Source of the DNA: a virus
Strand: one strand, 5' to 3'
IMG/VR virus record: IMGVR_UViG_3300025168_000444
Coordinates: 1 to 29,198 of that record
Length of the DNA stretch: 29,198 nucleotides
The notes under the pieces: model-generated
Told to the model about the DNA's origin: nothing
Database searches by the model: none
The model's input: only the letters and a program-made list of their open reading frames with translations
In this document: positions 1 through 29,198 of the stretch, in pieces
How positions within the stretch are numbered: position 1 is the stretch's first letter
Layout of the letters: each line of letters opens with the position of its first letter
Translations under genes and position numbers: made by a program

Positions 1-1830
1 ATCCTTGCCATCACGCTCTTGGTCTAGTGCCGCCGCTTTGCGCCTTGCCCATGTCTGCCCAGCATCACCACCCCATAATGCCCAAGCAATACGCCCTGCA
101 CTTGGATAGCCTTCTTGGTCACGCATAAAACCTTGCCCACGTTTATCGACCTCATGCCGACTAAAGAATGAGTGCATACGTCTTACTGTTCTGGGCGAGA
201 GCTTTTCTTTTGATACGAGTTGGACTGCTCTTGCGACACCGACTTCTGTTCCGCCTCTGTTAAATTCTTTGCGCCATGCAAGCCCACGTTCAGCCTCTTG
301 CGCCATTGCGTCAGTAGGTTGCGTGTCAACATCGCTCTCCGCCTTTGCATCATCATCAAGAACCTCACTGGTCAAGCGGTCATAATCATCATGGGATTCA
401 CAAGGCATAAAGACTACGCCATTGGCAGTCTCATGTGAGTGTGTGCCTATGCAACCTATTTGCTCTGCCCTATCTTCAGCCTCACCTTCAGTTGTAAATA
501 CGTCTTTTTCAACTTCCTGTTTAACCTCTTCACCCATTCCATAAGCGTCTTTACCATCTTGTTCGGCCTCCTGTCCTTCGGCTGGTGCGGTTTCTGTGGT
601 TCCAAGTGGAAAGAGATTAGCCGCGATATAGACATCATCACCCCCTGTAATTGGCTCAAGCCCTAAACGCTCTCTAGCTTCATTACGAGAGATAATACCC
701 TCACGGACTGCTTGTGTTACGTTTTCATAAACCCTGCGCCGCCTCTCAGTCATAGCTGGCACTGCTTCAAAATCATATTCAATACGAATATCATCGCCAT
801 AAATAGGAGTCAGCCACTCATTTAGGTCAGACTGCACTCTTCTAGCAAGCGGCATTATCGTTTCTTCGTAAAGAGCCAGCCTAGCTTCTTGGACATTTGC
901 ATACGTCTGTGAGTCAGGAATACCAATAAGTTGAGATGGAACCCCAAAACACAAAGCGATATCCTTCGCCGCCATGTTTCGCTGTTGGAGAAAATCCATG
1001 TCTTTAGGGCTAAGACCCATTTCACGCCAATCAAAATCCCCCTCCAATAATAATGGGCGACCTGCATTAGCTGGACCCTTAAACTTAACATCTAAATCAT
1101 CCTGTAATTGTTGGCGTTGCCCATCGCTCAGTTGCATAGCAACACCTCTGTCGCTGGTTGGCTTGAATATTATAGCACCGCTGGGTCTTGCGCCATTGTT
1201 GAGCAAACTGATGTTGTGCTTGTTGATGGCATTGTGATTATCAATATCTACTGACGCCGCCATGAGTGGTGATAACCCATAGTAATCATCTAATGGGTTG
1301 TAGAGCTTCATATGCTTTACTTCAGATTCACCTGTAAGCGGGTTGGCATCATATGTTTTTACAACCTTGCCATTGATTATATAATCATACCCAGCTGGCG
1401 TTGTGGTCTTGCTAGGCTTAACTCTTATGCGGTCTGGCCTTAAAAGATAAAGCTCACGAACCTCACCCGCCACTTCAGAGCGAATAGCGTAGTTGTTCCC
1501 AGATAACAGCAAATATGAATATACCGCTTGAAAATACTCAACCCCTGCTTGCATAGGGTTAGGGCGTCTTAACAATGATAATATTGGATGTTGGTCTAGT
1601 TCTGTATCGCCTTGAAATGCTTTGAATGGAATACAGGCCGCACCATTTGCAATCTCATTTACACAACGATAAACAATAGCGTTCTGCCTATAACCCTCAT
1701 CTGCATAGGCTTCATAGTTATCCCGCCTATAATGAGTAGTGTTTGTCGTATTTAAATAGACCTGTGGGGCTTCTTTTATCTCTATTGATTTGTTTTGCAG
1801 GAAACTAAAAAAATCTCTGATGCCAGCCAT
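1..1830 (-). CDS. Phage portal protein, HK97 type, with long C-terminal extension (partial at left edge)
   Basis: Reverse-strand ATG at 1830 opens a frame with no stop to position 1: 610 residues, continuing off the window. Roughly residues 1-390 read as an HK97-family portal, with the early RCVNEIANGAA stretch, LLRRPNPMQAGVEYFQ, LLSGNNYAIR and the later FGVPSQLIGIPDSQTYANVQEA. The portal forms the dodecameric ring through which DNA enters the capsid. The rest is unusual: an acidic linker, a segment with GCIGTHSHE and FMPCESHDDYDRL, then FNRGGTEVGVARAVQL and a conserved-looking tail with FFSRHEVDKRGQGF and IAWALWGGDAGQTW (about residues 555-595). I recall such tails on other phage head proteins, but their function is unknown to me. 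The start overlaps the TerL stop by one base (TAATG), so the two are translationally coupled. Confidence 0.9.
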   Translation of the reverse strand, partial: MAGIRDFFSFLQNKSIEIKEAPQVYLNTTNTTHYRRDNYEAYADEGYRQNAIVYRCVNEIANGAACIPFKAFQGDTELDQHPILSLLRRPNPMQAGVEYFQAVYSYLLLSGNNYAIRSEVAGEVRELYLLRPDRIRVKPSKTTTPAGYDYIINGKVVKTYDANPLTGESEVKHMKLYNPLDDYYGLSPLMAASVDIDNHNAINKHNISLLNNGARPSGAIIFKPTSDRGVAMQLSDGQRQQLQDDLDVKFKGPANAGRPLLLEGDFDWREMGLSPKDMDFLQQRNMAAKDIALCFGVPSQLIGIPDSQTYANVQEARLALYEETIMPLARRVQSDLNEWLTPIYGDDIRIEYDFEAVPAMTERRRRVYENVTQAVREGIISRNEARERLGLEPITGGDDVYIAANLFPLGTTETAPAEGQEAEQDGKDAYGMGEEVKQEVEKDVFTTEGEAEDRAEQIGCIGTHSHETANGVVFMPCESHDDYDRLTSEVLDDDAKAESDVDTQPTDAMAQEAERGLAWRKEFNRGGTEVGVARAVQLVSKEKLSPRTVRRMHSFFSRHEVDKRGQGFMRDQEGYPSAGRIAWALWGGDAGQTWARRKAAALDQERDGKD

Positions 1831-3140
1831 TATGTGATTCTCCAAACAGCCGTCCCACTGGATTGGCTCAGTTCTGTCAACGCCCAGACTAAGGCATCAA
1901 GTCTATCAGGCGATTTACTGCTCCCAGCAGAGTAAGAGCAAAGCTGTTCTTCTAATTGCTTGAAAGCCCCCACATGAGAAACCTTTTTCTGCTCATACAG
2001 TGCCGCTATCGGCTCAGCCCTTACCAATTTTCCCCTTGATGCTCTAACAGGAGTATATGGCACGCTTTCATCAATATTTCTTAACAGCCTTTCTACTAAA
2101 TCACCACCATTATTAACCTCAGCCACGATTCGGTCAGCTTGATACTTATAATACATCTCAATAGCTGTTCGACCCCAGCCGTCAGGGGTCATCTTACCAG
2201 AAACATCGTCAATTACATAGTACCTTCGGTCAATGCCAATTCCAGCAACAATTATGCCTGTCTCGTCTGAATCTTCGTTATTGGTAACAGCAGGGTCGAT
2301 TGCCACGACAATTCTATTAAATTCTGGCACGTCTTCTTTATCTATTCTTGTCTCATCTATACCCTTATACGACCATAAAGCCCCTTCAATATCTTCTAAA
2401 AGCTCTGCATAAAGCTCTTGTCTACCCAATCTTGTCCCAGCGTATCGTTCTTCTAATTGTTTAAGTGCGGATTCTGCCAAATTTTCGTGATTTTCAAATG
2501 TATTGCCACTTGTTAAATGAACATCTTTATCTTTTCTGCGCACAAGACTGCTAATAATCTGCGTAGGTCTAGGAGTTGTGGTTATTATAAGCTGTGGTCT
2601 TTTACCAAGACGCAAGCCAAACATCATCTGGTCATATGCCTCTGGGTATCTCCATGCCGCCAACTCATCAGCCCATATTCTATGAAACTGCGGACCACGA
2701 AGGCGGTCTGGTTCGATTGCCGCATAACCCTGTATGATAGAACCATTCCATAGCTTTATTTCCATAGCAGAGCGATTGTAAGCGTTTCCATCACCCTGCC
2801 ATAAACACTCTTTGGGAATACTGGTTAAAAGCCCAGACGGACCCTCAAAACAAACCCGCCTTAAATCACTTCTTGTTGGGGCTACCACCCCGCACCTTAC
2901 ATTTTGGTTTGCCATTGCATAAGCAGATATGTCTTGCGCACCTGTTCTGGTCTTGCCCCATCCGCGACCAGCCAATATTAGCCAAACAGACCAATCCCCC
3001 TTGGGTGCTATTTGCTTTTGCCTTGCAGACCCAGCCCATTTCACAAAACTATTGAACGCGTAGCTTTCTTCATCAACAAATGAACTAGATAATTTTTGCA
3101 AATACTGCAGTTTATCTTGCTTCACGACTTGAACATTCAT
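1830..3140 (-). CDS. Terminase large subunit (TerL), ATPase plus nuclease
   Basis: This is the packaging motor that cuts concatemeric DNA and pumps it into the prohead. Of 436 residues, the N-terminal ATPase shows Walker A GRGWGKTRT (58-66), Walker B HRIWADE (about 154-160) and the coupling motif TTTPRP (187-192). The C-terminal RNase H-like nuclease shows acidic residues in VVAIDP (D282), VAEVNNGGD (E341) and PDRLDALVWA (D412, D415). Length and motifs fit the Terminase_6/COG5323-type group that includes gene transfer agent terminases. It is directly followed by portal (1-base overlap). It is preceded on the minus strand by a 127-base gap that holds two copies of a 49-bp-phased repeat, so it may not simply be read through from TerS. 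Confidence 0.95.
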   Translation of the reverse strand: MNVQVVKQDKLQYLQKLSSSFVDEESYAFNSFVKWAGSARQKQIAPKGDWSVWLILAGRGWGKTRTGAQDISAYAMANQNVRCGVVAPTRSDLRRVCFEGPSGLLTSIPKECLWQGDGNAYNRSAMEIKLWNGSIIQGYAAIEPDRLRGPQFHRIWADELAAWRYPEAYDQMMFGLRLGKRPQLIITTTPRPTQIISSLVRRKDKDVHLTSGNTFENHENLAESALKQLEERYAGTRLGRQELYAELLEDIEGALWSYKGIDETRIDKEDVPEFNRIVVAIDPAVTNNEDSDETGIIVAGIGIDRRYYVIDDVSGKMTPDGWGRTAIEMYYKYQADRIVAEVNNGGDLVERLLRNIDESVPYTPVRASRGKLVRAEPIAALYEQKKVSHVGAFKQLEEQLCSYSAGSSKSPDRLDALVWALTELSQSSGTAVWRIT

Positions 3141-3197
3141 CCTTTGAACTCACGATTGCTTTTTTATGCTTCATTTTAATTTTGAAACTATTAATTT

Positions 3198-3273
3198 TGA
3201 CGATGGCAATTTACAGCCTTACATGGAAAACTTACTTTTCAAAACCTGACGATTAAGATTTTTCGCTTCAGCC
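3198..3273. repeat. Two TGACGAT repeats, 49 bp apart, upstream of TerL
   Basis: TGACGAT occurs at 3198 and 3247, in the 127-base gap between TerL and the gene before it. The second copy continues TTAAGATTTTTCGCTTCAGCC. That matches the first unit of the array at 15856 in 22 of 27 positions, including the terminal GCTTnAGCC block. The 49-base step is the same as in that array. Possible roles are protein-binding sites for packaging (pac), replication or transcription control; none is shown. Confidence 0.55.
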
Positions 3274-3543
3274 TGTTTCTTTTTGCAAGCTGTCATCAAT
3301 CTCATAATTTATATCGTGATAAACGCAATACCCTATAACTGGGAAAAGAAAGTTATCTGGGTCAGCGCAAGCATAAATCATTACATGAGGATTACCATCA
3401 TCATCTTTGATTAGATTAAGCCAATAATTGCCACCCCTTCCTCCCCAACAAAATAATCTGCCGCCATCTGCCAATGTGGTAAATTCACCTGCTACGCTTG
3501 AAAGATAACTAAGCGTCCAATCAAACATATTAACGCTAGTCAT
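3268..3543 (-). CDS. Hypothetical protein between TerS and TerL
   Basis: A 91-residue protein with no family I recognise. It is rich in aromatic and glycine residues (FCWGGRGGNYWLNLI, YACADPDNFLFPVIGYCVYHDINYEID) and has four cysteines without a metal-site spacing. It has no signal peptide or membrane segment. Its ATG at 3543 lies inside the end of TerS (8-base overlap, ATGACTAG), so it is very likely expressed by translational coupling with TerS. The position between the two terminase genes suggests a packaging accessory, but that is only context. Confidence 0.75.
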   Translation of the reverse strand: MTSVNMFDWTLSYLSSVAGEFTTLADGGRLFCWGGRGGNYWLNLIKDDDGNPHVMIYACADPDNFLFPVIGYCVYHDINYEIDDSLQKETG

Positions 3544-3961
3544 TAGTTTTGCTCCGAACCAAATCTTCTATAACTGAAAAAGCTTCATTCAAGGCTGTCT
3601 CGCCTCTATCTTCAGTAATGACATCATGCTTGTCTCTTTGACCAAGAAGTTGCTTCCCAAGCCAGATTGCCATGGTAGCACTATTCATATCGTTCATAAT
3701 TTGCATTTGCTTACGGCGAACCGATAGCTTACCCACCTCTCTGCCACGATTGATGGTAGCCCTTATGTCTGGGTCATTGGTGTATCTATCTTCTAATGTT
3801 CTCAACGGAACCCTAAAATAAGCCGCTAATTCAGGCATCGTGCAATTTAATGCGCTTAATCTTTCAAGCTCTTCTAGGTTTATTTCTATTTTAGGTCTAC
3901 CAACAGGCCGCTTTCCAACAGCAATTGTTTTCTTCTTTGGTTTGCCAACTTTATTAGCCAT
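3536..3961 (-). CDS. Terminase small subunit (TerS)
   Basis: This is the DNA-recognition subunit of the packaging enzyme. The protein is 141 residues. A basic N-terminus (KPKKKTIAVGKRPVGRPK) is followed by a helix-turn-helix reading ELERLSALNCTMPELAAYF and RVPLRTLEDRY. A long helical stretch with GREVGKLSVRRKQMQIMND and AIWLGKQLLGQRDK is typical of small-terminase oligomerisation regions, and the C-terminus is acidic. It lies two genes upstream of TerL on the same strand. The call rests on HTH form, size and position; a general phage HTH protein is the only alternative. Confidence 0.85.
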   Translation of the reverse strand: MANKVGKPKKKTIAVGKRPVGRPKIEINLEELERLSALNCTMPELAAYFRVPLRTLEDRYTNDPDIRATINRGREVGKLSVRRKQMQIMNDMNSATMAIWLGKQLLGQRDKHDVITEDRGETALNEAFSVIEDLVRSKTND

Positions 3962-3999
3962 ATTTTTTGCCCTTTTTAATGTACCACGGAAATTATTTG

Positions 4000-4878
4000 T
4001 TACTTCATCGTCTTTAATTTCATTCCGTATTCATTAACCCCTTGTTTTGCAACGTAATCGTCTTTCAGTATTAAACGATTTTGTTTCTTGAATTTATTGT
4101 AGTTCACATGATGGTGAGGTCTACCATATCTCCATACCATTTTACTTACATCTGGGTGCAATCTCATTTGCATTGCAGACTTTGGGGCTGTCCCCTCTTT
4201 GGCATAAAATTCTTCAGTATTACCGCCCTTAACAGTTTGGGTATTAGCCTTCTCCTGTAAGAAAGCATTGAACTGAATAGTGCAGTATTTTGCTTTAAGC
4301 ATTTGAAGAGACAGGTCTGTATCTTCGTTATATCTACCTCTCCATCTGAAAGGCACATCATTACGGATTAGATTGCATGAGTAAATTCTGGTATTAACTG
4401 TGAATGGTCCATAATCTTTTGCCCACTTATCTACCACGAAGAACATATAATTTGGACCTGCCATAGCAACATTCTTATAGCGCAAGACAAAATCTTCCAT
4501 CGCCTTGAATGGTGTCCCGTCATAACACTTAATGCGCTTATTATCTCTCCATCTGCGAAACGATTTGATATTATCGTCCATTACCCAATGCCAAGCATGA
4601 CCTTCTGAGATTGAATGTTCCCAAATAAAGTTTCGGGCGGCTCCGGGTCCCTTGCTACGAGTTGCGCCAAGGTCATCACAGGTATCGTATTCATCTTGAA
4701 ATTTTTTATCTAAAACCAAGAGGCTTTCTTTTGGGACATATTCTAAATATTCTTTGTATTCCTGTTCTTCTATCACAAGGCGATATGGCACTTTCATTGA
4801 ATCCAGTGCCTTCGCAGTCAATCTACTATCTGCCCTTCCCTTTGATGGGATATATAAGGAAAATTGTGGATTATTCAC
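4000..4878 (-). CDS. TET-associated-type glycosyltransferase (TAGT/GREB1-like), probable DNA-base modifier
   Basis: A 292-residue protein with a GT-A-like N-terminus (SLYIPSKGRADSRLTAKALD, then VPYRLVIEEQEYKEYL), GPGAARNFIWEH at 77-88, a metal-binding-like HWVMDDNI at 97-104 and GRYNEDTDLSLQML at 181-194. This order matches the TET/JBP-associated glycosyltransferases known from phages, which add sugars to oxidised pyrimidines in phage DNA and are related to animal GREB1. It overlaps the ParB-like gene upstream by 8 bases, and ParB-like genes are recurrent neighbours of this family. No TET/JBP dioxygenase is visible here, so the acceptor is uncertain: a modified base made elsewhere in the genome, or a protein. 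Family call fairly sure, substrate not. Confidence 0.8.
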   Translation of the reverse strand: MNNPQFSLYIPSKGRADSRLTAKALDSMKVPYRLVIEEQEYKEYLEYVPKESLLVLDKKFQDEYDTCDDLGATRSKGPGAARNFIWEHSISEGHAWHWVMDDNIKSFRRWRDNKRIKCYDGTPFKAMEDFVLRYKNVAMAGPNYMFFVVDKWAKDYGPFTVNTRIYSCNLIRNDVPFRWRGRYNEDTDLSLQMLKAKYCTIQFNAFLQEKANTQTVKGGNTEEFYAKEGTAPKSAMQMRLHPDVSKMVWRYGRPHHHVNYNKFKKQNRLILKDDYVAKQGVNEYGMKLKTMK

Positions 4879-5518
4879 TTGTGTATCCCTTATCTTTTAA
4901 TACATCATTTATTCTCACAGGATGCCACATAGAGGTTACTGGAACACCATTGCGCTTTTCTTGTTCACTGTCTTTGATGTCTTGGCCTATTCTTTGAGAC
5001 AAGTCCGCCAAATCATCTGCGTTTCGCACATGAACAACTACTGTCCTGTAAGGCTTAAGGTCTTGATGGTCGAATGATGGCATATCATTCCAATGCTCAT
5101 CAGGCTTGAACCAATCGGCTTTTACATCATCAATAGATAAAAGGCTGTCAAGCTCTGCATCTTCAAATCCCAATTTACTTAAATCAAAATCACCATTTAT
5201 CAAATCGTTTAATTCTTCTGTGAGGAACTTATATTCCCAATCGGTATCTTGATTGAGCCTATTATCGGCTATTCTATATGCTGTAGCTTTCTTTTCGTCT
5301 AAATCAGCCACAACAACAGGCACTTCTTTCAGACCAAGCATTTTAGATGCCGCATATCTCGTATGACCCACAACAATCACCAGATTTTTATCTACAACAA
5401 TAGGCTGTTGAAACCCATATTCTTTTATAGACGCCGCCACCTTGTCAGCATTTGGGTTTTTTCTGGGATTTTTTTGGTATGGTACAAGCTTATCTAGCTC
5501 AATGGTCTCTACATTCAT
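4871..5518 (-). CDS. ParB-like nuclease-domain protein
   Basis: A 215-residue protein. The N-terminal ParB/Srx fold is visible: IELDKLVPYQKNPRKN, then IKEYGFQQPIVVD, and the catalytic-type GHTRYAASKMLGLKEVPVVV at 51-70. YRIADNRLNQDTDW follows. The C-terminal third (YRTVVVHVRNADDLADLSQ and VPVTSMWHPVR) is a domain I recall in phage ParB/methyltransferase-associated proteins. Such proteins sit with DNA-modification genes and may act as nucleotide-dependent DNA clamps or nicking/modification enzymes. I chose ATG 5518, preceded by AAGGG, over an upstream GTG at 5554 that lacks a ribosome-binding site. The next gene is the glycosyltransferase, coupled by an 8-base overlap. The leader contains a full intrinsic terminator, so expression may depend on read-through or another promoter. 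Confidence 0.85.
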   Translation of the reverse strand: MNVETIELDKLVPYQKNPRKNPNADKVAASIKEYGFQQPIVVDKNLVIVVGHTRYAASKMLGLKEVPVVVADLDEKKATAYRIADNRLNQDTDWEYKFLTEELNDLINGDFDLSKLGFEDAELDSLLSIDDVKADWFKPDEHWNDMPSFDHQDLKPYRTVVVHVRNADDLADLSQRIGQDIKDSEQEKRNGVPVTSMWHPVRINDVLKDKGYTSE

Positions 5519-5579
5519 ATGAACAGCCCTTTTTAATTCCCCATAATGGGACACTTAAAGCACTATACGATAAAAACAA

Positions 5580-5618
5580 AGCAAAGAAAAGGGGACTGAG
5601 CCAAAACCCAATCCCCTT
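5580..5618 (-). terminator. Intrinsic terminator ending the small RNA
   Basis: Read on the minus strand, a 12-bp stem (AAGGGGAUUGGG with CUCAGUCCCCUU) encloses a 6-base loop and is followed by a U-rich tract. Two stem positions are G-U pairs on this strand but would be C-A mismatches in a plus-strand RNA, so the hairpin is built to work in minus-strand transcripts. It lies between the promoter at 5684-5711 and the ParB-like gene. Confidence 0.75.
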
Positions 5619-5678
5619 AAAGTAACCAACGGTGTAGGCGACCAAACCATTCACCACGGAGACAATCCTTAGATTGCT
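5580..5678 (-). ncRNA. Putative small RNA complementary to three classes of phage mRNA leader
   Basis: A transcription unit of about 100 nt on the minus strand, with promoter at 5711-5684, expected start near 5678 and terminator at 5618-5580. The 5' end forms a small hairpin (CAAUC, loop UAAG, GAUUG). The middle, which looks unstructured, carries in order the complements of ACCACGGAGAC (5653-5663), AGGCGACCAAA (5636-5646) and AACCAACGG (5624-5632). These strings recur just upstream of start codons elsewhere in the window: first type at 9150, 9335, 17232 (partial) and 29128 (partial, minus strand); second at 12167, 17239 (partial) and 17435; third at 16089 and 16490. I infer a base-pairing regulator of translation. 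No coding frame in it looks convincing. It could alternatively be an attenuated leader of the ParB-like gene. Confidence 0.6.
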
Positions 5679-5683
5679 TAAAA

Positions 5684-5711
5684 ATATTACCACAATATAT
5701 GGTATTGTCTA
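5684..5711 (-). promoter_or_regulatory. Sigma70-like promoter, minus strand
   Basis: TAGACA (5711-5706), 16-base spacer, TAATAT (5689-5684). The spacer length, the bases before the -10 (TGTGG) and the -10 itself are almost the same as in the plus-strand promoter at 9102-9129 (TATGG TAATAT). It sits just after the methyltransferase stop and fires toward the small RNA and the ParB-like gene. Confidence 0.65.
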
Positions 5712-5714
5712 GTA

Positions 5715-6263
5715 TTATATCCAGCTAACCCTTGTGTGTCTGAGCATTTGAATTGACTCATTCATAACCCTTGACCAGACAAACCAAGCATATGCAGTTG
5801 TGCCTGTAGATTTTTCTGGCTTTTCCTCATCACCTCGCCACATCGTCAATCTTTTTGAAAAGACGAATATGTGTGATGGCGGGAATACATCGTAAATCTG
5901 TGACTTTCTTGACTGCCCTTCCAAAAATGCCAATCTGAGTAAGAACGCAAATTTATCTATTTTCAAATCCATACATTTTAAAACAAACTCATTCGCTAGT
6001 TTATATGGCGGATTGGTAATGACATCAGGCGCAAGTGCTTTCGGCTCCATCAAAAAATCAACATTACTTTTCCCAAAGCCAAAATCGTTTAAGTCTGTGC
6101 TTACAACATTATGACCCTTTTCGATTAAAACATTACTGATTGCGCCATTTCCGCAAGCTGGCTCCCAAATATCTTTATTGAACTCATATCTGCTCAATAG
6201 TGCCTCTGTAGCCTCTGGCGGAGTCGGATAAAAATCATCTATCTGTCTATTTGAATCTTTCAT
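5715..6263 (-). CDS. DNA adenine N6-methyltransferase, phage type
   Basis: A 182-residue Rossmann-fold methyltransferase: DDFYPTPPEATEALL near the N-terminus, SAM-binding EPACGNGAISNVL (34-46), VVSTDLNDFGFG, and the catalytic NPPY at 84-87 (ITNPPYKLANEF). The tail has FVFSKRLTMW and AYAWFVW. It would methylate adenine in a short DNA site, protecting phage DNA from host restriction or marking replication. It appears solitary: no restriction gene lies beside it. I took ATG 6263; a TTG at 6269 would overlap the helicase stop. The small RNA promoter begins four bases after its stop. Confidence 0.9.
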   Translation of the reverse strand: MKDSNRQIDDFYPTPPEATEALLSRYEFNKDIWEPACGNGAISNVLIEKGHNVVSTDLNDFGFGKSNVDFLMEPKALAPDVITNPPYKLANEFVLKCMDLKIDKFAFLLRLAFLEGQSRKSQIYDVFPPSHIFVFSKRLTMWRGDEEKPEKSTGTTAYAWFVWSRVMNESIQMLRHTRVSWI

Positions 6264-6265
6264 AA

Positions 6266-8032
6266 TCAATCTTCATATATACCATGAGAAATATTAGATG
6301 AATGTGAAACCCCCTCATAGATATGTCTTGCTGTGTTGTATCTAAAAAATGCCTCGCCAATAGACCCATATAACCCTTGCTCTCTAATCTTTCTGGCAAT
6401 AACCCTAGTTTCATCAGCTTCAAAATCTCTGTGAACCACCAGACCTACATCACACATATTATTCCAATGCGCTGAACCAGAAATATCATACAGACTTGGT
6501 GGAGGATATGCGCCATCTGAGCCTCTTTGCATCTTGGCAGGGTGTGCCACCATCCACATTGCAACCTCATGGGTTCTGCAAAATTGCTTACATCTGCTCA
6601 CCAAATCGCGGATATGCTCATCTTCTCGCTTGTTTCCATCTCTTGTGGCATCAATCTCATTATATGGGTCAATGATTATACCCTTTACGCCATGCCTCAA
6701 ACAAGCTGCTCTAGCCTTAGCAAGCAGCCAATCAATCGTTGGCAGTGAATCCTCACTTTCAATAAAATGGAATCTGTTATCTAAGAACAGCATTGCCTCT
6801 GTAAGCTCTTCTTTGCTCATTCTGGGATTAGGACCACTATCAAATGGCTTGGCAACTACCTTTTCAGATAACCGCCTGATATGATTGGCTGTGCTATGTT
6901 CTGGTGAAAATATGGCAAATTTCCAGCCATGATTTTTGGCTAAATTGACCGAAAGCTGGTCTATGAAATTTGATTTACCATGATTGGGAATACCTGTAAC
7001 AATGGAAAATGTTGATGGCATTACTTTATAAATCTCATCTAATTCGGAAAAACCAGTTGAAATGGCTTTCTGGACATTGCCATCATATATATTGAAAACC
7101 TCTTTTTGATAATCTTTAACTGTGTATAATCCATCTATGGGGTGTGGAGCCGCCAATTCTATTATCTCCCTTAGAACTTCGGCTCCATGCTCCATTAAAC
7201 ATTCATTGGCATCTTTGCACTCAATATCGTGAAGATTAGGGTATTCAATAGTCCAACAACGGTCTTTGCCAAACCTGTGAATCAATTCAAGTTTCAATGC
7301 TTGCCCTGCTTCATCTGCATCAACGGCTACAATCACTTTTTCTGCTTCATCTAACCATTCACAGTTTTGTAACGCTTGAAACCTTTTATCATTATCGTCA
7401 AATTTTGCAGTCTTGGGTGCGCCATCTGGCAATGTAACTGCATATATAAAACCAGCTTCCCACATCGAAAGCACATCCATCTCGCCCTCAACAATGATAA
7501 CCTCTTTTCTTTTAGTGTGGCTCCAATGTTGCTTAACACCATCAATGTTGAATAACGTGCGTTCCGCGCCACTCTCTTGTCTGAATTTTTTATCTTTACT
7601 TCTATATTTGACGTTCACAAGAGCATTATCTTTGTAATACGGAAATGCGTAACAAGGCTCTTCACCATCTCCGAACCAACTGTTTGTTCGCGTGATATGA
7701 AACGCTCTTATTGTTTGCTCACTAATCCCGCGCCTTTTGAACCATTCAATCATTGGTTGGCTTGAATCGCCTTGCATTGGCAAAGCCTTTGGTCGCTTGT
7801 ATTCTACTGGCCTAACATACTGCCCATCTGGTTTATAATTAGCCCCAGCAACAGCCCCAGACCATTCACAATGGTGACATTTCCAAACTGCCCCGCCATC
7901 ATCTTCAACAGTCACAGACAAGCATTGGTCGGTCTTGTTTTTTCTTTTATGAGAACATTCTGGGCAAATTGTTTTATGGTCGCCCGATTTCCAGCTTCTA
8001 AGCTGTATACCCTTATCAATCAATTTTTCCAT
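6266..8032 (-). CDS. Primase-helicase (TOPRIM plus DnaB-like), T7 gp4/Twinkle type
   Basis: A replicative enzyme that synthesises primers and unwinds DNA at the fork, 588 residues. An N-terminal zinc-binding domain has CPEC (23-26) and CHHC (52-55). The TOPRIM primase core has VEGEMD (181-186) and VAVDADEAGQ (235-244). The hexameric RecA-like helicase has Walker A GIPNHGKSN (347-355), SPEHS, Walker B GIIIDPYNE (451-459) and MWMVAHPAK, with an R/K-rich end as in DnaB C-termini. All key residues seem present, so both activities are likely. It starts five bases before the stop of the replication initiator is cleared (GGGGTGACCAAATG), and its ribosome-binding site overlaps that stop. Confidence 0.93.
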   Translation of the reverse strand: MEKLIDKGIQLRSWKSGDHKTICPECSHKRKNKTDQCLSVTVEDDGGAVWKCHHCEWSGAVAGANYKPDGQYVRPVEYKRPKALPMQGDSSQPMIEWFKRRGISEQTIRAFHITRTNSWFGDGEEPCYAFPYYKDNALVNVKYRSKDKKFRQESGAERTLFNIDGVKQHWSHTKRKEVIIVEGEMDVLSMWEAGFIYAVTLPDGAPKTAKFDDNDKRFQALQNCEWLDEAEKVIVAVDADEAGQALKLELIHRFGKDRCWTIEYPNLHDIECKDANECLMEHGAEVLREIIELAAPHPIDGLYTVKDYQKEVFNIYDGNVQKAISTGFSELDEIYKVMPSTFSIVTGIPNHGKSNFIDQLSVNLAKNHGWKFAIFSPEHSTANHIRRLSEKVVAKPFDSGPNPRMSKEELTEAMLFLDNRFHFIESEDSLPTIDWLLAKARAACLRHGVKGIIIDPYNEIDATRDGNKREDEHIRDLVSRCKQFCRTHEVAMWMVAHPAKMQRGSDGAYPPPSLYDISGSAHWNNMCDVGLVVHRDFEADETRVIARKIREQGLYGSIGEAFFRYNTARHIYEGVSHSSNISHGIYED

Positions 8033-8036
8033 TTGG

Positions 8037-8663
8037 TCACCCCGCTAGTTGGTTCTTATTTTTATTTATAGATTGCTCTTCGTCTACTGTCTCCCATCTT
8101 CTTTGATTCAGCCATGTTGTGGCATGAGGGATAAATTTTTTATCTTTATCAACGGTTGTTCGTTTGAACTTACAGGTCTTCAGGAATAAATCTCTGGCAT
8201 CAATATCTTTATCTACAACCCTTTTCCATATTTCGTATGCCTTTGCCTTAGAACCATCGTTGCGCGGATATGCGTTCCACCATTCCAAGAACTCTGAGGC
8301 ATATTTGTCACCCCTCTTTGTATTATTAGGTTGTATATCTCTAATAGTATTGGGTGTATTATTTGTCACCCTCTGGGTGTCGATTCTGTCACCCCTAATC
8401 ATGCTCAAAATGAACCTATTGCTTGTCTGCTTTCCAGTATCGGTAAATCTTTTTTCAACAGATACCAAATCATCATCATAAAGTGATTTTATAGCCCTCA
8501 TTATAGAACGCTCATTGCACTCACATAATTTTGCAAGATGTTTATAACTTGGATATGTAGAATTATTCTCGTCTGAATAATTCGCAAGCATCAAAAGAAC
8601 TAATTTTGTAAGAGAATTTTTGCAGGACTGTTTTGCCGCCCAAGCCATAGCATCAAAGCTCAT
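8037..8663 (-). CDS. Replication initiation protein with winged HTH (lambda O-like)
   Basis: A 208-residue protein. The first ~75 residues form a winged helix: FDAMAWAAKQ, LTKLVLLMLANYSDENNST, YPSYKHLAKLCECNERSIMR, AIKSLYDDDLVSV. A polar linker rich in Asn/Thr follows, then a C-terminal block (EFLEWWNAYPRNDGSKAKAY, KFIPHATTWLNQRRWE) common in phage replication proteins. It likely binds the origin and loads the helicase encoded next. I chose ATG 8663 because it has GGAGG seven bases upstream; an in-frame start at 8729 has none and overlaps the divergent promoter. No strong promoter of its own is obvious in 8664-8764. Confidence 0.8.
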   Translation of the reverse strand: MSFDAMAWAAKQSCKNSLTKLVLLMLANYSDENNSTYPSYKHLAKLCECNERSIMRAIKSLYDDDLVSVEKRFTDTGKQTSNRFILSMIRGDRIDTQRVTNNTPNTIRDIQPNNTKRGDKYASEFLEWWNAYPRNDGSKAKAYEIWKRVVDKDIDARDLFLKTCKFKRTTVDKDKKFIPHATTWLNQRRWETVDEEQSINKNKNQLAG

Positions 8664-8728
8664 TAATACCTCCGTATGATTGGTCACCTGATTTAAAAGG
8701 TAATATATAAATGGATTTCTGTAAACCA

Positions 8729-8758
8729 TTGACCTTTTCTGGTTTCATTTATTAGAAT
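8729..8758 (+). promoter_or_regulatory. Promoter giving a probable leaderless mRNA
   Basis: TTGACC (8729-8734), 18-base spacer, TAGAAT (8753-8758). Only CAAAAA separates the -10 from the ATG at 8765, so transcription should start at or next to the start codon, and no Shine-Dalgarno is present. The promoter of the Cro-like gene at 12074-12103 has the same geometry. Confidence 0.6.
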
Positions 8759-8764
8759 CAAAAA

Positions 8765-9076
8765 ATGCTGTGTTGCCCAAAATGCCAATCTACAAACCTT
8801 AGATGCCACCAAAGCACCCCTAGAGATGCAGAGGGCGGAAAAACAAGAACAAGATACTGCATAGATTGCAAAGTTAAATTTAACACTATTGAAATGGTCT
8901 TTGTTATACCGCCAAAACCAAAGAAAGAATTGGCTGAAAAGGAAAAACCAAAAACCGTTTCTCGCAATGGCAAAAGGATACTAAGACCAAGAAAACCTAT
9001 GCCAAGTATAGAAATAGAACCAGATTTTGATGACCTGACAGACGAAGAGCTAGAGGCACATATTTTTTCTAATTAA
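8765..9076 (+). CDS. Zinc-ribbon protein, NrdR N-terminal/Ogr-like, probable transcription regulator
   Basis: A 103-residue protein whose first 45 residues are a zinc ribbon: C4-P-K-C7 and C32-I-D-C35, with basic residues KTRTRYC and KFNTIEM. This is the form of the NrdR zinc finger and of small phage activators such as Ogr/Delta. The NrdR ATP-cone is absent. The rest is a proline/lysine-rich linker and an acidic tail (DFDDLTDEELEAHIFSN). It probably binds DNA or RNA polymerase. It is the first plus-strand gene after the divergent replication region and seems to be made from a leaderless transcript, which suits an early regulator. The function is inferred from the ribbon only. Confidence 0.7.
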   Translation: MLCCPKCQSTNLRCHQSTPRDAEGGKTRTRYCIDCKVKFNTIEMVFVIPPKPKKELAEKEKPKTVSRNGKRILRPRKPMPSIEIEPDFDDLTDEELEAHIFSN

Positions 9077-9101
9077 AAATGATATTTTTTTACATATATT
9101 G

Positions 9102-9129
9102 TTGACATATGAAAACATTATGGTAATAT
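9102..9129 (+). promoter_or_regulatory. Sigma70-like promoter, plus strand
   Basis: TTGACA (9102-9107), 16-base spacer starting TATGAAAACA, then TAATAT (9124-9129). An AT-rich stretch upstream (ATATTTTTTTA) and the whole core recur almost exactly at 17030-17079. It drives the small-gene operon starting at 9165. Confidence 0.75.
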
Positions 9130-9164
9130 GTATATATTGATTGAACCAAACCACGGAGACTAAA

Positions 9165-9335
9165 ATGAATATTCAAATCGGAAATGTAATCAGGGTTAAA
9201 AATACCATCGGCAAAGTGGTCGAAATTAACCGCAAAAATGAAATCAACAAGTGGAAACATGACCAGATTGTAATTAGCGTCCGCAATAAAAAACCAAGGG
9301 TTGTAAATCCTAATCAAATTCAAATCATCAGATAA
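9165..9335 (+). CDS. Small hypothetical protein
   Basis: A 56-residue basic, beta-rich protein (IQIGNVIRVKNTIGKVVEI, QIVISVRNKKPRVVNP), suggestive of a small SH3/OB-like barrel but not recognised. I chose ATG 9165 over an upstream TTG at 9141 because the leader ACCACGGAGAC (9150-9160) ends four bases before it. That leader is an exact 11-base match to the complement of the putative small RNA. Confidence 0.7.
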   Translation: MNIQIGNVIRVKNTIGKVVEINRKNEINKWKHDQIVISVRNKKPRVVNPNQIQIIR

Positions 9336-9349
9336 CCACGGAGACCAAA

Positions 9350-9625
9350 ATGACCGATTTTATTAGAGCCGCAACTACCGAAGATATGGCACAAGCATAC
9401 AGCGACACCTTCAAAGATGTTCACGGATGCAGACCTCGCCATACAGAAGGCTGGGCTTTTGAAGATTACGCATCTGCCATTCAGGGTTTGCAAATAACCC
9501 TTGAGGAAGATTTAAGGCAAGAGAAGGCCGACAAACTAGCCGCCATTAATGCAACACTTGCGGTTGGCGCACCTGACTTTGAAGCAGCACAGCGTTGGCT
9601 TGAGCAAGCTTGGGAGTATGTATAA
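9350..9625 (+). CDS. Small hypothetical protein with KDVHGCRPR motif
   Basis: A 91-residue acidic, helical protein. The segment AYSDTFKDVHGCRPRH is of a kind I recall from small early proteins of marine phages; no function is known to me. The leader ACCACGGAGAC (9335-9345) sits five bases before the ATG and overlaps the stop of the previous gene; it matches the putative small RNA over 11 bases. The last codon abuts the next gene as TAATG. Confidence 0.75.
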   Translation: MTDFIRAATTEDMAQAYSDTFKDVHGCRPRHTEGWAFEDYASAIQGLQITLEEDLRQEKADKLAAINATLAVGAPDFEAAQRWLEQAWEYV

Positions 9626-9969
9626 TGGACATTACCGTAAACATCGAAAAGGTTGACACCAAAAAATTTCAAATCAATGTCACGATTGATGAGGCAGACC
9701 TTAAGGCATGGGCAACTGATTATGTTTCAGACCAAGAACATGATTTCAAAATTGCAGATGGCCTCAAGGTCTGGAATGTATATGACGAATACGACAACGT
9801 AACCACTCAAATTGATGAATCTGGAGAAAATTGGCATCATGAATATGTTCGAGAATATTTGAATGACCAAGATGCGGATAAGCTGATGTTAGATAACTGC
9901 CATGATTTCACCCAATATGAACTCATAAATGAAGAATCTTCAATCATTGGGTTTGAAGGGGATTTATAA
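9625..9969 (+). CDS. Hypothetical acidic protein
   Basis: A 114-residue, strongly acidic protein (DEYDNVTTQIDESGENW, YLNDQDADKLMLDN) with a beta-rich start (DITVNIEKVDTKKFQINVTI). Not recognised. High acidity and small size are common in phage proteins that mimic DNA or inhibit host enzymes, but nothing here proves it. ATG 9625 is joined to the preceding stop as TAATG with GGGAG upstream; a frame extension to TTG 9610 is less likely. Confidence 0.7.
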   Translation: MDITVNIEKVDTKKFQINVTIDEADLKAWATDYVSDQEHDFKIADGLKVWNVYDEYDNVTTQIDESGENWHHEYVREYLNDQDADKLMLDNCHDFTQYELINEESSIIGFEGDL

Positions 9970-10424
9970 TGAATACGGCACTTAATAACCATAAGGGTAA
10001 ATGGTTTGAAATTGTAAATCGGAAAAAGGTTTATCAGAACAGGTGTTTATGCTGTAATAAAACTCACGCTGAATTGAAAAAAGACTTCAGGAAATTTACA
10101 AAAAATAGAATAGAGCTAGACCTCGCCTCAAAAACACGAACAATGATACTTCATGGGTTCAAAGACCATATTGGCACTGAAAACCAAGGAAGTCATTATT
10201 GGTATACTTGGCATGGCGACCCATGTAGATGCTGTGGTGGCGCGCCTCAAACTATAGGCGAATTGTTCTTGGCTGTATATTCTGAAGGTCAATGGTACTG
10301 CAATAAATGTTATGCTGAAAACCCAAAAGATAATTCTGGAAAATGGATTTTTGCACCAATCGGGCAACGCAAATATTTGCCAGATGATGATGAAGAACAG
10401 ACCGCCAACTCCGTGGTAAGATAA
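9969..10424 (+). CDS. Hypothetical zinc-binding protein
   Basis: A 151-residue protein with three Cys pairs: NRCLCCNKTH, GDPCRCCGGAP and WYCNKCYAEN. This suggests one or two structural zinc sites. The middle is basic (ELKKDFRKFTKNRIELDLASK). Not assigned to a family. It is the last gene of the operon from 9102, joined to the previous gene as TAATG, and followed by a terminator. Confidence 0.75.
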   Translation: MNTALNNHKGKWFEIVNRKKVYQNRCLCCNKTHAELKKDFRKFTKNRIELDLASKTRTMILHGFKDHIGTENQGSHYWYTWHGDPCRCCGGAPQTIGELFLAVYSEGQWYCNKCYAENPKDNSGKWIFAPIGQRKYLPDDDEEQTANSVVR

Positions 10425-10429
10425 GGCGG

Positions 10430-10618
10430 TTAGAATCGGGGAGGCTTTGCGGCTTCTCCGATTTCTTTATGTTCTGAGCAATACCATGTTTTCGCAAAAT
10501 CAAAAGAATAACAAGCTAGATGTGAACCGCAAACCTTACACTCATGGTTTTGATGCACCTTTGCTGTCTGCTTTTCGTACCTCGGCACTGGCTTTTTTCT
10601 GTTTTTCCATCTGCTCAT
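10430..10618 (-). CDS. Small zinc-ribbon-like protein
   Basis: A 62-residue frame. A basic start is followed by HECKVCGSHLACYSF and TWYCSEH, giving C-x2-C and C-x2-H pairs suitable for one zinc ion. Its first half overlaps the end of the small gene at 10542-10706 in another frame. Its C-terminus (KEIGEAAKPPRF) is encoded by the opposing operon's terminator hairpin. No clear ribosome-binding site precedes ATG 10618; coupling to the upstream gene is possible, and a GTG 60 bases in is an alternative start. Moderate support. Confidence 0.5.
   Translation of the reverse strand: MSRWKNRKKPVPRYEKQTAKVHQNHECKVCGSHLACYSFDFAKTWYCSEHKEIGEAAKPPRF
10434..10470 (+). terminator. Intrinsic terminator of the 9.1-10.4 kb operon
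   Basis: A 12-bp stem (AATCGGGGAGGC, loop TTTGCG, GCTTCTCCGATT) with two G-U pairs in the plus-strand RNA, followed by a T-rich tail. On the minus strand the two G-U pairs would be mismatches, so it acts on plus-strand transcripts. It overlaps the end of a convergent small gene. Confidence 0.65.
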
Positions 10619-10706
10619 ATTCAGATTGTACCAAAACCTTCATCGCAGATATACGAGATTTGAACTGCGCGACCAATGCTTGCCATTCTTTATGACTGCG
10701 TTCCAT
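10542..10706 (-). CDS. Small charged helical protein
   Basis: A 54-residue frame from ATG 10706 to TGA 10542: highly charged, predicted helical (SHKEWQALVAQFKSRISAMK, QSEYEQMEKQKKASAEVRK). The start lies inside the last codons of the EF-hand gene (17-base overlap), so it would be coupled. The heptad-like composition and lack of rare residues make it look coding. Function unknown. Confidence 0.55.
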   Translation of the reverse strand: MERSHKEWQALVAQFKSRISAMKVLVQSEYEQMEKQKKASAEVRKADSKGASKP

Positions 10707-11028
10707 TTTCTTTTATTCTTGTGAAGGCTGTAGCCCCCATGAACGCGGCCACAATGCCCATGTTGGCAACGACATAGGTTGATAGCAATGATGTGACCAA
10801 TGGCACTCTCTGGTCTCCTATCAGCGGAGAAACCACCAATGCAATACTGACCGCGCTAGAGATTACGCTTACCCAACAGATTAGTCGTTGCTGGTCTTGC
10901 ATCTTGTCCGCGTTCTCCAGCTTAATCATTCTTTCTTCTCTGGCGATTTCTTCATCAGTCACGATGCCATCTCCATCAAGGTCATGCTGTTCATATCTTG
11001 AACCGCTTTGTAATTTTTTCTGTTTCAT
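10690..11028 (-). CDS. EF-hand membrane protein
   Basis: A 112-residue protein. Near the N-terminus is a canonical calcium-binding loop, DLDGDGIVTDEE, followed by a charged helix and two hydrophobic segments (LICWVSVISSAVSIALVV and YVVANMGIVAAFMGATAF) separated by a short loop. I recall similar EF-hand/two-segment proteins in marine phages, where their role is unknown. ATG 11028 overlaps the previous stop as ATGA; a longer in-frame reading to 11100 is a shadow of that gene. Confidence 0.75.
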   Translation of the reverse strand: MKQKKLQSGSRYEQHDLDGDGIVTDEEIAREERMIKLENADKMQDQQRLICWVSVISSAVSIALVVSPLIGDQRVPLVTSLLSTYVVANMGIVAAFMGATAFTRIKENGTQS

Positions 11029-11510
11029 TTTACAATCACCGTAAACATTCCAACGAATAAACCTACTGCTAAAACCAATACAACGCCCGCCATAAGCCAC
11101 TGTTTTAAGTTTTCTTCAAATTCTCTATCTTCTTTTAACTTTTTACGTTTGGCAGCGGCGACAGCTTCTTTTGCTTCTTGGATACGTTTGGCACGTTCAG
11201 CGATAATGCCAGCCCATGTGCCATGACCAAAGCGCATATCAACCATGGTCGCTACTTCTTGCAGATTCTCAGCTGCAATTTTTGCATCAATCATTTCTTT
11301 TGCGACTGTATCAACGCCAAACTGGTCACCTAGCCCAACTCCGCCAGATTTTTTGTTTCTAGCTTGCTGAACTTGTTTCTCGCCAGCAAATAGGTCATCA
11401 ATCGAACCCGCAATGTCACGGATGTCGTTTGCTGTTTGAATATTTGATTTTATGAACTCCACTGATTTTTGAACCAGTGCAATGCCTGTAAGCACTTCAG
11501 CAACGACCAT
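11025..11510 (-). CDS. Single-pass membrane protein with conserved RFGHGTW segment
   Basis: A 161-residue protein. A helical N-terminus contains VQKSVEFIKSNIQTANDI and SIDDLFAGEKQVQQA. A MVDMRFGHGTWAGIIAERAK block, recalled from marine phage proteins, is followed by a lysine/alanine-rich coiled-coil-like region and a C-terminal membrane anchor (WLMAGVVLVLAVGLFVGMFT). Function unknown; virion or membrane roles are both possible. It is the first gene after an extended -10 promoter and is coupled to the EF-hand gene by ATGA. Confidence 0.75.
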   Translation of the reverse strand: MVVAEVLTGIALVQKSVEFIKSNIQTANDIRDIAGSIDDLFAGEKQVQQARNKKSGGVGLGDQFGVDTVAKEMIDAKIAAENLQEVATMVDMRFGHGTWAGIIAERAKRIQEAKEAVAAAKRKKLKEDREFEENLKQWLMAGVVLVLAVGLFVGMFTVIVK

Positions 11511-11565
11511 CAGATTACCTTTTTTGATAACCCTGATGGGTTGGTGTGTGTCTTTTGACTAACTC

Positions 11566-11594
11566 ATTATATCAGTAAAGCTCTGTAATGACTA
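11566..11594 (-). promoter_or_regulatory. Candidate extended -10 promoter, minus strand
   Basis: TGA-TATAAT with a perfect -10 at 11571-11566 and a TG dinucleotide one base upstream. The -35 candidate TAGTCA (11594-11589) is poor with a 17-base spacer, as expected for an extended -10 promoter. It overlaps the end of the DUF1064 gene and points to the membrane-protein genes. Confidence 0.45.
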
Positions 11595-11916
11595 CAGGCG
11601 GGTCATATGTCTCAAGTATCTTTTTCTTTATTTTATAAACAGGCGTTCTGGTGGCAATGCTTTTCACATCTTCAAGGACTTCTTTTCCGTTAAGTGAATA
11701 TGAGAAGTCACCAACATAATGACCAATCTTTATGCCATTAACCATTAATGGGATTCTGGGCTGCAATCTAAGATTGTCAATTTTACCCTGCGATTCTAGC
11801 AAAGCCAGTATCTTGTAACGCTCGGCTTCTTTTTTAGAATGAAACGTGATTCCATCAACGACAGTTTTAATCGCTCCGTATTTGTTTTTGGAAATCGTTT
11901 GCCGTGACCGCGCCAT
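11572..11916 (-). CDS. DUF1064 family PD-(D/E)XK endonuclease
   Basis: A 114-residue protein with the family pattern: NKYGAIKTVVDGITFHSKKE (E30 in the first helix), LRLQPRIPLMVN, HYVGDFSY (D70) and LEDVKS (D83-x-K85). These form the PD-(D/E)XK metal site expected for a small phage nuclease, possibly a Holliday-junction or replication/recombination nuclease. The N-terminus overlaps the end of the Cro-like gene by 50 bases in a different frame. The overlap must be real if both are coding, because the conserved NKYGA block starts only 11 residues after the ATG. Confidence 0.85.
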   Translation of the reverse strand: MARSRQTISKNKYGAIKTVVDGITFHSKKEAERYKILALLESQGKIDNLRLQPRIPLMVNGIKIGHYVGDFSYSLNGKEVLEDVKSIATRTPVYKIKKKILETYDPPVVITELY

Positions 11917-12067
11917 GTGTCTCTCGCTCTATATTATAAATGTGCAATGGCCTTGGGAACCTGTCACCAGACATCCACTTAACAACCCCGCCATAAGAGC
12001 AACCAATTTGGTTTGCAAAATCTTTTGCCTTGATATTTTTTATTTTCAAGTAATCTCTTAATAACAT
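11867..12067 (-). CDS. Cro-like HTH repressor
   Basis: A 66-residue protein reading as a lambda Cro/P22-type HTH: LLRDYLKIKNIKAKDFANQI, GCSYGGVVKWMSGDRFPRP (recognition helix region), then HIYNIERETHGAVTANDF, which is the typical Cro ending. It probably binds the divergent control region just upstream (12068-12174) and regulates itself and the recombination operon. There is no Shine-Dalgarno; the -10 lies six bases before the ATG, so the mRNA is probably leaderless, as for lambda cI from PRM. The last 50 bases also encode the start of the DUF1064 nuclease. Confidence 0.85.
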   Translation of the reverse strand: MLLRDYLKIKNIKAKDFANQIGCSYGGVVKWMSGDRFPRPLHIYNIERETHGAVTANDFQKQIRSD

Positions 12068-12073
12068 TATTTT

Positions 12074-12103
12074 AATTTACCAGTAATACAATTTTTAGTC
12101 CAA
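12074..12103 (-). promoter_or_regulatory. Promoter of the Cro-like gene (leaderless transcript)
   Basis: TTGGAC (12103-12098), 18-base spacer, TAAATT (12079-12074), then six bases to the ATG at 12067. Spacer and distance to the ATG are identical to the promoter of the zinc-ribbon gene at 8729-8758. The -35 abuts the palindrome CCCAAATTGGG. Confidence 0.5.
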
Positions 12104-12104
12104 T

Positions 12105-12159
12105 CCCAAATTGGGGTTTACTTTATAGGTTATTTGATTACTATAACATTCTATAAACC
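12105..12159. promoter_or_regulatory. Candidate operator region between Cro-like gene and recombination operon
   Basis: Two dyads lie in the divergent gap. CCCAAATTGGG (12105-12115) is an 11-base palindrome next to the minus-strand -35. A nested inverted repeat has outer arms GGTTTA (12115-12120) and TAAACC (12154-12159) and inner arms GTTAT (12129-12133) and ATAAC (12143-12147). Plus-strand -10-like hexamers TATAAC (12142) and TATAAA (12152) fall inside, so a bound repressor would block the operon at 12175. The exact plus-strand promoter is unclear. Confidence 0.5.
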
Positions 12160-12174
12160 ACTTTAGAGGCGACC

Positions 12175-12933
12175 ATGAATCATTTTGAAAAACACGGATT
12201 GATGCATTTAAGCCCATCAACAATTAACCAATGGATAGCTGAGCCAGCATTATGCTTGCTAAAAATAGCTGGAATAACTGATGGTGAGGCTGGCGCGGCA
12301 GCATGGAGAGGCACAAGCGCGGATAGGGCATTGGCAAAGGTTGCCAGCAATAGCGACGTATCAGATGAAGCTCTTGTGAATATGGCAAACAAGATTTTTG
12401 ACGAGCAATATAAAAATGCACAAAATCATCACGACACAGAAAAAGTTCAAAAAGAACGAGACGAATTAACAAAATATATCACAGTCGGTGCCAAATTTTA
12501 CAGGTCGCTTGGCGAAAAGCCTGTATCTGAACAGGGCAAAGTTACGACAATGCTTCCTGATATTAAGATACCTTTTATTGGTTATTATGACCTTCTTTAT
12601 AAAGATAAGGTTCGTGATACCAAAACAGTGGGTCGGATGACATCATCTGTAACCCAAGCCCATAATCGTCAAGCAAGTCTATATGGCTACGTTTTACAAA
12701 AAGAGCCTTGGCTTGATTATGTGGGCAAGAAAGAAGTACGCGCCTTCAAGGTTGATGACGTGCCATATTACATCAGGCAGATGCAATTAGCCGCCCTTTC
12801 TCTTGAGCGTGTGCTTTCTTATAGCGATGACATATTTGAATGTTGTCAATTAGTATTCCCTGACTTTGATAATTATCGCTGGGGAGAAGTGACCAAGGCG
12901 GCCGCCAAAGACATCTGGAAAATGGAGAGATAA
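12175..12933 (+). CDS. PD-(D/E)XK exonuclease, RecB/Cas4-like
   Basis: A 252-residue nuclease. LSPSTINQWIAEPALCLLKI and AWRGTSADRAL near the start match the PDDEXK_1/RecB-Cas4 layout. The catalytic part is FIGYYDLLYKDKVRDTKT (D139, D148-x-K150), followed by the QAHNRQASLYGY helix. Paired with the ERF protein next, it forms a classic phage recombination module: the nuclease resects ends and the annealing protein pairs strands. Its four cysteines are scattered, so an iron-sulfur cluster like Cas4 is not evident. The leader AGGCGACCA runs into the ATG and matches the putative small RNA. Confidence 0.85.
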   Translation: MNHFEKHGLMHLSPSTINQWIAEPALCLLKIAGITDGEAGAAAWRGTSADRALAKVASNSDVSDEALVNMANKIFDEQYKNAQNHHDTEKVQKERDELTKYITVGAKFYRSLGEKPVSEQGKVTTMLPDIKIPFIGYYDLLYKDKVRDTKTVGRMTSSVTQAHNRQASLYGYVLQKEPWLDYVGKKEVRAFKVDDVPYYIRQMQLAALSLERVLSYSDDIFECCQLVFPDFDNYRWGEVTKAAAKDIWKMER

Positions 12934-12934
12934 A

Positions 12935-13636
12935 ATGGATTGTCCAAAAATAATCGCTAATGAATTGCATAATATTCAAAGCAAAGCAGAAAGACTTGTT
13001 CATGATAGCAAAAATGACCATCAGAAGTATTCATTTGTTAGCATTGATAAATACTATGAATATATGCGTCCATTGTTAAACCTTCATAATCTTATGATTA
13101 TACCTAATGAGGTTGAATCACAGCTTTCTGATAGCGGGAAAACATTAAAGGCTGTTTTTGAATTTTACATCTTACATAAAGATGGAGAAATGTGGCAGTT
13201 CCCTATTAAGCGAACTGTATATATCCCATTTCATGGCGCACAGACTTGCGGTTCTGCACTTTCATACGCAGACAAATTTATCATCAGAACCTTGTTCAAA
13301 ATATCAACTGGTGAAGAGGCTGATGTTGAGGTTCGTGAAAATATATCACATGAAGTTGATGATTTACCGTCTGCTCATTTTGATTATTCAGGAGAGCCAT
13401 ACAGATTGTTCGATAACAAAGGCAGGGTTAAGCAACAATTTACAGATACAAGAAGCTGGCGGCAGATAATTCAAAAACAAGCCACCCCTCTGTCTGAAAT
13501 GAATGTTATGGAAATCAAACGAATTTATAAAGACATCAATGATGACCAAACATTAACAGATAACGCCAAAGATAAATGGTCTGAGGGATTTGCAGAAATG
13601 GGAGTTGTATTGGGAGATGTTTCCAATGAGACGTAG
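12935..13636 (+). CDS. erf: ERF-family single-strand annealing protein
   Basis: A 233-residue protein with the ERF signature: ANELHNIQSKAERLVHDSKN, KYSFVSIDKYYEYMRPLLN, and the most conserved block GAQTCGSALSYADKFIIRTL followed by FKISTGEEAD. ERF proteins form rings that anneal complementary strands during phage recombination and genome circularisation. The gene starts one base after the nuclease stop with GGAGAG upstream. The C-terminal third is variable and ends in a block typical of recruitment tails. Confidence 0.9.
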   Translation: MDCPKIIANELHNIQSKAERLVHDSKNDHQKYSFVSIDKYYEYMRPLLNLHNLMIIPNEVESQLSDSGKTLKAVFEFYILHKDGEMWQFPIKRTVYIPFHGAQTCGSALSYADKFIIRTLFKISTGEEADVEVRENISHEVDDLPSAHFDYSGEPYRLFDNKGRVKQQFTDTRSWRQIIQKQATPLSEMNVMEIKRIYKDINDDQTLTDNAKDKWSEGFAEMGVVLGDVSNET

Positions 13637-13853
13637 AAGCCAGAAAGATAAAATCAAAGCATATCTGCAATCAGGGAAATCTATAACACCGCTTGATGCG
13701 CTTGAAATGTTCGGGTGCTTTAGGCTTGGCGCAATTATATTTACCTTGCGTGAAGAGGGTATGCCGATAAAAACCGAGTTTGTTACAAATCGTTACAAAA
13801 CCAAATTTGCCAAGTACACGCTTGAGCAAACACAACAGCCTAGTTTGTTTTAG
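13626..13853 (+). CDS. Small winged-helix DNA-binding protein (HTH_39-like)
   Basis: A 75-residue protein: KIKAYLQSGKSITPLDALEM, FGCFRLGAIIFTLREEGMPI and TEFVTNRYKTKFAKYTL. This is the common phage winged helix of the HTH_39 type (PF14090 as I recall). I chose ATG 13626, which overlaps the ERF stop by 11 bases; the frame extends to 13590 but without support. It probably acts in recombination or replication, as a DNA-binding accessory. Confidence 0.8.
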   Translation: MRRRSQKDKIKAYLQSGKSITPLDALEMFGCFRLGAIIFTLREEGMPIKTEFVTNRYKTKFAKYTLEQTQQPSLF

Positions 13854-13863
13854 GGAGAATCTA

Positions 13864-14283
13864 ATGGAAAACAAATACGAAAATTCTGGCAATCTATTTC
13901 CCGCCAATAACTCTGAGATTGTGAGACAGGGGACAGTAGATATTGAAGGTCTGAATCATGAGCTTGTTATTGTAAAAACAGTCACAACAAAAAAGGGCAT
14001 GACGATTTACGAAGTCCATAAACAAATTGGTGTCTTATACATTAACGATGAGAAAAGCGAAAAAAAGGATTGGGACATATCAGGTGAAATAGAAATCAAT
14101 GGCGAAAAGCAAATGGCATGGGGTCGAAAGCGAACCGACAAAAACGGCAATGACTATACTAGAATGGGGTTTGCTCCATCTAAACCAAAAGAATCAATGC
14201 AAGACGAGCAATTCGTATCGCCAGACAGCTTCAATAATAAATCACAGAAGAAAGATGATTTAGATGATGATATTCCGTTTTAA
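13864..14283 (+). CDS. SSB-like protein with acidic DDDIPF tail
   Basis: A 139-residue protein. The end, KDDLDDDIPF, is the acidic C-terminal tip that single-stranded DNA-binding proteins use to recruit partners. The body is beta-rich (GTVDIEGLNHELVIVKTVTT, MTIYEVHKQIGVLYINDEK, ISGEIEINGEKQMAWGRK), compatible with an OB fold, though not a classical SSB sequence. Its place between ERF/wHTH and the HNH nuclease supports a role in coating DNA during recombination. GGGAG precedes the ATG. Confidence 0.7.
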   Translation: MENKYENSGNLFPANNSEIVRQGTVDIEGLNHELVIVKTVTTKKGMTIYEVHKQIGVLYINDEKSEKKDWDISGEIEINGEKQMAWGRKRTDKNGNDYTRMGFAPSKPKESMQDEQFVSPDSFNNKSQKKDDLDDDIPF

Positions 14284-14285
14284 TC

Positions 14286-14621
14286 ATGGTTAAGCGAACT
14301 CGCATAAAGCCCAAGCGATATGTTAATAAAAAGCACATGGATTGGATACATTCTTTTCCATGTTGCTTGACGGCTCAAGGCGATTGTCTCGGGGCGGTGC
14401 AAGGGCATCATTTGATGAAGCCTTGGGATGGAGTGAGAGGCATGGGTCTAAAGGCAACAGACCGCAATCTTATTCCATTGTGCCAACGGCATCACATTCT
14501 TTTACATAAACGAGGGAATGAGTTTTCGTTCTTTGAGGAAACGGCTGGGTTTGCTGATTACGGCAAAGTGACCGCCCAAAGATACTGGAAGCAAAGCCCG
14601 CACAATGATGATGAGGCATAA
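14286..14621 (+). CDS. HNH-type nuclease (DUF968/Ref-like)
   Basis: A 111-residue protein with the HNH metal motif: SFPCCLTAQGDCLGAVQGHH, LMKPWDGVRGMGLKATDRNL, IPLCQRHHILLHKRGNE. Cysteine and histidine ligands and the catalytic HH are present. The pattern resembles the DUF968 family that includes the P1 RecA-dependent nuclease Ref; NinG/Rap-like junction nucleases are the alternative. It is the last clear nuclease of the recombination operon. Confidence 0.8.
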   Translation: MVKRTRIKPKRYVNKKHMDWIHSFPCCLTAQGDCLGAVQGHHLMKPWDGVRGMGLKATDRNLIPLCQRHHILLHKRGNEFSFFEETAGFADYGKVTAQRYWKQSPHNDDEA

Positions 14622-15215
14622 ATGAAAATACGTTACACGCAAAACACTTATATCCGCGCACCTATTCAGTTTACAGGTACAGGTCATGTCGATATGGATG
14701 CCTTTGATGAGGGTGGCGATAATGTATTAAAAACCATAGTGACATTTGAAGATGAAGAGTTAGAAGCATTATGCCGCCCTGTGATAGAGGGCTATGAGGC
14801 TTTGTTGATTAAAAAGAAAGTTGATTTCGATGCAGACGATGTTTCTATAGAGCGTGAGGTAATTCTATATGATGGAAAAACGCTAGATATTTCGTACTTC
14901 TGGGGCGTTGGCGATTGGGAGTATGAAGGAATTTTAGACTTAGGAAATGGATTTGACCCTTACACAGACTATGGATGGGCTGAAGATGCAACTGACATTG
15001 ATGGCAAGCCGTATGATTGGGAAGGTAAAGACCTCGCAAAACAAATACCAAAACGGAATGATTTTTTATTGGTATGCGAAAAACAAATTGCGCATGACCT
15101 TTCGGGTGTTTGTAGAGATTGGGACGGATGCCCAAATCAAAATCTTGCTGAAGGGAACGAAAAGTTTACCAAAATGGTAATGCTTTATAGAAATTTATAT
15201 AGGGGCTGGGAATGA
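14622..15215 (+). CDS. Hypothetical acidic protein
   Basis: A 197-residue, strongly acidic and aromatic-rich protein (HVDMDAFDEGGDNVLKTIV, TLDISYFWGVGDWEYEGILD, FDPYTDYGWAEDATDIDGKP) of no family I recognise. Near the end VCRDWDGCPNQNL carries two cysteines. There is no signal or membrane segment. It starts directly after the HNH stop and ends overlapping the next gene as ATGA, so it belongs to the same operon. Confidence 0.75.
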   Translation: MKIRYTQNTYIRAPIQFTGTGHVDMDAFDEGGDNVLKTIVTFEDEELEALCRPVIEGYEALLIKKKVDFDADDVSIEREVILYDGKTLDISYFWGVGDWEYEGILDLGNGFDPYTDYGWAEDATDIDGKPYDWEGKDLAKQIPKRNDFLLVCEKQIAHDLSGVCRDWDGCPNQNLAEGNEKFTKMVMLYRNLYRGWE

Positions 15216-15535
15216 TTACAGATGACGATGTAGAAAAAGCCATTGATTTTTTACGCAACAGTGCCAGAGATGCCGCCCAATCTAAAGCAAACAGAATTTA
15301 TCTAGACGAATTTAGAAAATCGTTGAAATCAATGCTTATGAAAGAACACGCTGGTTTATCTATTGGAGCACAAGAACGCGAGGCATATTCTGACCCAAGA
15401 TACTTAGAACACCTTGAGGCAATAAAAATCGCTGTGGCACAAGACGAACAGAATAGATTTTTAAGGGTGGCGGCAGAGGCTAAAATTGAAGCATGGCGTA
15501 GCTTTTCTGCTAATCACAGAGCCATTAAAATTTAA
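15212..15535 (+). CDS. Conserved small phage protein (helical)
   Basis: A 107-residue, almost wholly helical protein: DDDVEKAIDFLRNSARDAAQ, SKANRIYLDEFRKSLKSML, REAYSDPRYLEHLEAIKIAV, AAEAKIEAWRSFSANHRA. I recall this pattern from many phages in replication/recombination operons. Its function is unknown to me; a structural or DNA-associated role fits the charge pattern. Confidence 0.8.
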   Translation: MITDDDVEKAIDFLRNSARDAAQSKANRIYLDEFRKSLKSMLMKEHAGLSIGAQEREAYSDPRYLEHLEAIKIAVAQDEQNRFLRVAAEAKIEAWRSFSANHRAIKI

Positions 15536-15546
15536 CGGAGCTAGAA

Positions 15547-15759
15547 ATGATGTACACAAAAAGATTGATTACGAAAACAGCCGCCGCAGAATATCTGGGT
15601 ATGGGAACGTCTTTATTTGCCAGATTAGTATCGCAAGATAGACTTCCACAACCTATTCGCATAAGCGAAAGGCGTATTGTTTGGGACATTCAAGACCTTG
15701 ACGAACACATAGAATTGATGAAAACACAAGCGTATATTGAAACAGAGACATACCTTTAA
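15547..15759 (+). CDS. AlpA/excisionase-like HTH protein
   Basis: A 70-residue MerR/AlpA-type HTH: LITKTAAAEYLGMGTSLFAR, LVSQDRLPQPIRISERRIVW, DIQDLDEHIELMK. Such proteins are excisionases, or activators of integration/excision genes. No integrase is visible in this window, so a plain regulator is equally possible. The leader ACGGAG is part of the shared leader group. A terminator follows. Confidence 0.8.
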   Translation: MMYTKRLITKTAAAEYLGMGTSLFARLVSQDRLPQPIRISERRIVWDIQDLDEHIELMKTQAYIETETYL

Positions 15760-15797
15760 ATCAAATTCTGTTAAGCTGTGATTCCTCCCTAAACTTG

Positions 15798-15823
15798 GCC
15801 TCTCATCTGAGAGGTCATTTTTT
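15798..15823 (+). terminator. Intrinsic terminator of the recombination operon
   Basis: CCTCTC, loop ATCT, GAGAGG (15799-15814), with an outer G-U pair, followed by CATTTTTT. It closes the operon that starts at 12175. Confidence 0.75.
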
Positions 15824-15855
15824 CGGCTTTATTGAAATCTTACATTTATAAAATG

Positions 15856-16055
15856 TGACGATGAAGACTTGTTGCTTTAGCCATAGATTTTTCACCAAAT
15901 ATTATGACGATAAAAACTTTATGCTTAAATATTTTTTTCTCATCCAAAGATTGTCACGACAGAATTTTCTGGCTTTAGACACAGATTTTTCACTAAATAT
16001 CTGACGATGAACAATTTCTGCTTAAATATTTTATTTCTCCTGATATGTTGACAAT
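15856..16055. repeat. Array of ~49-bp repeats beginning TGACGAT, in alternating A/B order
   Basis: Units start at 15856, 15905, 15954 (TCACGAC), 16002 and a last partial one at 16049 (TGACAAT), with steps of 49, 49, 48 and 47 bases. Units 1 and 3 share TTTAGnCAnAGATTTTTCAC followed by nAAATAT. Units 2 and 4 share GCTTAAATATTTT followed by nTTTCTC. The order is therefore A-B-A-B with a ~98-base higher period. The final TTGACA serves as the -35 of the promoter at 16048. The rest of 15824-16107 has no gene that I can see. This is iteron-like: an origin, a partition-like site or a regulator array. Confidence 0.65.
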
Positions 16056-16076
16056 AGAAAACATTAGGTATAGTTT
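16048..16076 (+). promoter_or_regulatory. Sigma70-like promoter at the end of the repeat array
   Basis: TTGACA (16048-16053), then ATAGAAAACATTAGG and TATAGT (16069-16074; 15-base spacer) or TAGTTT (16071-16076; 17). It shares gAAAACATTA with the 9102 promoter. It drives the operon 16108-16997. Confidence 0.6.
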
Positions 16077-16107
16077 GTTTTCAATAGAAACCAACGGAGA
16101 CTGAAAA

Positions 16108-16302
16108 ATGAATCAGTGGACTACAGAAAAATTAAAAAATGTTGCTGAGAGTATTGCAACTAACCCTTCACCAGATAATGTGCAAACTCAAATTATGGGT
16201 TTGTCATGGGACGAAACAGTAACACTAGGTAAACTTGTTACGCTGATAGAAAACCTTATCTATGACCGTCAAAAAATCTATGACGAAGAAAGTATAACCT
16301 AA
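16108..16302 (+). CDS. Small hypothetical protein
   Basis: A 64-residue acidic helical protein (WTTEKLKNVAESIATNPSPD, IMGLSWDETVTLGKLVTLIE) with no recognised family. It is the first gene after the 16048 promoter and its leader AACCAACGG-AGAC (16089-16101) matches the third segment of the putative small RNA exactly over nine bases. It is joined to the XRE repressor gene as TAATG, so it may help set the repressor level. Confidence 0.7.
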   Translation: MNQWTTEKLKNVAESIATNPSPDNVQTQIMGLSWDETVTLGKLVTLIENLIYDRQKIYDEESIT

Positions 16303-16544
16303 TGATGAAACCAGAACAATTCCGCAATATTAGAGCGAATATGGGATTAAGCCAACACAAATTGGCTTTGCTTCTTGGTTACGAAGATAGGTCTACAATT
16401 TCTAATTTTGAAAGCGGTAGGCGTGAAATAAACCCACGAATTGAAAAATTGATACTGGCAATGTCATTATCATTTTTTTCAGATAAAGAAACCAACGGAG
16501 ACCACAATGATAAATTGGCACAACGCACCAGAATACTCTCATAA
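16302..16544 (+). CDS. XRE-family HTH regulator
   Basis: An 80-residue protein with a full XRE HTH in residues 5-55: QFRNIRANMGLSQHKLALLL, GYEDRSTISNFESGRREINP, RIEKLILAMS. There is no C-terminal oligomerisation domain of the CI kind. The last ~13 residues are encoded by the leader and start of the next gene (38-base overlap), so the C-terminus is constrained by that signal. It probably controls the 16048 promoter or the repeat array. This is the second small repressor of the phage besides the Cro-like one. Confidence 0.85.
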   Translation: MMKPEQFRNIRANMGLSQHKLALLLGYEDRSTISNFESGRREINPRIEKLILAMSLSFFSDKETNGDHNDKLAQRTRILS

Positions 16545-16731
16545 AGGCTATATATACCAGCCAGAGATTGAGCATGAAGATGAAGAGGGCATCCGCAAAG
16601 CAACACACCGTTTTGTAAACAGGGTTAACCCGCTTGACGTTATGATATGTGGCGAACATACACCCTATCAATGGATGACGCATGACCAAGCAAAAACATT
16701 TATAGAAAAAATGATGGGAGTAAGGTCATGA
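16507..16731 (+). CDS. Small hypothetical protein
   Basis: A 74-residue protein, rich in His/Glu/aromatics (YIYQPEIEHEDEEGIRKATH, FVNRVNPLDVMICGEHTPYQ). Not recognised. It begins inside the XRE gene and has its own strong leader AACCAACGG-AGACC (16490-16503). That leader is the same type as at 16089 and matches the putative small RNA. It is joined to the lipoprotein gene as ATGA. Confidence 0.65.
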   Translation: MINWHNAPEYSHKGYIYQPEIEHEDEEGIRKATHRFVNRVNPLDVMICGEHTPYQWMTHDQAKTFIEKMMGVRS

Positions 16732-16997
16732 GGTGGGCTGTATTTATTATGGCGGCTTCACTGACCGCCTGTAGCTATAACCCTGTGGTTGATTTGAGGG
16801 CTTCTAAAGATGAAGCACAGGTATATCAAAGGGATTTAATGGAATGTCGTGAATTAGCGAAACAAATTGATTACTCAATATTCCCAACAAACCATAAAGC
16901 CGTGGCAAGATGTTTGGCGGGTAGAGGTCATAGCGTTCTTGATGACTTTGGCTCTGGCAATAACTCATTCATACTTCAGCATTTGGCAAGACAATAG
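16728..16997 (+). CDS. Small lipoprotein, phage-encoded
   Basis: An 89-residue protein with a lipoprotein signal: WAVFIMAASLTAC then SYNP, the cysteine about residue 15 being the lipidation site. The mature part VVDLRASKDEAQVYQRDLME-CRELAKQ and RCLAGRGHSVLDDFG is a small alpha-helical domain with a Cys pair that I recall from marine bacteria and phages. It would be anchored in the outer or inner membrane. Superinfection exclusion or a lysogenic-conversion role would fit a repressor-linked operon, but that is inference. Confidence 0.8.
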   Translation: MRWAVFIMAASLTACSYNPVVDLRASKDEAQVYQRDLMECRELAKQIDYSIFPTNHKAVARCLAGRGHSVLDDFGSGNNSFILQHLARQ

Positions 16998-17001
16998 AGG
17001 A

Positions 17002-17024
17002 AGAGGGCTTCGGCTCTCTTTTTT
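17002..17024 (+). terminator. Intrinsic terminator after the lipoprotein gene
   Basis: AGAGGGC, loop TTCG, GCTCTCT (17002-17019) followed by TTTTTT. A UUCG tetraloop caps a seven-pair stem with one G-U pair. Confidence 0.85.
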
Positions 17025-17050
17025 ATTTAATATTTTTTTAACTAATATTG

Positions 17051-17079
17051 TTGACATATGAAAACAGAAAGAGTAGTAT
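17051..17079 (+). promoter_or_regulatory. Sigma70-like promoter, plus strand
   Basis: TTGACA (17051-17056), 17-base spacer beginning TATGAAAACA, TAGTAT (17074-17079). Together with the upstream ATATTTTTTTA and ATATTG, about 35 bases are nearly identical to the promoter at 9102. Expected start of transcription is near 17086. Confidence 0.75.
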
Positions 17080-17084
17080 GGAAT

Positions 17085-17218
17085 TGTAGATAAAGATTGA
17101 AATATGACAACAAGGTACGAGCAAACCGAACGTAAGCAATGTTAAGAAACTTTTGATTTCGACACAGGTAAGCCCCAAGAGGATGTTCAAAGCCCAAACT
17201 TTTCAAACTTTATCTACA
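17085..17218 (+). ncRNA. Structured 5' leader or small RNA closed by an 18-bp stem
   Basis: The predicted first transcribed bases (17085-17102) pair with 17201-17218 in 17 of 18 positions. The arms are TGTAGATAAAGATTGAAA and TTTCAAACTTTATCTACA. The ~98 bases in between contain short possible helices (for example TACG/CGTA) but no ORF that I believe, only a 13-codon frame at 17104. A sealed 5' end with a large closed domain suggests a regulatory leader or a stable RNA. It does not match any riboswitch, 6S, or tmRNA pattern I can recall. Confidence 0.45.
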
Positions 17219-17246
17219 CTGAAAAAATAAAACCACGGAGGCGACC

Positions 17247-17432
17247 ATGAATATAGAAGAACTTGATTCAGAAACCCTTAAAAAGCTAGGCTTGAAAAAG
17301 CCAAGAATTAAAACATTTACTGCTCAACATGAGCGTAGATTTGCGATTAAGGTTCTTAATGTAATTTCAGAACTCTCACAATCAGAAAGAAACAGAGTTC
17401 TAAGACGCGCCATTCAAATGAATGACGTTTAA
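17247..17432 (+). CDS. Small hypothetical protein
   Basis: A 61-residue basic helical protein (EELDSETLKKLGLKKPRIKT, AQHERRFAIKVLNVISELSQ). No recognised family; the SERNRVLRRAI ending resembles small DNA-associated proteins. Its leader carries two of the shared types back to back: ACCACGGAG (17232-17240) and AGGCGACCA (17239-17247), the latter running into the ATG. Confidence 0.7.
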   Translation: MNIEELDSETLKKLGLKKPRIKTFTAQHERRFAIKVLNVISELSQSERNRVLRRAIQMNDV

Positions 17433-17456
17433 TCAGGCGACCAAAAGGAGATGAAG

Positions 17457-18332
17457 ATGGACGGCAATATCAATACCTTAAAAAATGAATGGGACTTCCC
17501 TGTAGATACCTATAATTTATGGGCGGTTTCTGAAACAGAAAACAAACCAGATGTAGAGGTTCCGCCACAGATGTCTAGGGCTATCGTTAGAACGGACACC
17601 AATAAGGTCTTAGGTGTACATGGGTCTAAATATACCGCCATAAAACATGACGATGTGGTGAACAGTATACTGGACGCTGTGGCAGATGCAAAAGTATCAA
17701 AAGACATGGATTGTAAAATTGATGTTTTAGAAGATGGCGCAAAAATGCGGGGCAGTATCTTGTTCAATGATTTGGTCATTGAGCCAGATGTTGGTGATTA
17801 TGTGAGGTTCCAAGTTCTGTTTTACAATTCGTATGATGGCTCTTGGTCTTTTCAGCAATCAGCCAGAGGGTTTCGCCTTTGGTGTAAAAATGGTTGCGCC
17901 GATACAGACACTATAGCCGAAACAATTTCTAAACACACTAAAGGCATATCAGTAGAGGCTTCTGCATCTAAGATAACCGCTGGTGTTGATGCCTTCTTTA
18001 AGAAAAAAGAAATGTGGCAAGAGTGGATGAAAACACCTGTATCCAGACAAATGGCAGAGGATTTCTTTAAGGCAACCCTTTGCAATATCAAAAGCAAGAC
18101 ATCTACAATTAGATGGAATGAATCACGCCTTAACACATTGATGAGGTTGTGGGATGATGATTCAAATAAACTTGGCAAGAACAAATGGGCTTTATATAAC
18201 GCCATGACATATTGGGCGTCACATACAGGCGATACCCTGAAGCCTCACGTTACATCTAAATCAAGAGATTCAATGATAAGCGATGTATTAACAATGCCAA
18301 GTTGGGAGAACACGAAACTAATTGCAGCATAA
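17457..18332 (+). CDS. DUF932 family protein
   Basis: A 291-residue protein of the DUF932 phage/plasmid family: PPQMSRAIVRTDTNKVLGVH, YTAIKHDDVVNSILDAVADA, MRGSILFNDLVIEP, SARGFRLWCKNGCADTDT, NKWALYNAMTYWASHT. The biochemical role is unproven; members occur near recombination and replication genes of phages and plasmids. I prefer ATG 17457, six bases after AAGGAG, over ATG 17451, which touches it. The leader also holds AGGCGACCAAA (17435-17445), an 11-base match to the putative small RNA. A terminator follows the stop. Confidence 0.85.
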   Translation: MDGNINTLKNEWDFPVDTYNLWAVSETENKPDVEVPPQMSRAIVRTDTNKVLGVHGSKYTAIKHDDVVNSILDAVADAKVSKDMDCKIDVLEDGAKMRGSILFNDLVIEPDVGDYVRFQVLFYNSYDGSWSFQQSARGFRLWCKNGCADTDTIAETISKHTKGISVEASASKITAGVDAFFKKKEMWQEWMKTPVSRQMAEDFFKATLCNIKSKTSTIRWNESRLNTLMRLWDDDSNKLGKNKWALYNAMTYWASHTGDTLKPHVTSKSRDSMISDVLTMPSWENTKLIAA

Positions 18333-18338
18333 TATATT

Positions 18339-18364
18339 GAGGGGCAGAAATGCCTCTCTTTTTT
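18339..18364 (+). terminator. Intrinsic terminator after DUF932 gene
   Basis: GAGGGGC, loop AGAAAT, GCCTCTC (18339-18358) then TTTTTT. The next two genes would need read-through or an unseen promoter. Confidence 0.8.
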
Positions 18365-18377
18365 ATAGGAGTTAAGG

Positions 18378-18554
18378 ATGATTTTGCAAATGAGGACATT
18401 GTTAAACGTAACGGCTTCAATATTCTTACTATTCATTATTGTTATACTTTTTGAATGGGCTGTTTTAAATGCTGTATTGGGTTGCAAGACTTGGGACGAG
18501 GCAAAGTGGACAAGCGAAAGCTCTTGCGTTTCACTGAAACAATTACTGCGATAG
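18378..18554 (+). CDS. Tiny membrane protein
   Basis: A 58-residue frame from ATG 18378 to TAG 18554, with AGGAG seven bases upstream. One hydrophobic segment (LLNVTASIFLLFIIVILFEW) is followed by a short Trp/Cys-containing tail with two cysteines (VLGCKTWDEAKWTSESSCVS). The tail would face the periplasm or cytoplasm and could form a disulfide. The next gene starts nine bases on, with AGGAGG in between. Function unknown; a lysis or membrane-stress role is only suggested by its nature. Confidence 0.75.
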   Translation: MILQMRTLLNVTASIFLLFIIVILFEWAVLNAVLGCKTWDEAKWTSESSCVSLKQLLR

Positions 18555-18563
18555 GAGGATTAA

Positions 18564-19139
18564 ATGAGCATGGTCATACCGCCAAACCATAGACAGGGCG
18601 AATTAGGTGTTATTAGCCCATTGGAATTAGACAAAGTTCAATGCAGAGATATTATAGAACTTCACAAAGACCCACAAAATGTTCACAAAACAGCAAGGAT
18701 AAACGCTGAAAATTCAAATGTTGTGGATTTAAAAACAAGAGATACAGATGTTTGGGTTATCCATGAAGACCATAATTGGGTTGATGCTTTAATCTGTACT
18801 GCCGCTTTGACAGCTAATCAAACATTTGAATTGAACATAAGCGGGTTAATGGAACGCCCTCAATTACTTCGATATAAAGCACCATCCAACGGATATGATT
18901 GGCATATGGATATTGGGAGAGGTGATGCCTCAACCAGAAAAATAAGCATATCAATATTGCTAAACGATGATTATGAGGGCGGCGAACTAGGATTCTTCAT
19001 AACAGGTGACCAATCAATTAAGCCTGACACTGGACAAGCCATAGCCTTCCCATCGTTTTTGCCTCATAGGGTTACACCTTTAACCAAAGGCATCAGGTGG
19101 TCATTGGTATGCTGGATTACAGGTGAACCATTTAGATAG
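18564..19139 (+). CDS. 2OG-Fe(II) oxygenase, prolyl-4-hydroxylase-like
   Basis: A 191-residue dioxygenase. The iron ligands H114-x-D116 (YDWHMDIGRG) and H168 (FPSFLPHRVTPLTKG), with 2-oxoglutarate-binding R178 (IRWS), are all present in the PKHD-hydroxylase arrangement, and ILLNDDYEGGELGFF is typical. It would hydroxylate a protein or small-molecule substrate using oxygen and 2-oxoglutarate. Related enzymes are frequent in marine phages with unknown targets. It is not of the TET/JBP type that oxidises thymine or 5-methylcytosine, judged by sequence pattern. The SD is AGGAGG. Its end overlaps the convergent lysis-region gene by eight bases. Confidence 0.88.
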   Translation: MSMVIPPNHRQGELGVISPLELDKVQCRDIIELHKDPQNVHKTARINAENSNVVDLKTRDTDVWVIHEDHNWVDALICTAALTANQTFELNISGLMERPQLLRYKAPSNGYDWHMDIGRGDASTRKISISILLNDDYEGGELGFFITGDQSIKPDTGQAIAFPSFLPHRVTPLTKGIRWSLVCWITGEPFR

Positions 19140-19392
19140 AGTTCTGTTGCTTTACAGATAAGGGATGTTCTTTTTCAACCATAAGCCCCGCAAGGGTAAC
19201 AAGCCTATCCTTTTCACGCATACCCTTTTCTGTGACGTTTAAAGCCCCGCCAGCCTCATTAACGAACCCTTCGCTTATCAACACACCTAAAATGAAGTCA
19301 TACGGCTCTCTGCCGCTTAAAACGGCGATAAGGCCACCAAGCCTAACATTCTGCACATTAGATAACCCTGTGCGGCTTTTCTTCCCAGACAT
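19132..19392 (-). CDS. Small protein at the end of the late operon
   Basis: An 86-residue protein: a short basic start, then LGGLIAVLSGREPYDFILGV, ISEGFVNEAGGALNVTEKGM, REKDRLVTLAGLM. The middle resembles a winged-helix with a beta hairpin (ALNVTEKGMREKDR), so DNA binding is possible but unproven. ATG 19392 is joined to the holin stop as TAATG; a longer frame to 19467 is a shadow of the holin gene. The stop lies inside the convergent oxygenase gene. Confidence 0.65.
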   Translation of the reverse strand: MSGKKSRTGLSNVQNVRLGGLIAVLSGREPYDFILGVLISEGFVNEAGGALNVTEKGMREKDRLVTLAGLMVEKEHPLSVKQQNSI

Positions 19393-19769
19393 TACTTTTT
19401 GAATCCCTTGAGGCCGCGTATTCCAAATGAAGCACCTATACTCGCGTACATAGCCCACTGGAACCATTCTGGTGTGCGAGATAAGGCGGCGAACCCATCC
19501 TCAACATATTGCTGGGTGAACGGAATAAAGCACATGGCAATTATGACAATAAAGAGAATAGTCCAAGCTTCGTCTTTCCATGAGTTGTCTGATGATTGAG
19601 CCATAATCTTTTCCCAGCCAGCCTCATGCGTAGCCATCGTGACCATAACCTGTGATTCCGCTTCAGCCCTTGCCTTGGCTACTGCGCCTTTGGCTTTGGT
19701 TTGCTCAACCTTAGATTCCATCCATGACCCAGCTAAATTAGCAATTGGACCTATAAGAGCCTGTAGCAT
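19392..19769 (-). CDS. Holin-like membrane protein, three-segment gene-transfer-agent type
   Basis: A 125-residue protein: an N-terminal hydrophobic helix (LQALIGPIANLAGSWM), an Ala/Lys/Glu-rich helical region, the SWKDEAW motif, and two hydrophobic segments (TILFIVIIAMCFIPF, QWAMYASIGASFGIRGL). The arrangement and the SWKDE motif match the GTA_holin_3TM group. These holins open the inner membrane so that the lysozyme can reach the wall. ATG 19769 overlaps the preceding stop as TGATG; a GTG three bases upstream is the alternative. Confidence 0.75.
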   Translation of the reverse strand: MLQALIGPIANLAGSWMESKVEQTKAKGAVAKARAEAESQVMVTMATHEAGWEKIMAQSSDNSWKDEAWTILFIVIIAMCFIPFTQQYVEDGFAALSRTPEWFQWAMYASIGASFGIRGLKGFKK

Positions 19770-20050
19770 CACTTCATCTCCATCATTGTTTCCATTTTTG
19801 TAATGCGTAGTTCAAGCTCTCGCACCCTTTGAATGTTTGCTTCAACTGCCGTAGGCGGCTTCCAGTTATCTATCCAGTCATCGTTTTCTTGGATTTCTTC
19901 CCAGTGCATCTCTTGCTCATGCTCCAAGAAAGCCAGCCGTTCTATAATACCGAAGTACCCCCAGACGGTTAAACCAGTAAAAGCTATCAGTCCTATCAAG
20001 TTTTTTAAAGGGATGGTAAATTCGCTACCTTCATTTAACTTTGAAGCCAT
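19769..20050 (-). CDS. Membrane protein with coiled coil
   Basis: A 93-residue protein: EGSEFTIPLKNLIGLI, a membrane segment (GLIAFTGLTVWGYFGIIERL), an acidic helical stretch with Trp (EHEQEMHWEEIQENDDWIDN) and a C-terminal coiled coil (VRELELRITKMETMMEMK). Such one-segment coiled-coil proteins are common in marine phage lysis regions. A spanin-like or holin-partner role is possible, not shown. It is joined to its neighbours by TAATG and TGATG. Confidence 0.7.
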   Translation of the reverse strand: MASKLNEGSEFTIPLKNLIGLIAFTGLTVWGYFGIIERLAFLEHEQEMHWEEIQENDDWIDNWKPPTAVEANIQRVRELELRITKMETMMEMK

Positions 20051-20262
20051 TACTCAACTCCCAAAACTTTTGACAAGCCAAAGACTTCAAGCATGATAAA
20101 GGTAAAGAAAAGCAACAAGATTGAACCAGCTATTAGCTTACCAGAAAAATTCGTTGAACCAATCTTGATGGCTACAAATTCATTGCCAAGTATCCTAAGA
20201 ACTAGCTCAAAGCTATTTTGCCCAACATTTACCTCAACAGGCTTTTTCTTTTCCTCAGTCAC
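20050..20262 (-). CDS. Small membrane protein
   Basis: A 70-residue protein: a polar start, then SFELVLRILGNEFVAIKI and one membrane segment (LIAGSILLLFFTFIMLEVFG). It is recalled from marine phage late regions, function unknown. Its start overlaps the end of the next upstream gene by eight bases, which supports expression as part of the lysis operon. Confidence 0.7.
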   Translation of the reverse strand: MTEEKKKPVEVNVGQNSFELVLRILGNEFVAIKIGSTNFSGKLIAGSILLLFFTFIMLEVFGLSKVLGVE

Positions 20263-20497
20263 AATTTTCCTTACCCGCGCAATCCGCTGGAAAGCAATGC
20301 GCCATCATTTGAAAATATTTATTTTTATATGTTGCTTCCCACATTTCTTCGTCAATAAGATACTCGCACTGCGCTTCTGTCATTTGTTGCTGCAAAACAA
20401 TTTGATTGCCAATGTACTCCCAGACAGTTCCAGTATTCCCCCACATTGTAATAACAAGAACATAAGCCACCTCAGTTGTGTGGTGGATGTTAAACAC
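20255..20497 (-). CDS. Small cysteine-containing protein, possibly exported
   Basis: An 80-residue frame. The part AYVLVITMWGNTGTVWEYIGN looks like a short hydrophobic N-terminal signal. The rest carries four cysteines in MTEAQCEYLIDEEMWEATYK and MMAHCFPADCAGKENC. The start is uncertain: GTG 20497 gives the longest frame, and GTG 20470 would place the hydrophobic stretch at the very N-terminus, as in a signal peptide. Function unknown; the lysis context suggests an envelope location. Confidence 0.6.
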   Translation of the reverse strand: MFNIHHTTEVAYVLVITMWGNTGTVWEYIGNQIVLQQQMTEAQCEYLIDEEMWEATYKNKYFQMMAHCFPADCAGKENCD

Positions 20498-20499
20498 CT

Positions 20500-20886
20500 T
20501 TATATAATTCCTCTTATGGTTCTAAGGTCATCTAGGTTCTTTTCTTTTTTGCCGCCATCATAAGGCCAAGCGTAACCACGGCTGACCATTTCTTCATTGA
20601 TGTTAATTACTCCGCACCAGATGTTGCCTAGCATACGACCATACTTGCCATCTTTTTCTGTGGACACCCATAGGTTATCGCAATCAGCTATTCGGCGTTC
20701 CAAGAACTCTTTGGCCTCTAAACCAAGCTCTTTTTCTTCCAAGTCCTTGGTTCTGCTTTCTGGCGTATCAATGCCAGCCAAACGCACACGCTCTTTTTTG
20801 GTGAGGTCAAAGCCCAAATCAATAATTATGTCGATAGTATCTCCATCAACTACCTTGACCACTTCTTTGATTTTGTACTCATACAT
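20500..20886 (-). CDS. Staphylococcal-nuclease-like (TNase) endonuclease
   Basis: A 128-residue protein with every catalytic landmark of micrococcal nuclease: VVDGDTIDI (D14, D16), RLAGIDTPE (R35, D40, T41, E43) and DGKYGRMLGNIW (R84). IDLGF before it is typical of phage members. It would cut single- or double-stranded nucleic acid with calcium. It lacks a signal peptide, so it likely acts in the host cytoplasm (host DNA breakdown) or at lysis on released DNA. I chose ATG 20886, following GGTGA, over GTG 20895. Confidence 0.9.
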   Translation of the reverse strand: MYEYKIKEVVKVVDGDTIDIIIDLGFDLTKKERVRLAGIDTPESRTKDLEEKELGLEAKEFLERRIADCDNLWVSTEKDGKYGRMLGNIWCGVININEEMVSRGYAWPYDGGKKEKNLDDLRTIRGII

Positions 20887-20891
20887 AAGAT

Positions 20892-21107
20892 TCACCGCTT
20901 TTTCTTAACCCACTTTTCAAAAGTCACCCGCTTACTTGGTGGGCAAGTGTACCCATAAGGAATGACTGTTACTGGATTATAGTAATAATGATATTTGCTT
21001 TGACTACGCTCACAAAAATACTCGCATACCGTGTGCATTTTGTAGGGATAAGTGTGACCTACTGTTGCCACCCCAAAAGCGCAAATAATCACTATGGTTT
21101 CATACAT
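20892..21107 (-). CDS. Small protein with signal-like N-terminus and cysteines
   Basis: A 71-residue protein: a hydrophobic start (ETIVIICAFGVATVGHTYPY), three later cysteines (HTVCEYFCERSQ, YGYTCPPS), many tyrosines and a basic end (FEKWVKKKR). It is probably secreted or membrane-anchored. It is joined to the lysozyme stop as TAATG. Proline- and cysteine-containing small exported proteins next to lysozyme can be spanins, but no lipobox is visible, so I leave it unassigned. Confidence 0.65.
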   Translation of the reverse strand: MYETIVIICAFGVATVGHTYPYKMHTVCEYFCERSQSKYHYYYNPVTVIPYGYTCPPSKRVTFEKWVKKKR

Positions 21108-21535
21108 TAAAACTCCGCGCTATCTTCACCTGTTCTTATCATGCCAGCAACACGCTCTGACCTTACGCCAACCTGTTTTGCATACTTTGAATCAAGCAAT
21201 TCTTCTGCGGCGGCGTGGTAATCTCTGCGCTGTAACCCGCCAAGCATTTTGACGAAACCATGCAATCTAGGGATGCCCATGTTAAAAGCCAAATCAGCTA
21301 ACGCACGTTGGCGAACCTCATCTAAATCACGCCACCAAGGAAACGACTTATCAAGCTCGTTCTCAATGATTGTAATATCGTTGGTCAAAAGGTAATCAAT
21401 TTCATCCTCTGACAAGCCACGGTCTTTTAGGTTCCTACCCACCCCTATAGTCTCTATTCCAAGGTGGTCTTTATATACCTTGCTCTCAACGCCCTCATGG
21501 AAGCGGATTTGCGAAATAAATCTGTTCTTGTTCAT
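21107..21535 (-). CDS. Endolysin, T4-type lysozyme (GH24)
   Basis: A 142-residue muramidase. The catalytic triad is evident with T4 spacing: E14 (FHEGVESKV), D23 (YKDHLG) and T29 (ETIGVGRNL), against E11/D20/T26 in T4 lysozyme. ALADLAFNMGIPRLHGFVKM matches the second family block. It lacks a signal peptide or anchor, so it depends on the holin to cross the membrane. It cleaves peptidoglycan at the end of infection. Confidence 0.93.
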   Translation of the reverse strand: MNKNRFISQIRFHEGVESKVYKDHLGIETIGVGRNLKDRGLSEDEIDYLLTNDITIIENELDKSFPWWRDLDEVRQRALADLAFNMGIPRLHGFVKMLGGLQRRDYHAAAEELLDSKYAKQVGVRSERVAGMIRTGEDSAEF

Positions 21536-21765
21536 TTGTCTGCCTTCATCTCTAATCTGTCAAAGATTTTGCCAAGCATATCCTTTATGTCTCTTATGTC
21601 ATCACGATAATCATCACGGCGCACATAAGTCTCTGGCATAACCGCTGACCAGTTATCTATTCGTTTATTCAATAGACTAATTCGTTCCCACATGGTTCTT
21701 ATAAAAAAACCAACTAATAATGTGGCGATAAACCACAATACGTTTGACATTGTTATTTGTTCCAT
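21532..21765 (-). CDS. Membrane protein with coiled coil
   Basis: A 77-residue protein: a membrane segment (NVLWFIATLLVGFFIRTMW) then a helical, charged tail (SLLNKRIDNWSAV, RRDDYRDDIRDIKDMLGKIF, DRLEMKADK). ATG 21765 overlaps the preceding stop as TGATG; the extension to 21783 belongs to that gene. It ends overlapping the lysozyme start by four bases. It is possibly an i-spanin- or holin-like partner of the lysozyme. Confidence 0.7.
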   Translation of the reverse strand: MEQITMSNVLWFIATLLVGFFIRTMWERISLLNKRIDNWSAVMPETYVRRDDYRDDIRDIKDMLGKIFDRLEMKADK

Positions 21766-22391
21766 CACAAAGCCTCTGTGCATGAAAATGTTATACCAAA
21801 CTTTGAAACCTCATCTGTATCCCAACCCAAATCTGCGGTATCCATTCTAAACACACCAACCGCGCTAGTATAATCGACCGCCGCGCCATCACTTGCCGCA
21901 ACCTTGATAGGCGGTTCAATATTTACAGTTGCCACGCCATCACCGTTTGAATTGGCGTTATCAACAATCATGTATAGCTTTGCCGCCGCTGCACTACCAA
22001 TCTGAATGTAATCACCAGCTTTGAAAACATTCGTCATATTCGCGTTATTTGTATCAATGCCTATAGTGAAATCGCCAATAGCAACCGCACCCTCTAATGT
22101 CGCGCTTGTGGTCACGCCGCCCTGTGGGGCTTTAGCGTCTGGGTCAAAAAGCAAGAACGTGCCAACCCTGCCATGCAGCTTCATCATGAACGCTTCCCAA
22201 TTAGCCGCATCAGCCCTTAACATAGGCGGCAGAGTTAGCGTGGCTGTCCACAGAGCATAGCCATAGTCATATACTTGTTGCTGACCTGTAAATGGCGATT
22301 CAGATACCGCTGTAACACGTTTGAGTGACCAACGAGCCTTTTGAAAGGCTGGGGCTGATGGAAGTGTTAATGGATAAGATGGTGCGCCCAT
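21765..22391 (-). CDS. Minor tail / distal tail protein
   Basis: A 208-residue protein: YPLTLPSAPAFQKARWSLKR, ALWTATLTLPPMLRADAANW, EAFMMKLHGRVGTFLLFDPD form the beta-rich N-terminal core I recall from alphaproteobacterial phage distal-tail proteins. A long serine/alanine/aspartate beta region follows. It lies between the tape measure and lysis genes, where the tail-tip gene is expected. No hub or fibre gene with adsorption domains follows in the window, so the tail tip here may be unusually simple or its parts lie elsewhere. Confidence 0.7.
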   Translation of the reverse strand: MGAPSYPLTLPSAPAFQKARWSLKRVTAVSESPFTGQQQVYDYGYALWTATLTLPPMLRADAANWEAFMMKLHGRVGTFLLFDPDAKAPQGGVTTSATLEGAVAIGDFTIGIDTNNANMTNVFKAGDYIQIGSAAAAKLYMIVDNANSNGDGVATVNIEPPIKVAASDGAAVDYTSAVGVFRMDTADLGWDTDEVSKFGITFSCTEAL

Positions 22392-24808
22392 TATGCAAAT
22401 GCCTTGCTAATTGAGTTGCCTCTGCGTTTTCCATCAATCATTGCCTGTATGGTTTCAGATTTAATCCTTGGCATCATGGACATAACTTCAGCGCGAACTG
22501 TTTGAGCAACCCCTGTTTCAATATTAATGTTTTGGTTAACAACCACTGGCGAACCGCCACCCATCATGTTTTTGGTATCATGATTGTTGCGAACAACCCC
22601 TGCGGTATGAGGCACAAATAATTCTGGTCCGCGTTCACCTACAAGAGTAGGCATTGCCATTCCACCGCCAGCCCTGCCGTATCTGCTTATAGCACCGCCG
22701 CCAGCATGGGATAATGTTGAGTTTGCTTGCGATGCGTTACCAGAGCCGCCAAAGCTACTGACTGACCCACCACCAGCCGCGCCAAATATTGAACCCATTA
22801 AAAATTTGATAATTTGAGCCTTGATTGCATCAGCTATCATCTGTTTTATTATTTGCTTAAATACATCCCCAAGAGAAGACATTGAAAGTTTACCACTCAC
22901 AAATGCTTCAGCAAGAGCGTTTGATATTCCATCAGCGACTTTCTCAACACCTTTTTGAACCTGTATAAATGTCGGGTCTAATTCCATCATAGATTTGTTT
23001 ACTGATTCTACTCCAGCATTGAATTGCTCTTGATTAATCTGATTTGCTGCGTAAGCATCACCAAGATTAGCCATTGTTTCATTCAATCTCTCTTCTTCAG
23101 TTTTCAAGCTCTCAACAAATGACGTACCTTTTGAAACAGAATTATTAAACTTGTCTTCTGCCTTTTTCTGGGCGTCTGTAACTTGTATTGATTTTTGCTT
23201 TGCTTCAATTAATTCCCTAAGTTTTTCTTTGTATTCTGGAGCAACATTCTCACCTAATTGCATCATGATTGTTTGATATTCCAACTCAGAAGCTGAAAGG
23301 TTTTCATTTTCTAAATCAAGTAACTTTGATTCTGATGTGAGAGCGGAAATTGTATCTTTGACCTTTTTGAGTTCACCATCTCTTAACGCTTGAGCAGTCG
23401 CGGCATCTTTTGCCGCTTGAGCTTGGTCTTCTAAGGTCTGTTTTAACTCAGCTTCTTCTGTATTAAGATTTAGCAGTGTTTCAAATTGCTCCCTGCTTAT
23501 TCCCTCAAGGCCTTGAGCCGCCGCAGTGGTGGCTATGTATGCGTCAGTGACATTTGCCGCCTCTAATTTTAAAAGCTCCAACGCATTTCTTTGGTCTTTT
23601 AAAGCATCTGTTATCTTTTGTGCGGCCTTCTGCTGTCCTTTAGTTGGTGCATCATCTTTTGAAGCATCTGGCGCGATAATAGAGGCTACACCAAAACTAT
23701 CAGCAACCATCTGTGTGGCTAAATCTTCATTCCTTTGGGCAAGCTCTGCCATTTCTTCGTTGATGCCAGCTATTCTGATTCGTAGAGCTTCAGCCCCAGC
23801 AAATTTTCCATCAACAAAAAACCTTTGCATTGCTGATGCAAAGTCCTTGTTGTTCATTTCTTCATTCAGTCGCGCTTGAGCCGCCACCAATTCAAGCTCT
23901 TTTTCAGCCAGCAACTCAACATTTGACGCCATCTGTTCCATGATAACGCTGGCGGTTTGCGCTTCTTCAATAATGCCAACTGCTTCAAGGAACTCTGTCA
24001 GAGCCTTTGCGCCATCTGTAAGACCCTTCACTGTATCTGCAAGGGCTGGCAATAAAGGCGTTAATACAGAGACAAGCAATTCATCTAATTGTGCTTGGAG
24101 AGCTTTTGAGCGATTGGCAAAACTGTCTGCCGTTCTAGCCGCGTCACCGTGGGCATCTGTTGTGCCAGCTAGAATAAGATTCATTCTGGCCTGAACCTTG
24201 GTGGCATTATCTACGTCAGCGGCGTTTTCCGTAACGCCCATGCGATATAATTCTTGTTGGAGAGTGGCTTCAGTAATGACGATGCCAAATCGCCTTACTG
24301 TCTCATGGTTGCCAACCAGTGCTGACTGAAACGCCGCCATTGTTTGTGTATCAGAGGCGTTGTTAAATGACGCAACATCCACTGCAAGTTTTGTAAGATT
24401 AACAGAGAGTTTAGCGGCTTCGCCTCTGGCAAAACCCATAGGAACGAAAGTATCCTGAATTGAGGATGCCATGCCCTCTAATTCAAATGTGCTTCTTCCT
24501 ACCTCATTCCCAAATGCTTCTAAAGATGACCTGACCTCACCAGCGAATTGACCAAACACCACTGATGACTTTGCTTGCATCTCTTCTACGCCAGAAGCAA
24601 ATTTAACAGCCGCCATTCCAGCTTTAGCAAACTGTTGAATGACAACAGCACCCAAAGCAAGCTTGGCTACATTCGCAATTTTATTAAACCCCTTCGCCGC
24701 ACCTTTTTGGGTGTCATCTACGCGACGGTCAAATTGCTTTAATTTTCGATTTACATCCTTGAGGTCAGCTTCAATTCTGACAAGTAGGGTATCAACAGTT
24801 GTAGCCAT
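22391..24808 (-). CDS. Tail tape measure protein
   Basis: An 805-residue protein. It sets tail length and is ejected ahead of DNA. The N-terminus (VRIEADLKDVNRKLKQFDRR) and the helical FASGVEEMQAKSSVVFGQFA region match siphovirus tape measures. Long alanine-rich coiled coils fill the middle. The C-terminus has a hydrophobic stretch (KAQIIKFLMGSIFGAAGGG), Gly/Ser-rich linkers and the typical end LVGERGPELFVPHTAG. A tape of this length predicts a tail of roughly 120 nm by the usual 0.15 nm per residue rule. Its ATG is joined to the chaperone frame as TAATG. Confidence 0.93.
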   Translation of the reverse strand: MATTVDTLLVRIEADLKDVNRKLKQFDRRVDDTQKGAAKGFNKIANVAKLALGAVVIQQFAKAGMAAVKFASGVEEMQAKSSVVFGQFAGEVRSSLEAFGNEVGRSTFELEGMASSIQDTFVPMGFARGEAAKLSVNLTKLAVDVASFNNASDTQTMAAFQSALVGNHETVRRFGIVITEATLQQELYRMGVTENAADVDNATKVQARMNLILAGTTDAHGDAARTADSFANRSKALQAQLDELLVSVLTPLLPALADTVKGLTDGAKALTEFLEAVGIIEEAQTASVIMEQMASNVELLAEKELELVAAQARLNEEMNNKDFASAMQRFFVDGKFAGAEALRIRIAGINEEMAELAQRNEDLATQMVADSFGVASIIAPDASKDDAPTKGQQKAAQKITDALKDQRNALELLKLEAANVTDAYIATTAAAQGLEGISREQFETLLNLNTEEAELKQTLEDQAQAAKDAATAQALRDGELKKVKDTISALTSESKLLDLENENLSASELEYQTIMMQLGENVAPEYKEKLRELIEAKQKSIQVTDAQKKAEDKFNNSVSKGTSFVESLKTEEERLNETMANLGDAYAANQINQEQFNAGVESVNKSMMELDPTFIQVQKGVEKVADGISNALAEAFVSGKLSMSSLGDVFKQIIKQMIADAIKAQIIKFLMGSIFGAAGGGSVSSFGGSGNASQANSTLSHAGGGAISRYGRAGGGMAMPTLVGERGPELFVPHTAGVVRNNHDTKNMMGGGSPVVVNQNINIETGVAQTVRAEVMSMMPRIKSETIQAMIDGKRRGNSISKAFA

Positions 24809-25032
24809 TAGTCGGGGTACATCTCCATCAAATCTACGAGGTCATTCTTTCTTAGTGGCGGCGGACCACTTGAATGAAACTCAGAAAATCCATTGATAGC
24901 GGCAAAAAACTCTGGCAAGCTCATGTTCCAAAAATCATCAGGACGAATTTGCATTTTACCAAATGCTGTTTCCATCCAATCTTGCCACGGCAGTCCCTCG
25001 CCTACACCAACAGTACCTCCGCCTCCTGTTCG
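24808..25032 (-). CDS. C-terminal part of tail assembly chaperone, made by -1 frameshift (TAC_6-like)
   Basis: This is the -1 frame after the slippery site. It gives 74 residues: a Gly-rich linker (GGGGTVGVGEG), then LPWQDWMETAFGKMQIRPDD, FWNMSLPEFFAAINGF and a proline-flanked end (DLVDLMEMYPD). The pattern matches the second chaperone of gene transfer agents (PF09550-like). The conserved LPW precedes the first ATG (24975), and no ATG, GTG or TTG lies upstream in the frame, so a separate protein would lack part of the domain. Translated as a fusion, the whole product is about 180 residues. It directs tail-tube assembly on the tape measure encoded next (TAATG). Confidence 0.75.
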   Translation of the reverse strand, partial: RTGGGGTVGVGEGLPWQDWMETAFGKMQIRPDDFWNMSLPEFFAAINGFSEFHSSGPPPLRKNDLVDLMEMYPD

Positions 25033-25349
25033 TTTCCCTCATCACCCGCAGATAACACACAGGAAGCAATGTCTCCTATAGACTTTATAGCATCAGACAA
25101 TCCAGCGTCCCACATAACAAGCCCAACTTCTTTTTCTTTTATATCAAGCCCACCGCTTCTTAACGCGGGAGTTAATATCTTAATCATCTCAGTTGATGTT
25201 AAATCACCTTCAGATAAGGACTGCATAATTTTGACAACGCTTCTGCCAACAGCCGTTTCAATTCTTACAATTACATCTAAAGTAATTTTACAATCATACT
25301 TCTTCTTCCCCAGTGTTATCGTCAGTTCTCCGCGCTTTGGATTTGACAT
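25002..25349 (-). CDS. Tail assembly chaperone, short form (TAC_11/GTA gp10-like)
   Basis: A 115-residue protein: PKRGELTITLGKKKYDCKIT, DVIVRIETAVGRSVVKIMQS, ILTPALRSGGLDIKEKEVGL. This is the PF11836-type tail chaperone found in gene transfer agents. It ends at TAG 25002 unless ribosomes slip at 25038-25032, which gives the long form. The start ATG 25349, with AGGAG upstream, overlaps the previous gene by 56 bases in another frame. Confidence 0.85.
   Translation of the reverse strand: MSNPKRGELTITLGKKKYDCKITLDVIVRIETAVGRSVVKIMQSLSEGDLTSTEMIKILTPALRSGGLDIKEKEVGLVMWDAGLSDAIKSIGDIASCVLSAGDEGNEQEAEVLLV
25032..25038 (-). promoter_or_regulatory. Programmed -1 frameshift heptamer GGGAAAC
   Basis: Minus-strand codons are GAG GGA AAC, so the heptamer G-GGA-AAC is exactly in the zero-frame phase needed for tandem slippage to GGG-AAA. 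This is the lambda gpG/gpGT type of signal (GGGAAAG in lambda). It sits nine codons before the zero-frame stop. Confidence 0.75.
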
Positions 25350-25566
25350 CCGCTTTCTCCTTGGCTTCTACCAATAGTTCTTCGCCCCTTTGGGCTACAT
25401 CATGAACGGTTGCGGCGGTATATGTTTGACCACCGCACTTAAACTTCCCATCAACCTTTAATTCTGAGGTGGGTGGGATATTAAAGATGGTGGCATCTTC
25501 ATTAGACATCATGTGTCCGCTAAAGGTCTTGCCACCAACTTCAATTTCTACTTGAACCCAAGTCAT
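25294..25566 (-). CDS. Small tail-region protein
   Basis: A 90-residue protein: VQVEIEVGGKTFSGHMMSNE, NIPPTSELKVDGKFKCGGQT, then a charged C-terminus (EAKEKADVKSKARRTDDN). Beta-rich with Gly-containing turns. Not recognised. It lies between the major tail protein and the chaperone and overlaps the latter by 56 bases. A minor virion or tail assembly role is likely from position only. Confidence 0.75.
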   Translation of the reverse strand: MTWVQVEIEVGGKTFSGHMMSNEDATIFNIPPTSELKVDGKFKCGGQTYTAATVHDVAQRGEELLVEAKEKADVKSKARRTDDNTGEEEV

Positions 25567-25569
25567 TCA

Positions 25570-25983
25570 TTACACCGTAGCGAATGTGATTGCGCCAGAG
25601 CTTTCAAAGCTAAAGCTGTAGGTCACTTCACCATTATACTCACCGCCATATTCTAGGGTTGTAAGCATAAACTTTCCAGTGAACGTGCCAAAATCAGGCA
25701 CAATAAATTGATAGTTTGTTAAGGCTGCTACGTTGAATTTGCCTTTGAGTGTTGCCTCTGAGGCAGAATCAGTAAACACGCCACTACCTGATACACTGAT
25801 AGAGTTCACCCCACCCTGCGCTAAGATAGTTCTAGCATTTGTTGAGTCTTTATTTGTTACGTCAACCATCTCATCATTCATGGTTAAGGATGTTGAACGC
25901 ATACCACCGATTGTTGTGAAAACCTCTGGGCTTGCCGCATTACCGATTTTCATTAACAGGGCTGAACCTTTTTGTGCCGCCAT
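25570..25983 (-). CDS. Major tail tube protein (TP901-1/GTA-like)
   Basis: A 137-residue protein: KGSALLMKIGNAASPEVFTT, IGGMRSTSLTMNDEMVDVTN, KDSTNARTILAQGGVNSISV, then YEFSFESSG-type strands at the end (EVTYSFSFESSGAITFA). The DVTNKDS and ILAQGGVNSISVSGSG features are typical of the TP901-1-family tail tube proteins that stack into the tail. Short and complete. Confidence 0.9.
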   Translation of the reverse strand: MAAQKGSALLMKIGNAASPEVFTTIGGMRSTSLTMNDEMVDVTNKDSTNARTILAQGGVNSISVSGSGVFTDSASEATLKGKFNVAALTNYQFIVPDFGTFTGKFMLTTLEYGGEYNGEVTYSFSFESSGAITFATV

Positions 25984-25995
25984 GTCTAGTCTCCT

Positions 25996-26406
25996 TTAAT
26001 TGTCTGACACAACAGCACGAAATCTCATGACACCATGCCGTGTAATACCATCACCCTCTGTAAGTGTCGTTTGAAACTCATGTTTCAAGTTCACCCCAGA
26101 AGCACCCGAAACAGTATATGACACATCATTTAATGCGGCGTATACTCTTTTCATGATTTCTTTTATATCACGGTTTCCACGATATTGCGACCATATATGA
26201 ATAGTCAGTGTATGTTCGTGAAAATCCTTGTCTTTGGCGGAAATATTAGTAGCTGTCTCATCACCAATTACAACATATGGATACGCTGTACCTTCTGGCA
26301 CTTCATCAAATACGCCAGTGATTGCATTGCCAGCGTAATCAGTAATGTTAGCGGCTACCAACTTAGCGAATACTGATTTTTGTAATTCCCATGAGTGTAA
26401 AGCCAT
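25996..26406 (-). CDS. Tail terminator protein (DUF3168)
   Basis: A 136-residue protein: WELQKSVFAKLVAANITDY, GVFDEVPEGTAYPYVVIGDE, EHTLTIHIWSQYRGNRDIKE, IMKRVYAALND. This is the DUF3168/gpU-like terminator pattern that caps the tail tube at the head-proximal end. It sits between the neck protein and the tail tube, as is normal. It overlaps the neck gene stop by one base. Confidence 0.9.
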   Translation of the reverse strand: MALHSWELQKSVFAKLVAANITDYAGNAITGVFDEVPEGTAYPYVVIGDETATNISAKDKDFHEHTLTIHIWSQYRGNRDIKEIMKRVYAALNDVSYTVSGASGVNLKHEFQTTLTEGDGITRHGVMRFRAVVSDN

Positions 26407-26831
26407 TATTTAGCCTTTATCATCTGTTTAGCCAACCTGTTAATCTTTGGCTTGTTTTCTTCTAAAGCTGGTTGCATAAAAGGTCTAGCCGCCATTTTTG
26501 ATGTGCCAAACTCTAATGCTTGAGAATAATCAGCGCGGCTCTCAACATTAGCCCCCAACCCATTAGTGTCTATATCAAGAACAATATTATTTACAAGAAA
26601 ACCTGTATCTGTGGCAGGGGGTTGCCCTGCGGATGATGCTGTGTGTGTTCTGCGCGGGTTATATAACTGATAAGTCACCCCAGACTTTGCACCTTGATTT
26701 ATAGATTGAACGGCTGTATTTCGCACTAAATTACCAGCCCTGCCCACCAAAGCCTTCAAATCACCCTCATAATCCTTGATTACGGACGCTGTGCGGGACT
26801 TGCGTATGATTTTGGTAGTTACCCTAGCCAT
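26406..26831 (-). CDS. HK97 gp10-like neck / head-tail joining protein
   Basis: A 141-residue protein: AVQSINQGAKSGVTYQLYNP, TASSAGQPPATDTGFLVNNI, ESRADYSQALEFGTSKMAAR, PFMQPALEENKPKINRLAKQ. The phrase YSQALEFGTSKMAARPFMQPAL is diagnostic of the HK97_gp10 family. It joins completed heads and tails. Basic N- and C-termini. Confidence 0.9.
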   Translation of the reverse strand: MARVTTKIIRKSRTASVIKDYEGDLKALVGRAGNLVRNTAVQSINQGAKSGVTYQLYNPRRTHTASSAGQPPATDTGFLVNNIVLDIDTNGLGANVESRADYSQALEFGTSKMAARPFMQPALEENKPKINRLAKQMIKAK

Positions 26832-27163
26832 TACGTTGCAACGCCTTCCTCGGCTAAAATCTCAAGGTATTTGTCACGCTCGTCTTTATTCTCAATTCTG
26901 CGGATATTGAACGTGCGAGTATAGCTTGCCCCATCCGCTGTGTAAGAATACAAGATTCGGTGCGCTACTGTAAGATTACGCCTAAACCTTATTGTGATTT
27001 TGTGAGTTGTGCGACCTTCATTCTGGTCACCAAAGAACCTCTCGCCACCACCTTGAGCCTCTATTCTTCCAAACGTAGTTGCAAACGTAGAAAATGCACC
27101 AGCATTTCCGCCCCCGCCATCTGCGCTTGTACCTTTTGCTTGCAAGGCCAGAGAATGCTGCAT
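26831..27163 (-). CDS. Head closure / head-tail joining protein (gp16-like)
   Basis: A 110-residue protein in the phage head-tail joining family: HSLALQAKGTSADGGGGNAG, TFGRIEAQGGGERFFGDQNE, RTTHKITIRFRRNLTVAHRI, FNIRRIENKDERDKYLEILA. It closes the connector after packaging. The start is uncertain: ATG 27163 is one base after the connector stop, TTG 27178 would add the family-like LAIGK start, and ATG 27196 lies further inside the connector gene. Confidence 0.85.
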   Translation of the reverse strand: MQHSLALQAKGTSADGGGGNAGAFSTFATTFGRIEAQGGGERFFGDQNEGRTTHKITIRFRRNLTVAHRILYSYTADGASYTRTFNIRRIENKDERDKYLEILAEEGVAT

Positions 27164-27164
27164 C

Positions 27165-27836
27165 TTACCGATAGCCAAAACCCATACCCCCACCATAAGA
27201 GCTAACGCCGTACCTCATAATAACATAAGGCTGCAATAAAGAGGTAATCATCATTGGCGGGTTTAACGCCCTGCCCTCATCATCACCTCTGTGTTCATAC
27301 AAAAATGAAATATATTCTAGCATAGCAACACGAATTGGCTCTGGGACAGTGCCTCTTGAATCGCCATAGCCAGTTACATATTCAACCTCTATTCCATTTG
27401 CATTGCGTAAATCTGTAGGCCATGACCCGCCATCACGCAGAACAATCCGCGCTGGCTCTCTTACCAAATCGCTGTAATAATTAGATGTAGCAAGAGTTGA
27501 GGCCGTGTTATCATCGGTATATGACTTGATGTGCGTAACTGACTGCACTGGTGACCGTGGTAATTCGATGTAATTTATTCTTGGCGTATCAGAGTAGCCT
27601 GTGTGAAAGCCCTCTTTGATTGGCACATCAACATAGCCTATTCCATCCAAAGACAGAGTAAACGTGGTGGTCAGTAATGTTCTGTTTGTGTAATCCTCGC
27701 ACCAGAACCTAGCCGCCTGTATAAGATTGTTAACAAGCGTGGTGTCCACATTTGCATCTAACCGCAAATACGATATGGTTTCAGCGGCATCAAGCGGCTC
27801 ATTCTGCGGGGCGGTTGTAATCGTTAAGCCACTCAT
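27165..27836 (-). CDS. Head-tail connector (gp6-like adaptor)
   Basis: A 223-residue protein: ETISYLRLDANVDTTLVNNL, IQAARFWCEDYTNRTLLTTT, IELPRSPVQSVTHIKSYTDD, VEYVTGYGDSRGTVPEPIRV. These are the hallmarks of the phage gp6-like/GTA gp6 connector that binds under the portal. The C-terminus is Gly/Tyr-rich (YGVSSYGGGMGFGYR). Confidence 0.9.
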   Translation of the reverse strand: MSGLTITTAPQNEPLDAAETISYLRLDANVDTTLVNNLIQAARFWCEDYTNRTLLTTTFTLSLDGIGYVDVPIKEGFHTGYSDTPRINYIELPRSPVQSVTHIKSYTDDNTASTLATSNYYSDLVREPARIVLRDGGSWPTDLRNANGIEVEYVTGYGDSRGTVPEPIRVAMLEYISFLYEHRGDDEGRALNPPMMITSLLQPYVIMRYGVSSYGGGMGFGYR

Positions 27837-27845
27837 GTCGTTCTC

Positions 27846-28016
27846 CTAATCCGCATCTGCAATGGTTAGTTCGCCAGCCGCTACTTGGCGCATGATTTCT
27901 GCGTAGTCTGTGTTGTCTGTTGAAATTGGAACTTGAGACACAACTCCATTAATCGCTACCTCAATGGCAAACTTTTCATCTTGTGTATTATTTAGATACT
28001 TTGGATTTTGATACAT
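27846..28016 (-). CDS. Small conserved protein between connector and fibre-like gene
   Basis: A 56-residue frame from ATG 28016 to TAG 27846: KYLNNTQDEKFAIEVAINGV, VSQVPISTDNTDYAEIMRQV, AAGELTIADAD. The VPxDxxNTDYxxI pattern recurs in small marine phage proteins lying beside fibre genes. It may be a fibre chaperone or a small virion protein. It starts 14 bases after the fibre-like gene stop. Confidence 0.75.
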   Translation of the reverse strand: MYQNPKYLNNTQDEKFAIEVAINGVVSQVPISTDNTDYAEIMRQVAAGELTIADAD

Positions 28017-28030
28017 ACCTTTATGTTCCC

Positions 28031-29122
28031 TTACAATTCCGCTTCAGCTTGGTAATGCCCTTGAAGGGTATCAGTTATACCAACAATTCCAGAACTCAGC
28101 ACAAAGCCATAACCGCTTTGACCGATACCCGAAATCGCGGAGGCTGCTGTAATATCTGTGCCTTGCGAGGCATTTCTCCATTTATTTGCTGTGCCAGTAG
28201 AACCAGAATACCATATTACTGTTGGAGCAGCCCTCATAGTAACAGGCCAGAACACATTTCCAAACGCCCTGTTTGCATTACCAACACAAGCAGCACCTAT
28301 TACACCCGCATTGGTAGTTACAGCACTGCCTTGTGACCAAGATTTTGCAAAATACCTCTGACACTTAGCTAACGTAGTTCCTACGTCCTCATGCTCAAAC
28401 GGCGTGGCTTGTTCGCCTACTTCAAGCTGGACGCCTGTGATGTACCATTCGTTGCTTGTTGAAGAAAATAAATTTGTTTGCCCTACTGCCCTGTTAGCAT
28501 TTGTAGAACTTGCCCAACTTGTGTTTAATGTGCCACTTGTTCTGTCAGTACCTGATGCAAGAAACCACTGTACAAATAATGAATTTGCATTGTCGTTACC
28601 AAAAGCACCTGTGGTATCAGCAGGAAAGCTAATTGTTTTTCTTTCCCATGTATTAGCACTATCTATTGTATAGGATTTACTAACTTGTCTTGTATTGTCA
28701 TTATCAAAAAGTTCAACAATATATGTGCCAGTAACATTAGATTTTACATAAAAAGATAAAGCATACTGTTTTGCATCTGACGTACCTTTTGCAAAAAATT
28801 GTACGTTTTGGCCTTCTAACAACTGACTTAAAGCTGCTCCACTAGAAGCATTTAAACTAGATTCTGCTGTTGTAATATCTACTTTTAAACTATTTGCAAA
28901 TCCATCAGGCGAATCTGTAGACTGTGTAATAGTAAATCTACCGCTATTCATGGTAAAACCATATCTAATTCTATCTAAAGAATACACACCTGCTGACCCA
29001 CCTAAACCAGTAAAACTCGTTCCCCGCTGTGCCACCTGCATCGCACCGTTGATAATTATGTTCCTGTTTGATAAAGCCGACTGCGAACCAATCAGCGCGG
29101 CTAGTTGTGCTGCTTTACTCAT
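28031..29122 (-). CDS. Tail fibre/virion surface-like protein
   Basis: A 363-residue, Ser/Thr/Asn-rich, beta-strand-dominated protein. The N-terminal NIIINGAMQVAQRGTS and the later TPFEHEDVGTTLAKCQRYF are a pair I recall from numerous marine phage structural proteins. A carbohydrate-binding-module-like jelly-roll region lies in between (YALSFYVKSNVTGTYIVELF, WYITGVQLEVGE). It likely decorates the virion and contacts the host. Its position between the capsid side and the connector genes is unusual for a tail fibre, so a head fibre is possible. Its leader CACGGAGAC (29136-29128) matches the putative small RNA over nine bases. Confidence 0.75.
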   Translation of the reverse strand: MSKAAQLAALIGSQSALSNRNIIINGAMQVAQRGTSFTGLGGSAGVYSLDRIRYGFTMNSGRFTITQSTDSPDGFANSLKVDITTAESSLNASSGAALSQLLEGQNVQFFAKGTSDAKQYALSFYVKSNVTGTYIVELFDNDNTRQVSKSYTIDSANTWERKTISFPADTTGAFGNDNANSLFVQWFLASGTDRTSGTLNTSWASSTNANRAVGQTNLFSSTSNEWYITGVQLEVGEQATPFEHEDVGTTLAKCQRYFAKSWSQGSAVTTNAGVIGAACVGNANRAFGNVFWPVTMRAAPTVIWYSGSTGTANKWRNASQGTDITAASAISGIGQSGYGFVLSSGIVGITDTLQGHYQAEAEL

Positions 29123-29198
29123 GCTAAGTCTCCGTGAATAATATGATGCACAAACTCGTGGTCATTTGTATTTCCATTATAATCTCTACCGATTGACC
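29119..29198 (-). CDS. C-terminal end of an upstream gene (partial)
   Basis: A frame open to the right edge encodes SIGRDYNGNTNDHEFVHHII then HGDLA and stops at TGA 29119, overlapping the fibre-like gene start as ATGA. That junction type is the rule in this phage, which favours this frame over the other one open to the edge (ending at a TAG four bases before the ATG). Too short to identify; it may be a capsid-region or fibre protein. Confidence 0.5.
   Translation of the reverse strand, partial: SIGRDYNGNTNDHEFVHHIIHGDLA

Follow-up and report, generated by a model that had tools for sequence, protein, structure and literature searches.

Layout of the tail chaperone locus

In this study, the tail assembly chaperone region was investigated in a window of 29,198 bases, the whole stretch of DNA analysed, from the IMG/VR virus record IMGVR_UViG_3300025168_000444. 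Domain matches and gene order place a pair of overlapping chaperone frames between the major tail protein gene and the tape measure gene, with one extra small gene intervening after the tail tube gene. The features of the locus, all on the minus strand, are as follows.

25570..25983, minus strand: major tail (tube) protein gene (PF06199, E=2.7e-35; TIGR02126, 1.6e-18)
25294..25566, minus strand: small unassigned gene between the tail tube gene and TAC_11
25002..25349, minus strand: zero-frame gene, TAC_11 tail assembly chaperone (gpG-like), 115 aa (PF11836, E=1e-9; phrog_2115)
25039..25044, minus strand: TGA TGA in the -1 frame, directly 5' of the heptamer, barring earlier entry into that frame
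25032..25038, minus strand: candidate slippery heptamer G_GGA_AAC (GGG AAA after a -1 slip), in phase and conserved
25002..25038, minus strand: frame overlap of 37 nt, the sole stretch permitting a shift; its -1 reading is a Gly-rich linker
24808..25038, minus strand: -1 frame with the linker and the TAC_6 domain (GT-like extension; PF09550, E=7.6e-10)
24973..24975, minus strand: internal ATG of the -1 frame (rival start), not conserved
22391..24808, minus strand: tape measure protein gene (PHROG tape-measure families)

The zero frame comprises 115 codons closed by a TAG stop at 25004-25002, and it matched the Pfam family Phage_TAC_11 with 38.8 bits (gathering cut-off 27.8) as well as the phrog_2115 tail protein family (3.4e-7). 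The initial annotation had described the -1 frame as a Gly-rich linker followed by a TAC_6-like domain reaching 24808, with no start codon before a conserved LPW motif, and this description was confirmed: the frame matched Phage_TAC_6 of Pfam with 39.5 bits (gathering cut-off 23.4), runs to a TAA at 24810-24808 which shares one base with the ATG of the tape measure gene, and contains no ATG, GTG or TTG ahead of LPW, its first ATG being at 24975. It also matched TIGR02216, the RcGTA rcc01693 family, at E=3.1e-6 and 27.3 bits, which is lower than the NCBIfam cut-off of 56.1, suggesting that the TAC_6 domain of the window is a relative of the rcc01693 family that falls short of membership.

The -1 frame is open only from the first base of the heptamer, at 25038. 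Since TGA TGA closes it 5' of this base, a ribosome could enter only within the 37 nt of 25038-25002, where GGGAAAC is the sole in-phase XXXYYYZ heptamer. Its codons in the zero frame are GAG GGA AAC, the exact X_XXY_YYZ phase, near the end of the TAC_11-like frame as the initial annotation had noticed. The heptamer GGGAAAC was counted once in the whole window against 2.8 expected by chance; as it is not rare by chance, the weight falls on its phase, place and conservation, not on its mere presence. The first codon after a slip would be CGA (25032-25030), and the predicted products are an unshifted protein of 115 aa and a fusion of 106 + 74 = 180 aa, with the 74 residues added after the slip.

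The AlphaFold2 model of TAC_11 (mean pLDDT 80) is ordered to residue 101 and disordered over residues 102-115 around the slip site, which in this model forms a loose tail behind the folded TAC_11 domain. The TAC_6 model is modest (mean pLDDT 69), and its first helix spans residues 18-28. No solved structure was matched at E<=0.001 when searched by sequence and by fold, and the fold search of the TAC_11 model against the PDB returned nothing.

The small gene at 25294-25566 overlaps the TAC_11 start by 56 nt in the window, and an overlap of 23-92 nt by the preceding small gene was observed in 29 of 32 relatives, always in an equal relative frame. Elsewhere in the window, a TET-associated glycosyltransferase gene (4000-4878; PF20691, 3.4e-46) is adjoined by a ParB_N-domain gene (4871-5554), a pair that may be related to DNA base modification in this phage.

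Conservation of the probable slip site among viral relatives

DNA-level relatives were not found among phage records, a TAC_11 protein search of the same records gave noise only, and the search of viral contigs with TAC_11 alone gave a single match, a 100% identical contig. It was by using the TAC_6 frame, and then a TAC_6 profile, as query that relatives were recovered, numbering 15 and 65 viral contigs, respectively. The removal of duplicates left 35 distinct viral junctions, the window included.

In-phase GGGAAAC or GGGAAAG was present in 34 of these 35 junctions, a count inflated by the common ancestry of the relatives, which are not independent. Among the relatives the identity to the window drops as low as 27% for TAC_11 and 45% for TAC_6, and in an alignment of 18 DNA sequences GGGAAA is the only invariant run of six columns. 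As to the invariance of GGGAAAC across related phages, a check proposed in the initial annotation, GGGAAA is kept in phase in all junctions except that of L061, and the last base is C or G, the GGGAAAG type including L058, L064 and L074-L086.

Codon statistics were obtained from 33 of the 34 GGGAAA junctions (25 GGGAAAC and 8 GGGAAAG; L087 joined afterwards). The codon preceding the heptamer was GAG, ACG, GCG or TCG in all 33, always with a final G, including the junctions in which it encodes Thr, Ala or Ser instead of Glu. GAG makes up 31% of the Glu codons elsewhere in these TAC_11 frames vs 100% at the site, the corresponding values for GGA among Gly codons being 21% and 100%, and outside the junction 7 of 3598 codons of the same frames carry an in-phase GGGAAAN. 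These patterns indicate that the constraint on the slip site acts on nucleotides.

The one exception, L061, lacks GGGAAAC and retains an in-phase A_AAA_AAG, known as the dnaX site of E. coli (PMC5009743); judging from the sequence, the slip site seems to have changed within the family. In the subgroup L061-L067 (near 2462-2495 in L061-L065), the members L062-L067 carry in-phase GGGAAAC/G and AAAAAAG in tandem. In-phase GGGAAAC was also detected in more distant phages, namely Rhizobium phage RHph_Y3_1, a Desulfofustis phage and MW202777, and annotated relatives (Desulfofustis phage OP947159, Rhizobium phage MN988490 and MW202777) show two unjoined CDS with in-phase GGGAAAC present. Another more distant phage, MW202613.1 (L018), harbors at 1474-1516 an in-phase CCCTTTA together with an annotated start overlapping the TAC_11 stop, and both a slip site and a start are possible there.

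A conserved hairpin or pseudoknot downstream of the heptamer was not found, the consensus fold of 18 junctions reaching -1.4 kcal/mol and the window z=-0.35. Upstream, a G-rich, SD-like stretch showed anti-SD pairing above the gene background (mean z=-1.7), and it was no better than synonymous recodings (mean z=-0.3). Since this stretch does not exceed its recodings and no structure is conserved, no stimulator is established; a stimulatory RNA element is not required in every known case of -1 frameshifting. A strong hairpin, UUUCCC...GGGAAA, is predicted about 35 nt past the heptamer in L025-L038 and L070-L079 and is absent from the window.

Probable programmed frameshifting and its rival explanations

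The locus is very probably a tail chaperone pair of the lambda G/GT type made via a -1 frameshift, and the comparative evidence strongly supports the lambda-like programmed shift put forward in the initial annotation. Most ribosomes would read 25349-25002 through to the TAG and yield the 115-aa TAC_11 protein, and a small share would slip one base back on G_GGA_AAC, with the Gly and Asn tRNAs re-pairing with GGG and AAA, and read on through the Gly-rich linker into the 180-aa fusion ending in TAC_6. By analogy with lambda, the short form would coat the tape measure protein encoded adjacently, and the few long forms would recruit tail tube subunits. The frames, domains, phase, gene order and conservation are as observed above; that slippage occurs, how often, and what the two proteins do is what we infer.

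The heptamer of lambda G/GT is GGGAAAG. The window shares with lambda a pair of overlapping frames located between the genes for tail tube and tape measure, the -1 shift and a GGGAAAN heptamer, and differs in that its heptamer ends in C and its families are TAC_11 and TAC_6. In lambda, gpG and gpGT are made at about 30:1 through -1 slippage, a scheme widespread in long-tailed phages, and for E. coli the review concerned gives G_GGA_AAG, rather than G_GGA_AAC, as a highly shift-prone heptamer (PMC5009743). G_GGA_AAC is nevertheless the published g-t slip site of HCTV-1 (PMC5009743), Caulobacter phage Colossus (PMC3556154) and Burkholderia phage KL1 (PMC3483164), which are like the window in the features compared, namely heptamer, gene position and direction.

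The alternative that survives best, though it is improbable, is that TAC_6 is started separately, at the ATG of 24975 or at a rare codon such as the CTG of LPW, in a manner coupled to the end of TAC_11. This ATG lies 27 nt past the zero-frame stop, TAC_6 is started independently in some gene transfer agent (GTA) clusters, and in L082, L085 and L086 an ATG stands immediately ahead of the conserved Trp, such that a separate start is possible in these three, with the heptamer nonetheless kept. However, several relatives encode Leu, Ile or Val at the position of 24975: L072 has TTG there, and the ATG is also missing from L024, L028, L042, L050, L052, L058, L064 and L082-L086. The ATG that follows is located far within the TAC_6 domain, and most relatives have Phe in place of the Leu of LPW. 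A start at 24975 would also drop LPW/FPW, with which helix 1 and the family model begin: the AlphaFold2 model places the ATG within its first helix, and the TIGR02216 match begins upstream of it, at window residue 15, two residues ahead of PW, so that the domain would not normally be started there. Moreover, separate initiation leaves the in-phase GGGAAA unexplained, even L082-L086 retaining it. The initial annotation had held that homologues starting at the 24975 ATG and lacking a slippery heptamer would speak against the shift, and the relatives examined did not present this combination. An own TAC_6 start was rejected for the window.

Slippage of the RNA polymerase instead of the ribosome, for which a repetitive run would suffice, is very unlikely, as three G and three A are short compared with the runs of about nine A or T that are cited (PMC5009743), and the strict codon phase is accounted for by tRNA re-pairing. 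That the gene has decayed, or that the frame change stems from an error of sequencing or assembly, is the least credible explanation and was rejected: a one-base indel would likewise yield two offset frames, but the identical offset recurs in dozens of independent contigs from many samples, with both frames open and the protein strongly conserved.

Two kinds of junction in gene transfer agents

For comparison, chromosomal TAC_6 loci were sampled from Alphaproteobacteria, the class of Martelella radicis. RcGTA-type GTAs resemble the window in having TAC_11 (g10) and the rcc01693 family in equal order before the tape measure gene, with a -1 relative frame in nearly all loci, and they differ in that some possess an own ATG or GTG for TAC_6 and others, exactly where the TAC_6 domain begins, carry CCCTTTN and not GGGAAAC. 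By itself, the arrangement of the window does not tell phage from GTA.

In class A (27 loci on the tree), an ATG or GTG stands just ahead of the TAC_6 domain, mostly as ATGA or GTGA overlapping the TAC_11 stop. In class B, no start precedes the domain, the TAC_11 frame extends 19-40 nt beyond the domain start, and 16 loci have an in-phase CCCTTTN exactly at the P-F motif of TAC_6 in the -1 reading, with the last base C in 14 of the 16, T in L110 and G in L114. Junctions with CCCTTTN and no start were recorded in L130-L133 and in L098, L101, L110, L111, L113, L114, L119, L126 and L157-L164. The open part of the -1 frame begins only 6-12 nt ahead of the domain in L119, L126, L161 and L164, leaving a slip window of about 25-34 nt. 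A different junction, CCG GGA AAG TAG, with in-phase GGGAAAG-TAG, was found in L115 (= L134). Five loci (L090, L096, L100, L104 and L117) have neither a clear start nor a convincing heptamer, and L105, L108, L109, L118, L125, L127 and L138 are unclassified, the simple pattern having found no TAC_11 upstream.

RcGTA-type genes, e.g. GTA_megatron or GTA_TIM, were detected in L130, L131 and L132 of class B and in L134, and also in the class A clusters L165, L166 and L167. The view that the two families are usually separate genes in GTAs therefore holds for L165, L166 and L167, which are separately started, and not for L130, L131, L132 and L134, where the TAC_6 start codon is absent and an in-phase slippery-type heptamer lies at the junction. 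The two classes cluster on the TAC_11+TAC_6 tree, class B corresponding to four changes, two of them forced by well-supported branches, and close relatives of the CCCTTTN-type GTAs have overlapping ATGA or GTGA starts in its place.

From these sequences, it seems reasonably probable that a group of alphaproteobacterial RcGTA-type elements fuses TAC_11 to TAC_6 via a -1 shift at C_CCU_UUN, often with GGAGG upstream. Against the gene background, the SD-like stretch upstream of CCCTTT scores better (mean z=-1.9), and its advantage over synonymous recodings is weak (mean z=-0.9). The P-F peptide alone already favours CCC TTT codons, and several class B loci have an internal ATG that shares bases with the TAC_11 stop (TGATG or TAATG) and from which a shorter TAC_6 could be started. 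C_CCU_UUC was not found as a proven bacterial slip site in the frameshifting literature examined. A literature search that left most subscription journals outside it gave no reports of tail-chaperone frameshifting in GTAs; it did yield one paper on a GTA frameshift, which deals with a +1 site in a hydrolase (PMC10299305).

The case of the window adds a member to a well-known phage frameshift scheme, makes available a chaperone family with a nearly invariant slip site, and corrects the annotation of the TAC_11/TAC_6 pair, which related phage records give as two unconnected genes. Among the GTAs, some seem to have frameshifted chaperones and others separately started ones. If this is true, GTAs would keep, swap and lose a programmed frameshift, and the split would offer a natural series on the purpose of the fusion and its ratio, in tails which are now under the control of the host.
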